This document shows, piece by piece, positions 1 through 64,000 of a stretch of DNA of 64,000 bases; position 1 is the first letter of the stretch, and every line of letters starts with the position of its first letter. Made by a program: the position numbers and the translations under genes. A model generated the notes under the pieces. That model worked only from the letters and a program-made list of their open reading frames with translations. It was not told the DNA's origin and did not search any database. Source of the DNA: Nocardioides jishulii (GTDB lineage: Bacteria; Actinomycetota; Actinomycetes; Propionibacteriales; Nocardioidaceae); the NCBI RefSeq assembly GCF_006007965.1, contig NZ_CP040748.1, forward strand, positions 620,001 through 684,000, in the 5' to 3' direction.

Positions 1-460
1 CGCCCTGGTCGGCGGTGCGGCGTCGGCCATCTACCGCCTCATGGTGCAGGCCGGGCTGGACCGCCCGTCGGCCGCCGCGGTGGCCGCCTTCGTCATCGGT
101 GTCGTCAGCTACTCGGTCGCCGGACGGGTGCGGATCCCTCCGCTGGTCGTCGTCGTCCCGGCGATCGTCCCGCTGCTGCCGGGCCTCACGATCTACCGCG
201 GACTGTCGCTGCTCCTCGACGGCGGGCCGTCGACCTCGCTCGGCCTGCTGGCGATGGTCACGGCCGCCTCGGTCGCGCTGGCGCTTGCCGCCGGCGTCAT
301 CCTCGGCGAGTTCGTCGCGCAACCCGTCAAGAGGGAGGCGAGACGCCTGGAGCAGCGCCTGGCCGGCCCCCGGCTGGTGGGCGTCTCCCGCGCCCGCTCC
401 CGTGCCAGCGAGCGCGAGCGGCGGCGCCGCAAGGGGCCGCGTACCGAGGCCGAGACCTGA
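1..460 (+). CDS. Threonine/serine exporter (ThrE) family protein, 3' part
   Basis: The window opens inside this gene; the reading frame is open from base 2 to the stop at 458-460, so only the C-terminal ~150 residues are present. They hold alternating hydrophobic stretches typical of the last membrane helices of ThrE/DUF3815 transporters, including the motif VVVPAIVPLLPGLTIYRG, in which a proline-rich helix precedes a conserved Y-R-G. The family exports threonine and serine through the inner membrane. The tail after the last helix is strongly basic (many RR and RE pairs) and probably cytoplasmic. The next gene is convergent. The family call is firm from the motif; the substrate is inferred. 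Confidence 0.75.
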   Translation, partial: ALVGGAASAIYRLMVQAGLDRPSAAAVAAFVIGVVSYSVAGRVRIPPLVVVVPAIVPLLPGLTIYRGLSLLLDGGPSTSLGLLAMVTAASVALALAAGVILGEFVAQPVKREARRLEQRLAGPRLVGVSRARSRASERERRRRKGPRTEAET

Positions 461-513
461 GGCGTGTGAGCCTCGGCCCGTGAGTGTCAGCCCGCGGTGT
501 CAGCCCGCGAGTG

Positions 514-1341
514 TCACCGCGCGTCGAACCGCTTGCTCAGCCGGGCGGCGACGTCCTGGTAGCGGGCTCCCACGAGCGTGGCGAGCGCGTGCACGACGTG
601 GGCGTCCGCCCCGACCAGCACTCGTGGCCTGCCGGCGAGCATCCCGCGCAGGATGACCCGGGCCGCCTCGTCGGGAGTGGTGCGGGCCAGCTGCTCGTCG
701 AACTTGCGGGCCAGCTCGGCCTGGTCCTCGCCCGCCGCCGCACGCCCGTTGCGGGCGATCCCGGTCTTGACCCCGCCGGGGTGCACGACCGTCACCTGCA
801 CCGGGTGACCGGCGACCAGCATCTCCTCGCGCAGTGACTCGCTCAGTCCGCGCACGGCGTACTTCGAGGCGTTGTAGAGGCTCTGCGTCGGCATCGAGAT
901 GAGCCCGAAGAGCGAGGAGACGTTGACCAGGTGCCCGTCGCCGGAGGCGATCAGGTGGGGCAGGAACGCCTTCGAGCCGTGCACCACACCCCAGAAGTTG
1001 ATCGCCATGATCCACTCCATGTCCTTGACCTCGAGGTCGACGAAGGGGCCCGAGAGCGAGACGCCGGCGTTGTTGATGACCGCGTCGACCCCGCCGAAGT
1101 GGCCGGCCACCCGGTCCGCCCACGCGTCCACCGCGGCGCCCTCGGCGACGTCGACGACCTCGGTGTGGACGGCCGTCGCGCCGACCTGCCGCGCCATCAG
1201 CGCCGTCTCCGCCAGGCCCGCGGCGTCGATGTCGCCGAGGGCCAGCCGCGCCCCTGACTGGCCGCAGCGCAGCGCCAGCGCCCGGCCGATGCCCGATCCC
1301 GCACCGGTGATGACGACGACCTTGCCGCGCAGACTCCTCAT
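514..1341 (-). CDS. SDR family NAD(P)-dependent oxidoreductase
   Basis: A 275-residue short-chain dehydrogenase/reductase. The Rossmann cofactor motif TGAGSGIG lies near residues 12-19, NNAG near 91-94, a catalytic serine in the VNVSS stretch, and the YxxxK pair in YNASK near residue 160. Asp after the second beta strand (LGDIDAAG) suggests NAD(H) rather than NADP(H) preference. The substrate cannot be told from sequence. The ATG at 1341 sits 8 nt downstream of a TACTGT box, so the mRNA is probably leaderless or nearly so. The gene is divergent from the PPOX-fold gene at 1449, and the shared intergenic DNA contains a four-copy tandem repeat. Confidence 0.88.
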   Translation of the reverse strand: MRSLRGKVVVITGAGSGIGRALALRCGQSGARLALGDIDAAGLAETALMARQVGATAVHTEVVDVAEGAAVDAWADRVAGHFGGVDAVINNAGVSLSGPFVDLEVKDMEWIMAINFWGVVHGSKAFLPHLIASGDGHLVNVSSLFGLISMPTQSLYNASKYAVRGLSESLREEMLVAGHPVQVTVVHPGGVKTGIARNGRAAAGEDQAELARKFDEQLARTTPDEAARVILRGMLAGRPRVLVGADAHVVHALATLVGARYQDVAARLSKRFDAR

Positions 1342-1349
1342 GCCTCGCG

Positions 1350-1355
1350 ACAGTA
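1350..1355 (-). promoter_or_regulatory. -10 box (TACTGT) for the SDR gene
   Basis: On the minus strand TACTGT is followed by 8 nt and then the ATG of the SDR gene. This TANNNT-start spacing fits a leaderless actinobacterial promoter. No -35 is evident. Confidence 0.45.
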
Positions 1356-1387
1356 GCGCTCCCGGACGAGGCTGGCGACGGCTCCGC

Positions 1388-1439
1388 CGCGACGTGGGAC
1401 CGCGACGTGGGACCGCGACGTGGGACCGCGACGTGGGAC
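1388..1439. repeat. Four perfect tandem copies of a 13-bp unit
   Basis: The unit CGCGACGTGGGAC occurs four times head to tail with no mismatch, ending 9 bp before the ATG of the PPOX-fold gene and starting 46 bp upstream of the divergent SDR gene. It could be a reiterated regulator site or a slippage-prone repeat; 13 bp is not an integral number of helical turns. Confidence 0.9.
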
Positions 1440-1448
1440 CATGGGCAG

Positions 1449-1919
1449 ATGCAGACGAACGGCAGTGACGACGGCACCCGGTCGGTGGTGGAGCTCACGC
1501 GTGCGGAGTGCCGCGAGCTGCTGCTCACCCAGGCCGTCGGCCGGGTGGCCTTCCAGGGGGCGGACGGCCCACGCATCGTCCCGGTCAACTTCCGCGTGCG
1601 CGACGGCGTGATCGAGTTCCGCACCACGTCCTACTCCGAGCTGGCGACGTACGCCCCCGGCACACCGGTCGCCTTCGAGGTCGACGCCCTGGACCCCGAG
1701 CACCGCGCCGGGTGGAGCGTCGTGGTGACCGGCCCGTGCGAACGGGTGCTGGAGGAGTTCGGCGCCGTCCTCGAGATGCCCTCGGAACCCGCCAACGTCA
1801 CGTGGGCCGAGGGACGCCGCCCGATGCTGCTGCGCCTCGAGGTCGAGACCCTGAGCGGCAGGCGCGTCGGCCACGGCGACGTCGGCCTGGCGGAGTGGCA
1901 CCACCCCGACGCCCGGTGA
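1449..1919 (+). CDS. Pyridoxamine 5'-phosphate oxidase (PPOX) fold family protein
   Basis: A 156-residue protein of the split-barrel flavin/F420-binding superfamily. It opens with an acidic helix (VELTRAECRELL), then the strand pattern GRVAFQGADGPRIVPVNF and DGVIEFRT that marks small PPOX-like proteins, in which the barrel binds FMN, F420 or heme. Such proteins are common in actinobacteria and most are uncharacterised; some are flavin or F420H2-dependent reductases. The ATG at 1449 was chosen because translation from it begins just before the conserved helix; the in-frame ATG further upstream lies inside the tandem repeat. There is no visible operon partner, since hrpA follows after 53 bp with its own start. 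Confidence 0.8.
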   Translation: MQTNGSDDGTRSVVELTRAECRELLLTQAVGRVAFQGADGPRIVPVNFRVRDGVIEFRTTSYSELATYAPGTPVAFEVDALDPEHRAGWSVVVTGPCERVLEEFGAVLEMPSEPANVTWAEGRRPMLLRLEVETLSGRRVGHGDVGLAEWHHPDAR

Positions 1920-1972
1920 AGCCGGTCAACGGTTCGGGGTCGGCGTCGAGCAGCAGGCAGAATGGACGCACG

Positions 1973-4900
1973 ATGTCCGCGCCCACCGAACCCACGCTCG
2001 CGATCACCTATCCCGAGCACCTGCCGGTCTCGCAGCGACGCGACGACATCGCGGCAGCGATCCGCGACCACCAGGTCGTGATCGTGGCCGGGGAGACCGG
2101 CTCCGGCAAGACGACCCAGCTGCCCAAGATCTGCCTCGAGCTGGGGCGCGGTCGTCGCCGCGGACGCGGGGACAAGGCGTCCGGTGGCCTGATCGGCCAC
2201 ACCCAGCCGCGGCGCATCGCCGCCCGCTCGGTGGCCGAGCGGATCAGCGAGGAGCTGGCCGCCGACGGCATCGGGACCGGCCTCGGCGACGTGGTCGGCT
2301 ACCAGGTGCGCTTCACCGACCAGACCTCGCGCTCGTCGCGGGTCAAGCTGATGACCGACGGCATCCTGCTGGCCGAGCTCCAGCGCGACCGGATGCTGCG
2401 CAGGTACGACACGATCATCATCGACGAGGCCCACGAGCGCAGCCTCAACATCGACTTCCTGCTCGGCTACCTGCGCCGCCTGCTGCCGAAGCGTCCTGAC
2501 CTCAAGCTGATCGTCACGTCCGCCACCATCGACGTCGAGCGCTTCGCGCAGCACTTCGCCGAGCGCGACGGCACCCCCGCACCGATCATCGAGGTCTCCG
2601 GGCGGACGTACCCCGTCGAGGTCCGCTACCGGCCGCTGATGGAGCTCGGTTCGACCGACGAGGAGGGGGAGACGGTCGTCCGCGACCAGACCGAGGCCAT
2701 CGTCGACGCCGTCCGTGAGCTCTCGACCGAGGGCCCCGGCGACGTGCTCGTCTTCCTCCCCGGCGAGCGGGAGATCCGCGACACCGCCGACGCCTTCGAC
2801 GCGCTCAAGTCCGACCGGCTGGAGATCGTGCCGCTCTACTCGCGGCTCTCCGCCGCCGAGCAGCACCGGGTCTTCTCCTCCCACCCCGCCTCCGTGCGCC
2901 GCGTGGTGCTGGCGACCAACGTCGCCGAGACCTCGCTGACCGTGCCGGGCATCAAGTACGTGGTCGACACCGGCGTGGCCCGCATCTCCCGCTACTCGGT
3001 GCGCACCAAGGTGCAGCGCCTGCCCATCGAGCCGATCAGCCAGGCCAGCGCCAACCAGCGCTCGGGGCGGTGCGGGCGCGTCAGCGAGGGCATCGCGATC
3101 CGCCTCTACTCGGAAGAGGACTTCGAGGGCCGCCCGGAGTTCACCGACCCGGAGATCCTGCGCACCAACCTGGCCAGCGTCATCCTCCAGATGACGTCGC
3201 TGGGGCTGGGTGACATTGCCCGCTTCCCGTTCGTCGAGCCCCCGGACAAGCGCAACGTCTCCGCCGGCGTCCAGCTCCTGGAGGAGCTGGGGGCCTTCTC
3301 CACCAAGACCAGTGACCAGAAGCGCCTGACCAAGCTCGGTCAGCGGCTGGCCCGCCTGCCGATCGACCCACGGTTGGGCCGGATGATCCTCGAGGCCGAG
3401 CAGATGGGCTGCGTGCGTGACGTCATCGTCATCGCCGCCGCGCTCTCGCTCCAGGACCCGCGCGAGCGCCCGGCCGACGCGCAGGCGCAGGCCGACCAGC
3501 TGCACGCCCGCTTCAAGGACAAGACGTCCGACTTCCTGACCTGGCTCAACCTGTGGCAGTACGTGAAGCAGCAGCAGCGCGACCTGTCGTCGTCGGCCTT
3601 CCGGCGGATGTGCAAGCGCGAGTACCTCAACTACCTGCGGATGCGCGAGTGGCAGGACTTCGAGTCGCAGCTGCGCCAGGTCTGCAAGGAGATGAAGGTC
3701 GACCTCGGCCAGGCCCGCGGGCGCCGCGACGTCAACGAGGAGGGCGAGGGCGGCGCAGCGTACGACGCCGACGGCATCCACCAGGCCCTGCTCGCGGGGC
3801 TGCTCTCCCACATCGGGGCTCTCGAGGAACGGGAGCGTCCCCGCCCTGGCGCCAAGCCGACGGAGCGGCGGCAGATGCGGGAGTACCTCGGCGCCCGCGG
3901 GTCGCGCTTCGCCATCTTCCCGGGCAGTGCCCTCAAGGGCGCCAACCCGCCCTTCGTGATGGCCGGTGAGCTCGTCGAGACCTCGCGGCTGTGGGCGAGG
4001 CAGAATGCCGCCATCAAGCCCGAGTGGGCCGAGCGCCTCGGCTCCCACCTCGTGAAGCGCTCCTTCTCCGAACCCGCGTGGTCGAAGAAGCGGGCTGCGG
4101 TGATGGCGAAGGAGAAGGTGACGCTCTACGGCGTGACCCTGGTCTCCGACCGCGCGGTCAACTACGGCTCGATCGACCCTGAGGTCGCCCGCGAGCTCTT
4201 CATCCGCCACGCCCTGGTGCAGGGCGAGTGGGACGAGCTCACCTCCGGGCGTCACAAGTTCTTCACGAAGAACAGCCAGCTCCTGGCCGAGGCCGAGGAG
4301 CTGGAGCACCGGGCGCGGCGGCGCGACATCGTCGTCGACGAGCACACCCTCTTCGACTTCTACGACCAGCGCATCCCGGCGGACATCGTCTCCGGCGCGC
4401 ACTTCGAGCGGTGGTGGAAGCAGGAGCGGCGGGTGCACGGCAACCTCCTGACCTTCAGCCTCGACATGCTCACCCACGACACCGCCGAGGAGGTCGCGGC
4501 CAGCGACTTCCCGACCCAGTGGCACGGCGAGTCGCTGACCTTCCCGATCAGCTACCACTTCGAGCCGGGGGCGGCCGACGACGGCCTCACCATCGAGGTG
4601 CCGGTGGCGACCCTCAACCAGGTCGAGGCCGACGACTTCTCGTGGCTGGTGCCGGGGTTGCGCGAGGAGCTGGTGGTCAACCTCATCCGTACGCTCCCCA
4701 AGCAGCTGCGGGTCTCGTTCGTGCCGGCGCCCAACACGGCCAAGGCCTTCCTGGCTGCCGTGCCGCCGGGGGAGGAGCCGCTGCTGGACTCCCTGGAGCG
4801 CTTCCTGCGCGCGACGACCGGCGTGCACGTGCCGCGCGAGGCGTGGGACCTCGACAAGTTGCCGGCCCACCTGCGACCCACCTTCAAGGTCGTCGGCGAC

Positions 4901-5854
4901 AACGGCAAGGTCGCCGCGGCCGGCAAGGACCTGGACGCCCTCAAGGCACCGCTGCGGCCCACGTTCGCGGCGGCGATGGCCGAGGTCGCCCAGGACACCG
5001 GCGTCACGGCGACGGGCCAGACGACGTGGACCTTCGGCACCATCGAGACCTCCTTCACCCAGCGGCGCGCCGGCCACGAGGTGCGCGGCTACCCGGCGCT
5101 CACCGACGAGGGCGCCACCGTGGGCCTGGGCGTCTTCGGATCGTCCGACGAGGCTGCGGCGCGGCACCGGCTCGGCGTACGCCGCCTCCTGCTGCTCGCG
5201 CTGCCCAGCGCCGAGCTCCTCCTCGACGGCCTCTCCAACCTCGAGAAGCTGGCCCTGGCGTCGTCGCCCTACCCGACCGTGCAGGAGATGGTGGAGGACC
5301 TGCGCGCCGCCGTCGTCGGTGACGTCGTCGACGCGCGACCCGCGGTGCGCGACCAGGCGGCGTACGACGCCCTGCTCGCCGTCGCCCGCACGGAGCTGCA
5401 GCGCATGCTGCCGAGCGCCTTCGCCGACCTCGCCAAGGTGCTGGCCGCCTGGCGCGAGACCGAGAAGGCGTTGTCGGGACGGGCGGACCTGTACACGCTG
5501 CCGGCGCTGACCGACATGAGGGCGCAGCTGGAGCGACTGGTGCACCGTGGCTTCCTCGGCGAGGCCGGGGCCGCACAGCTGCGTCACTACCCGCGCTACC
5601 TCGCGGCGATCGTCGAGCGGCGCGAGAAGCTGGCCGGGCAGGTGGCCCGGGACCGCCAGCTCATGGACCAGGTCGCCGATCTCCAGGAGTCGTGGCTCCA
5701 CCAGATGGCGGCGCTGCCCCAGGGCCGTCCGCCCACCGCCCACCTGCGTGAGGCGCGCTGGATGCTGGAGGAGTACCGGGTGCAGCTGTGGGCGCAGCAC
5801 CTCGGCACCGCGATGAAGGTGAGCGACCAGAGGATCCGCAAGGCCCTGGGCTGA
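1973..5854 (+). CDS. hrpA: ATP-dependent RNA helicase HrpA
   Basis: A 1293-residue DEAH-box helicase, the usual full length for HrpA. Walker A GETGSGKTTQ lies near residues 39-48, the DEAH box follows at about residue 150, then SATID (motif III) and the arginine-finger motif SGRCGR of the helicase C domain. After these come the HA2/winged-helix and OB-type regions and a long C-terminal DUF3418 region that separates HrpA from shorter DEAH helicases. HrpA is a cytoplasmic RNA helicase; in E. coli it helps clear stalled ribosomes and process fimbrial mRNA. The ATG at 1973 precedes TYPEHLPVSQRRDDI, the standard start of the family. A CAGAAT hexamer 9 nt upstream may be its -10 box. A long antisense frame opposite this gene is a GC artefact. 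Confidence 0.95.
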   Translation: MSAPTEPTLAITYPEHLPVSQRRDDIAAAIRDHQVVIVAGETGSGKTTQLPKICLELGRGRRRGRGDKASGGLIGHTQPRRIAARSVAERISEELAADGIGTGLGDVVGYQVRFTDQTSRSSRVKLMTDGILLAELQRDRMLRRYDTIIIDEAHERSLNIDFLLGYLRRLLPKRPDLKLIVTSATIDVERFAQHFAERDGTPAPIIEVSGRTYPVEVRYRPLMELGSTDEEGETVVRDQTEAIVDAVRELSTEGPGDVLVFLPGEREIRDTADAFDALKSDRLEIVPLYSRLSAAEQHRVFSSHPASVRRVVLATNVAETSLTVPGIKYVVDTGVARISRYSVRTKVQRLPIEPISQASANQRSGRCGRVSEGIAIRLYSEEDFEGRPEFTDPEILRTNLASVILQMTSLGLGDIARFPFVEPPDKRNVSAGVQLLEELGAFSTKTSDQKRLTKLGQRLARLPIDPRLGRMILEAEQMGCVRDVIVIAAALSLQDPRERPADAQAQADQLHARFKDKTSDFLTWLNLWQYVKQQQRDLSSSAFRRMCKREYLNYLRMREWQDFESQLRQVCKEMKVDLGQARGRRDVNEEGEGGAAYDADGIHQALLAGLLSHIGALEERERPRPGAKPTERRQMREYLGARGSRFAIFPGSALKGANPPFVMAGELVETSRLWARQNAAIKPEWAERLGSHLVKRSFSEPAWSKKRAAVMAKEKVTLYGVTLVSDRAVNYGSIDPEVARELFIRHALVQGEWDELTSGRHKFFTKNSQLLAEAEELEHRARRRDIVVDEHTLFDFYDQRIPADIVSGAHFERWWKQERRVHGNLLTFSLDMLTHDTAEEVAASDFPTQWHGESLTFPISYHFEPGAADDGLTIEVPVATLNQVEADDFSWLVPGLREELVVNLIRTLPKQLRVSFVPAPNTAKAFLAAVPPGEEPLLDSLERFLRATTGVHVPREAWDLDKLPAHLRPTFKVVGDNGKVAAAGKDLDALKAPLRPTFAAAMAEVAQDTGVTATGQTTWTFGTIETSFTQRRAGHEVRGYPALTDEGATVGLGVFGSSDEAAARHRLGVRRLLLLALPSAELLLDGLSNLEKLALASSPYPTVQEMVEDLRAAVVGDVVDARPAVRDQAAYDALLAVARTELQRMLPSAFADLAKVLAAWRETEKALSGRADLYTLPALTDMRAQLERLVHRGFLGEAGAAQLRHYPRYLAAIVERREKLAGQVARDRQLMDQVADLQESWLHQMAALPQGRPPTAHLREARWMLEEYRVQLWAQHLGTAMKVSDQRIRKALG

Positions 5855-5873
5855 TCCTGCCGCGGGCCCGGAC

Positions 5874-6380
5874 TCAGGCTCGGGCGAGCGGCTCGACAGC
5901 GGCAGCGCGGACGGCGTCGGCGAAGGAGGGGTGGGTGCGGACGATGACCAGGTCCTGGTCGCGGTTCACGTGCACCCCGACGGAGTTGCGCAGGGAGTTG
6001 GCCACACCGAAGACGACCGCGCCCGTCAGGATCACGAGGCCGACACCTGCCAGCACTCCGGAGCGGCCGTCGTTGGCCGCCACGGCGCCGGCCAGAAAGC
6101 CACCGCCGGTCAGGCCCGCGGCCCAGGCCGCCCACCGCCGCCTGTTCCAGTGGTCGTAGGCCGCGTGCGTGAACGGAACCTTGAGCTCGTACCGCCGCAT
6201 GGTCAGCATGGTGGCCAGCAGGTATCCGAACACCGAGAACACGAGCAACACCGTGATCCACAGGGGCGTGGTGGTGCCGCGCAGCGTCACGGTCTCGTTG
6301 GTCGGGCGCCCGGTCTTGACGCAGGTGTCGAGGTCGACGACCACCTTCTCGGCAGCCCAGGGCAAGGTCACGTCAGCCAT
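5874..6380 (-). CDS. Membrane protein of unknown function
   Basis: A 168-residue protein with an N-terminal soluble segment, a strong hydrophobic helix near residues 42-62 (LWITVLLVFSVFGYLLATML), and two more helices around residues 85-105 and 110-130 that are rich in Ala, Gly and Val. The C-terminal tail ends in short acidic and basic stretches. No family motif is recognised. The frame also opens at 6410, but the ATG at 6380 (MADVTLPW) is a cleaner start, and the ten extra residues look non-coding. It lies convergent to hrpA and just downstream of the DUF222/HNH gene on the same strand, with a 43-bp gap. The function is unknown. Confidence 0.65.
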   Translation of the reverse strand: MADVTLPWAAEKVVVDLDTCVKTGRPTNETVTLRGTTTPLWITVLLVFSVFGYLLATMLTMRRYELKVPFTHAAYDHWNRRRWAAWAAGLTGGGFLAGAVAANDGRSGVLAGVGLVILTGAVVFGVANSLRNSVGVHVNRDQDLVIVRTHPSFADAVRAAAVEPLARA

Positions 6381-6423
6381 GCCCCAACGGTAGGGAACAA
6401 CGTGCACCACGTCTGGTGCTCGG

Positions 6424-7722
6424 CTAAGTCCGTCGGTGGAACCGTAGGTCGCCGTTGGCCATCCGGCTCATGTCGTAGCCGGGGTCGTGGGATCGGTGGT
6501 GATGGTGGGAGCACAGGAGCGCCGCGTTGGACAGGTCGGTGGCGCCGCCGTGTGACCACGGCACGAGGTGGTGCGCCTCGGACCAGGTGCCGGGGATGTC
6601 GCATCCCTCGGCTCGGCAGGTGGTGTCCCGCAGGGCGAGGGCCCGGCGTTGGGCCTTGGTGAAGAGTCGGGCGGCTCTGCCGACGTCGAGGACCTCGCCG
6701 TCGGTGCCGAGGACCGCTGGGATGATCTGGGCCGTGCAGGCCAGGCGCCTCGCCTGCGCGGCGGTGATCGTGGCGTGGCCGTCGCCGGGGGTGGCGTTGT
6801 CGATGGTGGCCACGCCGAGGTCGCGGGTGAGGGTCTCGAACGGGATCGTGACCATGAGGTGGGTGGCGTCGCCGCCGTGGATGGGCAGTCGTGTGGGGTC
6901 GAGGGTCTCCAGCAGCTGACCGAAGGCTTCGGCCATCCGGCGGGGGTGGGACCCCTGCATGCCGAAGCCGGTCTGCTCGTCGGTGTCGTGGCCGGTGTCG
7001 TGGCCGGTGTCGTCCTGAGCGGCGTTGCTGCGGACCGCACCGTCGCTCAACCTCGGATTCGTGAAGGCGTGCAGGTAGGTCGCCAACCTCGCGGCCGTGG
7101 CATCCGGGACGATCGCGCTGATCCGAGTCGTCCCATCGCCCAGGGCCCGGATCCGCAGGCGCTGCCGCTCGGCCGCGCGCTTCTCGGCCTCAGCGAGCCG
7201 GCGGGCTTCTTCCTCCTCGAACCGGTCGGGGTCGACGACCTCGAGGATCCGTCGGCCGAGCTTGACCAGGGCGCTCGGGTCGTGATCGGCAGCGAGCGCG
7301 ACGAGCCTCACCTCGGCTGCCTCGATCACGTCGGCACCGACTCGGGAGGGCAGCTCCTCCACGGCGGCAGCAATGACCCGCGCCTGCGCGATCGACACGT
7401 GCCCTTCGCGCACCGCGCGGGCCAGTACCGCGCGCTCTCGGTCCAAGGCGACTGCCAGCCGCAGGTCGGCTGCGGCGTCGCCGCGCCGCGTACGCGTGTG
7501 GAACGCCAGCCAGGCCGCAGCGTCCCGGAACCCCTCCGCGCCGGCCACGTCGCCCGCAGAGGCCAGCACGCGCAACCGCAGCTCCGCGGCGCGGCTCTCG
7601 AGGACGACCAGGTCGCGCAGCACCGCTGCCTTGTCGCCGGTGGGCATGAAGGTGGGGTTGACGTCGGCGACCGACTTCAGCGCCTCGCTGATCGTGCCGG
7701 TCAGCTCGCTCAACGGATGCAT
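6424..7722 (-). CDS. DUF222 / HNH endonuclease (13E12 family)
   Basis: A 432-residue protein with an N-terminal helical DUF222 region (about residues 10-300) and a C-terminal HNH nuclease domain. The nuclease shows two CxxxxC-like cysteine pairs flanking AHHLVPWSHGGATDLSN and a His-rich end (LCSHHHH). Such proteins occur in many copies in actinobacteria (13E12 repeats of Mycobacterium) and are thought to be selfish or DNA-repair-linked nucleases; their role is unproven. The ATG at 7722 has a GAGAGG ribosome site; a GTG at 7740 is possible. A short GHDT repeat near residue 235 comes from a 12-bp tandem repeat in the DNA. A perfect LexA operator lies 63-78 bp upstream, so SOS induction is expected. 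Confidence 0.88.
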   Translation of the reverse strand: MHPLSELTGTISEALKSVADVNPTFMPTGDKAAVLRDLVVLESRAAELRLRVLASAGDVAGAEGFRDAAAWLAFHTRTRRGDAAADLRLAVALDRERAVLARAVREGHVSIAQARVIAAAVEELPSRVGADVIEAAEVRLVALAADHDPSALVKLGRRILEVVDPDRFEEEEARRLAEAEKRAAERQRLRIRALGDGTTRISAIVPDATAARLATYLHAFTNPRLSDGAVRSNAAQDDTGHDTGHDTDEQTGFGMQGSHPRRMAEAFGQLLETLDPTRLPIHGGDATHLMVTIPFETLTRDLGVATIDNATPGDGHATITAAQARRLACTAQIIPAVLGTDGEVLDVGRAARLFTKAQRRALALRDTTCRAEGCDIPGTWSEAHHLVPWSHGGATDLSNAALLCSHHHHRSHDPGYDMSRMANGDLRFHRRT

Positions 7723-7784
7723 GCCGCCACCTCTCTCCACCTCATGTCAGCCCACGTGGAGCCGTCCCGTGCTTCCATTCTTGC

Positions 7785-7800
7785 TCGAACACATGTTCGA
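7785..7800. promoter_or_regulatory. LexA (SOS) box upstream of the DUF222/HNH gene
   Basis: TCGAACACATGTTCGA is a perfect 16-bp palindrome that matches the actinobacterial LexA consensus TCGAAC-N4-GTTCGA in all fixed positions. On the minus strand it falls between a TTGTTC -35-like and an AAGAAT -10-like hexamer spaced about 16-17 bp, so LexA would block the HNH gene. The plus-strand gene at 7871 is 70 bp away and could also be affected. Confidence 0.85.
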
Positions 7801-7857
7801 ACAACAGTCCTGAAATCAGGTATCCGAGGTCTCGCCACGACAGTCAGGCGCCCCGCG

Positions 7858-7863
7858 TACCGT
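7858..7863 (+). promoter_or_regulatory. -10 box (TACCGT), leaderless promoter
   Basis: TACCGT is followed by 7 nt and then the ATG at 7871, the spacing of a leaderless actinobacterial transcript. No clear ribosome site is present. Confidence 0.45.
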
Positions 7864-7870
7864 GGGACGC

Positions 7871-8479
7871 ATGAGCGATCCCCGCCCTGAGGCACGCCGC
7901 CACCACCGCCCGGTGGTGCGGACCGACGCCTTCTTCGAGGAGATGACCGGCAGCGACCCCGCACAGGTGCGCGAGGCCGGCGAGCTGGCAGCCACGATGC
8001 TCGTGCGCGGCGTACGCCGAGAGGGCGACGAGGTGCTGATCGACCGGGTGGTCCGCCTGGCTGAGACCGAGGGGCTGGAAGTGCTCGCCGACATCTGGTC
8101 CGGCTCTCCGAGCGACTCCCTCGCCGGGACGCTGTGGCGGCTCTACCTCCTGACCACCTGGGTGAAGACCAACCCGCACCGGGTCGCCGAGGAGTTCCGT
8201 GCCGGTCGCGGCACCGCGCAGGCCGCCGGGGTCGTGTCCGGCATCGCTGATCCGCCAGGCCCCGAGCAGGTGCTCGCGATGATCGACGAGGTGCTCCACG
8301 GCATCGTGCGCGGTGACTTCGTCGACGTCCTGCACCGGGCCGCAGCCTTCTCGCACGTGGTCGCCACCGGCCGAGCTCACCTGGGCCACGCCAGCCACGA
8401 CGAGACCGTGCGCATGCTCCAGCTGGCCGAGCAGCTCGAGGCCGCGTCGCGCCTCGAGGCGCAGGGCGCCCTGGTCTGA
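7871..8479 (+). CDS. Conserved actinobacterial protein of unknown function
   Basis: A 202-residue, mostly helical, soluble protein without signal peptide or membrane helix. It is rich in Glu and Arg and carries a conspicuous block WSGSPSDSLAGTLWRLYLL near residues 77-95 that looks like a conserved family core. I do not recognise a named domain, and no catalytic motif is evident. The ATG was chosen over one 9 nt upstream because of the TACCGT box 7 nt ahead of it. It is divergent from the SOS-regulated HNH gene; downstream lies the candidate structured RNA and a PemK-like gene. It is real by codon bias and by a conserved-looking core; the function is unknown. Confidence 0.7.
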   Translation: MSDPRPEARRHHRPVVRTDAFFEEMTGSDPAQVREAGELAATMLVRGVRREGDEVLIDRVVRLAETEGLEVLADIWSGSPSDSLAGTLWRLYLLTTWVKTNPHRVAEEFRAGRGTAQAAGVVSGIADPPGPEQVLAMIDEVLHGIVRGDFVDVLHRAAAFSHVVATGRAHLGHASHDETVRMLQLAEQLEAASRLEAQGALV

Positions 8480-8545
8480 GCCCTCGTCGTCGCCGGGGTG
8501 AGAACCATCTCGTCCGCGGGGGTCGCCGCCGTCCCCGGACCGGCA

Positions 8546-8551
8546 TAGACT
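8546..8551 (+). promoter_or_regulatory. -10 box (TAGACT) for the candidate RNA
   Basis: TAGACT ends 6 nt before the first base of the 12-bp outer stem of the candidate RNA, so transcription would start at or next to that stem. There is no clear -35. Confidence 0.45.
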
Positions 8552-8557
8552 CTTCTC

Positions 8558-8642
8558 GTGCACCGGGCCGCTGAAGCCCCGGGTCCCAAAATTAGCCGCT
8601 ACGAGCGGCCACGCGCCGAGAGGTGCTCTCGGCCCGGTGCAC
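8558..8642 (+). ncRNA. Candidate structured RNA or 5' leader
   Basis: An 85-nt segment closes on itself through a perfect 12-bp stem (GTGCACCGGGCC at 8558-8569 with GGCCCGGTGCAC at 8631-8642). Inside are a GCCGCT/AGCGGC hairpin with a 3-nt loop (8595-8609) and a GCCGAGAG/CTCTCGGC hairpin (8615-8633) that competes with the 3' arm of the outer stem. A third alternative pairs CCGGG 8563-8567 with CCCGG 8578-8582. A stretch AAAATTA (8588-8594) is unusually AT-rich for this genome. A TAGACT box lies just upstream and no reading frame fits. It could be a small RNA or a regulatory leader of the PemK-like gene; no known Rfam family was recognised. Confidence 0.5.
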
Positions 8643-8668
8643 ACCCTCCGCCTCCTCTGGCAGCCCTC

Positions 8669-8674
8669 TAGGCT
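8669..8674 (+). promoter_or_regulatory. -10 box (TAGGCT), leaderless promoter
   Basis: TAGGCT lies 6 nt before the ATG at 8681. If it is used, the PemK-like gene has its own leaderless promoter downstream of the structured RNA. Confidence 0.4.
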
Positions 8675-8680
8675 CGCGGC

Positions 8681-9160
8681 ATGGGTCGTCTCAGTTCCGC
8701 CGTCAGCCGCCTCCTCGGACGTACGTCGTCCACCCCGCGCGGCGTTGCCGATCTCCGACCCGCCGCGCCCGGCGGCCCCGTCGTGCAGTACGCCGTCGAG
8801 GTCGACGGCGAGCCCGATCCCGGCGAGGTGGTGTGGGGCTGGGTGCCCTACGAGGACGACCCGTCGCAGGGCAAGGACCGGCCGGTCCTGCTCCTGGCCC
8901 ACCACGACTCGGTGTGGTTCGGGCTCATGCTGAGCAGCCAGGACCACTCGCGCGACCCCGCTCGGGAGGCCCGGCACGGGCGTCACTGGATGGACGTCGG
9001 CAGCGGTGCGTGGGACAGTCAGGGCCGTCCGAGTGAGGTGCGTCTCGACCGTCTGCTCCGGCTCGACGGGGCCTCGATCCGGCGCGAGGGCGCCGCGCTC
9101 CCGAAGCCGGTCTTCGACCGCGTCGTGGCCAGGGCTCGGCAGTTCCACGACCTCGGCTGA
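8681..9160 (+). CDS. PemK/MazF-like family protein
   Basis: A 159-residue protein. Residues 50-90 carry the core of PemK/MazF-like SH3-barrel proteins: PGEVVWGWVPYEDD followed by GKDRPVLLLA, matching the G-x-V-W ... K-x-R-P-V-L pattern of the toxins' RNA-binding barrel. In true MazF toxins this is an mRNA endonuclease. No antitoxin gene lies upstream or overlaps; upstream is a structured non-coding segment and downstream an unrelated lipoprotein. In actinobacteria this stand-alone longer subfamily is widespread and may not be a toxin. The N-terminal 40 residues are basic and of low complexity. The fold is confident; toxicity is uncertain. Confidence 0.75.
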   Translation: MGRLSSAVSRLLGRTSSTPRGVADLRPAAPGGPVVQYAVEVDGEPDPGEVVWGWVPYEDDPSQGKDRPVLLLAHHDSVWFGLMLSSQDHSRDPAREARHGRHWMDVGSGAWDSQGRPSEVRLDRLLRLDGASIRREGAALPKPVFDRVVARARQFHDLG

Positions 9161-9272
9161 GCGGGGCACGCCGTCGGGCCGACGGTCACCCCGGTGTCGG
9201 TAGGCTGACCCGGCGACACACCCGCACGTCCTCGACGTGCGCCCTTGGCATGAGAGAGAAGATCCCCGCCCC

Positions 9273-10646
9273 ATGACGACCCGCCGACCCGCCCTGGCCC
9301 TGGCCTCGCTCCTCACCTTTGCTCTCACGGCGACTGCCTGCACGAGCGACGGGGACCCCGGCGACGGGCCCTCCGCCACCCCCTCCCCGACGGTGCGTGC
9401 CGAGCCGGACCACCTCACCTTCGGCGTCTTCGGCACCGAGGCCGAGATGGTCGCCTGGGACGAGACGCTGCGCGACTTCAACGAGGGCAACAGGTCCACC
9501 CGGGCGAGCCTGGTCGAGTGGACCTCGCAGGAGGCGGCCCGCAGTGCGCTGGCCAGCGGTGACCCCGAGCAGGTGCCTGACGTCTTCCTGATGGCGCGTT
9601 CCGACCTGCGCCTGGCGATGGACGAGAAGCTGACCCGCCCCGTCAGCGAGCTGCTCGACGAACGAGGCGTCGACTTCGGCGACAAGTTCTCGCGCGACGC
9701 GGTCGAGTCGTTCAGCCTCGACGGCGACCTGCAGTGCATGGCCTACTCGATCTCGCCGATGGTGATCTACCTCAACGAGAAGCTCATCAACTTCGAGGTG
9801 ATGACGGAGCGCGGCCTCGACGTCTCCTCGCGCTGGGACCGCTGGCGGATGCCCCAGTTCGCGGAGGCGGCCCGCTTCGGCACCCGGCCCGTACGCGGCG
9901 TCTCCGGCGTCCACATCGACGCCTCGGTCGAAGGGCTCGCCCCCTTCATCCTCTCCGCCGGCGGCTCGCTCTTCGACGACGCCAAGAACCCCACCTCCCT
10001 CGCCTTCTCCTCGGAGGAGACCCGGGACGCGCTGGCGGAGGCGCTGCCCGTGCTGCGCGACGCGAGCATCACCCTGCCCGAGGACAAGATCGCCAAGCGG
10101 TCTCCGCTGGAGTGGTTCAAGCGCGGCAAGCTCGCCATGATGGCTGGCCAGCGCGGCCTCGTGCCCGAGCTGCGCGAGCAGGAGGGCCTCGAGTTCAACG
10201 TGATGCCGATGCCCTACCTCGGCTCCGCCGCCACCGTCGGCGACGTCGACGGCCTCTGCATCTCGGCCAAGACCGAGCACCCCGGACAGGCGGCCGACCT
10301 GATCGCCCACCTGATCGGCGACGAAGCCACCGTCAAGGTGACGGAGGCCGGCGCGATCGTCCCGGCCAACCTGACCGTGGCCGCCTCCGACGCCTTCCTC
10401 CAGAAGGGCCAGATGCCGGAGCGTTCGCGAGTCTTCAACTCGGCCATCCGTGGCATCGAGTTCCAGCCGCTGGTGCCGTCGTGGGAGGCGCTGGAGAAGG
10501 CCGTACGCCCCTACGTGCGCCAGCTCCTGCTCGACCCGGGCGAGATCGACCTCGAGGCGATCACCGAGCAGATCGACGAGGCCTCACGCACGGTGCTGAG
10601 CCCCGAGGACGTCGAGCCGAGCGAGAGCCCCAGCCCGAAGGACTGA
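9273..10646 (+). CDS. Extracellular solute-binding lipoprotein (orphan)
   Basis: A 457-residue ABC-type sugar-binding protein. The N terminus has a basic start, a hydrophobic core and a lipobox ending at Cys (LTATAC), then a Pro/Ser/Thr-rich linker that would tether the mature domain to the membrane. The body resembles family 1 binding proteins (SBP_bac_1/8): DHLTFGVFG first strand, VPDVFLMARSDL near residue 108, and the late segment GDVDGLCISAKTEHP. No permease or ATPase genes flank it, so it must work with a transporter encoded elsewhere or with the shared ATPase. The tail ends in SESPSPKD. A hairpin (10664-10682) separates it from the convergent rnd gene. The substrate is unknown. Confidence 0.85.
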   Translation: MTTRRPALALASLLTFALTATACTSDGDPGDGPSATPSPTVRAEPDHLTFGVFGTEAEMVAWDETLRDFNEGNRSTRASLVEWTSQEAARSALASGDPEQVPDVFLMARSDLRLAMDEKLTRPVSELLDERGVDFGDKFSRDAVESFSLDGDLQCMAYSISPMVIYLNEKLINFEVMTERGLDVSSRWDRWRMPQFAEAARFGTRPVRGVSGVHIDASVEGLAPFILSAGGSLFDDAKNPTSLAFSSEETRDALAEALPVLRDASITLPEDKIAKRSPLEWFKRGKLAMMAGQRGLVPELREQEGLEFNVMPMPYLGSAATVGDVDGLCISAKTEHPGQAADLIAHLIGDEATVKVTEAGAIVPANLTVAASDAFLQKGQMPERSRVFNSAIRGIEFQPLVPSWEALEKAVRPYVRQLLLDPGEIDLEAITEQIDEASRTVLSPEDVEPSESPSPKD

Positions 10647-10663
10647 GCCGGCCAGGCCGTCAG

Positions 10664-10682
10664 GGCCCGGCCCGGCCGGGCC
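10664..10682. terminator. GC hairpin between convergent genes
   Basis: A 7-bp perfect stem (GGCCCGG / CCGGGCC) with a 5-nt loop lies in the 37-bp gap between the convergent lipoprotein and rnd genes. There is no U-tract on either strand, as is usual for high-GC actinobacteria. It could terminate both transcripts. Confidence 0.45.
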
Positions 10683-10683
10683 G

Positions 10684-12030
10684 TCAGGCCTCGGTCGACT
10701 CGTCGTCCGGCCCGTCGGGGACGACCGGCGGCTCCTGGTCGGCGAGCACCGTCGCCTCGACGAGTGCGTCGAGGACGAGGTCGACCTGCCAGCGCCGCGC
10801 GCCGTAGCCGCTGAGCTGCCGGCGCAGCTGCTGCGCCAGCAGCTGCGGGTCGCGGGTAGCGGGCGGCGTCCACATCGCGCGGCGTACGTGGTCGGGCGTG
10901 ATCAGGTTCTCGACCGGCAGGTGGTGCTCGGCGGCAATGGAGAGCGTCGCGTCGCGGGCCACCTTGTAGCGGCGGTCGGCGACCGGGTCGCGGTCGGCCC
11001 ACGCCTTGACGGGCGGGGGGCCGTCGCCCCGCAGGGTGCGCGGGGGCAGCTCCTCCTCCGGGATCTGCATCGCTGTCGCGATCGCGTCCATCCAGCGGTT
11101 GGCGTAGCGCTCGGCGCCGCGTCCGTTGAAGCCGCGGGTGGCCAGCAGGGCGTTGCGGTTGGCCGGCATCGCGGCCGCCGCGGCGACCAGCGCGGCGTCG
11201 GGGACCACCCGGCCGGGCGTCACGTCGCGGGTGCGGGCGATCTCGTCACGCGTCTCCCACAGGGCCCGGGCCACCGCGAGGGCACGGCGTCCGCGCAACT
11301 TGTGCAGGCCCGCCGTACGCCGCCACGCGTCGACCCGGACGGTGGGCTGGAAGTCCAGCAGGTGCGTGAACTCCTGCTGGGCCCACTCCCACTTGCCGGC
11401 CTTCACGAGCTCGGACTGCATGTGGTCGCGCAGCTCGGCGAGCACCTCGACGTCGAGGGCGGCGTACTCCAGCCACGGAGTCGGCAGCGGACGCTTCGAC
11501 CAGTCGGCGGCGGAGTGCTCCTTGCGCATCCGCAGGCCCACGACCTCCTCGACCAGGGTGGCGAGGCCGACCCGGGGCATGCCGAGCAGGCGACCGGCGA
11601 GCTCGGTGTCGAAGATCGTGGTGGGCTCCAGGCCGACCTCGCGCAGGCACGGCAGGTCCTGGGTCGCCGCGTGCAGGATCCACTCGGCGTCGCCCATGGC
11701 CTCGGCCAGCGTCGGCAGGTCGGAGTTGAAGGCGATGGGGTCGATCAGCCACGTGCCGGAGTCGCCGCGCCGCAGCTGGATCAGGTAGGCCCGCTGCGAG
11801 TAGCGGTAGCCGGAGGCGCGCTCGGCGTCCAGGGCGATGGGGCCGGTGGCCGCCGCCAGGGCAGCGCAGGCCTCCTCCAGGCGCGAGGGGGTGTCGACGA
11901 CGTCCGGGATGCCGCCGCTCAGCGTGAGCAGGGGTACGGGGGGCGGGGGAGGGGCGGTCTCGCCCTCGGTCTCCTCGCCCGTCGGGACCGGCTCCGTCGG
12001 CTCGGTGCCTGTCGCGTCGTCAGAAGTCAT
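10684..12030 (-). CDS. rnd: Ribonuclease D
   Basis: A 448-residue 3'-5' exoribonuclease. The DEDD exonuclease domain covers about residues 50-230: ALDAERA (first two acids), ILHAATQDLPCL (third acid) and YAALDVEVLAEL with the Tyr and last Asp of the DEDDy type. HRDC-type helical domains follow in the C-terminal half, ending in acidic repeats. RNase D trims 3' ends of tRNA and other stable RNAs in the cytoplasm. The start overlaps the stop of the upstream DUF3000 gene by 4 bp, so the two are co-translated. The neighbourhood rnd-DUF3000-hemE is common in actinobacteria. Confidence 0.93.
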   Translation of the reverse strand: MTSDDATGTEPTEPVPTGEETEGETAPPPPPVPLLTLSGGIPDVVDTPSRLEEACAALAAATGPIALDAERASGYRYSQRAYLIQLRRGDSGTWLIDPIAFNSDLPTLAEAMGDAEWILHAATQDLPCLREVGLEPTTIFDTELAGRLLGMPRVGLATLVEEVVGLRMRKEHSAADWSKRPLPTPWLEYAALDVEVLAELRDHMQSELVKAGKWEWAQQEFTHLLDFQPTVRVDAWRRTAGLHKLRGRRALAVARALWETRDEIARTRDVTPGRVVPDAALVAAAAAMPANRNALLATRGFNGRGAERYANRWMDAIATAMQIPEEELPPRTLRGDGPPPVKAWADRDPVADRRYKVARDATLSIAAEHHLPVENLITPDHVRRAMWTPPATRDPQLLAQQLRRQLSGYGARRWQVDLVLDALVEATVLADQEPPVVPDGPDDESTEA

Positions 12031-12653
12031 GGGGTCGTGTTGCTCCGCTGTCCACGTCGTTGGGGGAAGGCGGCGACGCCTTCGGGCACCGGCGGGAGGC
12101 CGACTGCCGTACAGAGAAGTTCACCCCATGCCTCGACGTGGGCGCGCAGCGAGGTCTGGTCCTCGTCGATGTCAGGGGTCCAGGAGGCGCGGATCTCGAG
12201 CTGTGCCGTCGTCGGCTCGTCGACCATCCCGCCGAAGGCCTCGGTGGCCACGCGGGTGACGGTGCCGGAGGCGGCACGCCACGTCGCTCCGTGAGCTGTG
12301 AGGGCGTCGGTCAGCCAGGTCCAGCCGACCTCTCCGAGGAGCGGGTCGATGGCGAGCTCGGGGTCGATCTCGGCACGGGAGTAGGCGACGAGCCGGAAGG
12401 TGCCCTGCCAGGTGTCGTTGCCCTGCGGGTCGTGCAGCAGGATCAGGCGGCCGGTGCCGACCTCGTCCTCCTCGACCTCGACGTCGGCGGTGATCGCCGT
12501 GGCCCACGGTGCGATGCGCTGCGGGGCGGGCATCTCCTCGACGGCGACCTCGACGCGCATCGTCGCCGCCCGCACCTGGTCCAGCGCCCTGAGGAACGCG
12601 GCAGGGGGTTCCTCCGCCCCGTGCCCACGGCGGGTCTCCGAGTACGCGACCAT
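12027..12653 (-). CDS. DUF3000 domain-containing protein
   Basis: A 208-residue actinobacterial protein of the DUF3000 family, recognised by its position directly upstream of rnd and by blocks such as EEMPAPQRIAPWATAI and GRLILLHDPQGNDTWQGTFR. It is acidic and soluble with no signal peptide; the function is unknown. It overlaps rnd by 4 bp and is divergent from hemE over a 69-bp gap. The ATG follows a minus-strand TAGCGT box by 6 nt, so the rnd transcript probably begins at this start codon without a leader. Confidence 0.85.
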   Translation of the reverse strand: MVAYSETRRGHGAEEPPAAFLRALDQVRAATMRVEVAVEEMPAPQRIAPWATAITADVEVEEDEVGTGRLILLHDPQGNDTWQGTFRLVAYSRAEIDPELAIDPLLGEVGWTWLTDALTAHGATWRAASGTVTRVATEAFGGMVDEPTTAQLEIRASWTPDIDEDQTSLRAHVEAWGELLCTAVGLPPVPEGVAAFPQRRGQRSNTTP

Positions 12654-12659
12654 GGCCTC

Positions 12660-12665
12660 ACGCTA
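12660..12665 (-). promoter_or_regulatory. -10 box (TAGCGT), leaderless promoter of DUF3000-rnd
   Basis: The minus-strand hexamer TAGCGT sits 6 nt before the ATG at 12653. This is the same arrangement as at 22725 (identical hexamer) and 40137. Confidence 0.5.
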
Positions 12666-12722
12666 AGTCACGCCCGCTCCAGCGATGTGCCAACACGCCG
12701 CCTGACCTGCGATGATCGCGAG

Positions 12723-13763
12723 GTGAGCCCGTCCCCCGCCGCCGCTGACAGTGTCCTCCTCGCCGCCGCGCGCGGAGAGGCGGTGAGCCACACGCCGGTC
12801 TGGTACATGCGTCAGGCGGGCCGCTCGCTGCCCGAGTACCTCAAGGTGCGCGAAGGCGTCGGCATGCTCGAGTCGTGCATGGACCCTGACCTCGTCGTCG
12901 AGATCACCATGCAGCCCGTCCGCCGCTACGGCGTCGACGCGGCGATCTTCTTCTCCGACATCGTGCTGCCGCTCAAGGCGGTCGGCGTCGACCTCGACAT
13001 CAAGGCGGGCGTCGGCCCGGTCGTCGCCGAGCCGGTGCGCACCCTCGCCGACGTCGAGAGGATCCCCGACCTCACCCCCGACCACGTCCCCTTCATCACC
13101 CAGGCCGTGCAGGGCCTCGTCGGTGAGCTCGGCGCCACTCCGCTGATCGGCTTCGCCGGAGCGCCCTTCACCGTCGCGTCCTACCTCGTCGAGGGCGGTC
13201 CCTCGAAGGACCACGCGAAGACCAAGGCCATGATGCTCGGCGCCCCCGAGGTGTGGGACGCGTTGATGCGCAAGATCGCCCAGATCGCCTCGGCCTACCT
13301 CAAGGTGCAGGTCGACGCCGGCGCTTCTGCGGTCCAGCTCTTCGACTCGTGGGCGGGCGCGCTGACCCCGCAGGACTACGCCGAGCACGTCATGCCGCAC
13401 TCCTCGCGCGTGCTGGCCGAGGCCGGCGAGCTGGGCGTGCCGCGCATCCACTTCGGCGTCGGCACCACCAACCTGCTCTCCCTGATGGGCGAGGCCGGCG
13501 CCGACGTCGTCGGTGTCGACTGGCGTACGCCGCTCGAGCGCGGCATCGAGCTCGTCGGCGACCGCGCCGTGCAGGGCAACCTCGACCCCACGCTGGTCTT
13601 CGCTCCGACCGACGTGATGCTGGCGCGCGCCGGCCAGGTGATCGAGGCCGGACGGGCCGCCAGGGGCCACATCTTCAACCTCGGCCACGGCGTCATCCCC
13701 AGCACCGACCCCGACCAGCTGAAGAGGCTGACGGAGTTCGTGCAGTCCTACCCGTTGGGCTGA
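12723..13763 (+). CDS. hemE: Uroporphyrinogen decarboxylase
   Basis: A 346-residue enzyme that decarboxylates uroporphyrinogen III to coproporphyrinogen III in heme synthesis. The N-terminal signature YMRQAGRSLPEY is complete (invariant Arg residues bind the acetate side chains), and the second signature GFAGAPFTVASYL lies near residue 143. Other conserved parts are FSDIVLPLKA, LFDSWAGAL and the C-terminal FNLGHGV. The GTG start at 12723 gives the usual length; a GATGAT hexamer 6 nt before it could be its -10 box. The last 16 bp overlap the convergent LysR gene. Its expected partners hemY and hemQ lie 5.9 kb downstream, beyond an organosulfur module. Confidence 0.96.
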   Translation: MSPSPAAADSVLLAAARGEAVSHTPVWYMRQAGRSLPEYLKVREGVGMLESCMDPDLVVEITMQPVRRYGVDAAIFFSDIVLPLKAVGVDLDIKAGVGPVVAEPVRTLADVERIPDLTPDHVPFITQAVQGLVGELGATPLIGFAGAPFTVASYLVEGGPSKDHAKTKAMMLGAPEVWDALMRKIAQIASAYLKVQVDAGASAVQLFDSWAGALTPQDYAEHVMPHSSRVLAEAGELGVPRIHFGVGTTNLLSLMGEAGADVVGVDWRTPLERGIELVGDRAVQGNLDPTLVFAPTDVMLARAGQVIEAGRAARGHIFNLGHGVIPSTDPDQLKRLTEFVQSYPLG

Positions 13764-14692
13764 GTCGACGCGGGCTGTGACGCCTGGGTCGTCGCTCGGG
13801 CGCCCCTGCTGGCCTCGGCCTGCAGGCAGAGCACGAGGTCGCGCACCGGCGCGGACAGCTGGTGGTGGCGGTGCTGCAGCACCAGGCGTACGGCCGTGCG
13901 GTCGCCCCGCAGCGGCCGCGTGGTGACCAGCCCCGCGGTGTGCAGCGGGTCGCCCACGACGCTGAAGTCGGGCAGCAGGGTGATGCCCAGGCCGTCGGCG
14001 ACCATGAGCTTGCCGAGGTCGGCCCCGTCGGTGCTGTGCGCCTGCTGGGGCAGGTCGCTGCCGAAGAGGCGGTTGGCCACCCGGTGCATCAGGTAGCCGC
14101 TGCGCATCAGGATGAACCGCTCGGTCCGCAGCTGGTCGGCGGTGAGCGCGTCGTGCTGCGTGAGTGCGTGGCTGGGCGGGAGCACGGCGACAGGGCGGCC
14201 GTGGAGCAGCACCGTCGAGGTGAGGTCCGTCGGTACCGCGTCGTCGGCGAGCAGGTTGACCAGGCCGAGGTCGAGGCCGCCGTCGAGGAGGCCGCCGTGG
14301 ATCTCGTGCTGCTGCAGCGGCAGCACCTCGACGCTGGTCTCGGGCTGGTGGGCGCGGAGCGCCTTGATCGCCGGCACCAGCACGGTCGAGGTGGCTCCGT
14401 TGACGGTGCCGATGCGCAGCACCCTGCCGGTGACACCCTGGTCGCCAGCCGCCGTACGCAGCCGGTCCACCGACTCCAGGACGTCGACCATGTGCGGCAG
14501 CAGCTCGCGCCCGGCACGGCTGATCCGGCTGCCGGTGCGGCGGCGGTCGAGCAGGGGCAGCCCGAGCTCGCGCTCGAGCTTGCCGACGGCCTCGCTGAGG
14601 GCGGGCTGGGAGACGTGCAGGTGCTCGCTGGCCTTGCGCAAGGACCCGTAGCGGGTCACGGCGACGACGTACTCGAGCTGTTCGAGACGCAC
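13748..14692 (-). CDS. LysR-family transcriptional regulator (organosulfur module)
   Basis: A 314-residue regulator. The N-terminal winged helix has the classic LysR pattern LEQLEYVVAVTRYGSLRKAS and HVSQPALSEAVGKLE (residues 3-43); the rest is the periplasmic-binding-like effector domain. It is divergent from sfnG over a 215-bp AT-richer gap and is the only regulator in the module, so it probably controls sulfone/sulfonate use, as CysB- or Cbl-like LysR proteins do elsewhere. Its Pro/Gln-rich tail runs 16 bp into the 3' end of hemE on the other strand. The effector is unknown; sulfate, adenylylsulfate or a sulfone is a guess. Confidence 0.9.
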   Translation of the reverse strand: MRLEQLEYVVAVTRYGSLRKASEHLHVSQPALSEAVGKLERELGLPLLDRRRTGSRISRAGRELLPHMVDVLESVDRLRTAAGDQGVTGRVLRIGTVNGATSTVLVPAIKALRAHQPETSVEVLPLQQHEIHGGLLDGGLDLGLVNLLADDAVPTDLTSTVLLHGRPVAVLPPSHALTQHDALTADQLRTERFILMRSGYLMHRVANRLFGSDLPQQAHSTDGADLGKLMVADGLGITLLPDFSVVGDPLHTAGLVTTRPLRGDRTAVRLVLQHRHHQLSAPVRDLVLCLQAEASRGARATTQASQPASTQPNG

Positions 14693-14907
14693 GAGGCTCC
14701 TCCTGGGGCTGGGTGGGTGGCGGGGTGAGAGGTAGGGCCTGTCGCCCGCCAGTCGGAATCTGGCGCTGGACGAGTGGTCCCGCCTTGCGCCTCCAGTAAG
14801 TCTAGTGTTTTGATTGACATACGCGATACAACATTGCGTGATTCACCCACACGCGGTGGCGCTCGGCGTCGACCTGCCGCGTCGACCCCCCTCCGGAGGC
14901 TTCCCGC
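14693..14907. promoter_or_regulatory. Divergent control region lysR / sfnG
   Basis: This 215-bp gap includes an AT-rich core (about 14796-14838) that stands out from its surroundings. It holds TAGTGT (14803-14808), TTGACA (14814-14819) and GATTGAC (14812-14818); the last also occurs before the FMN reductase gene (18473-18479). A T-N11-A LysR site could lie here but no symmetric box is clear. The sfnG ATG is preceded by a GGAGG ribosome site, so this mRNA has a leader. Confidence 0.45.
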
Positions 14908-16014
14908 ATGACCAGCACCGAGCGCCCGCCGCTCCAGTTCGCCTACTGGGTCCCCAACGTCAGTGGTGGCCTGGTCGTCAGCAACGTCGAGCAGCGCACC
15001 GACTGGAGCTACGACTACAACGTGAAGCTCGCCCGGACGGCGGAGGCGAACGGTTTCGACTACGCGCTGACCCAGGTCCGCTACCTCGCGTCGTACAGCG
15101 CTGCGGACCAGCACGAGTCGACCTCCTTCTCGCTGGCCCTGCTGGCCGCCACCGAGCGCCTGAAGGTGATCGCCGCGGTCCATCCCGGCATGTGGCAGCC
15201 CGGCGTGCTGGCCAAGTTCCTCACCACCGCCGACCACATCTCCGGCGGTCGCGCCGCCGTCAACGTCGTCAGTGGCTGGCTCAAGAACGAGTTCACCCAG
15301 CTGGGCGAGCCGTGGCTCGAGCACGGCGAGCGCTACCGTCGTGCCGAGGAGTTCATCCAGTACCTGCGGGCGATCTGGACCTCGGACTCCGCCGAGTTCA
15401 ACGGCGACTTCTACCGTCTCCACGACTTCAACATGCGGCCCAAGCCGCTCGACCTGCCCGGCCGCTCGCACCCGGAGGTCTTCATGGGGGGCAACTCCAC
15501 CGCCGCTCGGGGCATGGGCGGCCGCGTGGCCGACTGGTACTTCATGAACGGCAGCAGCCCCGAGGGTGCCCAGGAGCAGATCGACGAGGTCAGCGCCCAC
15601 GCGGCGGCCGCCGGTCGCGCCGTGAAGTTCGGCATCAACGGCTTCATGATCGCCCGCGACACCGAGGCCGAGGCCCACCAGGTGCTGCAGGACATCATCG
15701 ACGGCGCCGACCGCGAGGCCGTCGAGAGCTTCGGCGACGCCGTCAAGCAGGCCGGGGCCTCCACGGCCGACAAGAAGGGCATGTGGGCCGACGCCACCTT
15801 CGACGACATGGTCCAGTACAACGAGGGCTTCCGCACCGGCCTGGTCGGTACGCCCGAGCAGGTCGCGCGCCGCCTGCTGGAGTACCGCCGCCGCGGCGTC
15901 GACCTGATGCTCTGCGGCTTCCTGCACTTCCAGGAGGAGGTCGAGTACTTCGGCCGCGAGGTGCTCCCGGTCTACCGCGAGCTCGAGGCCAGCGAGCTGG
16001 CGGTGGCCTCGTGA
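14908..16014 (+). CDS. sfnG: Dimethyl sulfone monooxygenase SfnG
   Basis: A 368-residue FMNH2-dependent monooxygenase of the luciferase-like fold. The first residues, PPLQFAYWVPNVSGGLVVS and EQRTDWSYDYN, are diagnostic of SfnG, as are HESTSFSLALLAATERLKVIAA (written here in two parts: HESTSFSLALLA and ATERLKVIAA) and the VNVVSGWLKNEF block near residue 125. SfnG converts dimethyl sulfone to methanesulfinate and formaldehyde with reduced FMN and oxygen. It works in the cytoplasm and needs a partner flavin reductase, which this cluster supplies. It is the first gene of the sulfur operon and overlaps the next gene by 4 bp (GTGA). Expression is probably under the divergent LysR regulator. Confidence 0.93.
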   Translation: MTSTERPPLQFAYWVPNVSGGLVVSNVEQRTDWSYDYNVKLARTAEANGFDYALTQVRYLASYSAADQHESTSFSLALLAATERLKVIAAVHPGMWQPGVLAKFLTTADHISGGRAAVNVVSGWLKNEFTQLGEPWLEHGERYRRAEEFIQYLRAIWTSDSAEFNGDFYRLHDFNMRPKPLDLPGRSHPEVFMGGNSTAARGMGGRVADWYFMNGSSPEGAQEQIDEVSAHAAAAGRAVKFGINGFMIARDTEAEAHQVLQDIIDGADREAVESFGDAVKQAGASTADKKGMWADATFDDMVQYNEGFRTGLVGTPEQVARRLLEYRRRGVDLMLCGFLHFQEEVEYFGREVLPVYRELEASELAVAS

Positions 16015-17225
16015 CGCAGCAGCTCACCGTGACCGAGGGCAGGGTCCCGGTCCTGGACCCGGCGTCCGCCCGCGCCGAGGCTGCGCGCCTGCGTGACCGG
16101 TTCGCCGAGGGCGCCTCCGAGCGCGACGCCCAGCGGATCCTGCCCCACGAGCAGGTGCGTGAGCTGGCAGCCTCCGGCCTGCTGGCCATCACCGTGCCGG
16201 CGGCCCACGGCGGTGCGGACCTGCCGGTCGAGGTCGTGGCGGACGTGATCCGGCTGATCTCACAGGGCGACCCCAACCTGGGTCAGATCCCGCAGAGCCA
16301 CTTCGCCTACGTCAACTCGCTGCGGCTGTCGGCCGCGCCCGCGCAGCAGGCGTTCTTCTTCGGCGAGGTGCTCGCCGGGAAGATGTTCGGCAACGCCCAG
16401 TCCGAGCTCGGCACCAAGCACGTGCGCGACTACCGCGCCACGCTGCTGCCGGCGGGCGAGGGGGAGTGGGTGCTCAACGCCGACAAGGGCTACTGCACCG
16501 GAGCGCTCTTCGCCGACTGGATCCCGGTCCTGGCCCACCTCGACGTCGACGGCCCCCTGCACGTGGCCTGGGTCGAGCGACACACCGAGGGTGTCACCGT
16601 CGTCGACGACTGGGACGGCGTCGGCCAGCGCACGACGGCGAGTGGCGGCGTACGCCTGGTCGACGTCACCGTGACCGAGGACCTGCTCACCCCGTTCCAC
16701 GCGACCTTCGACGGCCGTCCGCAGACCTACGGTTCCTTCGCCCAGACACTGCACGCTGCCATCGACGCGGGCATCGCCCGCGCCGCGGTGACCGAGGCGG
16801 CTGCCTTCGTCACGACCACGTCGCGCCCCTATCCCGACGCGGGCGTCGATCGCCACGCCGACGACCCGCTGGTCGTGCACGCGTTCGGCGAGCTCGAGGT
16901 GGCCGTACGCGGTGCCGAGGCCCTGCTGGCCGAGGCTGCGCGCGCCGTCGACCGGGCCAACGCCGACCTGACCGCCGAGACGGCAGGAGCGGCCAGCCTC
17001 GCCCTGGCGGCGGCACGCGCCGCGACCACCCGGGCGAGCGTGGAGGCAGCCAGCCGGCTCTTCGAGCTGGCGGGCACCCGCTCCGCCCTGGGGCGGCTCA
17101 ACCTTGACCGCCACTGGCGCAACGCCCGCACCCACACCCTGCACGACCCGGCGGCCTGGAAGATCCAGCACCTGGGCCGTCACGTGCTCGACGGGGTCCT
17201 GCCCCCGAGCCACGGACAGATCTGA
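16011..17225 (+). CDS. SfnB/MsuC-like acyl-CoA-dehydrogenase-fold flavoenzyme
   Basis: A 404-residue protein of the acyl-CoA dehydrogenase fold: N-terminal helical part (QVRELAASGLLAITVPAAHGG), middle beta domain (FGNAQSELGT, YCTGALFADW), and C-terminal helical part ending LGRLNLDRHWRNARTHTLHDP and KIQHLGRHVL. The tail pattern with RxWRNARTHTLHDP is typical of the SfnB/DszC/MsuC monooxygenase branch rather than true dehydrogenases. MsuC oxidises methanesulfinate, the SfnG product, to methanesulfonate, and SfnB sits with SfnG in Pseudomonas. Sequence alone does not separate the two; the pathway gap favours an MsuC-like role. The GTG start overlaps the sfnG stop (GTGA), implying coupled translation. 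Confidence 0.85.
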   Translation: MTQQLTVTEGRVPVLDPASARAEAARLRDRFAEGASERDAQRILPHEQVRELAASGLLAITVPAAHGGADLPVEVVADVIRLISQGDPNLGQIPQSHFAYVNSLRLSAAPAQQAFFFGEVLAGKMFGNAQSELGTKHVRDYRATLLPAGEGEWVLNADKGYCTGALFADWIPVLAHLDVDGPLHVAWVERHTEGVTVVDDWDGVGQRTTASGGVRLVDVTVTEDLLTPFHATFDGRPQTYGSFAQTLHAAIDAGIARAAVTEAAAFVTTTSRPYPDAGVDRHADDPLVVHAFGELEVAVRGAEALLAEAARAVDRANADLTAETAGAASLALAAARAATTRASVEAASRLFELAGTRSALGRLNLDRHWRNARTHTLHDPAAWKIQHLGRHVLDGVLPPSHGQI

Positions 17226-17244
17226 CCCCGAGGAGACAACACAG

Positions 17245-18402
17245 ATGAGCAAGCTGAAGTTCCACTGGTTCCTGCCGACCAACGGTGGCGACAGCCGAGA
17301 CGTGGTCGGCGGCGGCCACGGCGTCGACGTCACGGCGTCCACGCGTCCGGCCACCGTTCCCTACCTCGGGCAGATTGCCCGCTCCGCCGAGCAGCTCGGC
17401 TTCGAGGCCGCCCTCACGCCGACCGGTGCGTGGTGCGAGGACGCCTGGGTCAGCACGGCGATGATCAGCAGCCTCTCGGAGCGACTGAAGTTCCTGGTCG
17501 CCTTCCGTCCCGGCCTGGTCGCCCCGTTCCTCGGCGCCCAGATGGGCGGCACCTTCCAGAACCTCTCCGGTGGACGGCTCGCCGTCAACGTGGTGGTCGG
17601 CGGCGAGGACCACGAGCAGCGGATGTTCGGCGACTTCTCCACCAAGGAGGAGCGCTACGAGTCGGCCGGCGAGTTCCTCCACATCGTCCGCGCCCTCTGG
17701 GCGGGCGAGACGGTCAACTTCACCGGCCAGCACCACTCCGTCGAGAACGCGACGCTCCACCAGATTCCCTCGCCGGTGCCGGCGATCTACTTCGGCGGCT
17801 CCTCGCCCGCCGCCGGTGACGTGGCCGCGAAGTACGCCGACGTCTACCTGACCTGGGGCGAGCCGCCGGCCGCCGTCAGGGAGAAGGTCGAGTGGATCAA
17901 GCGCCTGGCCGCCGAGCAGGGCCGCGAGCTCACCTACGGCGTGCGCCTGCACTCGATCGCCCGCGACACCTCCGAGGAGGCGTGGGCCGTGGCGAACCGG
18001 ATGCTCGACGGCATCTCCGAGGAGCAGATCGCCACGATCCAGGCGGGTCTGGCGCGTAGCGCCTCGGTCGGCCAGCAGAAGATGCTCGAGCTCAACAAGG
18101 GCTCGAAGGAGCACCTCGAGGTCCACCCCCACCTGTGGGCGGGCATCGGCCTGGTGCGCGGTGGTGCCGGCACCGCGATGGTCGGCTCGCACTCGGAGAT
18201 CGCCGACCTGGTCGAGCAGTACGTCGACGCGGGCATCACCGAGTTCGTCATGTCGGGCTACCCGCACCTGGAGGAGTCCTACCACTTCGGTGAGGGCGTC
18301 CTGCCCGAGCTGACCCGCCGCGGCCTGTGGGAGCACCCGGCTCCGACCGGACCGGTCCGCGCCTCGGTGCCGTTCGGCGGGGTGCCGGTCGCCGCCTCCT
18401 GA
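17245..18402 (+). CDS. ssuD: FMNH2-dependent alkanesulfonate monooxygenase (SsuD/MsuD type)
   Basis: A 385-residue luciferase-fold monooxygenase. It begins FHWFLPTNGGDSR, the SsuD/MsuD signature, and holds VAFRPGLVAP, the GGRLAVNVVVGGE block near residue 110, and LTWGEPP near residue 208. The enzyme cleaves the C-S bond of an alkanesulfonate to release sulfite and an aldehyde; with methanesulfonate it would finish the route from dimethyl sulfone. It lies 19 bp after the SfnB/MsuC-like gene with a GAGGAG ribosome site, in the same operon. No ssuABC transporter is present. MsuD (methanesulfonate) and SsuD (longer chains) cannot be told apart by eye; context favours methanesulfonate. Confidence 0.92.
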   Translation: MSKLKFHWFLPTNGGDSRDVVGGGHGVDVTASTRPATVPYLGQIARSAEQLGFEAALTPTGAWCEDAWVSTAMISSLSERLKFLVAFRPGLVAPFLGAQMGGTFQNLSGGRLAVNVVVGGEDHEQRMFGDFSTKEERYESAGEFLHIVRALWAGETVNFTGQHHSVENATLHQIPSPVPAIYFGGSSPAAGDVAAKYADVYLTWGEPPAAVREKVEWIKRLAAEQGRELTYGVRLHSIARDTSEEAWAVANRMLDGISEEQIATIQAGLARSASVGQQKMLELNKGSKEHLEVHPHLWAGIGLVRGGAGTAMVGSHSEIADLVEQYVDAGITEFVMSGYPHLEESYHFGEGVLPELTRRGLWEHPAPTGPVRASVPFGGVPVAAS

Positions 18403-18468
18403 GCGCTCGGCCCGGCCGTCCACGTCGTGGTCGGTGGGCGCGCCGGGCCGCGAAGTCCAGTTATTCAC

Positions 18469-18474
18469 TATAGA
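18469..18474 (+). promoter_or_regulatory. Candidate -10 box (TATAGA) before the FMN reductase
   Basis: TATAGA lies in an AT-rich patch (18461-18490) in the 105-bp gap between ssuD and the FMN reductase gene, 33 bp before the ATG. The adjoining GATTGAC repeats a heptamer seen before sfnG. It may give the reductase genes a second promoter. Confidence 0.4.
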
Positions 18475-18507
18475 TTGACCACAAAAGTGGCCTACCGAAG
18501 GATCTCC

Positions 18508-19032
18508 ATGAGCTCTCCTCGCACCGTCGTCCTCGTGGGCAACCCCAAGCCCGCCTCCCGCACGCTCGACGCCGCCCTGCTGGTGGCGCGCGAGCTCGAC
18601 GGCGAGCCCGACCTGGTCGTCGACCTGGCGACCTGGGGCCCGCGCCTCCTCGACTGGTCGGACGCCGAGGTCGCCGAGCTGGTCGCCCAGGTCAGCGCCG
18701 CCCGGCTGCTGGTCGTCGCCAGCCCGACCTACAAGGCCTCGTACACGGGTCTGCTCAAGCTCTTCCTCGACCGGATCGCCGGTGGCGGGCTCGTCGGCAC
18801 CGTGGCGGTGCCGCTCATGCTGTCGGCGGCCCCCGGCCACGCGATGGCGGCCGAGACCCACCTCCGGCCCGTGCTCACCGAGCTCGGTGCCACCGTCCCC
18901 GGCGCGGCGCTCAGCGTGGTCGACACGTCCTACGACGACCCCGCGGCGTACGAGGCGTGGCTGACCACCACCCGCCCCGTCGTCACCGCCCTGCTCGACC
19001 AGTCCGACGCACCCACCCCCGTGGCCGGCTGA
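18508..19032 (+). CDS. NADPH-dependent FMN reductase (SsuE/MsuE-like)
   Basis: A 174-residue flavodoxin-like reductase. The N-terminal GNPKPASRT loop binds the FMN phosphate (family pattern GSxRxxSxT), and SPTYKASYTGLLKLFLD is the typical second signature of the NADPH-dependent FMN reductase family near residues 72-88. It would supply FMNH2 to SfnG and SsuD. The ATG at 18508 follows GAAGGATC by a normal distance. The 105-bp gap before it is the only sizeable break in the operon and has its own AT-rich promoter-like patch. Position and family agree, so the role is confident. Confidence 0.9.
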   Translation: MSSPRTVVLVGNPKPASRTLDAALLVARELDGEPDLVVDLATWGPRLLDWSDAEVAELVAQVSAARLLVVASPTYKASYTGLLKLFLDRIAGGGLVGTVAVPLMLSAAPGHAMAAETHLRPVLTELGATVPGAALSVVDTSYDDPAAYEAWLTTTRPVVTALLDQSDAPTPVAG

Positions 19033-19058
19033 CGCCGCGCCCCGCGAGAGGAACCCCC

Positions 19059-19649
19059 ATGACACAGGCACAGGCACAGACCAGGACCACCGACATGACC
19101 GACCCACGCGCGCTGCGCGACGCGTACGGCACCTTCCCCTCCGGCGTGGTGGCCGTGGCCGCGCGCGTCGGCGGCCAGCTGATCGGCCTCGCCGCCAGCT
19201 CGTTCACCTCGATCAGCGTCGAGCCCCCGCTCGTCTCCTTCTCGATCGCCAGGACGTCGAAGACCTGGCCCGCGTTGCGCGCGGCGAAGGAGATCGGCAT
19301 CAGCGTGCTGGCCGACCACCACGACGCGCTCTGCCGCCAGCTGGCCGGACCGGCGGAGTCGCGCTTCGAGGACCTCGGGCTCCACACGTCCGCCGCGGGT
19401 GCCGTGCTGCTCGACGAGGCCGTCAGCACCTTCACCACCACCCTGCACTCCGAGCTCGAGGCGGGCGACCACCTCATCGTGCTGCTCGAGGTGTCGGCAG
19501 CAGAGTCGTCCGGGGACCGTGAGCCGTTGGTCTTCCACCGCAGCGGCTTCCAGCGCCTGCACCGCGACGACCTGGACCCGGCGGCCCTGTCGGGCCGCCT
19601 CAACGGTGAGCCTGTCGAGAATGAGGGCGAGGGCGCGGACGCCGCCTGA
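19059..19649 (+). CDS. Flavin reductase family protein (HpaC-like)
   Basis: A 196-residue protein of the split-barrel flavin reductase family: LRDAYGTFPSGVVAVAAR near residues 18-35, AASSFTSISVEPPLVSFSI near 47-65, and AGPAESRFEDL. These enzymes reduce FMN or FAD with NAD(P)H and release it for a partner monooxygenase. It is a second, structurally unrelated flavin reductase in this cluster, so the two may serve different monooxygenases, for example one the luciferase-type enzymes and one the SfnB/MsuC-like enzyme. The first 12 residues are Gln/Ala-rich and may not be native; a start at the Met 36 nt later is possible. hemY follows after 50 bp. Confidence 0.88.
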   Translation: MTQAQAQTRTTDMTDPRALRDAYGTFPSGVVAVAARVGGQLIGLAASSFTSISVEPPLVSFSIARTSKTWPALRAAKEIGISVLADHHDALCRQLAGPAESRFEDLGLHTSAAGAVLLDEAVSTFTTTLHSELEAGDHLIVLLEVSAAESSGDREPLVFHRSGFQRLHRDDLDPAALSGRLNGEPVENEGEGADAA

Positions 19650-19699
19650 CGGGGACCGCGGCCGTGACGTTCTCCCGGCCGTCTGGCACATTGGACGGC

Positions 19700-21076
19700 A
19701 TGGCTCTCCCAGCTGCAGGCGACCCCGTCGTCGTGGTCGGAGGCGGCCTCGCAGGGCTCGCCGCCGCCCGACGTCTTGCCGAGTTCGGGCACGACGTCCT
19801 CGTGCTCGAGGCGACTGATCGCCTCGGCGGCAAGCTGCGCTGCGCCGAGGTTGCCGGCGTGACCGTCGACGTCGGAGCGGAGGCGATGCTCAACCGCCGT
19901 CCCGAGGGCGTGGCGCTGGCCCACGCCGTCGGGCTCGAGCTGGAGCATCCGGCCGTCGCCACCTCCCGGATCTGGACCCGCGGTGCCCTGCGACCGCTGC
20001 CGCGCTCACTGATGGGCGTCCCGCTCGACCTGGAGAACCTGGAGGCCTCCGGCGTCCTCAGCCAGGCGGGTCTGGAGCGGGTGCGGCGCGAACCGTCGCT
20101 GCCGGCGACCGTCATCACCGACGACGTCTCGGTCGGTGACCTCGTGGCCGCACGCTTCGGCGAGGAGGTCGTCGACCAGCTGGTCGAGCCTCTCCTCGGT
20201 GGCGTCTACGCCGGCGATGCCCGCCGGCTCTCCGCGCGCGCCTGCGTCCCCCAGCTCGTCGCCTTCGCCGAGCGTGGCTCGCTGCTCGACCAGGCCGGCA
20301 CGATCCCGACCACCTACGACGTCCCGGTCTTCGCCGGCATCGCCGGTGGCATGGGCACCTGGCCCGCACGGCTCGCCGACGCGACCGGTGTCACCGTCCG
20401 TACGGGGACGACCGTGCGCGAGCTGCGACGCAGCCCCACGGGCTGGTCGCTGGCCGTGGGGCCGACGACGACTCCGGAGGTCATCGAGGCCAGCGCGGTC
20501 GTGGTGGCCACCCCGGCCGCCCCGGCCGCCCGTCTGCTCAGCGAGGTCGCTCCGAGGGCCAGCGCGGCGCTCGCCGGGATGGAGTACGCCTCCACGGCCG
20601 TGGTGACCTTCGCCTTCGGGGTCGACGACGTCGCCGAGCTCGACCGCCTGTCCGCCTCCGGGTTCCTCGTGCCCCCGAACGAGGGCCGGAGGATCAAGGC
20701 CTCGACCTTCTCCTTCGCCAAGTGGGAGTGGGTGCGCAGCGCCGGGGCGGCCGCCGGCGTCGCCCACCTGCGTACGTCGTTGGGTCGCCACGGCGACGAG
20801 TTGGCGTTGCAGGCGACCGACGACGAGCTCGTCGCCTGGTCCCTGGCCGACCTTGCCGACGCCACCGGCCTGCGCGCGGCCCCCGTCGACGTGCACGTGC
20901 AGCGCTGGGGCGGTGGACTGCCGCAGTACGCCCTGGGCCACGTCGACATGGTGGCCGACCTGCGCGCCAGCCTGCCGCCCGGGCTCCAGGTCGCCGGGGC
21001 TGCGTACGACGGCGTCGGGATCGCGTCCGTCATCGGTTCCGCGCACGTGGCCGCCTCCGGCCTGCTGGGCTCCTGA
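19700..21076 (+). CDS. hemY: Coproporphyrinogen III / protoporphyrinogen oxidase (HemY/CgoX)
   Basis: A 458-residue FAD enzyme. The N-terminal dinucleotide motif VVVGGGLAGLAAARRL is followed by VLEATDRLGGKLR, which binds FAD ribose. Later blocks GGMGTWPARLAD and QRWGGGLPQYALGH near residue 405 fit the HemY/CgoX family. In actinobacteria this enzyme oxidises coproporphyrinogen III to coproporphyrin III in the coproporphyrin-dependent pathway. It lies 42 bp before hemQ, which performs the last step. In relatives hemE directly precedes it; here the organosulfur module intervenes. Confidence 0.94.
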   Translation: MALPAAGDPVVVVGGGLAGLAAARRLAEFGHDVLVLEATDRLGGKLRCAEVAGVTVDVGAEAMLNRRPEGVALAHAVGLELEHPAVATSRIWTRGALRPLPRSLMGVPLDLENLEASGVLSQAGLERVRREPSLPATVITDDVSVGDLVAARFGEEVVDQLVEPLLGGVYAGDARRLSARACVPQLVAFAERGSLLDQAGTIPTTYDVPVFAGIAGGMGTWPARLADATGVTVRTGTTVRELRRSPTGWSLAVGPTTTPEVIEASAVVVATPAAPAARLLSEVAPRASAALAGMEYASTAVVTFAFGVDDVAELDRLSASGFLVPPNEGRRIKASTFSFAKWEWVRSAGAAAGVAHLRTSLGRHGDELALQATDDELVAWSLADLADATGLRAAPVDVHVQRWGGGLPQYALGHVDMVADLRASLPPGLQVAGAAYDGVGIASVIGSAHVAASGLLGS

Positions 21077-21106
21077 GCGCTGCGCCGCAGCCAACCGGGC
21101 GACCTG

Positions 21107-21112
21107 CACAAT
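21107..21112 (+). promoter_or_regulatory. Candidate -10 box (CACAAT) before hemQ
   Basis: CACAAT lies 6 nt before the ATG of hemQ and there is no ribosome site, so a leaderless hemQ transcript is possible. The first base departs from the TANNNT consensus. Confidence 0.3.
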
Positions 21113-21118
21113 GGCACC

Positions 21119-21832
21119 ATGAGCGAGCAGTCCACCCAGTCCAACGCCTCCCGCATCAACGAGCTCAACGAGGCGATCCGCTACACGATGTGGTCGGTCT
21201 TCAAGCTGCGTGACGTCCTGGGCGACGCCGACCGTCCCGCCGAGGCCGCCGAGGTCGAGGCCCTCTTCGAGACCCTGGCGGGCGAGGACGTGAAGGTCCG
21301 CGGCGTCTACGACGTCTCCGGGCTGCGCGCCGACGCCGACGTGATGGTCTGGTGGCACGCCGAGGACTCGGTGCAGCTCCAGTCGGCCTACAACCGGCTG
21401 CGTCGCACCGCCTTCGGCCGCCGCCTCGAGCCGGTCTGGTCGCAGATGGCGCTGCACCGCCCGGCCGAGTTCAACCGCAGCCACATCCCCGCCTTCCTCG
21501 CCGACGAGACCCCGCGCAAGCACATCTGCGTCTACCCGTTCGTGCGCTCGTACGAGTGGTACCTGCTGGAGGACGCCGAGCGGCGTCGGATGCTCGCCGA
21601 GCACGGCAAGATGGCGCGCGGCTACGCCGACGTGCGGGCCAACACGGTCGCCTCGTTCGCGCTGGGTGACTACGAGTGGATGCTCGCCTTCGAGGCCGAC
21701 GAGCTCTACCGCATCGTCGACCTGATGCGTCACCTGCGCGCCTCCGACGCCCGCCGCCACGTGCGCGAGGAGGTGCCGTTCTACACCGGTGCCCGCGTCG
21801 AGGTCAGCGAGCTGCTCGAGCTGCTGCCCTGA
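21119..21832 (+). CDS. hemQ: Coproheme decarboxylase HemQ/ChdC
   Basis: A 237-residue member of the chlorite-dismutase-like family. It turns coproheme into heme b with hydrogen peroxide, the last step of the actinobacterial pathway. The motif [13 protein letters not shown] holds Tyr139, in the place of the reactive tyrosine of the family, and [12 protein letters not shown] holds the likely proximal heme histidine. [10 protein letters not shown] near residue 21 and [10 protein letters not shown] at the end are also typical. Its stop overlaps the next start by one base (TGATG), so the SRPBCC gene is translationally coupled to it. The position after hemY supports the assignment fully. Confidence 0.95.
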
Positions 21833-22272
21833 TGGCCGGCGGCGCCGTCGACTTCGCGGTGCCGCCCGAGGCGGCGTACGACTTCCTCGTCGACCCCACC
21901 CGTCGCCCGGAGTGGCAGTCGTCGTTGCGCGCCGTCGAGCTGGTCGACGGGTGGACGCCCGGCGATCCGGTGGTCGCGGGGCTGCGCTGGCGGGACGTCA
22001 CGTGGCCCGGGGTGCGGCCGTTGATGACGCTGACGCGGGCCGACCGGCCGCAGGCCTGGGCCGAGTCGGGGGAGTGGGGTGCCTTCTCCGCCGAGCTGGT
22101 GCTGACCTTCGTGCCGGCGCGTCCGGGATGTTGCGTGGTCGCCGACTTCGAGGTGCGCGCCGACGGCGTGCTGCGCCCGCTCGGGGCGGTGCTCACCACG
22201 CTGGCGACCGGGCCCGTGCTGGCGGACCTGCGCCGTGCGGCGCGGCTGCTCAGTCCTTCGGGTGCAGCTTGA
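21832..22272 (+). CDS. SRPBCC family protein
   Basis: A 146-residue protein with the START-like/SRPBCC pattern: VPPEAAYDFLVDPTRRPEWQ near residues 10-29, the common first helix plus WQ start of these lipid- or ligand-binding barrels. It has no membrane segment and could bind a hydrophobic ligand; a link to porphyrin is only a guess from its one-base overlap with hemQ. The C-terminal 23 bp overlap the 3' end of msrB on the other strand. Confidence 0.75.
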   Translation: MAGGAVDFAVPPEAAYDFLVDPTRRPEWQSSLRAVELVDGWTPGDPVVAGLRWRDVTWPGVRPLMTLTRADRPQAWAESGEWGAFSAELVLTFVPARPGCCVVADFEVRADGVLRPLGAVLTTLATGPVLADLRRAARLLSPSGAA

Positions 22273-22648
22273 TGCTGAGCGAGTTGATGCAGTAGCGGTC
22301 TCCGGTCGGGGTGCCGTAGCCGTCGGGGAAGACGTGGCCCAGGTGCGAACCGCAGCTGGCGCAGCGGACCTCGACCCGCTTCATGCCGAAGGACGTGTCC
22401 TCGATGTACTCGATCGTGTCGGTCACCGGCTGGTAGAAGCTCGGCCATCCGCACCCGGAGTGGAACTTGGTGTCGGAGGTGAAGAGCTCCGCGTCGCAGG
22501 CGCGGCACGAGTAGGTGCCGGTCGTGTCGGTCTGGTCGTACTCACCGGTGAAGGCGCGCTCGGTGCCGGCCTCGCGGAGCACGTGGTACTCCTCGGGGGT
22601 CAGCTGCTCGCGCCACTCCGCGTCCGTCTTCTGCACCTGGTAAGCCAT
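22250..22648 (-). CDS. msrB: Peptide-methionine (R)-S-oxide reductase MsrB
   Basis: A 132-residue reductase that repairs methionine-R-sulfoxide in proteins. Two zinc CxxC pairs are present (CRACDAELF and CASCGSHLGHVF), and the catalytic cysteine lies in RYCINSLSIKL near the C terminus. GCGWPSFYQPV is the conserved substrate-binding block. It is complete and of standard length. It is convergent with the SRPBCC gene, overlapping by 23 bp. No msrA is nearby. Confidence 0.96.
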   Translation of the reverse strand: MAYQVQKTDAEWREQLTPEEYHVLREAGTERAFTGEYDQTDTTGTYSCRACDAELFTSDTKFHSGCGWPSFYQPVTDTIEYIEDTSFGMKRVEVRCASCGSHLGHVFPDGYGTPTGDRYCINSLSIKLHPKD

Positions 22649-22724
22649 GGCCCCAGCCTACGAGGGGCGGGGAAGCCGGAGGATTGGCCGCGCCGAAGTC
22701 CCGGATGCGCCCTCGAGTTGCCTC

Positions 22725-22730
22725 TAGCGT
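22725..22730 (+). promoter_or_regulatory. -10 box (TAGCGT), leaderless promoter
   Basis: TAGCGT is 6 nt before the ATG of the LigD-type polymerase gene; no ribosome site is present. Confidence 0.5.
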
Positions 22731-22736
22731 GGGCGC

Positions 22737-23816
22737 ATGGCGAAGAGCACCGAGGCATACGTGCAGGCAGGCGAGCGCGAGGTGCGGGTCTCCTCGCCCG
22801 AGCGGGTCATCTACGAGGCGACGGAGACCACGCCCGAGGTCACGAAGGTGATGGTGGCGCAGTACTTCGCCGACGTCGAGGACGGGTTGATGCGCGCCCT
22901 GCGGGAGCGACCCACCGCCATGGAACGCTGGCCGTCGGGCTGGCGCGAGGGCATGCAGCTCGCCACCGGACCCCAGGACAAGGACGCCGACGGCTTCTAC
23001 CAGAAGCGCGTGCCGCGCGGGGCTCCCGACTACCTCGAGACGGCGCGGATCACCTTCCCGTCGGGCCGCACCGCCGACGAGATGTGCCCCACCGAGATCG
23101 CGGTCCCGGTCTGGGCCGCCCACATGGGCACCCTCACCTTCCACCCGTGGCCCGTGCGCCGCGACGACGTCGACCACCCCGACGAGCTCCGCATCGACCT
23201 CGACCCGCAGCCCGGCACCGACTTCCGCGACGTCGTACGCGTGGCGCTGGCGGCCAACGACCTGCTCGCCGACCTCGGCATGACCGGCTTCGTGAAGACC
23301 TCGGGCAACCGCGGTCTCCACGTCTTCGTGCGCATCGAGCCCCGGTGGGAGTTCGCCGAGGTGCGCCACGCCGCCATCGCCTTCGGGCGCGAGCTGGAGA
23401 AGCGTGACGACGGCGTCACCACGGCCTGGTGGAAGGAGGAGCGCGGTGAGCGGATCTTCGTCGACTTCAACCAGAACACGCGCGACCGCACCATCGCGTC
23501 GGCGTACTCCTTGCGGCCACGTCCCGGGGCTCCGGTCTCGATGCCACTGGCGTGGGACGAGCTGGACGACGTCACGACCGCAGGGGCGTTCAACCTCTTC
23601 ACCGTGCCGGAGCGGCTGGCTGGGAGGGGGGACGCGTGGGCGGCGATCGACGAGAGCGCCCACTCCCTGGAGCCGTTGCTGGAGAAGTGGGCCGAGCACC
23701 CGGTCGAGCTCAACTTCCCGCCCGACCATCCCAAGGTGCCCGGTGAGCCGCCGCGCGTGCAGCCCTCCAAGAAGGTCGCCTCCCACTGGGACGCCGAGGG
23801 CAACCGCGTCGAGTGA
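22737..23816 (+). CDS. Stand-alone LigD-type polymerase (primase-polymerase) domain protein
   Basis: A 359-residue archaeo-eukaryotic primase-like polymerase of the LigD PolDom family. The metal-binding motif RIDLDPQPG lies near residue 160, SGNRGLHVFV near 190, and VDFNQNTRDRTIASAYSLR near 243-260, where an Asp completes the active site. In mycobacteria the domain fills gaps and adds ribonucleotides during non-homologous end joining. Here it is not fused to ligase or nuclease domains, which is common for actinobacterial PolD paralogs. Ku is not seen in the window; an ATP-dependent ligase of LigC type lies 7 kb away. The leaderless ATG fixes the start. Confidence 0.9.
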   Translation: MAKSTEAYVQAGEREVRVSSPERVIYEATETTPEVTKVMVAQYFADVEDGLMRALRERPTAMERWPSGWREGMQLATGPQDKDADGFYQKRVPRGAPDYLETARITFPSGRTADEMCPTEIAVPVWAAHMGTLTFHPWPVRRDDVDHPDELRIDLDPQPGTDFRDVVRVALAANDLLADLGMTGFVKTSGNRGLHVFVRIEPRWEFAEVRHAAIAFGRELEKRDDGVTTAWWKEERGERIFVDFNQNTRDRTIASAYSLRPRPGAPVSMPLAWDELDDVTTAGAFNLFTVPERLAGRGDAWAAIDESAHSLEPLLEKWAEHPVELNFPPDHPKVPGEPPRVQPSKKVASHWDAEGNRVE

Positions 23817-23925
23817 GCCGCCGCGGCGACATGCCGGCGAGTTTCCCGAATTGCCCGGCGGCTGCGGAGGTCGAGACGTACCGTGTGGGAAATCTGCTCG
23901 TAACACAACCGTGGGGGACGGTCGC

Positions 23926-24480
23926 ATGGGCGATAGACGCACTGCCGACGGACGCAGGCACCGGCGCGGGGGAGCGGCCCTGATCCTGGCGACGCTCTTG
24001 GCGGTCACGGCGTCATGCGGAGACGACGAGGGTGGCGGAGCGGCTGCCGAGGAGTCTTCGGGCTCCACCGTGAAGGTCTACATGGTCGACGGCGACGGCA
24101 AGCTCATCGCCGTGGAGAAGAAGGTCGACGGCGCCGACCAGATGCGGCCCCAGGGGAAGGCGCTGGCCGCCGTCAAGCTCCTGGTGTCGACCACGGCCAC
24201 GGACGACCCGATGAGCCACTGGGGTGGCCGATGTGCCGCCGGCGCGAAGGTCGAGTCCCTGGAGCAGGAGGGGAACGTCATCAGCGTGCGGGTCAACGGC
24301 CCTGCCGGCGTCATGTGCCCGCGCAGCGGCACCGCCCTCACGCAGCAGCGCCAGCAGCTGGCCTGGACGGTCGTCGAGAACATGCAGGCCAGTCCCGGCA
24401 CGGCCGTGCGGCTCTACGGCCCCAACCGCGGGCTGATGTGGCAGGACGTCGTGGCCAACGAGGACGTCCTGGCCAAGTGA
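23926..24480 (+). CDS. GerMN domain lipoprotein
   Basis: A 184-residue secreted lipoprotein. A basic N terminus (RRTADGRRHRRGG) and a hydrophobic core lead to a lipobox-like TASC near residue 31, followed by a Gly/Ala/Glu/Ser linker. The mature part has the GerMN pattern: TVKVYMVDGDGKLIAVEKKV, ALAAVKLLVS, VISVRVNGPAGVMCPRSG, QQLAWTVVENM and VRLYGPNRG. GerMN domains occur in spore-germination proteins and in the actinobacterial LpqB. The role here is unknown. The ATG at 23926 was preferred to an in-frame GTG at 23911 because a GGGGGA ribosome site lies 8 nt before it. A hairpin follows the stop. Confidence 0.8.
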   Translation: MGDRRTADGRRHRRGGAALILATLLAVTASCGDDEGGGAAAEESSGSTVKVYMVDGDGKLIAVEKKVDGADQMRPQGKALAAVKLLVSTTATDDPMSHWGGRCAAGAKVESLEQEGNVISVRVNGPAGVMCPRSGTALTQQRQQLAWTVVENMQASPGTAVRLYGPNRGLMWQDVVANEDVLAK

Positions 24481-24487
24481 GTGGCCC

Positions 24488-24517
24488 GGTCGCCCGAGGC
24501 CTACCTCGGGGGTGACC
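24488..24517 (+). terminator. Hairpin downstream of the GerMN gene
   Basis: CCCGAGG (24493-24499) pairs with CCTCGGG (24504-24510) over a 4-nt loop, and an outer GGTC/GACC pair extends the stem. There is no U-tract. Confidence 0.5.
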
Positions 24518-24578
24518 TGACGCTGCGCGGTCCCTGACGCGCACGTCGTCGGGGGCCCGGTGCCTCTGCTCAAAGCAA

Positions 24579-24608
24579 AGTCAAGTAAGTTAGTAGTGTT
24601 ACTTGACT
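24579..24608. promoter_or_regulatory. Perfect 10-bp inverted repeat upstream of the cytidylyltransferase gene
   Basis: AGTCAAGTAA (24579-24588) and TTACTTGACT (24599-24608) are exact reverse complements separated by 10 bp, in a markedly AT-rich 45-bp patch (24571-24615). Arm centres are 20 bp apart, about two helical turns, as expected for a dimeric repressor. It lies 20 bp before the ATG at 24629 and so could overlap the transcription start; a hairpin in the mRNA leader is the alternative. Confidence 0.7.
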
Positions 24609-24628
24609 GTTGTTCGGAGGAGAGCGTC

Positions 24629-25060
24629 ATGGGTCCTGTCATCGGCTACGTCCCGGGGGTGTTCGACCTGTTCCACGTCGGCCACCTCACCATGCTGCGC
24701 CAGGCGCGTGAGCACTGCGACGTCCTCGTGGCCGGTGTGGTCTCCGACGAGGTCTGCCTGGTCGGCAAGGGAATCCAGCCGACCGTGCCTGAGACGGAGC
24801 GCGCAGAGATCGTCGAAGCCATCGGCATCGTCGACGCCGTCTATGTCGAGAGGCACCTCGACAAGTCCGAGGCCTGGCGTCAGGTCGGCTTCAAGCGCAT
24901 CTTCAAGGGCGACGACTGGCAGGGCACTCCGAAGGGCGACGCCCTCGAGCACCAGATGCTCGGCATGGGGGTCCAGGTCGTCTACTTCCCCTACACCGTG
25001 CACACGTCCAGCACCGCCCTGCGTCGCAAGCTCGGCGTCACCGGCGAGCGTGCCTCGTGA
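24629..25060 (+). CDS. Cytidylyltransferase, TagD-like (glycerol-3-phosphate or choline-phosphate type)
   Basis: A 143-residue nucleotidyltransferase. The N-terminal GVFDLFHVGHL holds the HxGH CTP-binding motif. KRIFKGDDW lies near residue 90, as in TagD/GCT enzymes, but the usual C-terminal RTxGIST motif is replaced by HTSSTALRRK. It should activate a phospho-alcohol as its CDP ester for a wall polymer. A GGAGGAGAG ribosome site precedes the ATG. The stop overlaps the GTG of the next gene (GTGA), a LicD-type transferase that would use a CDP-linked donor, so the pair fits as donor synthesis plus transfer. The exact substrate is inferred only. Confidence 0.85.
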   Translation: MGPVIGYVPGVFDLFHVGHLTMLRQAREHCDVLVAGVVSDEVCLVGKGIQPTVPETERAEIVEAIGIVDAVYVERHLDKSEAWRQVGFKRIFKGDDWQGTPKGDALEHQMLGMGVQVVYFPYTVHTSSTALRRKLGVTGERAS

Positions 25061-26715
25061 GCGCGGAGCTCGCCGAGCGTCGCCCGACCCTGCGCCCAGT
25101 CCTGCCCCCGGTCCGGCCCCAGTTCGCGCCGACCGTCGCCACCGGCGTACGCGTGGACGACGTCGGCGTGCTGGTGCCCGGGACCCCGGGCCCGTTGGTC
25201 CTGCGCGTCGACGGCTCGTACGTCTGGTCCTTCACCCCGGTGCGAGACGGGCGTCCCGAGCGCGACGGCCTGCTCGTCGCGTGGCCCGGTGTGCTGCGCC
25301 CCTACCTCCGAGGTCGCGCCCGCATCACCGTGAGCGACGTCAGCGGCGAGACCGTGCTGCACGACGCCGACGTCGTGCTGGGTGGCAGTGACAGGCCGGT
25401 GGCGATCTTCGACGGCCAGGGCCACCCGCTGTGCGTCGACAAGGTCGGTCACCTGACGCGCTCGTTCGCCGACACCGCCCTCGAGGTCCGCGAGGAGATC
25501 CTCGCGGGCACCCAGCGCGCGCTGAGCGACCTGCGTGCGGGAGCCGGTGTGGAGGCCTACCTCAACTACGGCGCGCTGCTGGGCGCGGTGCGCGACGGCG
25601 CGATGATCGCGCACGACTCCGACACCGACGTCTGCTACGTCTCGCCGCACGACTCGCCTGCCGACGTCATCGCCGAGTCCTACCGCGTCGAGCGCGAGAT
25701 GCGGGCCCGCGGCTGGAACCTGCTGCGCATGTCGGGCGGCGACATCAAGCTGCTGCTGCCGCTCAGCGACGGCCGCAACTGTCACATCGACGTCTTCGTC
25801 GCGTTCTGGGTCGAGGGCACCTTCTACCAGCTAGGCAACCGCTCGGGACACCTCGACCGCACCGCGGTGCTGCCGCTCTCGACCATCGAGCTCCACGGTC
25901 GCGAGTTTCCCGCGCCGGCCGATCCGGAGGCGATGCTCGCGTTCATCTACGGCCCCGGGTGGCGGGTGCCCGACCCCTCGTTCACCTACGCCGACCCGCG
26001 GGCGGGCGTACGCCGCCTCGACGGTTGGCTGCGCGGCTTCCGCACGCACATGGGCGGGTGGGCGCAGTTCCACGACGGTCCGGGTCGCCAGGCCCGTCTC
26101 AGGCGGAGCCCTTTTGCCGTCTGGGTACGTCGCCAGGTCGGTGCCGGCGACCCGATCGCCGAGATCGGTGCGGGGGCCGGGCGCGACGCGCTCTTCTACG
26201 GGCGCAAGGGCCACCCGGTCAGGGCCTACGACTACTCCAGGATCGCCCGGTCCCGCGCCCGGGCGTCGATCCGACGCCAGGGAGTCGAGGCACGCGTCGA
26301 GAAGCTGATCCTCGGGGAGCTGCGGACGGTGCTGCTCACGGGCGCCGAGCTCGCCCGCGACCCGCACCACCTCACCGCCCGGCTGCTGCTCGGAGCCCTC
26401 GAGCCGCACGAGCGCGACAACTTCTGGCGCCTGGCGCGGATGTCCCTGCGCGGCAGTGACAAGTCACTCTTCGTCGAGTTCAGCGCCCGGGTGCCCGGCG
26501 TGGTCCCGGGTGACGCCGAGGACCGCGAGTCGCTGGGCACCCCCGGTCCCGGCCACCTCGTGCATCGGCTCTCGCCGCGCACGGTACGACGCGAGGTCGA
26601 GGCCGCCGGCGGCGTCGTCGAGCTCGTCGAGATCGCGCCCGGCCTCGACGTCACCGAGGCCGAGGACCCCGCCGTCTGCCGGATGCGGATCACCTTCCCG
26701 ACCCGCCGCGCCTGA
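25057..26715 (+). CDS. LicD-type phosphotransferase fused to a SAM-methyltransferase-like domain
   Basis: A 552-residue fusion. Residues ~165-300 form a LicD-family nucleotidyltransferase core: YLNYGALLGAVRDGAMIAHD then DSDTDVCYV with the paired metal-binding acids, and CHIDVFVAFW. LicD proteins move phosphocholine or similar from a CDP donor to a surface glycan. Residues ~365-550 look like a Rossmann methyltransferase (IAEIGAGAGRDALFYGRKGH, then AYDYS). The N-terminal 150 residues resemble an extra beta domain. It is translated from a GTG that overlaps the cytidylyltransferase stop. The final 14 bases lie in a tandem repeat that carries extra copies of the stop region. A two-step transfer-and-methylate enzyme is a reasonable inference. 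Confidence 0.82.
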   Translation: MSAELAERRPTLRPVLPPVRPQFAPTVATGVRVDDVGVLVPGTPGPLVLRVDGSYVWSFTPVRDGRPERDGLLVAWPGVLRPYLRGRARITVSDVSGETVLHDADVVLGGSDRPVAIFDGQGHPLCVDKVGHLTRSFADTALEVREEILAGTQRALSDLRAGAGVEAYLNYGALLGAVRDGAMIAHDSDTDVCYVSPHDSPADVIAESYRVEREMRARGWNLLRMSGGDIKLLLPLSDGRNCHIDVFVAFWVEGTFYQLGNRSGHLDRTAVLPLSTIELHGREFPAPADPEAMLAFIYGPGWRVPDPSFTYADPRAGVRRLDGWLRGFRTHMGGWAQFHDGPGRQARLRRSPFAVWVRRQVGAGDPIAEIGAGAGRDALFYGRKGHPVRAYDYSRIARSRARASIRRQGVEARVEKLILGELRTVLLTGAELARDPHHLTARLLLGALEPHERDNFWRLARMSLRGSDKSLFVEFSARVPGVVPGDAEDRESLGTPGPGHLVHRLSPRTVRREVEAAGGVVELVEIAPGLDVTEAEDPAVCRMRITFPTRRA

Positions 26716-26761
26716 CGGCTGGCCCGCCGCGCCTGACGGCTGGCCCGCCGTGCCTGACGGC
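26702..26761. repeat. 21-bp tandem repeat spanning the stop codon of the LicD fusion gene
   Basis: The unit CCCGCCGCGCCTGACGGCTGG occurs twice exactly and a third time with one substitution and a shortened end. The gene stops inside the first copy, and each copy carries the same TGA in the same frame because 21 is a multiple of 3. Confidence 0.9.
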
Positions 26762-26794
26762 CCACTTCACCCCCCTTCCCGAGAGGACCCCCGC

Positions 26795-27061
26795 ATGACC
26801 ATCGCACCATCCCGCCCGCTCGCCCAGAAGGCCGCCGGCCGCCTCGTCTGGGCCAGGGAGAAGGCCCGTCGGGTGCGTGAGCAGCGCCTCGGGCTCCTCG
26901 CCCGCCTGGCCGCGCTCGAGGCCGAGGTGCAGGAGAGCCGTCACCTCAACCGCCGGATCGCCGAGCTCGCCGACGTGGTCGGCGAGCTCCTGGTGCCGTT
27001 GCACGCCCGCGACGAGGAGCGGGTCGCCGAGGTGCTGGAGGCCTACCGCCGCAGCATCTGA
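26795..27061 (+). CDS. Small coiled-coil protein (DUF6752-like)
   Basis: An 88-residue basic and then acidic, fully helical protein. Residues 25-60 show a leucine-based coiled-coil pattern (RLGLLARLAALEAEVQES and IAELADVVGELL). There are no cysteines, signal peptide or membrane helix. Similar short proteins occur beside Stealth and glycosyltransferase genes in Nocardioidaceae, and I equate it tentatively with DUF6752. The ATG has a GAGAGGA ribosome site. It stands between the LicD fusion and the convergent GT4-Stealth gene, with tandem repeats on both sides. It may be a scaffold for the surface-glycan enzymes. Confidence 0.65.
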   Translation: MTIAPSRPLAQKAAGRLVWAREKARRVREQRLGLLARLAALEAEVQESRHLNRRIAELADVVGELLVPLHARDEERVAEVLEAYRRSI

Positions 27062-27074
27062 GCGGCGCCGCTCC

Positions 27075-27129
27075 GGTCACTGCTCCGGGTCACTTCTCCT
27101 AGGTCACTTCTCCCAGGTCACTTCTCCCA
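27075..27129. repeat. 14-bp tandem repeat at the 3' end of the GT4-Stealth gene
   Basis: Four copies of GGTCACTTCTCCCA-like units: the two at 27102-27129 are identical, the copy at 27088 has one change, and the one at 27075 is 13 bp with two changes. The stop codon of the minus-strand GT4-Stealth gene (27118-27120) lies inside the array. The unit is not a multiple of 3. Confidence 0.85.
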
Positions 27130-29889
27130 GGGAGCGGCGACCGGGAAGTAGCGCTCCATCGCCTCGGTGAGCATGTCCGTCACCGCGTCCTGGTCGAACG
27201 CCGAGTGGTGGTTGTCGGCGATGCAGAAGAAGTCGAGGTCGCGACGCCGCAGGGACCGCAGCTGCCCCTGCACGTTCTGGTGGCCCAGGTCGATGTAGGC
27301 GTGCTCGGCGGTCGCGGGGAACGCCGTCCCGGTGATCAGTCCGTAGTGCTGGGCGAACGACGACAGCAGTGACAGGTCCGTCTCCGAGCGGAAGGGGGCG
27401 TACGTCGTCGCCCTCGTCTCGGCGGGGAACCGCGCCTCGATCTCGTCGAGCACCGAGCGCCGCATCGGCTGGGGGCTGTGGGCCATCGTGTGGGTCAGCG
27501 CCACCCCGAAGGTGTCGACCAGCAGCCGCTGGTTGTTCCAGGCGGCGTGCAGGTAGGCCAGGTCGCCGGAACCCGGCAGGCCGACCGGTCGCAGCGCCTC
27601 GAAGGCGGCGAAGGCTCCGGCGGGTGAGAAGAAGAGCTCGGGACGCAGCGGACGACCCAGCACCACGTCGTCGTTGACGTAGACGAAGTGCTCGGCGAGG
27701 CCGGGCACGTGGTGCAGCCGCGACTCGATGGCGTGCGACGAGAACGTGGGCAGGGCGTCGGCCGGGAAGATGTCGCGGTGGTCGACCATGACGATCTTCT
27801 CGTGGCTGGTGTCGAGCCAGCTCGGCGTCTGGCCGGCGGTCACCAGGTGGATACGGCGCACCCAGGGGGCGAAGAGGTGCAGGCTCCGCATCGACCAGCG
27901 CAGCTCGTCGCGGCTGCGGTAGCGCGCCGCGCCGCTCGACGACTCGGTGGTCGCCGCGCCGGTGCGTCCGGTGAGCCGCTCCTCGCGCGCCGCCTGCCAA
28001 GCCGGGTCGTCGCCGTCGACCCACGTGTAGACGACGTCGACCTCCATGGTGGCGTCGTGCACCGTGGGCAGCAGGGTCAGCGCGATGGCACGCACGGGCA
28101 CCCCCCACACCTCGGCGTCGACCGTCTCGGTCCCGGCCGGGATGACGGGGCCGTAACGGAACGGGCCGGGCGCGATCAGCGCCCCGGAGGCGTCCGGCTG
28201 CCAGAACTCGATGCGTACGCCCTGACCGGCGAGCAGGCCGTGGTGACCGCCGCGTCCGGGCCAGGGCTCCAGGTGCACGGCCCCCGTGCCGGTGCGGGCC
28301 AGCACCTCGGCCATCGCCTCGACGGTGCCGCGGCGCTCGGGCCACTCGTTCTGCTCGGGCTCGAGCAGGCTCAACCAGGCCGGGGGAGCGGAGGCGACGA
28401 GCGCGGCGAGGAAGTCGGCGCGACGTTCGGCGGGGACCACCACCACTGCGGTCGGGTCCGAGCCGTGCGGGGGGACCACGCACCACGTCGCGTCACCTGC
28501 CGCGGCCCGGACCGCGCGGACCGCGTGCTCCAGGGCCGTACGTCGGGCCTCGACGGGGGTCACGCCGGCGGCCGAGTCGCCGACGGCCAGCTTGCCGAGC
28601 GGGCCGACCGTACGTCCGTGCAGCACCTTGCGCGGGGCCAACGGGTCGCGGCGTCGCCGCACCGCGCGGTGGAAGACCTCGACCCACTCCTCGGCCAGGG
28701 CGTCGGCCGACCACTGCTGGGCGGCCAGGCGGGCGGCGGCGCCCATCCCGCGGCGCAGGTCGTCGTCGGTGGCGAGGCGGCGCATCGCCGCGGCCAGCCC
28801 CTCGCGCGACTCCGGCGGCACCAGGAAGCCGTCGACGCCGTGGGTGACGATCTCGCGGGGCCCGGCGGGCACGTCGTAGCTGACCACGGGCACGCCGGCA
28901 GCCATCGCCTCCTGGAGCACGAGGCCGAACCCCTCGGCGCGGGAGGTCAGCAGGGCGACGCTGGAGCGGGCCCACTCGCCGGGCATGTCGTCGGTCGATC
29001 CCGGGAGCTCGACGGAGTCGGCGAGCCCACGGCGTCGCGCGCTGCCCTCGAGGAACTCACGCCGGGGACCCTCGCCCCAGATCCGCAGGCGCCATCCCGG
29101 GAGGTCGTCGGCGACCAGCGCGAAGGCGTCGATCATCTGCTCGAAGCGCTTCTCGACCGAGAGGCGGCCGGCGGCGACGAAGACCTTCTCCGTCAGGCTG
29201 GCGCGCGGCGGAGCCTCGGGCGGCAGCGGGTTGGGCATCACCACCATGTCGGGGGCGGCGCCGCGCAGCTGGGCGGCGAGCCAGTCGTTCATCGATCCGG
29301 TCAGCGAGGCGACGACGTCGGCGCGGGGCGCGAAGGTCAGCAGCGCGTCCAGGTCGTACACCCGGGTCGAGGAGGCCCGGTGCTCCTGGTGCACCACCGC
29401 GATGTCGGGGCTCGCCAGCTGGACCACGGCGGCGAGCAGCTCGGGGATGGTGGTGACCACCACGTCGGCGTCGAGGCGGGGCAGGTACTCCTGCAGGACC
29501 GCGTCGGTGAGGGCGTTGTAGGTGGCGTCCCACCGGCGGGGGATGAGCGTGGCCTCGCGCCCGGCCAGGGTGAGGGCGTCCTCGGCCGAGGCGACGCCGC
29601 GACGCAGGGGCCGTGGGGCGTCGGGGTCCTGCGTGTCGAGCAGGTGGGTGACCTCGATGCGCTCGTCGAGGGCGAAGTGCGGCGTCGGGGCCGTGCGGAG
29701 CACCGACAGCACGCTCACCTGGTGGCCCTCGGGCAGGGCGGCCAGCGCGTTGGCCTGGGTGATGACGGAGCGCTCCGTGCCGGCGCCGCCGTCGATGGTG
29801 TGGACGACGAAGCAGATCCTGAGCCGCTTCGGCCCGCGGTCACGCAGCTGGCCGGCGACGCTGCGCAGCCGCCCGGAGAGTGAGCTCAC
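27118..29889 (-). CDS. GT4 glycosyltransferase fused to Stealth family sugar-phosphotransferase
   Basis: A 923-residue fusion. Residues 18-375 are a GT-B glycosyltransferase: RICFVVHTIDGGAGTERSV, the donor-binding half with AAGRLSVEKRFEQMIDAF, and EGFGLVLQEAMAAGVPVVSYD (EX7E motif). Residues ~615-923 are a Stealth domain with the four conserved regions: CR1 VDVVYTWVDGDDPAW, CR2 SRDELRWSMRSLHLFAPWV with VYVNDDVVLG, CR3/CR4 around RATTYAPFRSETD. Stealth proteins transfer hexose-1-phosphate to make capsule polymers. The GTG at 29889 is the start. A protein-tail repeat follows the stop. The central 240 residues carry no recognised domain. It likely builds a phosphodiester-linked surface glycan together with the nearby LicD fusion. 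Confidence 0.9.
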   Translation of the reverse strand: MSSLSGRLRSVAGQLRDRGPKRLRICFVVHTIDGGAGTERSVITQANALAALPEGHQVSVLSVLRTAPTPHFALDERIEVTHLLDTQDPDAPRPLRRGVASAEDALTLAGREATLIPRRWDATYNALTDAVLQEYLPRLDADVVVTTIPELLAAVVQLASPDIAVVHQEHRASSTRVYDLDALLTFAPRADVVASLTGSMNDWLAAQLRGAAPDMVVMPNPLPPEAPPRASLTEKVFVAAGRLSVEKRFEQMIDAFALVADDLPGWRLRIWGEGPRREFLEGSARRRGLADSVELPGSTDDMPGEWARSSVALLTSRAEGFGLVLQEAMAAGVPVVSYDVPAGPREIVTHGVDGFLVPPESREGLAAAMRRLATDDDLRRGMGAAARLAAQQWSADALAEEWVEVFHRAVRRRRDPLAPRKVLHGRTVGPLGKLAVGDSAAGVTPVEARRTALEHAVRAVRAAAGDATWCVVPPHGSDPTAVVVVPAERRADFLAALVASAPPAWLSLLEPEQNEWPERRGTVEAMAEVLARTGTGAVHLEPWPGRGGHHGLLAGQGVRIEFWQPDASGALIAPGPFRYGPVIPAGTETVDAEVWGVPVRAIALTLLPTVHDATMEVDVVYTWVDGDDPAWQAAREERLTGRTGAATTESSSGAARYRSRDELRWSMRSLHLFAPWVRRIHLVTAGQTPSWLDTSHEKIVMVDHRDIFPADALPTFSSHAIESRLHHVPGLAEHFVYVNDDVVLGRPLRPELFFSPAGAFAAFEALRPVGLPGSGDLAYLHAAWNNQRLLVDTFGVALTHTMAHSPQPMRRSVLDEIEARFPAETRATTYAPFRSETDLSLLSSFAQHYGLITGTAFPATAEHAYIDLGHQNVQGQLRSLRRRDLDFFCIADNHHSAFDQDAVTDMLTEAMERYFPVAAPWEK

Positions 29890-29893
29890 CCGG

Positions 29894-30445
29894 TCACAGT
29901 CCTGTGGCGCCGGAGGTGACCTCGTACTCGATGAGGTGGAGCACCGGGACGCCCAGCTTGCGGCGGGCGCGCGAGGTCCAGTCGACGTGGAAGAACTCCG
30001 AGACCAGGTGCGGGCTGGTGAGCACGATGGCCTCGCGGGCGTCGACCTGCTTGGTCACCGAGCCCAGGGCGTCGACGGGGTCGGTGTCGAGCACCATGCC
30101 GCGAGCGGTGGCACCAGCCGCCCGCAGCGCCGCCAGGCTGCGGTTGAGCTCGTCGGCGGCCGCCTCCTCGCTCTCCTCGCGCAGCTGCTCGAGGTCGAGG
30201 TCGTTGACGACGGCCGGGGCGGCCAGCATCTCGCCGGCGCCCAGCGAGCCGAGGGCGGCCTCGACGCGGGCCGAGGCGTCCTCGAGCGGGATGAGCACGT
30301 GGTAGACGACCTCGTCGGCGATCTGGTCGTGGAGTCCGAAGATCTTGGTGGCGTCGGCAGCACTGACCTCGTGCTCGGCCAGGATCACCACGTCGTAGGT
30401 GCCGATGCCGTCGTCGATCGGGTCGTTGCTGTTCTGCTCGGTCAT
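29894..30445 (-). CDS. Conserved protein of unknown function, alpha/beta fold
   Basis: A 183-residue acidic cytoplasmic protein. Alternating strands and helices (YDVVILAEHEVSAADATKIF, VVYHVLIPLED, AIVLTSPHLVSEFFHVDW) give a Rossmann-like look similar to small universal-stress-type proteins, but no ATP-binding Gly motif is seen. I do not assign a family. It lies 4 bp upstream of the GT4-Stealth gene on the same strand and just downstream of ligC, so the three are probably one transcript. Confidence 0.65.
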   Translation of the reverse strand: MTEQNSNDPIDDGIGTYDVVILAEHEVSAADATKIFGLHDQIADEVVYHVLIPLEDASARVEAALGSLGAGEMLAAPAVVNDLDLEQLREESEEAAADELNRSLAALRAAGATARGMVLDTDPVDALGSVTKQVDAREAIVLTSPHLVSEFFHVDWTSRARRKLGVPVLHLIEYEVTSGATGL

Positions 30446-30457
30446 GACGGGGCTCCC

Positions 30458-31576
30458 TCAGTCGTCGGTGCCAAGAATCCTAGCGAGGTCGTATCGCACC
30501 GGTTCGTCCAGTTGGTCATAACCGCACGACGTCGGGTCGCGGTCCGGGCGCCAGCGCTGGAACTGGGCGGTGTGACGGAAGCGGCGACCCTCCATGTGGT
30601 CGTACTTGACCTCGAGGACGCGTTCGGGCCGCAGGGGGGTGAAGGCAAGGTCCTTGCCCGCGCTCCACCGGCTCTGGGTGCCGGGGACGCGGTCGGGGTT
30701 GGCGATCGCCCACTGCCCCCACGGGTGCTCGGACATGTCGCAGACCAGGTCGGCCAGCTCGTCCATGAGCTCGGCACGGCGGGCGGCGGTGAAGCTCGCC
30801 GCGACGCCCACGTGGTGGAGCTGCAGCTCACCGTCGACCTCGGCGTACAGGCCCAGCAGCATGCTGCCGAGCAGGGGCCTCTCGGGGGTGGAGGTCTTGT
30901 GCTCGCGGTAGCCGGCGAGCACCACGTCGGCGGTGCGGACGTGCTTGACCTTCACCATCGTGCGCTTGTTGGGCGCGTACGGGGCGTCGAGCGGCTTGGC
31001 CACGACGCCGTCGAGCCCCGCGCCCTCGAACTGCGTGAACCACGCGGTCGCCTCGCCGACGTCGGCAGTGGTGCGGGTGAGGTGGCAGTGCCCGCCGAGC
31101 ATCGACCCGTCGCCGCCGAGGTGGCCCAACGCCTCCTCGAGGGCGGCGCGGCGCTCGACGAAGGGGCGCTCGAGGTAGGAGTCGTCGCCCAGGGCGAGGA
31201 GGTCGAAGGCGACGAACCCGGCCGGTGTGGTCTCCGACAGCATCGTGACCCGCGACTTCGCCGGGTGGATGCGCTCCGACAGGGCGTCGAAGTCGAGCCG
31301 CTGGGTGCCGTCGTCGCCCGGCAGGGCCACGAAGAGCTCGCCGTCGAGGACCACCCGCTCGGGAAGGTCGCGCAGCACCGCCTCGACGACCTCGGGAAAG
31401 TAGCGCGTCAACGGCTTGGTGTTGCGGCTGGTCAGCTCGACCTCGTCGCCGTCGCGGAAGACGAGGCAGCGGAAGCCGTCCCACTTCGGCTCGAAGCTCA
31501 TGCCGCCGGCCGAGGGCACCTGGGGGGCCGAGGTGGCGAGCATCGGGAGCAGCGGCGGCATCACGGGAAGGTCCAC
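30458..31576 (-). CDS. ligC: ATP-dependent DNA ligase, LigC type
   Basis: A 372-residue ATP-dependent DNA ligase. The adenylation motif EPKWDGFR has the nucleotide-accepting lysine near residue 32; RNTK, DGELFVA (motif III), FVAFDLLAL, DGVVAKP (motif IV) and MVKVKH (motif V) follow in order, then an OB domain. The length and lack of extra domains match the LigC back-up ligases of actinobacteria. The GTG at 31576 is taken as start because codon style collapses upstream; an ATG at 31561 is also possible. It ends 12 bp before the small unknown gene on the same strand. A partner polymerase-domain gene lies at 22737. Confidence 0.9.
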   Translation of the reverse strand: MDLPVMPPLLPMLATSAPQVPSAGGMSFEPKWDGFRCLVFRDGDEVELTSRNTKPLTRYFPEVVEAVLRDLPERVVLDGELFVALPGDDGTQRLDFDALSERIHPAKSRVTMLSETTPAGFVAFDLLALGDDSYLERPFVERRAALEEALGHLGGDGSMLGGHCHLTRTTADVGEATAWFTQFEGAGLDGVVAKPLDAPYAPNKRTMVKVKHVRTADVVLAGYREHKTSTPERPLLGSMLLGLYAEVDGELQLHHVGVAASFTAARRAELMDELADLVCDMSEHPWGQWAIANPDRVPGTQSRWSAGKDLAFTPLRPERVLEVKYDHMEGRRFRHTAQFQRWRPDRDPTSCGYDQLDEPVRYDLARILGTDD

Positions 31577-31690
31577 GTCTGCGAATCTAGCGCCGAATCG
31601 GCGGGGGTAGGGTGGACCACTTCGTGGCGTGTCAGCGGTGCCCCCCCGCTCTGCCGCGTTCCGCCTGCACCGCCGTCCCTGAGGTCCCAC

Positions 31691-32881
31691 GTGCCCCACC
31701 CCGTACCGTCCGTTCCTTCGCACACCGATCCCCGCGAGCCCGGCCCGAGTGGCTCAGGACGGCCGGTGACGCTCGTGCTGGTCTCCGGCTCGGGACGCAG
31801 CGGTACGAGCTCGCTCTCGGGCAGTCTGGCGCGGCTCGGGATGCATGTGCCGGAGCCGCAGGTGCCGCCGTCGCCCACCAACCCGCGGGGGTTCTACGAG
31901 CCGCAGTGGGTCCTCAGCTTCCACAAGGGCCACCTGCGCGAGGCGATGGTCTTCAACATCGACAGCCGCCCCGAGGCGCCCGGGATCGTGGCCGACCTCG
32001 TCGCCAGCGGTGAGCCGCACGCACAGCTGCGGGAGTGGCTGGCCACCCAGCTCGACCACCCGATGATCGTCGTCAAGGACCCGCACGCGTTCTGGTTCGC
32101 CGAGGTGTGGCGCGACGTCTGCGCCGAGCTGGGCGTGACCCTCAAGTGGTTGACGGCCCTGCGCCACCCCGCCGAGGTCGTCGGGTCGCGCGACATCGCC
32201 TACCGCCAGGGCACGCCCGACGACGTCCGGCACGCCAAGGAGATCTCCAACGTCGCCGGATGGGTCCACGCGACGCTGCTGACCGAGAAGGCCGGTCGGG
32301 CTGCGGCGGCACGCGACGGCCGCTCGTTCATCCGCTACCACGACCTGCTCGACGACTGGCGCTCCGCGTTGCGCACCGTCGAGCAGCAGCTGCGCCTCAC
32401 GCTCGAGGCCGACCTGACCAGCGCCGAGGCGCACCCCGTCGACGACTTCATCACCCCGTCGATGCGCAAGTCGCAGCTGACCTGGGCCGACCTCTCCACC
32501 CCCGAGTGGTTGCGTGACATGGCCCAGGAGGTCTGGGAGCTGCTCGATCGTCTGGTCGACGAGCCTGCCGACGAGGCGACGCTGGCGCGGCTCGACGAGA
32601 TCCACGTCGACTACGACGCGCGATACGCGGAGGCCGCGGCGGTGACCTTCGACCTCACCGAGGCCGCGCGGCGGGCGCGGGGACGCGCCGTACGCACGGA
32701 GATGCGCGAGCGCCTCGCCGCGGTCCGCGCCGACCTGCGTCCAGCGCGTGCCGAGTTGCGCCAGGCTCGCGCCGACCTGCGCCAGGCGCGCACCGAGCTG
32801 CTGTACGCCCGTGGCCGCGAGGGCAGTCCGCTGGCCCTTCCCGGGTGGATCGGACGCAAGGTGCGCTCGCTGCTCCACTAG
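31691..32881 (+). CDS. Sulfotransferase family protein with C-terminal coiled coil
   Basis: A 396-residue PAPS-dependent sulfotransferase-like protein. The 5'-phosphosulfate loop is SGSGRSGTSSLSGSL (about residues 30-44), and a 3'-phosphate-binding region is seen at ALRHPAEVVGSRD near residue 155. The last 80 residues form a repetitive Arg/Ala/Leu coiled coil (RADLRPARAEL, RQARADLRQARTEL), unusual for the family and probably for oligomerisation. The GTG at 31691 was chosen; another in-frame GTG at 31766 sits directly before VLVSGSGRSGTS. It is divergent from ligC and adjacent to the LicD/Stealth cluster, so the acceptor may be the same surface glycan. Confidence 0.82.
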   Translation: MPHPVPSVPSHTDPREPGPSGSGRPVTLVLVSGSGRSGTSSLSGSLARLGMHVPEPQVPPSPTNPRGFYEPQWVLSFHKGHLREAMVFNIDSRPEAPGIVADLVASGEPHAQLREWLATQLDHPMIVVKDPHAFWFAEVWRDVCAELGVTLKWLTALRHPAEVVGSRDIAYRQGTPDDVRHAKEISNVAGWVHATLLTEKAGRAAAARDGRSFIRYHDLLDDWRSALRTVEQQLRLTLEADLTSAEAHPVDDFITPSMRKSQLTWADLSTPEWLRDMAQEVWELLDRLVDEPADEATLARLDEIHVDYDARYAEAAAVTFDLTEAARRARGRAVRTEMRERLAAVRADLRPARAELRQARADLRQARTELLYARGREGSPLALPGWIGRKVRSLLH

Positions 32882-32910
32882 AGTGCTGCGCGGTGGGCTC
32901 GCCCCACCGT

Positions 32911-32989
32911 TCCCCGGTTGGTCTGCCGGCAGGGCCCGCCTGACTTTGAATCAGGACAAGCGACGTAGGTTCGACTCCTACCCGGGGAG
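32911..32989 (+). tRNA. tRNA-Gln (anticodon TTG), atypical
   Basis: A 79-nt cloverleaf: the 7-bp acceptor stem TCCCCGG/CCGGGGA is perfect, the anticodon stem CCTGA/TCAGG is perfect with loop CTTTGAA (anticodon TTG, T at position 33), and the T arm GTAGG-TTCGACT-CCTAC is perfect. The D stem is weak (GGTC with GGCC, including one G-T pair), position 14 is T rather than A, and the variable loop has 9 nt (ACAAGCGAC) instead of 4-5. CCA is not encoded (GCC follows). It lies 29 bp after the sulfotransferase gene. A diverged but possibly working tRNA. Confidence 0.65.
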
Positions 32990-33072
32990 CCGAGGTGTCG
33001 ACGGTCCCTTCGTCATCGGAGGATCGCAGTCATCAGGCGACCGAGAACCTCCGATGTCGCAGCAGCGCCGTC

Positions 33073-34164
<1,092 letters not shown>

Positions 34165-34182
34165 GGGCTGTCGCCTCGGTTC

Positions 34183-34196
34183 TGGTAGCGCTTCCA
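34183..34196. promoter_or_regulatory. CebR/LacI-type operator 1
   Basis: TGGTAGCGCTTCCA is a near-palindrome with the AGCGCT core of LacI-family CebR boxes (consensus TGGGAGCGCTCCCA), located 19 bp before the ATPase start on the minus strand. It would repress the ATPase gene. Confidence 0.65.
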
Positions 34197-34315
34197 TGCG
34201 CACGGGGGCGCTGTGACGGCTGTGGGACTTCGCATACTCGCAGGCCGCACCCGCGATTGGCAAGGAGTCCTTGACACATATTGTGATGCCTGTCACGGTG
34301 ATGGGGTAGAAATGG

Positions 34316-34329
34316 TGGAAGCGCTCCCA
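34316..34329. promoter_or_regulatory. CebR/LacI-type operator 2
   Basis: TGGAAGCGCTCCCA differs from the Streptomyces CebR consensus TGGGAGCGCTCCCA at one position. It lies 77 bp before the binding-protein GTG. A TTGACA hexamer lies upstream at 34271-34276, but no matching -10 is obvious. Confidence 0.75.
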
Positions 34330-34406
34330 CACCGTTCACCCCTCCGGGTCCACGACGAGTGCCTCCGCGTCAGTGGCCCGTCCGGGCCCGAGCCCAGGGA
34401 GAGAAC

Positions 34407-35675
34407 GTGCGTACGAGAAGAACCCGCGGTGCGCTGCTGCGCCCCGTCGCCATCGTCACCACCACGGCGCTGCTGGCCCTCGTGGCCGGCTGCGCCTCGG
34501 ACGACTCGTCCGACGACGGGACGGTGAAGCTGACCATCGGCACCTTCAACGAGTTCGGCTACGAGGAGCTCATCAAGGAGTGGAACGCCGACAACCCCGA
34601 CATCCAGGTCACCCAGAAGAAGGTCGGCACCTGGGACGACGCCAAGGAGAACCTCTTCACCAAGCTCGCCAGCAACTCCGGCCTCAGCGACATCGAGGCC
34701 ATCGAGGGCGACGCGATGCCGGCGATCCTGACTGAGTCCGACGCCTTCGTCGACCTCAGCGACCCCGAGCTCGACGGTCGCTGGCTCGAGTGGAAGGCCG
34801 AGGCCGCCACCAACTCCGACGGCCAGATGATCGGCTATCCGACCGACGCCGGGCCCGAGGGCATGTGCTACCGCGCCGACCTCCTCAAGAAGGCCGGCCT
34901 GCCGACCGACCGCGCCGCGGTGGCCAAGCGCTGGAACACCTGGGAGGACTACTTCGCCGACGGCAAGAAGTTCGTGGCCGCCGTCGACGGCACCGCCTGG
35001 TACGACTCCAGCCAGGGCACGTCGCAGGCGATGCTCAACCAGGTCGAGAACCCCTTCGAGACCGACGACAACACCATCGACGTGGAGAACCCCGAGCTGC
35101 GCCAGGTCTGGGAGGCGGTCACCGGCAACGTCGACCTCTCCACCCGGCTCTCGCAGTGGGGCGACGACTGGGTCGCCTCCTTCCAGAACGACGGCTTCGC
35201 CACGATGGCCTGCCCGGGCTGGATGCTGGGCGTCATCGAGGGCAACGCCGAGGGCGTCAAGGGATGGGACTTCGCCGACGTCTTCCCGGGCGGTGGCGGC
35301 AACTGGGGCGGCTCGTTCCTGACCGTCCCGGCCCAGAGCGACCACCCCGAGGAGGCGAAGGAGTTCGCCGCGTGGATCACCGCGCCCGAGCAGCAGGCCC
35401 GCGCCTTCGAGGCGATCGGCGCCTTCCCGAGCCAGGTCGACGCGCTGGACGCCCCCGAGGTGCTGCAGGCGTCCAACACGTTCTTCAACGACGCGCCGAT
35501 CGGGGAGATCCTCTCCAACCGCGCCGAGGCGGTCACCGTGCAGCCCTACAAGGGCCCGAAGTACTCCGACATCCTCCAGGCCTTCCAGGCGGCGGTGACC
35601 AGGGTCGACGACGGCTCCTCCACCCCGGAGCAGTCGTGGAAGACCTTCGTCGCCGACGTCGAGCGACTGGGCTGA
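34407..35675 (+). CDS. Sugar ABC transporter substrate-binding lipoprotein (CebE-like)
   Basis: A 422-residue binding protein. Signal peptide with lipobox LVAGC near residue 28, then Ser/Asp linker. The family-1 fold is seen from KLTIGTFNEFGYEELIKEW, AIEGDAMPAILTESDAF, YPTDAGPEGMCYRADLL and ACPGWMLGVI. It would catch a sugar outside the membrane and pass it to the two permeases. The GTG start at 34407 has an AGGGAGAG ribosome site. It is the first gene of a five-gene co-directional set ending with the LacI gene, downstream of a CebR-like operator. With a GH1 beta-glucosidase in the operon the substrate is probably cellobiose or another beta-glucoside. Confidence 0.9.
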   Translation: MRTRRTRGALLRPVAIVTTTALLALVAGCASDDSSDDGTVKLTIGTFNEFGYEELIKEWNADNPDIQVTQKKVGTWDDAKENLFTKLASNSGLSDIEAIEGDAMPAILTESDAFVDLSDPELDGRWLEWKAEAATNSDGQMIGYPTDAGPEGMCYRADLLKKAGLPTDRAAVAKRWNTWEDYFADGKKFVAAVDGTAWYDSSQGTSQAMLNQVENPFETDDNTIDVENPELRQVWEAVTGNVDLSTRLSQWGDDWVASFQNDGFATMACPGWMLGVIEGNAEGVKGWDFADVFPGGGGNWGGSFLTVPAQSDHPEEAKEFAAWITAPEQQARAFEAIGAFPSQVDALDAPEVLQASNTFFNDAPIGEILSNRAEAVTVQPYKGPKYSDILQAFQAAVTRVDDGSSTPEQSWKTFVADVERLG

Positions 35676-35685
35676 GCCAGCGCCG

Positions 35686-36696
35686 ATGACCGTGCAGCAG
35701 CCGACGACCACCCACCGGGGTGCGGGCGCGACGGGGGAGAACCCCGTACGCCCCGCCCCGGCGGGTGGGCGGCCGCGACGTACGTGGCGCCAGCGCCTCT
35801 CGCTGTGGGACGCGAAGTACTCCGGCTACCTCTACGTCTCGCCCTTCTTCGTCGTCTTCGCCATGGTCGGGCTCTTCCCGCTGGCCTACACCGCCTACGT
35901 CTCCCTCTTCGAGTGGAGCCTGATCGGCGGCAAGGGCGAGTTCGTCGGCCTGGGCAACTACCGCGAGGTCCTCGACAACCCCTACTTCGCGAAGTCGCTG
36001 GTCAACACGTTCAGCATCTTCCTGCTCTCGTCGATCCCCCAGGTCCTCATCGCGCTGGCGCTGGCCGGGCTGCTCAACACCTCGTTGCGCGGGCGCACCT
36101 TCTGGCGGATGAGCATCCTGGTGCCGTTCGTGGTCTCGCCGGTCGCGGTGGCGATCATCTTCGGCAACCTCTTCGGCGACCGCTACGGGATGGTCAACGA
36201 GATGCTGGGCCTCGTCGGGATCGACCCGATCAGCTGGCACGTCGACCGCTTCGCCAGCCACGTCGCGATCGCCAGCATGGTCAACTGGCGCTGGACCGGC
36301 TACAACGCGCTGATCCTGCTGGCCGCGATGCAGGCCGTGCCCAAGGAGCTCTACGAGTCGGCCGCCCTCGACGGCGCCGGCCGGGTCCGGCAGTTCCTCT
36401 CGGTGACCGTGCCCATGATCAAGCCGACCGTCGTCTTCGTCGTGGTGACCTCCACGATCGGTGGCCTGCAGATCTTCGCGGAGCCGCGCCTCTTCGACGA
36501 GACGATGGGCCGCAACGGTGGCAGCGACCGCCAGTTCAGCACGATGACGATGCTGGTCTACGACTTCGGCTGGCGGTTGCGTGACCTGGGCTCGGCGTCG
36601 GCGACGGCGTGGATGCTCTTCCTGGTGATCGTCGCCGTCGCGGTGCTCAACTTCGTCCTCACCCGTCGTCTGGCCGGACCTGGAGGCTCACGATGA
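35686..36696 (+). CDS. Sugar ABC transporter permease 1 (CebF-like)
   Basis: A 336-residue inner-membrane permease of the MalF/UgpA class. Six helices are visible, beginning with SGYLYVSPFFVVFAMVGLF near residue 45; the cytoplasmic EAA loop is ELYESAALDGAGRVRQF near residues 222-238, where the ATPase docks. The N-terminal 40 residues are polar and Pro/Arg-rich. It follows the binding protein by 10 bp and overlaps the next permease by 4 bp (ATGA). Confidence 0.92.
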   Translation: MTVQQPTTTHRGAGATGENPVRPAPAGGRPRRTWRQRLSLWDAKYSGYLYVSPFFVVFAMVGLFPLAYTAYVSLFEWSLIGGKGEFVGLGNYREVLDNPYFAKSLVNTFSIFLLSSIPQVLIALALAGLLNTSLRGRTFWRMSILVPFVVSPVAVAIIFGNLFGDRYGMVNEMLGLVGIDPISWHVDRFASHVAIASMVNWRWTGYNALILLAAMQAVPKELYESAALDGAGRVRQFLSVTVPMIKPTVVFVVVTSTIGGLQIFAEPRLFDETMGRNGGSDRQFSTMTMLVYDFGWRLRDLGSASATAWMLFLVIVAVAVLNFVLTRRLAGPGGSR

Positions 36697-37511
36697 ACCG
36701 CCGCCCGGGCTTCCTGACCTACGGCCTGCTGGCCGCCTTCGTGCTGGGCTCGACCTTCCCGCTCTACTGGTCGTTCCTGTCGGGGTCGCGTACGCAGGCC
36801 GAGATGTCCGGCAGCAACCCGCCGTTGCTGCCCGGGGGGCACTTCCTCGACAACGCCTCCAGGGTCCTCGACACCGTGCCCTTCTGGAAGGCGATGGGCA
36901 ACAGCCTGCTCGTGTCGTCGGTGACGGCGACCTCGGTGGTCTTCTTCTGCACCCTGACCGGCTTCGCGTTCGCGAAGTTCAGCTTCCGGGGCCGCACCCC
37001 GTTGCTCGTCTTCGTCATCGCCACGATGGCGGTGCCCACCCAGCTCGGGGTGGTGCCGCTCTTCATCCTGATGGCCCAGCTCGGCTGGGCCGGCACGACC
37101 TGGTCGGTGATGGTGCCCTGGCTGGTGACGGCCTTCGGGGTCTTCTTCATGCGGCAGTACCTCGTCGACGCGGTGCCCGACGAGCTGGTCGAGGCCTCCC
37201 GCATGGACGGCTGCTCGACCTTCCGCACCTTCCTCAGCGTGGGACTGCCGGCGGCACGCCCGGCGGCGGCGATCCTGTGGCTCTTCACCTTCATGCAGGT
37301 GTGGACCGACTTCTTCTGGCCGCTGATCGCGCTCAACTCCGACAACCCGACGATCCAGATCGCCCTCAACCAGCTGCAGAGCGGGTACTTCAAGGACTAC
37401 AGCCTCGTGCTCGCCGGCACGACGCTGGCCAGCATCCCGCTCCTCGTCCTGTTCGCCTTCACCGGACGCCAGTTCGTGTCCGGCATCATGCAAGGAGCGG
37501 TCAAGGGATGA
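36693..37511 (+). CDS. Sugar ABC transporter permease 2 (CebG-like)
   Basis: A 272-residue permease of the MalG/UgpE class with six helices and an EAA motif ELVEASRMDGCSTFRTF near residues 165-181. LTYGLLAAFVLGSTFPLYW is the first helix. The ATG overlaps the upstream stop (ATGA), and its own stop overlaps the beta-glucosidase start in the same way, so all three are translationally coupled. It partners with the preceding permease. Confidence 0.92.
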   Translation: MNRRPGFLTYGLLAAFVLGSTFPLYWSFLSGSRTQAEMSGSNPPLLPGGHFLDNASRVLDTVPFWKAMGNSLLVSSVTATSVVFFCTLTGFAFAKFSFRGRTPLLVFVIATMAVPTQLGVVPLFILMAQLGWAGTTWSVMVPWLVTAFGVFFMRQYLVDAVPDELVEASRMDGCSTFRTFLSVGLPAARPAAAILWLFTFMQVWTDFFWPLIALNSDNPTIQIALNQLQSGYFKDYSLVLAGTTLASIPLLVLFAFTGRQFVSGIMQGAVKG

Positions 37512-38983
37512 CCTCCACCCAACGCGCCACCCAGCACCTCACCCCGTCCTCCACCCAGCCCCGGAACCTGCGTGACAGGGCCCGGCCCCGAGAGCTCCCC
37601 GACGGGTTCTGGCTCGGGTCGGCCACCGCGTCGTACCAGATCGAGGGCGCCGTGGACGCCGACGGACGGACACCGTCGATCTGGGACAGGTTCTGCCGGG
37701 TGCCGGGCGCGATCGCGCACGGTGACACCGGCGACGTGGCCTGCGACCACTACCGGCGCGTGCCCACCGACGTGGCCCTCATGCACGAGCTGGGCCTGGA
37801 CTCCTACCGCTTCTCCGTGGCCTGGCCCCGGGTGCGTCCCGACGGGGGAGCGGTCAACCAGGCCGGCCTCGACTTCTACCGCCGGCTCGTCGACGAGCTC
37901 CTCGACCACGGGATCCATCCCTGGGTCACGCTCTACCACTGGGACCTGCCCCAGGCGCTGGAGGACGCGGGCGGATGGCTGAACCGCGACACCGCCCACC
38001 GCTTCGTCGACTACGCGCTCGCGACCTACGACGCCATCGGCGACCGGGTGCCGGTGTGGACGACGCTCAACGAGCCGTGGTGCTCGGCGTTCCTGGGATA
38101 CACCTCCGGCGAGCACGCGCCCGGTCGGCAGGAGGGCGCCGCCGGCCTCGTCGCCGCCCACCACCTGATGCTCGCCCACGGCCAGGCCACCGAGGCGTTG
38201 CGGGCCACCGGTACGAGCTCGCAGCTGGGCGTCACCCTCAACTTCACCGTCGCCGACCCAGCCGACCCCGACTCGGCCGCCGACGTCGACGCCGCCCGAC
38301 GCATCGACGGACTGCACAACCGCCTCTTCCTCGAGCCGCTGCTGCGCGGGGCCTACCCGAGCGACGTGCTGGCCGACACCGAGGCGCTCACGTTCGGGGG
38401 GCGGGGGTGGCAGGAGGTCATCCGCGAGGGCGACCTGGTGGCGATCCACCAGGAGGTCGACGTGCTGGGCGTGAACTACTACCAGGGCGAAGCCGTGACC
38501 GGGACCCCCACCGGCGACGGCGGCGGTCCACACCCCGGCCCCGGTGGGCGCCCGGTGTTCAGCGCCTTCCCGGGGTGCGAGTCGATCTCGACGGTCGACC
38601 GGGGGCTGCCCACCACCGACATGGGCTGGACCGTGCAGCCCGAGGGCCTGACCCGGCTGCTCGTCCGCCTGCAGCAGTACGGCCTCCCGCTCCACGTCAC
38701 GGAGAACGGCGCGGCGTACGACGACGACGTGGTCGAGGGCCGGGTGCACGACCGCGAACGCACCGCCTACCTAGAGGCCCACCTCGGGGCGGTGCTCGAC
38801 GCCGTCGACGCGGGAGCGGACGTACGCGGCTTCTTCTACTGGTCGCTCCTCGACAACTTCGAGTGGGCGCACGGCTACCGACGCCGCTTCGGGATGGTGC
38901 ACGTCGACTACGCGACGCAGGTGCGTACGCCCAAGGACAGCGCGCTGCGCTACGCCGAGATCGCTCGCTCCCGGAAGCTGTGA
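37508..38983 (+). CDS. GH1 family beta-glucosidase
   Basis: A 491-residue glycoside hydrolase family 1 enzyme. The acid/base glutamate lies in TTLNEPWCSAFLGY near residue 190, and the nucleophile in LHVTENGAAYDDD near residue 400; FWLGSATASYQIEGA at the start and NFEWAHGYRRRFG at the end are family signatures. No signal peptide: it acts in the cytoplasm on imported cello-oligosaccharides, like BglC of Streptomyces. It overlaps the upstream permease by 4 bp (ATGA). The first ~35 residues are an unconserved Thr/Ser/Arg-rich tail. Likely product is glucose from cellobiose. Confidence 0.94.
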   Translation: MTSTQRATQHLTPSSTQPRNLRDRARPRELPDGFWLGSATASYQIEGAVDADGRTPSIWDRFCRVPGAIAHGDTGDVACDHYRRVPTDVALMHELGLDSYRFSVAWPRVRPDGGAVNQAGLDFYRRLVDELLDHGIHPWVTLYHWDLPQALEDAGGWLNRDTAHRFVDYALATYDAIGDRVPVWTTLNEPWCSAFLGYTSGEHAPGRQEGAAGLVAAHHLMLAHGQATEALRATGTSSQLGVTLNFTVADPADPDSAADVDAARRIDGLHNRLFLEPLLRGAYPSDVLADTEALTFGGRGWQEVIREGDLVAIHQEVDVLGVNYYQGEAVTGTPTGDGGGPHPGPGGRPVFSAFPGCESISTVDRGLPTTDMGWTVQPEGLTRLLVRLQQYGLPLHVTENGAAYDDDVVEGRVHDRERTAYLEAHLGAVLDAVDAGADVRGFFYWSLLDNFEWAHGYRRRFGMVHVDYATQVRTPKDSALRYAEIARSRKL

Positions 38984-39028
38984 TGAGCCGGGTGATGAGC
39001 AGGGCCGGTCGGCGCGTGCCCGGTGTCG

Positions 39029-39034
39029 TAACGT
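39029..39034 (+). promoter_or_regulatory. -10 box (TAACGT) for the LacI-family gene
   Basis: TAACGT is followed by 7 nt and a GTG at 39042. An in-frame GTG at 39033 overlaps the box itself and is therefore a less likely start. The regulator could thus be made from a leaderless transcript as well as from the operon mRNA. Confidence 0.45.
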
Positions 39035-39041
39035 GAGCCGC

Positions 39042-40079
39042 GTGAGGAGCGCCCCCGAGTCCGCCGACACCCGGGGTGCGGTCACGTTGGACCAGGTGGC
39101 GAGTGCGGCGGGGGTCTCCCGGGCCACGGCGTCGAGGGCGATCAACGGCGGCAACCGGGTCAGTCCCGCGGCGCGGACCGCGGTCGAGACGGCCGTACGC
39201 GACCTCGGCTACCGCCCCAACCTCGCGGCCCGCACCCTGGTCACCCGACGCACCGACTCGATCGCCGTCGTCGTGCCGGAGCCCGACGAGCGCGTCTTCG
39301 CCGACCCCTTCTTCGCCCGGACCCTGAGCCCGGTCAACAGGGTGCTCGCCGAGCGCGACCTGCAGCTGGTGCTGCTGCTCGCTCGACCGGGCCAGGACGA
39401 CGACCGTCTGCTGCGCTACCTGGGCCGCAGCCACGTCGACGGCGTGCTGGTGGTCTCGCACCACCGTTCCGACGGACTCTCCGACCGGCTCGCCGCCCTG
39501 CACATCCACGCCGCCTTCGTGGGCCGTCCGTGGACCTGCGCCGACAAGCTCTCGTTCGTCGACACCGACAACGTCGAGGGGGGCAGGCTGGCCGCCCAGG
39601 CGCTGCTCGAGCGGGGCTGCACCCGGATCGGCACCGTGGCGGGACCCGCCGACATGACCGCGAGCCTCGACCGTCTCGCCGGGTGGCGGGAGGCGACGGC
39701 CGCGGCGGGCCTGGAGCTGGACGCCGTCGCCCAGGGCGACTTCACCGAGGAAGGGGGAGCGCGGGCGACCGCTGCCCTCCTGGAGAGCCACCCCGACCTG
39801 GACGGCCTCTTCGTGGCCTCCGACCTGATGGCCGCCGGAGCGCTGAAGGTGCTCGCGCAGTCCGGGCGCCGGGTGCCCGAGGACGTGGCCGTGGTCGGCT
39901 ACGACGACCTCGGGGTCGCCGAGCGGACGTCGCCGCCGCTGACCACCGTCTCCAACCCGATCGGCGAGCTGGCGACCCGGGCCACCCGGATGCTGCTGGA
40001 GTCGGTGTCGGGCGGGGAGCCGGCCACCCCCATGCGGTTGATCGTCACCCCCACGCTGGTGCATCGCCAGAGCGCCTGA
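39042..40079 (+). CDS. LacI-family transcriptional regulator (CebR-like)
   Basis: A 345-residue LacI-type repressor. The N-terminal helix-turn-helix and hinge read TLDQVASAAGVSRATASRAINGG, and RPNLAARTLVTRRT marks the junction to the sugar-binding domain; GYDDLGVAERTSPPLTTV is the usual C-terminal block. It is the last gene of the sugar operon. The two operators at 34183 and 34316 match the CebR consensus, and CebR homologs release DNA when cello-oligosaccharides bind. The start at GTG 39042 was chosen over GTG 39033 because of the overlapping -10 box. Ligand identity is inferred from the neighbouring GH1 gene. Confidence 0.88.
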   Translation: MRSAPESADTRGAVTLDQVASAAGVSRATASRAINGGNRVSPAARTAVETAVRDLGYRPNLAARTLVTRRTDSIAVVVPEPDERVFADPFFARTLSPVNRVLAERDLQLVLLLARPGQDDDRLLRYLGRSHVDGVLVVSHHRSDGLSDRLAALHIHAAFVGRPWTCADKLSFVDTDNVEGGRLAAQALLERGCTRIGTVAGPADMTASLDRLAGWREATAAAGLELDAVAQGDFTEEGGARATAALLESHPDLDGLFVASDLMAAGALKVLAQSGRRVPEDVAVVGYDDLGVAERTSPPLTTVSNPIGELATRATRMLLESVSGGEPATPMRLIVTPTLVHRQSA

Positions 40080-40136
40080 CGGGTCCAGGCCCGTTCCGTG
40101 GTGGTGACCGTGGTCACGGGTGTCGGCGGTCGGCAC

Positions 40137-40142
40137 TACCCT
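40137..40142 (+). promoter_or_regulatory. -10 box (TACCCT), leaderless glmU promoter
   Basis: TACCCT is followed by GAATTC (6 nt) and the ATG at 40149. No ribosome site is present. Confidence 0.5.
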
Positions 40143-40148
40143 GAATTC

Positions 40149-41612
40149 ATGGAGAACCTCACCGTCATCGTCCTCGCTGCCGGCGGCGGCACCCGCATGA
40201 AGTCGAAGACCATGAAGGTGCTCCACCCAGTCGCTGGGCGCAGCATGATCGGTCACGTGCTCCGTGCCGTGCAGGCCGTCGAGCCCGAGCGCATCGTCGT
40301 GGTCGTGGGCAACCAGCGCGAGCAGGTCGGCCCCCACATCACCTCGCTGGTCCCCGACGCGCTGCTCGCCGTCCAGGAGACCCAGGACGGCACGGGCGAC
40401 GCGGTCCGCGTCGCCCTCGACGCAGCCGCTGCTGCCGGGCCGGTCACCGGCACGGTCCTGGTCTCGGCCGGCGACACCCCGCTGCTGCGCGGCGAGAGCC
40501 TGCGCGAGTTCGCCGCCGACCACGCCGCCTCCGGACGCGCCGTCTCCATCCTCACCGGTCGGGTGCGCAACCCGTTCGGCTACGGGCGCATCGTCCGCGA
40601 CGCCGACGGCAGTGTCCTGGCCATCGTCGAGGAGAAGGACGCCTCCGCCGCGGAGCGCGAGATCGACGAGATCAACTCCGGCATCCTCGCCTTCGACGCC
40701 GACTTCCTGCGCAGCGCGCTCCCGCGCCTGTCCAACGACAACGCCAACGGCGAGTACTACCTCACCGACACCGTCAAGATCGCCCGCGAGGACGGCCTGA
40801 CCGTGGGTGGCCACCTGATCGATGACGTGACGGAGACCGAGGGCGCCAACGACCGCGCCCAGCTCGCCGAGCTGGGCCGCCAGATGAATGCCCGCATCGT
40901 CACCGCGTGGATGAAGGAGGGCGTCACCGTGATGGACCCCGCCACCACGTGGATCGAGGACGACGTCGTTCTCGAGCGTGACGTCACGATCCTGCCGAAC
41001 ACCCAGCTGCTGGGCGCCACCGTCGTGCGCGAGGACGCGGTCATCGGCCCCGACACCTCGCTCAAGGACTGCGAGGTGGGGGTCGGCGCCCGCGTGCTGC
41101 GTACGCACGCCGAGCTCGCCGTCGTCGGCGAGAGCGCCACCGTCGGCCCGTTCTCCTACCTGCGCCCGGGCACCCAGGTGGGCCGGTCCGGCAAGGTCGG
41201 GGCGTTCGTCGAGGCGAAGAACGCGGTCCTGGGCGACGGCGCCAAGGTGCCGCACCTCTCCTACGTCGGAGACGCGACGATCGGGGAGGGCACCAACATC
41301 GGTGCCGGCACGATCTTCGCCAACTACGACGGCGTCAACAAGCACCACACCGTGGTCGGCGCGCACGCCCGCACCGGCTCCAACAACACCTTCATCGCGC
41401 CCGTGACCATCGGCGACGGTGCCGCGACCGGCGGCGGCACGGTGGTCCGCGAGGACGTCCCGCCGGGTGCGTTGGCAGTGCCGGGAGCCAAGCAGCGCGT
41501 CATCGAGGACTGGGTGCTGGAGCGCCGTCGGGGCACGAAGCAGGCCGACGCCGCCTCCCGTGCCCACCAGGTCACGGGCGAGGTCACGGGCGACTCCGAC
41601 GGCAGCGAGTGA
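40149..41612 (+). CDS. glmU: Bifunctional UDP-GlcNAc pyrophosphorylase / GlcN-1-P acetyltransferase
   Basis: A 487-residue two-domain enzyme. Residues 1-230 are the uridyltransferase: VLAAGGGTRMKSKTMKVLHP, with the UTP-binding loop and TQDGTGDAV. The C-terminal left-handed beta helix (about 260-450) carries the acetyltransferase site: GPFSYLRPGTQVG, VEAKNAVLGDG, NYDGVNKHHTVVG with the catalytic His. It makes UDP-GlcNAc for peptidoglycan and surface polymers. The ATG at 40149 gives the canonical first strand. prs follows, as is usual in actinobacteria. Confidence 0.97.
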   Translation: MENLTVIVLAAGGGTRMKSKTMKVLHPVAGRSMIGHVLRAVQAVEPERIVVVVGNQREQVGPHITSLVPDALLAVQETQDGTGDAVRVALDAAAAAGPVTGTVLVSAGDTPLLRGESLREFAADHAASGRAVSILTGRVRNPFGYGRIVRDADGSVLAIVEEKDASAAEREIDEINSGILAFDADFLRSALPRLSNDNANGEYYLTDTVKIAREDGLTVGGHLIDDVTETEGANDRAQLAELGRQMNARIVTAWMKEGVTVMDPATTWIEDDVVLERDVTILPNTQLLGATVVREDAVIGPDTSLKDCEVGVGARVLRTHAELAVVGESATVGPFSYLRPGTQVGRSGKVGAFVEAKNAVLGDGAKVPHLSYVGDATIGEGTNIGAGTIFANYDGVNKHHTVVGAHARTGSNNTFIAPVTIGDGAATGGGTVVREDVPPGALAVPGAKQRVIEDWVLERRRGTKQADAASRAHQVTGEVTGDSDGSE

Positions 41613-41754
41613 TGCTGCTCGGGTGTGGTGTGCGCGACTCCGGGCGTCCACGCCACGAACCCCGTGTTGGGCGTGGGGCTGGGAGTGGTTCACAATCGGA
41701 TGAGCAGGGCCATCCCGGCCCGTTCCTGCGCCCCCAGCCGAGGAGCTGTCCGAA

Positions 41755-42735
41755 GTGAGCGGAATGAAGCGGACCCCCCAGAAGAACTTGATGGTCTTCA
41801 GTGGTCGGGCCCACCCGGAACTCGCAACGGAGATCGGTGATCTCCTCGGCAGCGGTCTGGTCCCGCAGTCGGCCTACGCGTTCGCCAACGGCGAGCTCTA
41901 CGTCCGCTTCGAGGAGTCCGTGCGCGGCTGCGACGCCTTCGTGATCCAGTCCCACACCGCTCCGATCAACGAGTGGCTGATGGAGCACCTGATCATGGTG
42001 GACGCCCTCAAGCGCGCCTCCGCCAAGCGGATCACCGTGGTGATGCCGTTCTACGGCTACAGCCGCCAGGACAAGAAGCACCGCGGTCGTGAGCCGATCT
42101 CGGCCCGCCTCGTCGCCGACCTCTTCAAGACGGCCGGCGCCGACCGCCTGATCACGGTCGACCTGCACGCCGACCAGATCCAGGGCTTCTTCGACGGCCC
42201 CGTCGACCACCTGATGGCGCTGCCGATCCTGGCCGACTACGTCAAGGAGAAGTACGGCGCCAAGCAGCTCGCCGTCGTCTCCCCGGACGCGGGCCGGATC
42301 AAGGTCGCCGAGCGCTGGTCGGCCCGCCTCGGTGGCGCGCCGCTGGCCTTCATCCACAAGACCCGCCGCATCGACCGCCCCAACGAGGTGGCTGCCAACC
42401 GCGTCGTGGGTGACGTCGAGGGCCGCATCTGCGTGCTCACCGACGACATGATCGACACCGGTGGCACCATCGTGAAGGCCGCGGAGGCCTGCATGGAGGC
42501 GGGCGCCGCCGGAGTGGTCATCGCGGCGACGCACGCGATCCTGTCCGACCCGGCGGTCGACCGCCTGAAGAACTCGCCCGCCGTCGAGGTCATCGTCACC
42601 AACACGCTGCCGATCGACGCCGACAAGCAGTTCGACAACCTGACGACCCTCTCGATCGCGCCGCTCATCTCGCGGGCGATCCGTGAGGTCTTCGAGGACG
42701 GCTCGGTCACGTCGATGTTCGAGGGCCACGCCTGA
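41755..42735 (+). CDS. prs: Ribose-phosphate pyrophosphokinase
   Basis: A 326-residue PRPP synthetase. The pyrophosphate-binding DLHADQIQGFFDGPVDHL block is near residue 135, and the PRPP loop is DDMIDTGGTI near residue 228; FYGYSRQDKKHRGREPIS forms the ATP-binding flexible loop. It makes PRPP for nucleotides, His and Trp, and in actinobacteria also for decaprenyl-phosphoarabinose. The GTG at 41755 was selected; an ATG three codons on is possible. The 142-bp gap after glmU has a possible promoter: TTGGGC (41667) and CACAAT (41691) spaced 18 bp. A strong hairpin terminator ends the unit. Confidence 0.96.
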   Translation: MSGMKRTPQKNLMVFSGRAHPELATEIGDLLGSGLVPQSAYAFANGELYVRFEESVRGCDAFVIQSHTAPINEWLMEHLIMVDALKRASAKRITVVMPFYGYSRQDKKHRGREPISARLVADLFKTAGADRLITVDLHADQIQGFFDGPVDHLMALPILADYVKEKYGAKQLAVVSPDAGRIKVAERWSARLGGAPLAFIHKTRRIDRPNEVAANRVVGDVEGRICVLTDDMIDTGGTIVKAAEACMEAGAAGVVIAATHAILSDPAVDRLKNSPAVEVIVTNTLPIDADKQFDNLTTLSIAPLISRAIREVFEDGSVTSMFEGHA

Positions 42736-42753
42736 CCCCATCTCGTCACGAGA

Positions 42754-42785
42754 GGAGCCCCCGACGCCACGGCGTCGGGGGCTCC
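42754..42785 (+). terminator. Strong hairpin terminator after prs
   Basis: GGAGCCCCCGACGCC pairs perfectly with GGCGTCGGGGGCTCC (15 bp, minimal loop), followed by TTCC. It also serves the convergent TetR gene, whose stop is at 42803. Confidence 0.88.
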
Positions 42786-42802
42786 TTCCGTCTGGTCGAG
42801 AC

Positions 42803-43387
42803 TCAGGCCAGCATCGCGTTGACGTGCGACGAGACGGTGTCGAGGACCGCCAGCGCCTGGGCGTCGTCGCGGCGGACGAGCCAGTCCAGGGTGAGGCCGT
42901 CGATGACGACCGCCAGGTAGCGCGCCACCACCGCCGGTGCCACGTCCTGCCGCGCGTCGGGCAAGCTGGTGAGCAGGTGCTCGGCGATCACCCCGGCGTA
43001 GTGCTCGTACTGCACCTTGGCCACCTCCGCGAGCTCCGCGTGGCGCAGGCAGTACTGGGTCACCTCGTAGGTCAGCAGGTGCTGCGCCGGATGGGCCGTC
43101 ACGTGGTCCCAGTAGGCCATGAGGCTGGCCCGGACCGGGTCGGCGTCGCCCTGGGTGGTGCGCAGCGCCTCGCGCGCCAGCGCGGCGGAGCGGTCGACGA
43201 TCGTCCGGACGACCTCCTCGAACAGGTCCCGCTTCGAGCCGAAGCAGTAGTGGAAGACGCTCAGCGAGGCGCCCGCCTCGGCGACGATGGCACGTGTGGT
43301 CGCGCGCGGCACGCCGTCACGCGTCATGACCTCGATCGCTGCGTCCACCAGCTGGGCGCGGCGATCCTCGACGGACATGCGAACCAT
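42803..43387 (-). CDS. TetR-family transcriptional regulator
   Basis: A 194-residue regulator. The N-terminal helix-turn-helix AAIEVMTRDGVPRATTRAIVAEAGASLSVFHYCFGSKRDLF (read as RAIVAEAGASLSVFHYCFG in the core) fits TetR proteins, with SVFHYCFGSKRDL the recognition helix plus linker. The C-terminal ligand domain has no named match. It lies 4 bp after the ceramidase gene on the same strand and is presumably its regulator; the ligand could be a fatty acid or sphingoid base. The start at 43387 (MVRM) or 43378 cannot be separated. Confidence 0.87.
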   Translation of the reverse strand: MVRMSVEDRRAQLVDAAIEVMTRDGVPRATTRAIVAEAGASLSVFHYCFGSKRDLFEEVVRTIVDRSAALAREALRTTQGDADPVRASLMAYWDHVTAHPAQHLLTYEVTQYCLRHAELAEVAKVQYEHYAGVIAEHLLTSLPDARQDVAPAVVARYLAVVIDGLTLDWLVRRDDAQALAVLDTVSSHVNAMLA

Positions 43388-43391
43388 CGGT

Positions 43392-45491
43392 TCACCGTAC
43401 CGCGAAGGTCGGGGAGGTGCCGTCGATGGAGCGGACGGTGCCCAGCAGCGACCGGGCGTCACCGAAGTAGCGGATCCGGTAGGAGCCGGCCGGCGTGCCA
43501 CGAGGCACGTCCCAGGTGATGGTGATGCGTGAGGCGCTGATCCCGTCGCGCTTCCACCTGAACTTCGTCTCCCAGTCGCCGTCGTCGGCGACCCGCTGCC
43601 ACGTGGAGCCGACCTTCCGCTCGACGGTGAGGAAGGTGCTGCCATGGCGCAGGTTGTTGTTGGGGTGGGCGCCGGAGAACTCGACCGAGACGGTGTCGCC
43701 CACGGCGTACGCAGCCGCAGGTGCGGTGAGCACGGCGCCGAACTGCTTGAACAGGTGCGGGTCGTCGACCACCACCTTGCCCTGGAGCGAGGCGATCTGG
43801 CCGGCGGAGCGGTCGCGCTCCTTGGCCCCGAGCGGGGGAGTGGTGCCGGCCTTCATGTGGGCGGCCAGGCCGTGCACGGTCTGCACGAAGGCGGGCAGCT
43901 CGTAGCGGCCGAAGAGCGTGCTGGCGCCCTCGTACTCGCCGGCGTCGTACTCCTCGGGCGTGGTCACGTAGTGGGCGTAGGCGTTGGTGTAGCCCTGCAC
44001 CAGGACCTGGTCGAGGCCCACGCCCATCACCTCGGCCACCGCGCGGCGCAGCCGCAGGCCGGAGACGACGGTGACCTCGGCGGGCATGCCCACGACGTAG
44101 AGGTCGCCGACCCGGACCAGCTGCACGGGCAGCTTCTGCTGGACCAGGTCGAGGGCACCGACCGGGAGCAGCACCTCCTTGGGTGACTGGCAGGCCTTGA
44201 GCGCGGGGGAGGCGGTGTAGAGGGCGTCGGCGATGAGCTTCACCACCGGGTTGCCGCCGTCCTTGCCCTCCTTGAAGATCGGCAGCCCGCCACCGCCGTC
44301 CTCGGTGCTGCCGGCCGCGAAGGCCGCACCGAAGGCGGCCGGGCAGGTGCGGTGCGCCTGCCCGTCAGGGGTGAACTGGCCGTCGACGAGCACGTCGGAG
44401 AGGTCGACGTGCACCAGCCGGGAGTCGACGCCGCCGGTGAGGGAGCGCGTGGGTGAGGTGAGCGAGCGCTGCGCGGCGCCGACCATGCGGGAGCCGATGA
44501 TCCGGGTGTTCTCGAACTGGTCGTCGGTCGGCCCCGTGCCGGGGCGCAGCTCGAGGTTGGGGGACATGTCGCCGGAGTTGGTCTGGGCGAAGGAGGCGAC
44601 GAAGTCGGGGTCGTGACTCTCGTCGAGGTAGTCGACTCCCTCGTGCTCGTGCTCCCACAGGTAGCCGGCGTAGCCCTTGTTGTCAGGGCTGACGAGGCGG
44701 TTGTCGGTGCTCATCGAGGTCGCGTGCACGGCGAACCAGTTGATGACCCCGTCGACCTTGCCGTCGCGCACGACCTGGAGGGTCGTCGAGGCCGTGTCGG
44801 TGCCGCCGGCGGAGAAGTGCGCGCGGTCGGCGGCGGGGTTGCGGTCGTACGCCCGTTTCGAGCGGTTGGCGCTCGCGTCCGCGAGCTGGGTGGTCGCCAC
44901 GCGCAGGTCGGCCGGGGCGAGGTCGGCCTCGGCCCGCTCGGCAGCGGCGACGATCCCGGAGACGGTCGCGCGGAAGGTCTTGTCGTGGAAGCCGAGCGTG
45001 GTGATGTTGTAGAGGTTGTGGTGGCTGAAGCCACCCGGGCCGGCGTGCGTGTGCGTCGCGGTCAGCATCACGTTGGCCTCGCCGTAGGTCTCCCCGAACC
45101 GGGCTGCCAGGCGCGCGAGCACCTCGTCGCGGACGCTCTGGAAGATCATCCCGACGTCGGCGTTGACGTGCAGGATCCGTCGGCCCGTGGTGCGGTCGAC
45201 GATCACGAAGGCGCGGGCGCGCTGGCGCATGTGCAGGCCGGTGGAGGTCTGGGCAAGGTCGGCGTAGCCCATCATCCCGGCCTCGGCGGTCTCGCCGGTG
45301 ACGTCGGCGATGCCGCGGCCGACCAGGTAGGGCTGGGCGGTGGCGGCGCTGGCCGCGTTGGCGGCAGCGGGCGAGCCCCGCTCGGCGGAGGCGACCGGGC
45401 CGGTCGCGGCGAGGGCGAGGACCAGCCCGCCGACGACGGCGGCCGCAGTGGTGCGTACGGGGCGGGGACGGGGCGCGAAGCGAGGGCTCAC
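43392..45491 (-). CDS. Neutral/alkaline ceramidase family protein, secreted
   Basis: A 699-residue secreted hydrolase. The GTG at 45491 precedes a signal peptide with paired Arg (RPRPVRTTAAAVVGGLVLAL) and an AXA-like site (VASAE). The catalytic domain holds the zinc-binding TATHTHAGPGG near residue 165 and NSGDMSPNLELR near residue 305 with the nucleophilic serine of neutral ceramidases, and the C-terminal immunoglobulin-like domain starts near residue 560 (AAYAVGDTVSVEFSGAHP). It would release fatty acids from ceramides in the environment. The gene is an unusual neighbour between prs and rplY. A TetR gene follows 4 bp later. Confidence 0.93.
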   Translation of the reverse strand: MSPRFAPRPRPVRTTAAAVVGGLVLALAATGPVASAERGSPAAANAASAATAQPYLVGRGIADVTGETAEAGMMGYADLAQTSTGLHMRQRARAFVIVDRTTGRRILHVNADVGMIFQSVRDEVLARLAARFGETYGEANVMLTATHTHAGPGGFSHHNLYNITTLGFHDKTFRATVSGIVAAAERAEADLAPADLRVATTQLADASANRSKRAYDRNPAADRAHFSAGGTDTASTTLQVVRDGKVDGVINWFAVHATSMSTDNRLVSPDNKGYAGYLWEHEHEGVDYLDESHDPDFVASFAQTNSGDMSPNLELRPGTGPTDDQFENTRIIGSRMVGAAQRSLTSPTRSLTGGVDSRLVHVDLSDVLVDGQFTPDGQAHRTCPAAFGAAFAAGSTEDGGGGLPIFKEGKDGGNPVVKLIADALYTASPALKACQSPKEVLLPVGALDLVQQKLPVQLVRVGDLYVVGMPAEVTVVSGLRLRRAVAEVMGVGLDQVLVQGYTNAYAHYVTTPEEYDAGEYEGASTLFGRYELPAFVQTVHGLAAHMKAGTTPPLGAKERDRSAGQIASLQGKVVVDDPHLFKQFGAVLTAPAAAYAVGDTVSVEFSGAHPNNNLRHGSTFLTVERKVGSTWQRVADDGDWETKFRWKRDGISASRITITWDVPRGTPAGSYRIRYFGDARSLLGTVRSIDGTSPTFAVR

Positions 45492-45824
45492 GGGGGACTC
45501 CTGGGTCGACGTACGCCTCACTCTGAGGCGTGGATCACATCCGTGGCAAGAGTCTGGGACAAATGACCTGATCATTGGACGCACCCGGCCGGGGCGCCCT
45601 CCTGGCCGCACGGCGCCGCACGATTTCGATTCCGGGGGGACCCACCCCTAGACTGCTGGGGTTGCCCCGGCGAGGGAGTTCGACTCCGTGATCGACGTGG
45701 CAGGTTCGCGACGCCGTGCCTGACCATGTCATGCGCGGCGTTTCTCGTCTCCGGGGACACCCACCAGACCGGCCGCGGACCTCGCGGTCACGCTGCGAGA
45801 GCTGCCCCCACACAGGAGACTGAC
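45492..45824. promoter_or_regulatory. 333-bp control region between ceramidase and rplY
   Basis: This gap holds the divergent promoters. TAGACT at 45649-45654 is a good -10 for the rplY side; its transcript would carry a leader of about 165 nt before the ATG at 45825, long for a ribosomal protein gene and a possible site of regulation. A GGAG-TTCGA-CTCC element at 45670-45683 mimics a tRNA T arm but no cloverleaf is present. A GGAGAC ribosome site precedes the rplY start. On the minus side, GGAGTC precedes the ceramidase GTG. No small gene is convincing. Confidence 0.5.
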
Positions 45825-46451
45825 ATGTCCGCTGAGAAGCTGAAGGCCGAGAAGCGCACCGAGTTCGGCAAGGGCGCCGCCCGCCGTCTGCGTGCCGCTG
45901 GCCAGATCCCCGCCGTCGTCTACGGCCACGGCAACGACCCGCTCCACCTGGCCCTGCCCGGCCACGCCACGATGATGGCCCTGCGCCACGGTGGCGCCAA
46001 CGCCCTGCTCGACGTCGACATCGACGGCGACCACCAGCTGGTGCTGGCCAAGGAGGTCCAGGTCGACCCGATCCGTCGCGTCATCGAGCACGTCGACCTG
46101 ATCGTCGTCGTCCGTGGCGAGAAGGTCACCGTCGAGGTGCCCGTCCTGGTCGTCGGTGAGCCCGGCCCCGACTCCCTCGTGGTCACCGACTCCTCGACCA
46201 TCCAGGTCGAGGCCGAGGCCACCCACCTGCCCGAGCAGATCGAGGTCAGCGTCGAGGGCGTCACCGCCGGCACGCAGATCCTCGCCTCCGACATCGAGCT
46301 GCCGAAGGGCGTCACCCTCGCCGGCGACGGTGACGTGCTGATCGTCAACGTCGTCGCGCAGGCCACCGCTGCGGCCCACGAGGCCGAGCTGGCCGAGTCG
46401 CCCGCCGGCCAGGCCGAGGCCGCTGCCGCCGAGGAGAACCCGGCCGAGTGA
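45825..46451 (+). CDS. rplY: 50S ribosomal protein L25 (CTC form)
   Basis: A 208-residue L25 of the long TL5/CTC form, which binds 5S rRNA. The N-terminal domain ([26 protein letters not shown]) is the L25 core; the C-terminal domain ([20 protein letters not shown]) and an acidic Ala/Glu tail ending ENPAE are usual in actinobacteria. The ATG at 45825 has a GGAGAC ribosome site. pth follows after a hairpin terminator, the conserved arrangement. Confidence 0.96.
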
Positions 46452-46487
46452 TCCTCGGGCGCGACCGTCACGGTCCGCCCACCCGCC

Positions 46488-46520
46488 ACGGCGCCGCAGG
46501 AGATGTTCCTGCGGCGCCGT
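46488..46520 (+). terminator. Hairpin terminator after rplY
   Basis: ACGGCGCCGCAGGA (46488-46501) pairs with TCCTGCGGCGCCGT (46507-46520), a perfect 14-bp stem with a 5-nt loop, followed by TGCCGTT. Confidence 0.8.
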
Positions 46521-46572
46521 TGCCGTTCCCGGCCCAGGCGTCCCCGTGGCTCCGGCGGGAGACGACGTGGTC

Positions 46573-46578
46573 GATACT
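46573..46578 (+). promoter_or_regulatory. -10 box (GATACT), leaderless pth promoter
   Basis: GATACT is followed by GGGCCC (6 nt) and the ATG at 46585. It lies after the rplY terminator, so pth probably has its own transcript. Confidence 0.45.
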
Positions 46579-46584
46579 GGGCCC

Positions 46585-47175
46585 ATGAGTTCTGAGGTGT
46601 GGCTGGTCGTCGGCCTGGGCAACCCCGGACCCGAGTACGCGGGTCACCGGCACAACGTCGGCTACATGGTCAACGACGTGCTGGCCGAGCGGATGGGATC
46701 GGGGTTCCGCGCCCACAAGACCGGTCGTGCCGACGTCGTCGAGGGCCGGCTCGGTGCCCCCGGGACGCCCGGGCCGCGGGTCGTGCTGGTGCGGCCCAAG
46801 AGCTACATGAACACCACCGGTGGTCCGGTCTCCGCCGTCGCGAAGTTCTACGGCGTCGAGCCCGACCACGTCATCGCGATCCACGACGAGCTCGACATCG
46901 CCTTCGGCACGCTGCGACTCAAGAAGGGCGGCGGCGACAACGGCCACAACGGTCTGCGCTCGATGCGCGCGTCGCTGGGCACCGGTGACTTCTACCGCGT
47001 ACGCGCCGGCATCGGCCGCCCGCCCGGTCGTCAGGACGTCGCTGACTTCGTGCTGTCGAACTACTCCACGGCTGAGCGCAAGGAGCTCCCGATCCAGCTC
47101 GTGGAGGCCGCCGACGCGGTCGAGAGCCTCATCACCGAAGGCCTCGAGAAGGCCCAGTCCCGGTTCAATTCCTGA
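46585..47175 (+). CDS. pth: Peptidyl-tRNA hydrolase
   Basis: A 196-residue enzyme that frees tRNA from stalled peptidyl-t[24 protein letters not shown] near residues 8-28 holds the catalytic His and Asn (in two parts: [21 protein letters not shown]); [12 protein letters not shown] and [17 protein letters not shown] with NGHNGLRS near residue 115 are the other signatures. It is complete and of standard size. The ATG gives the canonical start of the family. Confidence 0.97.
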
Positions 47176-47181
47176 GCTTTA

Positions 47182-47225
47182 CCCGATATGGATGAGCGCT
47201 CCCGGGGCACTCACCCAATATCGGG
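47182..47225. other. Inverted repeat downstream of pth
   Basis: CCCGATAT (47182-47189) and ATATCGGG (47218-47225) are exact reverse complements 28 bp apart, in an AT-richer patch between pth and the exopolysaccharide locus. A palindromic GAGCGCTC lies between the arms. It may be a weak terminator or an operator of the downstream glycosyltransferase gene. Confidence 0.4.
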
Positions 47226-47327
47226 CATGTGGCCCGATTCACTCCCCTCCTAGGGTCGGGTAACAGCAGCAGGTCGTGCCGCGTTTGGCGGCGTTGGCAC
47301 GACACATGGGGGCATGGGGGAATAGCA

Positions 47328-48764
47328 GTGAGCGTTCGTGAAGCGACAGCGCCTACTCCGACGAGGGCGACGGGTGCGGCCCAACGGGTCGAGGCGAAGA
47401 GCCACCGGTCTCACGCACCGAGGCGTGGCGGTGGTCGGCGACATCTCTCGTTCGAGACGGTTGCGTCAGTCCTGGCCATGGCGCTGGTCGCCCTCCTGGT
47501 GTCGGCGTCCGCCGACGTCGTGCTGGGGGTGATCGCCTGCTCGCTGGTCGTCCGCTTCTGGTCGGGGCCCACCGACCTCGTGCGACCGGGCCTCCCGCGC
47601 CTGAGCCGTGTGCTGCACGACGCAGGGGCGCCGTTCTTCCTGGCCGCAGCGATGGTGACCGTCGGGCTCTGGGGTCGGCCCGAGCTGGTCGCCTCGGCCT
47701 GGATCGCCCTGGCCGGCATGGGCGTCACCGCCCTTGCCGTTCTGGCCCGGCACCTCGTCCCGACGCCCCAGCGGGTCGTCGTGGTCGGCTCGGCCGTCGA
47801 CGTGGCGGAAGCCGCGACGCGATGGGCCGGCAGCCGTGAGGTCACCGTGGTCGGCGGCCTCGTCATCGACGCCGCGGAGCTCGGCGTGGCGCGCCCGAGC
47901 ACCAGCCTGGTCAAGGGATTCCTCGACCTCTCGAAGGAGATCGACGCCGACGAGCTCATCGGGACCGACCCCGACATGGTTCTCGTCGTGCCGGGGCCGG
48001 GCATCGACCCTGAGTGCCTCCGCCGCATCGGGTGGGCGTTGGAGGGCACGCGCACGGCGCTGGCCGTGCAGTCCCAGCTCGACGGCATTGCACCGCACCG
48101 CGTCGAGCACACCTCGTACGCGGGGGCGACGATCATGCGCATCAGCTCGAGCCGCCCGGCTGCCCTCCCGCTGGCCCTCAAGGGCGCGCTGGACCGCCTC
48201 GTCGGAGCGGTGCTCCTCCTGCTGGCCGGACCGCTCCTGGGGGTTCTGGTCATGGCGATCCGCATCACCTCCGACGGCCCTGGCATCTTCCGGCAGGTGC
48301 GCGTGGGCAAGGACGGCTCGCTCTTCGTGATGTACAAGCTGCGCACCATGGCGACGACTGCCGAGGCCGACAAGGCGGCCCTGATGGCCGCCAACGAGGG
48401 CAGCGGTGTGCTCTTCAAGATGAGCGACGACCCGCGGGTCACCCCGCTCGGCCGAGTGCTGCGCAGGTTCTCGGTCGACGAGCTGCCGCAGCTGGTCAAC
48501 GTCATCAAGGGCGAGATGTCCTTGGTCGGCCCACGACCGGCCCTGCCGGAGGAGGTTGCGCAGTACTCCTCGCTCGAGCGTCGCCGCCTGGCCTCCAAGC
48601 CCGGCCTCACCGGGTTGTGGCAGGTCTCGGGGCGCTCCGACCTCACCTGGGAGGAGTCGGTCCGGCTCGACAACCACTACACCGAGAACTGGCGCCTCAC
48701 CGACGACGTCACGATCCTCGCTCGCACCGTCAACGCGGTGCTCGGCTCCCGCGGAGCCTACTGA
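47328..48764 (+). CDS. Polyprenyl-phosphate sugar-1-phosphate transferase (EPS priming enzyme)
   Basis: A 478-residue enzyme that links the first sugar phosphate to undecaprenyl phosphate. Helices in the N-terminal half (residues ~45-140) precede a CoA-binding-like domain (RVVVVGSAVDVAEAATRW). The C-terminal bacterial sugar transferase domain runs from KGALDRLVGAVLLLLAGPLL near residue 285 through FRQVRVGKDG, YKLRTM, DELPQLVNVIKGEMSLVGPRP and KPGLTGLWQVSGRSD. The GTG at 47328 has a GGGGGA ribosome site. It is the first gene of the exopolysaccharide locus; the sugar is unknown (galactose or glucose are usual). Confidence 0.93.
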   Translation: MSVREATAPTPTRATGAAQRVEAKSHRSHAPRRGGGRRHLSFETVASVLAMALVALLVSASADVVLGVIACSLVVRFWSGPTDLVRPGLPRLSRVLHDAGAPFFLAAAMVTVGLWGRPELVASAWIALAGMGVTALAVLARHLVPTPQRVVVVGSAVDVAEAATRWAGSREVTVVGGLVIDAAELGVARPSTSLVKGFLDLSKEIDADELIGTDPDMVLVVPGPGIDPECLRRIGWALEGTRTALAVQSQLDGIAPHRVEHTSYAGATIMRISSSRPAALPLALKGALDRLVGAVLLLLAGPLLGVLVMAIRITSDGPGIFRQVRVGKDGSLFVMYKLRTMATTAEADKAALMAANEGSGVLFKMSDDPRVTPLGRVLRRFSVDELPQLVNVIKGEMSLVGPRPALPEEVAQYSSLERRRLASKPGLTGLWQVSGRSDLTWEESVRLDNHYTENWRLTDDVTILARTVNAVLGSRGAY

Positions 48765-48801
48765 CCAGATCTGGCCCTGGTCCGGCCCAGATCCGTTGCT
48801 G

Positions 48802-48835
48802 CAAGGCCGGTGTCCCGCACGGGGCACCGGCCTTG
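48802..48835. terminator. Hairpin between convergent EPS genes
   Basis: CAAGGCCGGTG (48802-48812) pairs with CACCGGCCTTG (48825-48835), with TCCC/GGGG continuing the stem. It lies between the convergent sugar transferase and GT2 genes, so it may stop both. Confidence 0.75.
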
Positions 48836-48865
48836 TGGTGTGCAGCGGCGCTGGGGCGGCCTCGC

Positions 48866-49795
48866 TCAGACGCCGCGGCCGAATCGGTGGAGCGTGTCGA
48901 GCACCCGGCCGGGGGAGACCACCCCCGTGGCGACCAGCAGCGCGACGTAGGCGCGCCACTGGAGCGGATCCTGGCGCAGCGCCCGCCCGGCCCATCGACG
49001 GGCCGCGCGACGGTCCGGCCGCCCGGCCTCGCCGAAGGCGATCTGGCCGTAGACGCGGCCCACGCCCTTGCGGTCGGCCCCGATCTCGGGATGCTGCTCG
49101 AGCATCCAGTGCAGCGAGGAGATCTTGGTGTCCCAGGTGCGGGTGAAGAAGGAGGCAGCCCCCCACATCACGACGACCAGCGGTTCGTCGACGTGCACGA
49201 TGTCGCCGAGCTTCACCGAGCGCAGCAGGATGTCCCAGTCCTCGTTCTGGCTGCCCGGGACCTGCTCGTCCACCAGGCCGATGCGGTGGATCAGGGCGTC
49301 GCGGTCGAAGAGCAGCGCCGAGGAGTGCAGCATCGCCATCCGCGAGTGGGTGAGGTGCGACAACGTCACCCGGTCGGTGCCGGCCAGGCGCGGGGTGCGT
49401 TCGCCGTCGTAGTCGACCTCCATCGCGGTGGTGACCAGGTCGGGCGCACGACCGGTGCGTCGCAGCTCCTCGGCGTGGGCCTCGAGCTGGCGCCGCAGCT
49501 TGGCGGGCTTCCACCAGTCGTCGTCGTCGCAGAACGCGACGAACGCGCCGCCCGAGGACAGGATGCCGGAGTTGCGGGCGCCGGCGAGGCCGGGCGTACG
49601 CGTGTTGCCCACGATCCGCACCGACCGTCCCGGGGCCGTACGCAGCAGCGACTCGTCGGGCGCGGACTGGTCGAAGACCACCACGACCTCGATCGGCCCG
49701 GGGTGGTCCTGGGCGAAGACCGAGTCGATCGCCCTGCGCACCAGCTCGGGACGTTCCCGGGTCGGGATGACCACCGAGACCAATGGCGCTTCCAT
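48866..49795 (-). CDS. Family 2 glycosyltransferase
   Basis: A 309-residue GT-A glycosyltransferase. The N-terminal strand PLVSVVIPTRERPELVRRAIDSVF leads to ARNSGILSSGGAFVAFCDDDDWW near residues 85-107, which holds the DxD metal-binding site (part: VAFCDDDDWW). The last third is helical and Arg-rich. It adds a sugar in the exopolysaccharide repeat unit, cytoplasmic side. The ATG at 49795 is the natural start; the open frame extends upstream but has no family residues there. It is divergent from the Wzz-like gene. Confidence 0.9.
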   Translation of the reverse strand: MEAPLVSVVIPTRERPELVRRAIDSVFAQDHPGPIEVVVVFDQSAPDESLLRTAPGRSVRIVGNTRTPGLAGARNSGILSSGGAFVAFCDDDDWWKPAKLRRQLEAHAEELRRTGRAPDLVTTAMEVDYDGERTPRLAGTDRVTLSHLTHSRMAMLHSSALLFDRDALIHRIGLVDEQVPGSQNEDWDILLRSVKLGDIVHVDEPLVVVMWGAASFFTRTWDTKISSLHWMLEQHPEIGADRKGVGRVYGQIAFGEAGRPDRRAARRWAGRALRQDPLQWRAYVALLVATGVVSPGRVLDTLHRFGRGV

Positions 49796-49893
49796 CGCCG
49801 CTCCTCCCATGCCGTGGCGGACCCCGTCCCCCCGGGGCCGGACGTGCGACTCGACCGTGTGGTCGATCCCCGCACCGTCGCGCGCTGGCTGCT

Positions 49894-49900
49894 TATCATA
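49894..49900. promoter_or_regulatory. Bidirectional -10 element between GT2 and Wzz-like gene
   Basis: CTTATCATAAG (49892-49902) is AT-rich and almost palindromic, giving TATCAT on the plus strand (49894-49899) and TATGAT on the minus strand (49895-49900). It could fire both divergent genes. Confidence 0.4.
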
Positions 49901-49955
49901 AGGGCGGCGGAGAGGTCCCGGCCGGGATCTCAATCCGCATCACCGGGGGGATTCC

Positions 49956-51578
49956 GTGGAAAACACCGTGTCGAGCAGCTCGTCGGTGGACCTGTCCTAC
50001 TACGGTTCCGTCCTGCGGCGCCGGTGGAAGCTGGTCCTCCTGGGAATCCTCGTCGGGGTCGGTGCCGCGTTCGCGGTGCTCGCGGTGCAGCCCGAGCGGG
50101 CGACCTCCTGGGTGGAGGTCGACGTCAACCCCATCGCCGACAACGCGTTCAGCAGCTCCCGCCCTGCCTCGGACCTGCTCGTCCCTGAGACCGAGCAGGC
50201 GATGGCGCGTTCCACACGGGTGGTCGACAACGTCGTGGCGGCGGTCGGAGGAGACCTCACGGCCACGGAGGTGAGGGCCAACATGGTGGCCACGCTCCTG
50301 GCCGACAGCACCGTGCTCCGCATCGACTACACGGCGGCGACGGCACGCGAGGCCGCGGACGGCGCCCTGCTGGTGGCCCAGGAGTACCTCGACTACCGCT
50401 CCTCGGTGGCGCAGGAGCGCATCGACCAAGCAGCCGAGCAGCTCGGGCAGCGCCGTCGTACGCTCGACGGCGAGCTGCGCGAGGCGAACCAGCAGTACGC
50501 CAGGGCTGCGCCGGGAAGCCCTGCGCGGGCTGCTGCGGACGCCCGTCGCCAGTCGATCAGTGGCGACCTGACCTCTGTCAACAGCCAGGTCAACCAGCTC
50601 CGGGCGATCAGCACCAGTGGCGGCACGATCATCAGCCAGCCCGACCCGGAGCGCGCGGTGCTCAGCCCCAACCGAGGCATGACGGTGGTCAGCGGCGTCC
50701 TGGGCGGGCTGCTCCTCGGGCTGGTGCTGCCCTTCGTCGGGAACGTCTTCGACCGACGGGTCCGCGGCACGCACGACGTGACCCGCTCCGGTGCCGGCCC
50801 GGTGGTCGCGACGCTGGAGGACCCGACCGCGACCGTGCCTGCGGAGCTGGACGAGGCGGACCAGCTGCGCGCGCTGCGCGAGCGGTTGCTGGCCGCAGGG
50901 GCGTCGAGCCAGGCGGTCGTGGCCGTCACCGACCTGGGTACGCGCACCGGAGGTCCCACCGACGTCGCGGCCAACCTGGCCGTCGCCTTCGCCGACGCAG
51001 GCAAGGAGACGACCTTGGTCCTGGCGGGTTATCCGACCGTGTCGTTCGCCCAGGTCGTGGAGGCCCTCGACCTGGTCGAGACGGGCTACGGCCACCACTC
51101 GCGGTACTTCCACAGCAGGCTCGTCGACTCTCTGACGGTCGTCGTCCCGGCACCGCGCGCCGCACGCGTCTCGGACGCCGACATGGTCGCGACGCTCCTC
51201 CTCAAGGCCCGAAGGAGTGCCGTGACGGTCGTCGGAGTCCCTGCGGGGGGAGGTCAGTCCGTCCGGCTCACGGCGGCCCGACTCGCTGACCACGTGGTGC
51301 TGGCGGTCGCGGCGGCGTCGACGAAGCTCGAGGAGCTCTCCGGAGTCGTGACCGAGTTCCGGGCCGTGGGAGCGGTCGTTCACGGCACCGTCCTCGTGCC
51401 CGCCAGTCGTGTGCTCCAAGGAGATCCCTCCGTGGTGCCGCCCGCCCCGGTGGAGGAGGAGCCGAAGGACGAGGACGGGCACGACGGGACCGACGAGGAG
51501 AAGGAGCCAGGCCCGCAGGCGGCCCCTCCCTCAGCAGTTGGGGCGGACGGCGGGCCGGTAGGCGTCGACCGCCCATGA
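49956..51578 (+). CDS. Wzz-like polysaccharide co-polymerase with degenerate BY-kinase domain
   Basis: A 540-residue protein. Helix 1 (RWKLVLLGILVGVGAAFAVLAV, residues 24-45, shown as WKLVLLGILVGVGAAFAVLA) and helix 2 near residue 240 (VVSGVLGGLLLGLVLPFVG) bracket an extracellular coiled-coil-like domain, as in Wzz chain-length proteins. The cytoplasmic half looks like a BY-kinase (VAANLAVAFADAGKETTLVLAG), but the Walker A lysine is missing (GGPTD in place of GKT) and the Walker A' Asp is lost. It has an acidic tail (EEEPKDEDGHDGTDEEKE). It probably sets chain length without autophosphorylation. The GTG start follows GGGGGG. Its 3' end overlaps a convergent lipoprotein gene by 48 bp. Confidence 0.85.
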   Translation: MENTVSSSSSVDLSYYGSVLRRRWKLVLLGILVGVGAAFAVLAVQPERATSWVEVDVNPIADNAFSSSRPASDLLVPETEQAMARSTRVVDNVVAAVGGDLTATEVRANMVATLLADSTVLRIDYTAATAREAADGALLVAQEYLDYRSSVAQERIDQAAEQLGQRRRTLDGELREANQQYARAAPGSPARAAADARRQSISGDLTSVNSQVNQLRAISTSGGTIISQPDPERAVLSPNRGMTVVSGVLGGLLLGLVLPFVGNVFDRRVRGTHDVTRSGAGPVVATLEDPTATVPAELDEADQLRALRERLLAAGASSQAVVAVTDLGTRTGGPTDVAANLAVAFADAGKETTLVLAGYPTVSFAQVVEALDLVETGYGHHSRYFHSRLVDSLTVVVPAPRAARVSDADMVATLLLKARRSAVTVVGVPAGGGQSVRLTAARLADHVVLAVAAASTKLEELSGVVTEFRAVGAVVHGTVLVPASRVLQGDPSVVPPAPVEEEPKDEDGHDGTDEEKEPGPQAAPPSAVGADGGPVGVDRP

Positions 51579-52175
51579 GTCGCCCTCACGCACCAGCGTG
51601 AGGATGTTGCGGGTCCGGGGGCGAGGCGGACGGCTGTTGGGCACCTCGCCGCCGTTGGCGTCGAGGACCCTGACCGACGAGTTGTCGACGCAGGCGCGGA
51701 CGACGACCTGGTCCGGGTCTCTCGTCGCGCTGACGACGTCCTGGCGGACCACGACGGGGCGCCCGTCGATGCGCCAGCCGTTGACCTGGTACTCGGCGGC
51801 CGTGTTGAGCATCTCCTCCAGCGCAGCCCCCGTCACGCCGGGCAGCGGTGCGGTCGACTCCACGTCGGTGCCGTCCGGCTGACCGAGCACCTTGCCGAAG
51901 GTGTCGAAGAAGGTGTCGCTGCCCTTCTCGACGGCTGCGAGCGTGACGTCCGGGAGGTCGGCAGGGGACACGGACGTACCCGGGGCGGCAGGCTCGGAGG
52001 GCGGTGCGGGTGAACCGTCCACTGCCGCGGAGGTCGTCGTGCCCGGACCGTCGGTCGCGGGACGCGGCGAGTCGGAGCACCCGACCGCGGTCACGAGCAG
52101 GGCCAGGGCGAGCGCCCCGGTGACCGCTCGAACGCCGCCGGGCCGGCCGCTGCGGGCCGGGTCGTGGACATCCAT
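51531..52175 (-). CDS. Putative lipoprotein of unknown function
   Basis: A 214-residue protein with a basic start, hydrophobic core ALALALLVTAVGC ending in a lipobox Cys near residue 33, a long Pro/Ser/Thr linker, and a compact domain in the last 125 residues that includes VVRACVDNSSVRVLDANGG and ends with a Cys. Two cysteines suggest a disulfide. Weak resemblance to small Mce-associated/NTF2-like lipoproteins. The ATG at 52175 has a strong GGAGGGGG ribosome site; TAGCAT on the minus strand (52234-52239) is a possible -10. It may sit with the EPS export apparatus, since it overlaps the Wzz-like gene end. Confidence 0.75.
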   Translation of the reverse strand: MDVHDPARSGRPGGVRAVTGALALALLVTAVGCSDSPRPATDGPGTTTSAAVDGSPAPPSEPAAPGTSVSPADLPDVTLAAVEKGSDTFFDTFGKVLGQPDGTDVESTAPLPGVTGAALEEMLNTAAEYQVNGWRIDGRPVVVRQDVVSATRDPDQVVVRACVDNSSVRVLDANGGEVPNSRPPRPRTRNILTLVREGDSWAVDAYRPAVRPNC

Positions 52176-52621
52176 GCGAAACCCCCTCCAGAGAACGAAC
52201 CTGTCGGGACGACCGGTTCGGACATTGCTGGTCATGCTAGGGCCACCGCGGCCCCTCCGGAGGGCTCGGGGCCACGCTGCGGACGCCGATTCCGGAGGGC
52301 TTCCCGCGGACCTACCGAATACTCGGGAAAACGGACTGCATCCCGTCTACACGCCCGAACGCGCCCATAGCATCGCCAGCGTCCCGTCAGGGGACTTGGC
52401 CCGGCGAATGTCAGCCTCGCCGGGCAGCGCTCAACCGGGGGTCAAGTGTCTGTTGTCAGGCGTGCCGTTGCCACTGCCGTCTCCATCGCCGTCGGCGGTG
52501 GGGACATCAGCGCTCCACAACGTGCGGCCTGCGTTCGAAGGACCTTCCGGGTCGACCCGCCGAGGCGGCCGGGAAGAGCAGGCGTGGGCAGACCTGGGTC
52601 GACGAGAAAGAGGAACGGAAG
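52176..52621. other. 446-bp non-coding gap before the giant surface-protein gene
   Basis: No gene is supported here. It holds the minus-strand lipoprotein promoter (TAGCAT, 52234-52239) and a plus-strand TAGCAT (52368-52373) that could start a ~240-nt leader for the giant gene. AGAGGAACGGAAG gives a ribosome site for the ATG at 52622. No striking repeats were seen. Confidence 0.4.
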
Positions 52622-55600
52622 ATGAGTCCACGACTGAAGCGCATGGTGGTCGCCATGTCGCTCACGGCCCTGGTGGCCGTACCGGGAGCAGCGCTCGCCG
52701 CCCCCGTGGCACATGCCGGGACGGTTGCTGCCGGCGCGCCGGCACCCGCCGAGGTGATCGGCGACGCGCCCGGGACCGCAGCCGCCTCCTGCTTCGAGGT
52801 CAAGCAGCTCCGTCCCTCGGCGCCCGACGGCGTCTACTGGCTCTACACGTCGCGCCTCACCCAGCCGATGCAGTTCTTCTGCGACCAGACCACCGACGGT
52901 GGCGGCTGGGTGCTCGTGGGCAAGGGGCGCGAGACGTGGAAGCAGGACCACTCCGGCCAGAACGGTGTCGCGGCGGACGGCAACACGACAGCCGCGATCC
53001 GCACCCCGGGACCCGGAAGCTCCCTCAACGTCGCCGTGCAGCTCGACGTGCCCACGGTGGACGGACTCCTGGACGGGGCCCCCGTCAGCTCCCTCTCCAG
53101 CGGCAACTCCGGCGACGGGGTCCGGCTGCGCCGGGCCCTCGACAGTGACGGCCTCCTGTGGCAGGAGGTGCGGACCCGCTACCGCAGCATGAGTGGCTGG
53201 TCGTGGAGCATCCTGGGGGCTGAGCACCCGCTCAGCGGCTCCACCATCGGAGGGCTCTCCTTCAGCAACGGCACCAACACCAACTACGGCACCAGCCAGC
53301 TCCACAACCGCGTGACCACCACGGGTGGCTCCGGCCGTGGATGGCGCTACGGGTTCCGCTACGGGAGCATGGTGACCGGTCAGAACAACTCGACCACACA
53401 CCTGTGGGCGCCCACGAACGGTGGGGGCAACGCGGCCCCCTACACGCAGGTCTACCTGCGCCCCCGGGTCCTGTCGTCCTCCTTCCAGGCTGTCGGTGAC
53501 AGCGGCACGCCCGCACGGGAGAAGCCGCGGTCGCTGCGTGACACCGCCGACGTGATGCCGTGGGGTGTCTCCGGCACCCGGGGCAGCACCTCGTCGGAGT
53601 TCAACAAGGAGGTCCAGGCCTTCGCCGAGGCTGACGGCGTGATGTATGTCGGCGGCAACTTCCGTTACGTCCAGCGGGACAACGGTGGCACCGGGCGCGT
53701 GGAGCAGTCGTTCCTCGCAGCGTTCGACAAGTCGACAGGGGAGTGGATCAGCTCGTTCCGGCCCCAGCTCAACGAGCAGGTCCACTCGCTCGCGGTCCTG
53801 CCCGACGGGACCGTCGTCGCCGGCGGTGCCTTCAGCCAGGCCAACGGCAGGGCGGAGACTGCCCTGGTCGCCCTCGACCCGGTCTCCGGCGCGACGCGGC
53901 CCGACTGGAACGTCCGGGTGGAGAACCGGGTCACCGGCAGCCCGCTGCGCATCATGACGCTCGACTACCGCGACGGACACCTCTACCTCGGCGGTGGACT
54001 GACCCACCTCGCCGGTGGGAGCGCGCCCACCACCTACCGCTACGCGAAGAACGCGGCGCGCATCTCCGTCCCCGGCTACACCCCCAGCAACGGGTGGAAC
54101 CCTGACTTCAACGGCACGGTCTTCGACCTGTCGCCGTCCGCCTCCGCGTCGAAGCTCTACTCCGCGGGATTCTTCACCACGGCGGTCGGTGAGACAGCGA
54201 CCAACGCGGCCGTCGTGTCGACGGGAACGACCGCCACCCTCCTCTCGAGCGGATGGAACCCCGTGTGGGCCGCTCCGAAGAGCTACCAGATGACGATCGT
54301 CGAGGGCGACGCCAACCGCTTCTACTCCGGTGGCTCCGAACACCTCGTCTTCGGATTCGACCAGACGACCTACGCCCGCACCAGCGGGACCATCTCGAAG
54401 AGCTTCGGCGGCGACACCCAGTCGTCCGACAGGTCCGACGACGGCCTGCTCTTCTTCGGGAGCCACGCCAACGAGTTCATCTACAACAACGCCTTCTCGT
54501 GGCCCAACCTCACCAGCGGCTGGAACCGTGCCGACAACGTCAAGTGGCTCGGCGTGTGGGACGCCTCCACCGGCGACTACGTCCCGGACTTCAGCCCCAC
54601 GCTCAACATGCGTGCCGGCAGTGGCATCTGGGCGGTCGAGGTCGACTCGACCGGCAAGGTGTGGGCGGGCGGAGACGTGACGTCGGTCGGCACCCCCAAC
54701 GGCGTGAGGTGGTCCGGCGGATTCGCCCGCTTCCCACGCAGCGACTCCACGGCTCCGGGAGCTCCCGGCAACCTGCGGCGTACCGCCAGCACGGCGAGCA
54801 CGGTGACGCTGGGCTGGAACGCTGCCCCCGGTGGTCCGGCGAGGTACCAGGTCCTCCGTGACGACCGGGTCGTCGCCGTCACCAACGGCACCCAGACCTC
54901 CCTCGTGGTCCCCCGGGGCGACTCAGGACGGTTCTTCGTGCGGGCGGTCGACGCGGCCGGCAACGTGGGCGCCTCGACCTCCGTGCTGAACCTTGACGAC
55001 CTGCCGGTGAACCAGGCGCCGTCGGCGACCTTCACCAGCGGCGTCGAGGGCCTGACCGTCTCTCTCGACGCTGCCGGATCGACGGACCCGGACGGTTCGA
55101 TCGTCTCCTACGAGTGGGACTTCGGCGACGGATCGACAGGTTCGGGGAGCACGGCGTCGCACACCTACACAGCCGCCGGCGACCACACGGTGCGCCTCAC
55201 CGTGACCGACGACGCCGGCGCCACCGGGGTCACGCAACGGACCGTCAGGGTCGCCGAGCCCTCCACCGTCACCACCGAGGTGGTGTCGTTGGGGTCGGAG
55301 TGGAAGTGGCGTTATGAGGCGGATGCTCCGGCGGCGGACTGGAGGAGTGATCCGCAGCGGTCGGCTGGGTGGTCGAGCGGTGTGGGGACGTTGGGGTGGG
55401 GGACGACGCCGTTGGGGACGAAGATCGATGATGCGTTCCCGACGACGAGCTCGCGGCCGTTGACGGCGTACTTCACCCAGCGGGTGGAGATCGACGATGC
55501 CTCGAGGGTCACTGAGCTGGTGCTGGACTCGTGGGCGGATGACGGTGCGGTGTTCTACGTCAACGGCACGGAGGTGGCGCGTCGGAACATGCCGACGGGC

Positions 55601-56584
55601 ACGGTGGGGCACGGGACGTACGCGGTGGCGGCGCGGCAGACGGCGGCGGCGAAGGCTGATCCGGTGCGGGTGTCGGTGCCGGTGGGTCTGTTGCGGGACG
55701 GGGTGAACCTGGTCGCGGTGGAGACCCACCTGAACTTCCGGGGCACGCCCAACGTCTCCTTCGACATGTCGATCACCAAGACCGTGGAGAACCGTCCGGC
55801 GAACCTGACTCCGACGGCGGTGTTCGACGCCGACTCCGCCGACCTCGTCGCGCGGTTCGACGCCAGCGGTTCCACGGACCCGGACGGTTCGATCGTCTCC
55901 TACGAGTGGGACTTCGGCGACGGCACGACTGGTTCCGGGGTCACGGCCTCGCACGCCTACGCCGCCCCCGGTGTCTGGACCGTGACGCTCACCGTCACCG
56001 ACGCTGGGGGCAAGACCGCCTCCGCGTCGCTCCCGGTCACCGTCGGCTCCCTGCCGACCGTCACCGAGGTGGTGTCGTTGGGGTCGGAGTGGAAGTGGCG
56101 TTATGAGGCGGATGCTCCGGCGGCGGACTGGAGGAGTGATCCGCAGCGGTCGGCTGGGTGGTCGAGCGGTGTGGGGACGTTGGGGTGGGGGACGACGCCG
56201 TTGGGGACGAAGATCGATGATGCGTTCCCGACGACGAGCTCGCGGCCGTTGACGGCGTACTTCACCCAGCGGGTGGAGATCGAGGATGCCTCGAGGGTCA
56301 CTGAGCTGGTGCTGGACTCGTGGGCGGATGACGGTGCGGTGTTCTACGTGAACGGCACGGAGGTGGCGCGTCGGAACATGCCGACGGGCACGGTGGGGCA
56401 CGGGACGTACGCGGTGGCGGCGCGGCAGACGGCGGCGGCGAAGGCTGATCCGGTGCGGGTGTCGGTGCCGGTGGGTCTGTTGCGGGACGGGGTGAACCTG
56501 GTCGCGGTGGAGACCCACCTGAACTTCCGGGGCACGCCCAACGTCTCCTTCGACATGGTCGCGACGCTGACCACCAACGAGTGA
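52622..56584 (+). CDS. Giant secreted protein: fibrinogen-like GGGW domain, PKD domains and duplicated beta-sandwich
   Basis: 1320 residues. A cleavable signal peptide (LTALVAVPGAALAA) is followed by a fibrinogen-like YCDxxxxGGGW domain (FFCDQTTDGGGWVLVG, about residues 50-285), a long repeat-rich middle (300-700) with motifs such as MYVGGNFRYV and LYLGGGLTHLAGGS that suggest a propeller, a fibronectin-type-III-like part (715-790), then PKD (800-882), beta-sandwich A (884-1049), PKD (1062-1145) and beta-sandwich B (1147-1312). A and B are almost identical. There is no sortase or membrane anchor; it is released or bound to surface glycan. Adhesion or polysaccharide binding is inferred from domain types. 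It is the largest product of the EPS locus. Confidence 0.85.
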   Translation: MSPRLKRMVVAMSLTALVAVPGAALAAPVAHAGTVAAGAPAPAEVIGDAPGTAAASCFEVKQLRPSAPDGVYWLYTSRLTQPMQFFCDQTTDGGGWVLVGKGRETWKQDHSGQNGVAADGNTTAAIRTPGPGSSLNVAVQLDVPTVDGLLDGAPVSSLSSGNSGDGVRLRRALDSDGLLWQEVRTRYRSMSGWSWSILGAEHPLSGSTIGGLSFSNGTNTNYGTSQLHNRVTTTGGSGRGWRYGFRYGSMVTGQNNSTTHLWAPTNGGGNAAPYTQVYLRPRVLSSSFQAVGDSGTPAREKPRSLRDTADVMPWGVSGTRGSTSSEFNKEVQAFAEADGVMYVGGNFRYVQRDNGGTGRVEQSFLAAFDKSTGEWISSFRPQLNEQVHSLAVLPDGTVVAGGAFSQANGRAETALVALDPVSGATRPDWNVRVENRVTGSPLRIMTLDYRDGHLYLGGGLTHLAGGSAPTTYRYAKNAARISVPGYTPSNGWNPDFNGTVFDLSPSASASKLYSAGFFTTAVGETATNAAVVSTGTTATLLSSGWNPVWAAPKSYQMTIVEGDANRFYSGGSEHLVFGFDQTTYARTSGTISKSFGGDTQSSDRSDDGLLFFGSHANEFIYNNAFSWPNLTSGWNRADNVKWLGVWDASTGDYVPDFSPTLNMRAGSGIWAVEVDSTGKVWAGGDVTSVGTPNGVRWSGGFARFPRSDSTAPGAPGNLRRTASTASTVTLGWNAAPGGPARYQVLRDDRVVAVTNGTQTSLVVPRGDSGRFFVRAVDAAGNVGASTSVLNLDDLPVNQAPSATFTSGVEGLTVSLDAAGSTDPDGSIVSYEWDFGDGSTGSGSTASHTYTAAGDHTVRLTVTDDAGATGVTQRTVRVAEPSTVTTEVVSLGSEWKWRYEADAPAADWRSDPQRSAGWSSGVGTLGWGTTPLGTKIDDAFPTTSSRPLTAYFTQRVEIDDASRVTELVLDSWADDGAVFYVNGTEVARRNMPTGTVGHGTYAVAARQTAAAKADPVRVSVPVGLLRDGVNLVAVETHLNFRGTPNVSFDMSITKTVENRPANLTPTAVFDADSADLVARFDASGSTDPDGSIVSYEWDFGDGTTGSGVTASHAYAAPGVWTVTLTVTDAGGKTASASLPVTVGSLPTVTEVVSLGSEWKWRYEADAPAADWRSDPQRSAGWSSGVGTLGWGTTPLGTKIDDAFPTTSSRPLTAYFTQRVEIEDASRVTELVLDSWADDGAVFYVNGTEVARRNMPTGTVGHGTYAVAARQTAAAKADPVRVSVPVGLLRDGVNLVAVETHLNFRGTPNVSFDMVATLTTNE
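55273..55768. repeat. 496-bp repeat copy A inside the giant surface-protein gene
   Basis: Matches 56062-56557 with an offset of 789 bp; only two substitutions were found by eye (the GAC/GAG codon in EIDDAS vs EIEDAS and a silent GTC/GTG). It encodes one beta-sandwich of about 165 residues. Codons are G-ending (GGG, TTG, GCG, TCG) with some GAT and TAT, whereas surrounding codons end in C. Confidence 0.97.
56062..56557. repeat. 496-bp repeat copy B inside the giant surface-protein gene
   Basis: The second copy of the segment at 55273-55768. The PKD-coding DNA preceding each copy is also partly duplicated (identical for about 50 bp at 55082 and 55874, offset 792). Confidence 0.97.
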
Positions 56585-56639
56585 GCACCGAACGCCCGAG
56601 AACAGGTAGAGCGGGAGGACAGGTGAGGGGAGTGCGGGG

Positions 56640-57287
56640 ATGAGGGAGCTGCGGGGGCCGCGAAGGATCGCGGCCGAGTCAGTCTTCGCCCTCCGTCGCG
56701 CCTGGTACCGCGTGCGGTTCCCGGGGCTGACGGTCGGCAAGGACGTGCGGTTCGTCGGACGGATCCGGGTGCGGGGAGGCACGAAGGTCGTCCTCGGCGA
56801 CCGCGTGAGGGTCCGGAAGCTCGTCCGGATCAACGGCGGTGGCGTGGTCCACGTCGGCCCCGACACGCTCCTCAACGGATGTTGGATCATGGCGTCCACC
56901 TCGGTGGAGATCGGAGCCAGGTCCTTGGTGTCGGACGCCGGGATCCTCGACACCGACTACCACAACCTGGACCCCGAGCGGCGGCACGATCCGCCGACCG
57001 ACCGCACCCGGGCACCGGTCGTGCTTGGCGAGAACGTCTGGCTCGGGTCGGCCTCGATGGTCCTGAAGGGGTCCACCATCGGGCGGGACAGCGTCGTCGC
57101 CGCCGGCGCCGTCGTCCGGGGCGAGGTGCCCCCTCGGGTGGTCGTCTCGGGCAACCCGGCCACCGTGGTGAAGAAGTTCGCCGACGGGCCGGTGACCCAC
57201 CGTGCCGAGCCACACGCCAATGAGCCACAGCCCAGCGAGCCACACAGGACCGATGCACCCGACACGAAGGATGGAACCCATGGATGA
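56640..57287 (+). CDS. Hexapeptide-repeat acyltransferase
   Basis: A 215-residue left-handed beta-helix transferase. Hexapeptide repeats are seen at VGKDVRFVGRIRVRGG and VVLGDRVRVRKLVRING, and the C-terminal NVWLGSASMVLKGSTIGRDSVVAAGAVV (shown in part: LKGSTIGRDSVVAAGAVV) is the acetyl-CoA-binding part of the NodL/LacA-like class. DTDYHNLDPE probably carries the catalytic His. It likely acetylates a sugar of the exopolysaccharide. The C-terminal 35 residues are a His/Glu/Pro low-complexity tail whose coding end overlaps the next gene's start by 8 bp. Confidence 0.87.
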   Translation: MRELRGPRRIAAESVFALRRAWYRVRFPGLTVGKDVRFVGRIRVRGGTKVVLGDRVRVRKLVRINGGGVVHVGPDTLLNGCWIMASTSVEIGARSLVSDAGILDTDYHNLDPERRHDPPTDRTRAPVVLGENVWLGSASMVLKGSTIGRDSVVAAGAVVRGEVPPRVVVSGNPATVVKKFADGPVTHRAEPHANEPQPSEPHRTDAPDTKDGTHG

Positions 57288-58020
57288 CCGCCAGCAGCTG
57301 GAGAACTACTTCGCGACGGTGGACGAGGCCCAGCTCCGGTTGAAGGCGACCAAGCCCTCCGACAGCCGTCTGCGCGTGGCCGCCAAGCGGTTGGTCCCGA
57401 TGGATCGACGCAGCCAGGCGCGGATGGCGGTCACCAACGCCGTCCGTCCGCTCGAACGTCGCAAGGCCGCCCGGATCGAGGCCACCACCCCGCGCCTGCG
57501 TCTCCACCTGGGGTCTGGCGGAGAGCACAAGGAGGGCTGGATCAACGTCGACTGCGTCGGCGACCCGGTCGAGCTCGCCTGGAACCTGGCGCACGGCATC
57601 CCCTTCGGTGACGCCTCAGCCGAGGCGATCTTCCACGAGCACCTCTTCGAGCACATCCCGCTGCGCGCTGGCGTGGGCCTGATGGACGAGTGCTTCCGTG
57701 TGCTGAAGCCCGGAGGGATCCTCCGGGTGGGCGTGCCCGACGCCGGAGCACTGATCCGTTCCTACGTGGGTGACGGGGAGTACGTCGACGCCCTGCACCC
57801 CGGACGCCCGACCGGGCTGATCGCCGTGCAGGAGCTCTTCTACTGGCACGAGCACGTCACCATGTTCGACGACGAGACGTTGGCCATGGTCTTCCGTGCC
57901 GGAGGCTTCCCCGACCCGGTACGCCGCAAGTACGGCGACACGGACCTCGAGTGGGTGCCCGACACCGACACCCGTGCCTCGCAGACGCTCTACATGGAGG
58001 CGCGCAAGCCGCTCGGCTGA
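57280..58020 (+). CDS. Class I SAM-dependent methyltransferase
   Basis: A 246-residue methyltransferase. The SAM-binding motif I is LRLHLGSGGEHKEGWINVD near residues 70-88, then IFHEHLFEHIPLRAG (motif II) and LKPGGILRVGVPDAG (motif III) fit the methyltransferase-11 type found in polysaccharide clusters. The first 60 residues are a helical extension. AAGGA precedes the ATG at 57280 by 8 nt, so this start was chosen over two upstream in-frame ATGs. It overlaps the acyltransferase gene, so the two are coupled. The acceptor is probably a sugar of the EPS unit. Confidence 0.88.
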   Translation: MDDRQQLENYFATVDEAQLRLKATKPSDSRLRVAAKRLVPMDRRSQARMAVTNAVRPLERRKAARIEATTPRLRLHLGSGGEHKEGWINVDCVGDPVELAWNLAHGIPFGDASAEAIFHEHLFEHIPLRAGVGLMDECFRVLKPGGILRVGVPDAGALIRSYVGDGEYVDALHPGRPTGLIAVQELFYWHEHVTMFDDETLAMVFRAGGFPDPVRRKYGDTDLEWVPDTDTRASQTLYMEARKPLG

Positions 58021-58037
58021 GCTCGGACCTGCGTCGG

Positions 58038-59546
58038 TCAGGCCCGCGCCCGAAGCTGGTCGAGTCGCAGGTGCTTGCGGTCGGCGACCAGGTACGACCC
58101 GAAGGCGAGTCCGCCGACGGCGATGCCGACGACCAGCGACGTCGTGGTCGCGCCCAAGGAGGCCACGACGGCCAGCTGGGGGGCCGCGACGCAGGCGGCC
58201 AGGGCCAGGAGCACGCGCAGCACCGGGCGCCAGGGCAGTCGTACCCCGGTGGTGCGATGCACCTGGACCGAGGCCAGCACCGTGTCGAGCAGCATGCTGG
58301 CCACCCACGCCACGGCGGCACCCTCGATGCCCCAGTGCGGCACGAGCGCGACGTTGGCGGTGACGTTCACCGCCACCACGACGGTCTTGTTGACCATCAC
58401 CAGCCCTGCCCGGCCGGTCATGACCAGGAGCGTCTGGACGTTGCCGGCCCCGACCAGGACCAGGGCGCCCACGCACAGCAGCGCCATTGACAGGCGGGCG
58501 TCCCCGAAGTCGCCCCCCAGCCAGCCCAGGACGACGGGGGAGAAGATCGCCAGGGTGAGGTAGACGGGTCCCCCCAGGACCAGGGCCCACCCCGCCGTGG
58601 CGGAGTAGAGCTCGGTCAACGTCCGACGGTCGTCCTGGGCCACCAGAGCGCTGAACCGGGGTCCCACGGCGATGCGCAGGGCCGTCACGACGATGAAGCC
58701 GGCGAAGACGAAGCGCGCGGCTGCGCCGTACATCCCCGCGGCCGCAGCGCCGGCGAGGGCGCCCACGATGAGCACGTCGGCCCAGATCAGCGTCTGGTCC
58801 AGCCCGTTGGAGACGGTCCGAGGCGTGGCGAAGGCCAGGATGCGGCGGACGAGAGCACGTGGAGGCAGCGCGCCCGCGCCGCGCCGTGAACGGCGTCGTG
58901 CCACGACCGCGAGGACCACGCTCGCGACAGCGGCACCCGCTGCCCAGGGCACCGACCAGGCCAGCACGACCGCGACCGTGCCCGTCCCGAGGGCGCCGAC
59001 GGCCAGCAGCACGATCCGCAGGGAGGGGACGAGGGTCCGGTCGATCAGGGCGAACGGATAGACGGTGCCCAGGGCGCGCGTGCCGGCGACCGCGATGGTC
59101 AGGAGGACTGCTGCGACCAGGAAGGGGGCCGCCACGTCGACCGCCTCCCGCACCGGCGACGAGCTCGACGCCCCCGCGGCGAGCCACCGGCTCACCGCGT
59201 ACCACCCCAGGACGAGCAGGCAGGACCAGGCGAGCCCGATGACGAGGAGGGTCGCCAGGGCCGGTCTGACGAGGTCGGGCTCCTGGAGCCGGAGGCGGGG
59301 GACGAGCCAGATGGCCGTGGTGTCGAGGCCGAGCGAGCCGATGCTCAACGCGATGGTGAAGATCGCGACGACCTGCAGCACCACGCCGGCACCCTCCACA
59401 CCCAGCGTGCGGCCCAGCATGATGACGAAGGCGAAGCCCAGCAGGGCACTCAGCGCGGAACCGACGAGGACGACGGCAGCACCCCGTGCAGCGCGCCCCA
59501 GTTCTGCGTTCGGGGTTTCTCCAGCGGTGTCTTCAACGGTCGTGAT
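58038..59546 (-). CDS. Polysaccharide flippase (Wzx/MATE-like), apparent ATC start
   Basis: A 502-residue membrane protein with about 12-14 helices. Features such as GLDTTAIWLVPRLRL, SNGLDQTLIWADVLIVGALAG and LTLAIFSPVVLGWLGGDFG match the polysaccharide-export flippases that turn lipid-linked repeats across the membrane. The first helix, VVLVGSALSALLGFAFVIMLG, lies upstream of the first ATG (59420), so that ATG would remove half of it. In the same frame the only start with a ribosome site is ATC at 59546: GGGAGGG ends 8 nt before it. The frame is closed by a stop at 59610-59612 and has no other ATG, GTG or TTG between 59421 and 59609. Divergent from the polymerase gene. Confidence 0.85.
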   Translation of the reverse strand: MTTVEDTAGETPNAELGRAARGAAVVLVGSALSALLGFAFVIMLGRTLGVEGAGVVLQVVAIFTIALSIGSLGLDTTAIWLVPRLRLQEPDLVRPALATLLVIGLAWSCLLVLGWYAVSRWLAAGASSSSPVREAVDVAAPFLVAAVLLTIAVAGTRALGTVYPFALIDRTLVPSLRIVLLAVGALGTGTVAVVLAWSVPWAAGAAVASVVLAVVARRRSRRGAGALPPRALVRRILAFATPRTVSNGLDQTLIWADVLIVGALAGAAAAGMYGAAARFVFAGFIVVTALRIAVGPRFSALVAQDDRRTLTELYSATAGWALVLGGPVYLTLAIFSPVVLGWLGGDFGDARLSMALLCVGALVLVGAGNVQTLLVMTGRAGLVMVNKTVVVAVNVTANVALVPHWGIEGAAVAWVASMLLDTVLASVQVHRTTGVRLPWRPVLRVLLALAACVAAPQLAVVASLGATTTSLVVGIAVGGLAFGSYLVADRKHLRLDQLRARA

Positions 59547-59554
59547 GGCGGCGT

Positions 59555-59561
59555 CCCTCCC
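59555..59561 (-). promoter_or_regulatory. Ribosome-binding site that fixes the ATC start of the flippase
   Basis: Minus-strand GGGAGGG is followed by 8 nt (ACGCCGCC) and ATC ACG ACC. It is the only good ribosome site ahead of the conserved first helix. Confidence 0.6.
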
Positions 59562-59610
59562 ATGTCGTGACCCGTTCAGTGAGTCATCCCCGCGCGCCGT
59601 GGCCGCTGCC

Positions 59611-59616
59611 TATAGT
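59611..59616 (+). promoter_or_regulatory. -10 box (TATAGT) for the polymerase gene
   Basis: TATAGT is a strong -10 40 bp before the GTG of the polymerase; TACTAT on the opposite strand (59612-59617) could serve the flippase. No -35 is clear. Confidence 0.45.
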
Positions 59617-59655
59617 ACAAGCGCAAGCACCCCCTGCCCCGACTTCGAGGTCCCT

Positions 59656-60993
59656 GTGAGCACTGTGGCGTCCCCGCGATCCGGTGGTGGGACGCCGCGG
59701 GCACGGCCCTTGCCGGCCTGGCCGTTCGTCGCTCTCTTCGCGCCCTTCCTCGTGTGGTGGGCACTCGGCATCTCCGACTCGGTGTGGATCCTCGCAGCCC
59801 TGGTCATGGCCTACCACCTCTTCTCCCACGGCGGCGTCCGCGCGCCACGGGGCTTCGGCATCTGGCTGCTCCTGATGGCCTGGATCACCGTCTCGACGCT
59901 GCGGGTCACCGCCGCCGACGACCTCATCGGTGCGGTCTACCGCCTCGCGCTCTACTACTCGCTGACCGTGCTCTTCCTGTACGTCTACAACGCGCGTACG
60001 ACCTTGACGGTGCAGCGGGTGACCGGCGTGCTGACCCTCTGGTTCGTCACCCTGGTGATCGGTGGCTACCTCGGGATCCTCTTCCCGGCGGTCGAGTTCG
60101 CCACGCCGATGAGCCGGGTGGTGCCCGGAGGGTTGCTCGACAACCCGATGATCCGCGACATGGTGGTGAAGGGGTTCTCGGAGTTCGACGACGGCTACTT
60201 CCAGCTCGAACCCCGCCCCAACGTCCCGTTCCTCTACACCAACAACTGGGGCAACGTGTACTCGTTGCTGCTGCCGGTCGTGGCTGTCCACATGTTCTCC
60301 CTGCGGGGGAGCCCACGCTTCTGGCCGGTGGCACTCCTCTTCCCGATCTCGGCCGTCCCCGCGCTCCTCACCCTCAACCGCGGCATGTTCATCGGGATCG
60401 GCGTGACCTTGGTCTACGTCGCCGTCCGGCTGGCCCTGCAACGACGGTTCATGGCCATCCTGGGCGTGATGGGGCTGGGGTTGCTGGCGCTGGTGCTCTA
60501 CAACGTGCTCCCGATCGCCGAGCGCCTGGACAACCGTCTGCCGCCCGAGGGCAACAGCACGACCACCCGGCTCAGCCTCTACGAGCAGGCACTGGGGTTG
60601 GTCCCCGGCTCGCCGATCTTCGGCTACGGAGGCCCGCAGCCACCGGCCAACCCCTTTGAGGCGCCGGTCGGCACCCAGGGCTACATCTGGATGCTGCTGG
60701 TCTCGTTCGGCCCGATGGCCGTGCTGCTCTTCATCAGCTTCTTCGCGGTGGCGATCCTCAAGGTGGCCGGTCGTCCCGACCGGCTGGGCATCGCGTTCAG
60801 TGCCGTGCTCGTCGTGGGCCTGGTCGAACACCTCTACTACGGACTGCTGCCCAACGGACTCGCCGTGATGCTGCCGGTGGCAGCGCTCGTCTTCAGGGAC
60901 GAGGTCTCCGGTGCTCCACCGGGTCAGGGGGAGCCGGTCCAGTTGAGCGACCGGCCCAACGCGGACTCCAGGGCAGCGTTGCGAGGGGCGTAG
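59656..60993 (+). CDS. O-antigen polymerase/ligase-like membrane protein (Wzy-like)
   Basis: A 445-residue protein with about ten helices (for example FVALFAPFLVWWALGI near residue 24). The large extracellular loop around residues 155-200 (PMSRVVPGGLLDNPMIRDM) and the pattern LTLNRGMFIGIGVTL then RLSLYEQALGLVPGSPIFGYG (last part: LGLVPGSPIFGYGG) are the signatures of the O-antigen ligase/polymerase family. It would polymerise the repeat units outside the membrane. GAGG lies 5 nt before the GTG at 59656. The last 70 bp overlap the convergent sulfotransferase gene, so part of the C-terminal tail is shared. Confidence 0.85.
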   Translation: MSTVASPRSGGGTPRARPLPAWPFVALFAPFLVWWALGISDSVWILAALVMAYHLFSHGGVRAPRGFGIWLLLMAWITVSTLRVTAADDLIGAVYRLALYYSLTVLFLYVYNARTTLTVQRVTGVLTLWFVTLVIGGYLGILFPAVEFATPMSRVVPGGLLDNPMIRDMVVKGFSEFDDGYFQLEPRPNVPFLYTNNWGNVYSLLLPVVAVHMFSLRGSPRFWPVALLFPISAVPALLTLNRGMFIGIGVTLVYVAVRLALQRRFMAILGVMGLGLLALVLYNVLPIAERLDNRLPPEGNSTTTRLSLYEQALGLVPGSPIFGYGGPQPPANPFEAPVGTQGYIWMLLVSFGPMAVLLFISFFAVAILKVAGRPDRLGIAFSAVLVVGLVEHLYYGLLPNGLAVMLPVAALVFRDEVSGAPPGQGEPVQLSDRPNADSRAALRGA

Positions 60994-61826
60994 AAGGCAG
61001 CCAGCTCGGCGCGGACGCGGTCGTCGTCGATCGCTGACGGGGCGATGCCGTTGAAGGCCGAGGTGTCGGGCAGCAGGTGGCGCGGCAGCTCGAGGAAGTC
61101 GCAGACGGTGTCGAAGGTGCCCTGCACGTCGGCGTACAGGTCCTCGCTGCGCAGGACCAGCAGCTGGTCGCGGGGGAAGACCGACCACCAGTTCTCCAGC
61201 GAGGGCAGGTAGATCCCGCGGGACCGGTAGGTGTACCAGTCGTGTGCCTCGCTGTAGTAGCCGCGGTCCGAGGCCATCCGTTCTGCCTCACCCTCGAGGC
61301 GGTCCGCCTCGGCGGCCAGCGCGTCGGTGAAGCTGAGCGGCTCCACGCCGTTCTTGCGGCGCTCGTGGTAGTGCGACCACGCCCGCTCCACCGGGTCGCG
61401 CAGCAGCGCGATCGCCTTCACCTGCGGCGCCACGGCGTGGACCTCGGGCGCGACCCGGTGGTCCCACAGGTAGTAGGGGGACGCCTCGCCGCTCACCGGT
61501 CGGTAGCCGAGACGCCGACGGCTCAGCTCGCGATGGGCCTCGGTGTGGAAGTGGGACCGGTACCAGTCAGGGCCGCGGTGCAGCTCCTTGAAGAAGTAGT
61601 CGGTGCTCTTCTTGCCCCTGCTCTGGGGGAAGAGCCCTCGCACGCCCGGGTGCATCAGCAGGTAGTTGAAGAGCGACGTGGTGCCTCCGCGCTTCGTGCC
61701 GATGATCAGGAAGTCGGGCGCCGGGCGTTGCGCGACCGTCGCTCGGGCGTAGGCCCGGGTGGTCACGTTCGCCCCGTCCTTGAGCCAGCGCGGCGAGCGG
61801 TCCTTCAACGCGGAGAGGGCTGCCAT
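60924..61826 (-). CDS. Sulfotransferase (EPS-associated)
   Basis: A 300-residue PAPS-dependent sulfotransferase of the heparan/NDST-like type. The 5'-phosphosulfate loop is IIGTKRGGTTSLFNYLLMHPG near residues 41-61 (core GTKRGGTTSLFN), followed by RGKKSTDYFF with the catalytic acid/Lys zone, and the 3'-phosphate site LLRDPVERAWSHYHERR near residue 145. It probably sulfates the exopolysaccharide, as carbohydrate sulfotransferases next to EPS genes do. It is co-oriented with the phosphotransferase gene 10 bp upstream. It is the second sulfotransferase in the window and is unrelated in detail to the one at 31691. Confidence 0.9.
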   Translation of the reverse strand: MAALSALKDRSPRWLKDGANVTTRAYARATVAQRPAPDFLIIGTKRGGTTSLFNYLLMHPGVRGLFPQSRGKKSTDYFFKELHRGPDWYRSHFHTEAHRELSRRRLGYRPVSGEASPYYLWDHRVAPEVHAVAPQVKAIALLRDPVERAWSHYHERRKNGVEPLSFTDALAAEADRLEGEAERMASDRGYYSEAHDWYTYRSRGIYLPSLENWWSVFPRDQLLVLRSEDLYADVQGTFDTVCDFLELPRHLLPDTSAFNGIAPSAIDDDRVRAELAAFYAPRNAALESALGRSLNWTGSP

Positions 61827-61835
61827 GGAGGGATC

Positions 61836-63116
61836 CTAGGGGTTGGTGACGGTGTCGCGGAGGAGTCGACCAGCGGCGGCGAGGATGGCGTCGAGCTGCT
61901 CCCGCAGCATCCACTCCTCCTGCCACCCGCCCTCGCCCAATGCATGGGCCAGCACGCGTTCGGCCAACGCGGCCGCGTAGACGGCCAGGACGGTCGACCG
62001 GTCCGACGGCGCGATGCCGAGGGCTCGGAGCATCGGTGTCGCGTCGTCCAGCGCCCTCATCACGGTGGCCGCCTCCCAGCGCTCGCCGTGCTGCTCCTGA
62101 CGTGCCCCCACGGCCCAGTGCAGGGAGTCCAGACCGGCCGGCGCCTCCCGCTCGCTGGTCTCCCAGTCCCAGACCCACAGGGTGCCGTCGTCGTCCCGGG
62201 CGCAGTTCCACGGCACGAAGTCCCCGTGCCAGCGGGCGGCCACGGGCAGGTGGCTGGGCGAGGCCAGGGCTTCGCGCAGCAGCGCCCGGGCGGTGGCCAC
62301 CGACGCGTCGCCCGGATGGGCGGAGGCGAGGGAGTCGAGTCGCCCCGCCAGGGCACGGCACGTCCCCGTGGTCGCGGCGGTGCTGCGGCCGACCACCGGG
62401 AAGAGGTCATGCACCTCGACAGGGCTCGGGGGGCGCCGGCGCACTCCGGCCCCACGGACGTCCGGGGGCAGGGGAGCCGCCACGACGGCGGGCTGCCCGT
62501 AGTAGTCCTCCTCGGTGCGCAGAGCGGGGACGCGCGTGACCCGGAGCTGTCCTGCCAGGTCACGCAGGGCCGCGGCCTCACGGCGTACACCCTCGGCGGA
62601 GAGGGGCTCCCACGCGAACTTGGCCAGGCCCCGCGGGGCTCCCCGGCGGTCCAACAGCTGGAGGGTCGCCTTGCGGTTGGTGTTGAGGTTGACCCTCCAG
62701 GTCGCGGTGAGGTCGGGTTCGCCGAGGCGGTCCCGTAGCAGGGTCATGGGGGTGAGGGGAGTCCGACCGAGATCGGCACGAGCCTGCAGCAGGACGCGCT
62801 GGGAGACCAGGGGCAGTCCTGCCCAAGCTCCCGCAGTGAGTGCCGTACGCCGCGCGTGCGCCGCGGCCGGCAGCAGCGCACGGTAGTTGCCGACCGCGCG
62901 GGCCCCGAGGGCACGTGGGCCGTCGGGCACCAGAAGTCTGGCCCGGGAGAGTGAGGGGATGGCTCGGTAGCCCTCCAGCGTGCGCCACCCGTTGCCCGGG
63001 TCGTGGTGGCGGGCGACCACGACCTCACCGGTGGCCAGTGCGGGCGCCCACAGCTGCTCGACGACTGCTTCCAGACCCTCCCCGGCAGCGCTCCCCGCGG
63101 GCGCGTTCACTGGCAT
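61836..63116 (-). CDS. Aminoglycoside-phosphotransferase-like kinase family protein
   Basis: A 426-residue protein. The C-terminal half carries the kinase-fold catalytic loop WHGDFVPWNCARDD near residue 292 (HGDxxxxN) and LWVWDWETSE (DxD-type metal-binding strand), the APH/choline-kinase pattern. The N-terminal 190 residues look like an extra regulatory domain of unknown type. With EPS genes it may phosphorylate a sugar or polyol precursor; antibiotic resistance is unlikely. The ATG at 63116 has a GGAGGGGA ribosome site. It precedes the sulfotransferase gene by 9 bp on the same strand. Confidence 0.82.
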   Translation of the reverse strand: MPVNAPAGSAAGEGLEAVVEQLWAPALATGEVVVARHHDPGNGWRTLEGYRAIPSLSRARLLVPDGPRALGARAVGNYRALLPAAAHARRTALTAGAWAGLPLVSQRVLLQARADLGRTPLTPMTLLRDRLGEPDLTATWRVNLNTNRKATLQLLDRRGAPRGLAKFAWEPLSAEGVRREAAALRDLAGQLRVTRVPALRTEEDYYGQPAVVAAPLPPDVRGAGVRRRPPSPVEVHDLFPVVGRSTAATTGTCRALAGRLDSLASAHPGDASVATARALLREALASPSHLPVAARWHGDFVPWNCARDDDGTLWVWDWETSEREAPAGLDSLHWAVGARQEQHGERWEAATVMRALDDATPMLRALGIAPSDRSTVLAVYAAALAERVLAHALGEGGWQEEWMLREQLDAILAAAGRLLRDTVTNP

Positions 63117-63224
63117 CTCGGTCCCCTCCCAGGCACCCCTCCGACGCACGGAGCCGTGCTCGGCGCTCACAGTAGCGCCGAACACGGCTCCTCGGCGGCC
63201 GGACCGCCTGGTGACCGGTGGTCG

Positions 63225-64000
63225 TCAGGACCGGGGCACCCAGGTCCTGACGTAGTCGACCTCCATGGCCGTCTTGTCGGGCGACCAGTCGGTGGTGGAG
63301 TCAGGCAGTCCGCCCCACTGGCCACCCAGCTGGAGGTTGATCCGCAGGTTCCAACGGTCGCCCACGTCGTAGTAGGCGCTGTACCAGCTCGGGTTGGCGT
63401 TGGTGTACTCGGCGGTCTTGACGCAGTCGACCCACATCACGATCTTCCCGGGGGTCTTCTCCATCGTGTAGGTGTGCCACCCGGTCGCGGAACCGGGGAG
63501 CTCGGAGAACCGCTTCGAGCGCACCGACTGCTTGTGGGTCGAGCCGTACTCGGTGTGGATGGTGTGGTGGACCGAGGCCCTGCCCGCCTGCGCGTCGCGT
63601 CCGTAGGTCTCGACGAGGTCGATCTCACCCGCCTTGCCGTCGACGGGTCGGAGCCAGAGCGGAGCGGCCCACATGCCCTGCTCCAGCGGCACCTTGGCGC
63701 GGACCTCCGCGCGGAAGTACGAGGGCAGGGTGTACTTGCCGATCGTCTCGACGTAGCCCGAGGTGAAGTTGCGACTGCGGTAGGTCTCCTTCCTGGCCTG
63801 GATCCGGAGGCGCCCGTTGGTGACGCTCACGTTGCGGGATCGCAGGTAGGAGTCCTCGTTGGAGGCGTAGGTGTCGTTCTTGACGTTCCAGACGTTCGGG
63901 TCCAGCCCGGTGAACTCCTCGGTCAGGTCCGGGGTCCAGCTGCTCGAGGGTGTGCAGCCCGACGTCGGGGGCGCCGCAGCCGAGCTCGGGGCGGGCATCG
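63225..64000 (-). CDS. Glycoside hydrolase family 16, 5' end beyond window
   Basis: The last ~257 codons of a GH16 enzyme. The catalytic motif is GEIDLVETYG near the middle (two glutamates and the central Asp of E-x-D-x-x-E), preceded by GMWAAPLWLRPVDGK, and followed by WHTYTMEKTPGKIVMWVDC with the family's C-terminal strands ending TAMEVDYVRTWVP. The fold is the beta-jellyroll of laminarinases and carrageenases. An ATG lies at 63996-63998 but the real start and any signal peptide are probably outside the window. In this locus it may trim the locally made polymer. Confidence 0.9.
   Translation of the reverse strand, partial: MPAPSSAAAPPTSGCTPSSSWTPDLTEEFTGLDPNVWNVKNDTYASNEDSYLRSRNVSVTNGRLRIQARKETYRSRNFTSGYVETIGKYTLPSYFRAEVRAKVPLEQGMWAAPLWLRPVDGKAGEIDLVETYGRDAQAGRASVHHTIHTEYGSTHKQSVRSKRFSELPGSATGWHTYTMEKTPGKIVMWVDCVKTAEYTNANPSWYSAYYDVGDRWNLRINLQLGGQWGGLPDSTTDWSPDKTAMEVDYVRTWVPRS

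Follow-up and report, generated by a model that had tools for sequence, protein, structure and literature searches.

The forward-strand gene at 52622..56584 of the 64-kb window (the whole stretch of DNA analysed here) is predicted, from its nearest named relative, its domain profiles and a reading by eye, to encode a secreted protein of 1320 aa. That relative, from Nocardioides daphniae, is a PKD protein with a length of 1053 aa (71% over 80%). The N-terminus reads by eye as a signal-peptide-like stretch and an FN3-like region, and a fibrinogen-like YCDxxxxGGGW domain is located at 52787..52918 on the plus strand (residues 56-99; NF040941, 68.1 bits, cut-off 30); a propeller-repeat match was weak (DUF5122, 19.7 bits, under the cut-off of 27). 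The C-terminal part comprises two units, each consisting of a PKD domain and a carbohydrate-binding-like module of ~165 aa, all encoded on the plus strand: PKD domain 1 (55065..55226; PF18911/PF00801) is followed by module copy 1 (55273..55768), and PKD domain 2 (55857..56018) by module copy 2 (56062..56557). Both PKD domains scored above the profile cut-off and have an ordinary codon style, and they have diverged from each other to 80% DNA identity. For the module, we obtained a partial profile match to a CBM67-type structure (E 4.7e-6, residues 7-106 of the profile) and a moderately confident structure model (pLDDT 74.6; residues 40-60 below 50) whose closest fold matches were GH2 glycosidase chains, with 3w5m at rank 19 (Foldseek TM-score 0.42 by query length). 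By this partial profile and fold match the module may be related to the sugar-binding domain of the Streptomyces avermitilis rhamnosidase (3w5m/3w5n), which we take to be a CBM67 domain.

As claimed in the preliminary description, the module copies are two nearly identical segments of 496 bp. They differ at two positions, where copy 1 has C and copy 2 has G, and the identity cannot be extended by even one base on either side. The first difference (55495, corresponding to 56284 in copy 2) exchanges Asp and Glu at a codon where the nearest orthologue is uninformative (Ser); the second (55561, corresponding to 56350) is synonymous in a Val codon, and the orthologue has C there, so the G of copy 2 is likely the newer state. 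The G-ending codon style that had been described relative to the flank was also confirmed: four-fold sites are G at 81/103 positions in copy 1 (with C 13, T 9 and A 0) and at 82/103 in copy 2 (C 12, T 9, A 0), that is 79-80%, compared with about a third (193/578) upstream in the gene. The same is true of the T-ending excess (T in 8/29 and 8/28 of the C/T-ending codons of copies 1 and 2 versus 2/160 upstream), and third positions of both copies are polarised towards keto bases (G and T), while GC at third positions shows no rise (147/165 in copy 1 versus 801/883 upstream). Towards the end of each copy, over roughly its final 50 bp, the G style wanes, whereas the sequence identity persists throughout. 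This style is beyond chance: among 100-site stretches in the 42 likely ORFs of the window, the four-fold G share reaches 0.82 here and exceeds 0.56 nowhere else, and the top keto stretch of 100 four-fold sites in 264 kb of the genome lies in this gene (0.91; next 0.68). A search of the 3.54 Mb genome, which is a single contig, yielded no further copy of the segment; the DNA match ranking third spans only 50 bp (E 4e-4). At the protein level the genome holds one distant relative of the module (2771057-2771584, minus strand, E 4e-16). A separate scan of genome contigs gave a single distant locus, with 40% identity.

The nearest orthologue, in genome G023, carries the module once, at the same place in the gene and with ordinary codons. 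Amino-acid identity to it is 68% in the module and 73% in the rest of the gene, and identity at four-fold sites is 0.49 and 0.52, respectively, so that the idea of a module acquired from another source finds no support; foreign import was rejected on this comparison together with the lack of a DNA match for the module in either the plasmid or the phage collection. Relative to the orthologue, C->G changes were found at 22/30 sites in the module and 62/229 elsewhere in the gene (p 1e-6), and G->C changes at 1/29 and 69/144 sites, respectively (p 2e-6), and this joint rise of one class and fall of its reverse is the mark of biased fixation. The codon style arose in situ, by synonymous change that had a direction but no raised rate.

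The copies share 99.6% identity, compared with 72% and 71% to the single module of G023, and they differ from each other at only one of 103 four-fold sites, compared with 11/37 between PKD 1 and PKD 2. Copies that are closer to each other than to the orthologue, between more diverged flanking PKD domains, are what concerted evolution predicts, and the homogenisation of the two copies, described beforehand as being kept equal by gene conversion, is well supported. The near-identity alone could stem from one recent conversion or from re-duplication of the module; we infer that conversion between the copies recurs. The PKD domains gave a divided picture of the age of the duplication: at the protein level the orthologue's PKD is nearer to PKD 1 (0.64) than to PKD 2 (0.55), but four-fold sites point the other way (0.57 and 0.70). 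The suggestion that copy number could vary fits the comparison between species (one module in G023, two here). In the nearest relative, with its one copy, we did not see what had been named as evidence against recent duplication or conversion, a pair of copies with normal synonymous divergence.

The style is also not common to all homologous modules, the other observation that would have spoken against the preliminary reading. We surveyed 116 modules in 76 ORFs, dropping hits aligned over less than about 100 residues; neighbouring same-strand pairs within one ORF were picked by eye and fetched, and many singletons and weak hits were left out. The keto content at four-fold sites was shifted by at least 0.3 in 3 of the 5 ORFs with near-identical same-gene pairs versus 1 of the 71 others (Fisher 5.6e-4), although a rank test over all surveyed ORFs gave only p 0.012; the strongly polarised repeats shift by 0.3-0.5. 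The sole polarised ORF among the others, in G940, lies where the assembly is broken at the module, and the two contig ends share 139 identical bases, suggesting that this module is probably a repeat as well. A second G-style pair, in G020, shares just 52% amino-acid identity with the module of our gene, and its two copies are identical on both sides of a patch that has diverged. One near-identical pair, the C-style G339a pair, was reversed in style (C 89%), its strand preference being opposite to that of the G-style pairs. Two pairs that are 100% identical showed polarisation that was weak (G596, 0.16) or absent (G404, 0.02).

Across five loci, the log-odds of module versus gene for G/C, T/A, T/C and G/A had the same sign in 20/20 cells, with a mean size of 1.77, whereas those for G/T and A/C were smaller (mean 0.55; p 1.7e-4, the six contrasts not being independent). 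A stratified test of T versus A gave z 4.38, the contrast being significant by itself only in G000 (this genome) and G940. The axis of the polarisation is therefore keto (G, T) versus amino (A, C) rather than G versus C. A single keto weight reproduced the composition of the G020 pair (G/C/T/A predicted.73/.20/.07/.00, observed.73/.19/.07/.00); of the contrasts expected to be neutral, both were near zero in G020, but A/C was about -1 in G000 and G339a and G/T was +1.2 in G940.

In all four polarised pairs that could be placed, the leading strand is the keto-rich one (4/4, 1/16 by chance; G940 and G404 unplaced), on the assumptions of an origin at dnaA and equal replichores, with one pair placed by inference and one lying on a multi-contig assembly. 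By dnaA, the G000 and G596 pairs are codirectional with replication and keto-rich and the G339 pair is head-on and amino-rich; the G020 contig was placed through glnA, which is codirectional in 29/29 single-contig genomes. Ordinary genes differed little between the two orientations (keto difference 0.019 in G000 and 0.015 in G339, the two genomes measured, with ORFs of fewer than 80 four-fold sites dropped). Short tandem arrays in the sampled stretches were keto-rich on the leading strand in 4/6 cases, an uninformative number.

The DUF222 repeat family agrees with a keto content set by replication orientation. We fetched 86 of at least 124 matched copies (E <= 1e-12) from ten genomes, leaving out L030, a seventh and weaker match in this genome, and 12 further searched genomes, two of them without a match. 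The codirectional fraction of the fetched copies correlated with keto content over the 10 genomes (rho 0.90; label permutation p 1e-4, uncorrected for kinship) and over 16 clusters at 80% identity (rho 0.83; 0.72-0.85 at other cut-offs), with L138/L139 of G000 and L186/L191 of G110 lying off the trend. Codirectional and head-on copies within a cluster did not differ (0.009, p 0.41), an orientation difference was absent among copies at least 92% identical (0.516 versus 0.539, n 10/5), and the identity classes under 85% were not significant (p 0.11 and 0.057). An effect of repeat families irrespective of orientation was considered and rejected: the DUF222 genes of this genome looked mixed until orientation was taken into account.

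All of the 17 genomes checked encode NucS_C. NucS prefers G-T, G-G and T-T mismatches (PMC8228993) and makes recombination between diverged 517-bp repeats less frequent (PMC5290159). In vivo, it removes G-G, G-T and T-T from strands paired with the lagging-strand template, mostly in patches of about 6 nt, and leaves C-C, A-A and A-C there (PMC11551744). We infer that NucS acts as a filter on strands annealed to that template, and we give about even chances to the reading that gene conversion on the lagging strand, filtered by NucS, drives the keto-rich style of the copies. In a codirectional gene the sense strand would serve as the lagging-strand template. An antisense strand arriving from the other copy, with G in the donor and C in the recipient, would then place C opposite C, which NucS would ignore, and C would become G; with C in the donor and G in the recipient, G would stand opposite G, NucS would repair it, and G would stay. 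By the same logic T would beat A and C, G would beat A, and G/T and A/C would be neutral, so that on the leading strand C or A could give way to G or T but hardly vice versa. Under such a biased filter, repeats similar enough to recombine would drift towards a keto-rich leading strand and diverged repeats would escape; the G404 and G596 pairs would need to be young. Rather than marking foreignness, the odd G-rich codons would probably record copies overwriting each other through a mismatch-repair filter. The generalisation that mismatch repair acts as a one-way valve for gene conversion wherever bacteria have NucS, driving repeats that keep recombining to a keto-rich leading strand, falls somewhat short of even odds; it would turn foreign-looking codon styles into recombination footprints and make repeat families a record of replication orientation and conversion rate.

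A strand-asymmetric mutation process, in which one strand acquires C->G and C->T changes through recombination or single-stranded exposure at the repeats and conversion merely spreads them, would also give a polarisation whose sign follows replication. Both remaining copy differences are C/G, the only one with a readable direction seems to be a new G, and in wild-type lines of S. ambofaciens G:C>C:G made up 31.2% of substitutions, more than any other class (PMC11109965). We nevertheless consider such a process unlikely, since a mutator would be expected to raise the number of changes while leaving the reverse class in place, and the suppression of G->C (1/29 versus 69/144) with four-fold divergence that is not raised indicates a bias in fixation. 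The same polarised conversion might be read by something other than NucS, such as a proofreading polymerase, helicase rejection or any repair that ignores C:C; MutS likewise fails on C:C (PMC11551744), and the unpolarised G404 also encodes NucS, so that lack of the enzyme was rejected as the reason for its composition. An effect confined to C:C would not move T against A, however, and the T-versus-A signal fits the NucS mismatch list, making another reader improbable. Synonymous selection on the repeated segment, through mRNA structure, translation pace or recombination-promoting G-quadruplex motifs, is in our view very improbable: quadruplex-like motifs occur in the sense strand of the G000 and G020 copies (2 and 5 per copy) and in the antisense strand of G339a (1 per copy), but G940 and G596 lack them and an unpolarised G023 module has one. 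Motif presence does not track polarisation, which led us to reject a quadruplex cause, and selection would leave the orientation-dependent sign and the DUF222 result unexplained. Still less probable is that composition sets orientation, keto-rich sense copies surviving better when codirectional and amino-rich ones when head-on; the DUF222 correlation is expected here too, but neither the in-place change of style relative to the orthologue nor the near-identity is explained. A foreign module imported with its own codon style and then recently duplicated would account for the sharp break from the flanks but is scarcely credible, given the orthologous module of about equal divergence and ordinary style, the distant G-style pair of G020, a third pair in C style and the empty plasmid and phage searches.

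GC-biased gene conversion, reportedly the subject of work by Lassalle in 2015, is a base-preferring conversion that imitates selection at synonymous sites, raises G+C and is strand-symmetric. The proposed NucS-filtered conversion resembles it in this base preference at synonymous sites but differs in that third-position GC is not raised and the preference is strand-specific, reversing with orientation. In M. tuberculosis, paralogue conversion hotspots including REP13E12 have a distinct substitution spectrum linked to NucS, and the authors of that preprint propose that recombination may go along with reduced repair by NucS, which weighs against the filter proposed here, and that repair asymmetry could reshape composition (PMC13061034). 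There, T>C/A>G is enriched and complementary classes are pooled, and strand polarity or replication orientation was not found in the available text. Replication-strand GC skew likewise makes the leading strand richer in G and T (PMC8941118, PMC5291525), but genome-wide it is small, typically ~2.5% (PMC8941118), compared with the shifts of the repeats described here. NucS/EndoMS repair itself matches our observations in its keto-keto mismatch set, its action on imperfect repeats of ~500 bp and its short patches on the lagging-strand template (PMC8228993, PMC5290159, PMC11551744); it is known as a system of mutation avoidance and anti-recombination, and a composition drive on repeats was not found in the available text of the NucS literature searched.

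If the proposed mechanism is true, the replication fork sets the direction in which a mismatch-repair enzyme shapes codon usage in repeated genes, and odd-codon segments in actinobacteria could be miscalled as horizontally acquired. Conversion rate and past orientation could then be gauged from sequence alone, by the strength and sign of the polarisation, repeat conversion in organisms with NucS would be assigned to the lagging strand, and the role of NucS during recombination in vivo would become testable from genomes and one reporter. In a further repeat gene, the head-on, low-complexity acidic gene L231 of G339, the predicted sign was observed for G versus C and not for T versus A.

The two modules belong to a predicted secreted protein of 1320 aa, encoded at 52622–56584 (+), in which a fibrinogen-like YCDxxxxGGGW domain and a weak match to propeller repeats accompany two PKD domains, each followed by one ~165-aa module; the home chromosome (3.54 Mb, of which the window is 620001–684000) is one contig and most likely belongs to Nocardioides, the genus of its nearest named relatives. 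A Pfam search with the module alone gave no match. A profile built from 14 module sequences hit 3w5m/3w5n, structures of a rhamnosidase from S. avermitilis, at E 4.7e-6, and the predicted module structure (moderate confidence) is similar to GH2 glycosidase domains (3w5m at rank 19). Neighboring genes encode Wzz-like, acyltransferase-like and flippase-like proteins, every match being under the curated cut-off, as well as methyltransferase-like and sulfotransferase-like proteins assigned by eye, for which the family search returned no match. A distant third module homologue (E 4e-16) is located in another gene of this genome, G000 (G000:C1:2771057–2771584, minus strand).

Copy 1 (55273–55768, +) and copy 2 (56062–56557, +), each 496 bp long with abrupt ends, differ at 2 of 496 bases. 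The four-fold sites of copy 1 (n = 103) comprise 81 G, 13 C, 9 T and no A, compared with 193 G, 311 C, 39 T and 35 A (n = 578) in the upstream part of the same gene; nothing near this style was found in any other of the 42 likely ORFs of the window or in any other ORF sampled over 264 kb of the genome. The preliminary description had read it as the mark of an imported module, which was not borne out: in the nearest single-contig relative, G023, the same gene possesses one PKD domain and one module of ordinary four-fold style (G 0.44, C 0.49), and divergence from this orthologue is nearly equal inside and outside the module, making a foreign origin very unlikely. Because the identities are similar (amino acids, 0.68 inside and 0.73 outside; four-fold sites, 0.49 and 0.52), the module appears to be about as old as its gene. 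Relative to the orthologue, C became G at 22 of 30 sites in copy 1 (62 of 229 in the rest of the gene) and G became C at 1 of 29 (69 of 144); synonymous change in the module was one-directional and, by the four-fold identities, not accelerated. The dnaA gene of G023 matched as two pieces in differing frames (G023:C1:148–1550), perhaps a sequencing error of that assembly.

One option in that description, that the copies are kept equal by gene conversion, was supported. They share 99.6% identity with one another and 71–72% with the orthologue, and the modules differ at 1 of 103 four-fold sites versus 11 of 37 for the two PKD domains (26/37 identical, 0.70). The PKD-module unit may have doubled after the split from G023 or, with a loss in G023, before it: four-fold identity (PKD1 and PKD2 to the orthologue's PKD, 0.57 and 0.50) and amino acid identity (PKD1 to the orthologue's PKD 0.64, to PKD2 0.55) point opposite ways. 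Whichever date holds, the modules were equalized while the PKD domains drifted, and conversion is very probably the cause of the near-identity. A single recent event could be enough for near-identity alone; we infer recurrent conversion from the directional base change. At position 55561, copy 1 agrees with the orthologue in having C, and the corresponding base of copy 2 is G, most simply a new C-to-G change that has neither spread nor been lost yet. An identical block of ~47 bp within the diverged PKD pair (55065–55226 and 55857–56018) could reflect a short, independent tract of conversion.

Searches for the module family gave matches in 7 of 39 relatives, 28 of 215 genomes of the genus, 25 of 394 of the class, 19 of 49 of a second genus and 38 of 398 of a second family, in overlapping sets with differing E-value limits. 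Together with the home gene, 72 fetched stretches supplied the 116 modules (76 ORFs) that were compared. Same-gene pairs reached 94.9–100% DNA identity in five ORFs, and every remaining pair was at most 84.0% identical. The change in keto content (G or T at four-fold sites) against the own gene background was 0.47 in G000, 0.32 in G020, 0.16 in G596, 0.02 in G404a and, in the opposite direction, 0.41 in G339a. Among the other 71 ORFs only that of G940, which is amino-rich (A or C), exceeded 0.3, the next highest value being 0.20. The G940 module ends a contig and is probably also a repeat, since its last 139 bases open another contig of that genome with 100% identity. Near-identity was associated with strong keto change (Fisher p 5.6e-4, or 1.2e-5 with G940 classed as near-identical after the fact; rank test across all 76 ORFs, p 0.012). 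In G339, a phosphoesterase-like protein (by eye; L055, G339:C1:1927835–1928857, minus strand) contains two family modules 98.7% identical, with an extreme C-ending style (four-fold C 0.88–0.89, T 0–0.01).

For the five shifted loci (G000, G020, G596, G339a and G940), module versus rest of gene, the G/C, T/A, T/C and G/A log-odds agreed in sign in 20 of 20 cases with a mean size of 1.77, these contrasts not being independent, while G/T and A/C averaged 0.55. T versus A alone, stratified, gave z 4.38; singly it was significant in G000 and G940 only, and T in C/T-ending codons in G000 only. With a single keto-over-amino weight as parameter, all four base frequencies were predicted closely for G020 and G940 and roughly for the others, with too much T in G000 and too much A in G339a.

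With the origin placed at dnaA and the terminus half a chromosome away, the keto-rich G000 pair (+, 0.675 Mb; dnaA at 251) is codirectional with replication and the amino-rich G339a pair (minus, 1.928 Mb; dnaA at 465133, chromosome 3.464 Mb) is head-on. The weakly keto-rich G596 pair is codirectional (four-contig assembly, dnaA on the same contig). The keto-rich G020 pair is inferred to be codirectional because glnA, on the same contig and strand ~50–55 kb away, runs codirectionally with replication in each of 29 single-contig genomes of the genus (genome size rounded for 13 of them). The leading strand was thus keto-rich in all four placeable pairs (chance 1/16). Ordinary genes differed little between codirectional and head-on (G000, keto 0.433 vs 0.414, 117 vs 64 ORFs, p 0.09; G339, 0.437 vs 0.422, 63 vs 53 ORFs, p 0.15). 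We lean towards a replication-oriented keto drive acting in recombining repeats, the polarized tandem loci being few and their genomes related. Two other arrays were noticed: head-on acidic repeats, 91–98% identical with C-rich third positions, towards the C-terminus of a membrane oxidoreductase-like protein of 1244 aa (by eye; L231:5202–6122, G339), and a non-coding-looking 72-bp tandem array (L133:4372–4719, G020:C7; 4.8 copies, 93%) with keto 0.64 on the presumptive leading strand.

DUF222/HNH genes form a dispersed, multicopy family, from which we sampled 86 of the at least 124 copies matched in ten genomes. Mean keto was 0.514 in codirectional and 0.426 in head-on copies (p 2e-5); by identity to the best paralogue, the values were 0.472 vs 0.339 below 75% (p 0.11), 0.629 vs 0.429 at 75–85% (p 0.057), 0.503 vs 0.419 at 85–92% (p 3e-4) and 0.516 vs 0.539 at 92% or more (p 0.67). 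Per genome, the codirectional fraction of fetched copies correlated with mean keto (rho 0.90, n 10, label permutation p 1e-4; within the genus, rho 0.99, n 7), with G/(G+C) (rho 0.92) and with T/(T+A) (rho 0.66, p 0.04), related genomes being treated as independent and the ordinary-gene background coming from G000 and G339 only. Clusters at 80% identity gave rho 0.83 (n 16), and those at 85, 88 and 90% gave 0.75, 0.72 and 0.85. Codirectional and head-on members within one cluster showed no keto difference (0.009, p 0.41); together with the genome-level correlation, this is what shared conversion predicts, the family averaging its copies' orientations.

A candidate filter of conversion is the mismatch endonuclease NucS, which prefers G-T, G-G and T-T, with weak or no activity on other mismatches, notably A-C (PMC8228993), and reduces recombination of 517-bp repeats by factors of 3, 10 and 5 at 95, 90 and 85% identity, leaving identical repeats unaffected (PMC5290159). 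When oligonucleotides pair with the lagging template in M. smegmatis cells, the mismatches G-G, G-T and T-T are removed NucS-dependently, mostly within ~6 nt, and C-C, A-A and A-C persist (PMC11551744). If conversion acts in this way on the lagging template, G and T on the sense strand of a codirectional gene would displace C and A, but C and A would not displace G and T; a head-on gene would be driven the opposite way. The steep drop of recombination with divergence would also account for the gap between pairs of at least 94.9% and at most 84.0% identity. A supply of C/G variants is plausible because G:C>C:G makes up 31.2% of substitutions in wild-type S. ambofaciens (PMC11109965). The rule fits both signs and all four contrasts that it would drive (G/C, T/A, T/C and G/A), and in part the two that it would leave neutral (G/T and A/C). 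Each of the 17 genomes checked encodes NucS, the unpolarized G404 among them. Counting against NucS as the filter, a 2026 preprint on M. tuberculosis proposes that NucS repair is possibly reduced during recombination (PMC13061034). No report of strand-polarized conversion by NucS was found in the literature searched, mostly without subscription papers, and we regard NucS as the filter tentatively, at close to even chances.

Among individual DUF222/HNH genes, the copy at 6427–7746 (minus strand) of the window is one of seven matches in G000. The pair at C1:582434 and C1:806891 is 96% identical, codirectional in both members and keto-rich (0.60–0.62), and three head-on copies are not keto-rich (0.39–0.40). 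Two half-codirectional pairs depart from the trend, L138/L139 in G000 (keto 0.377) and L186/L191 in G110 (0.59); L138 is codirectional yet has keto 0.37, and is 94.8% identical to a head-on copy.
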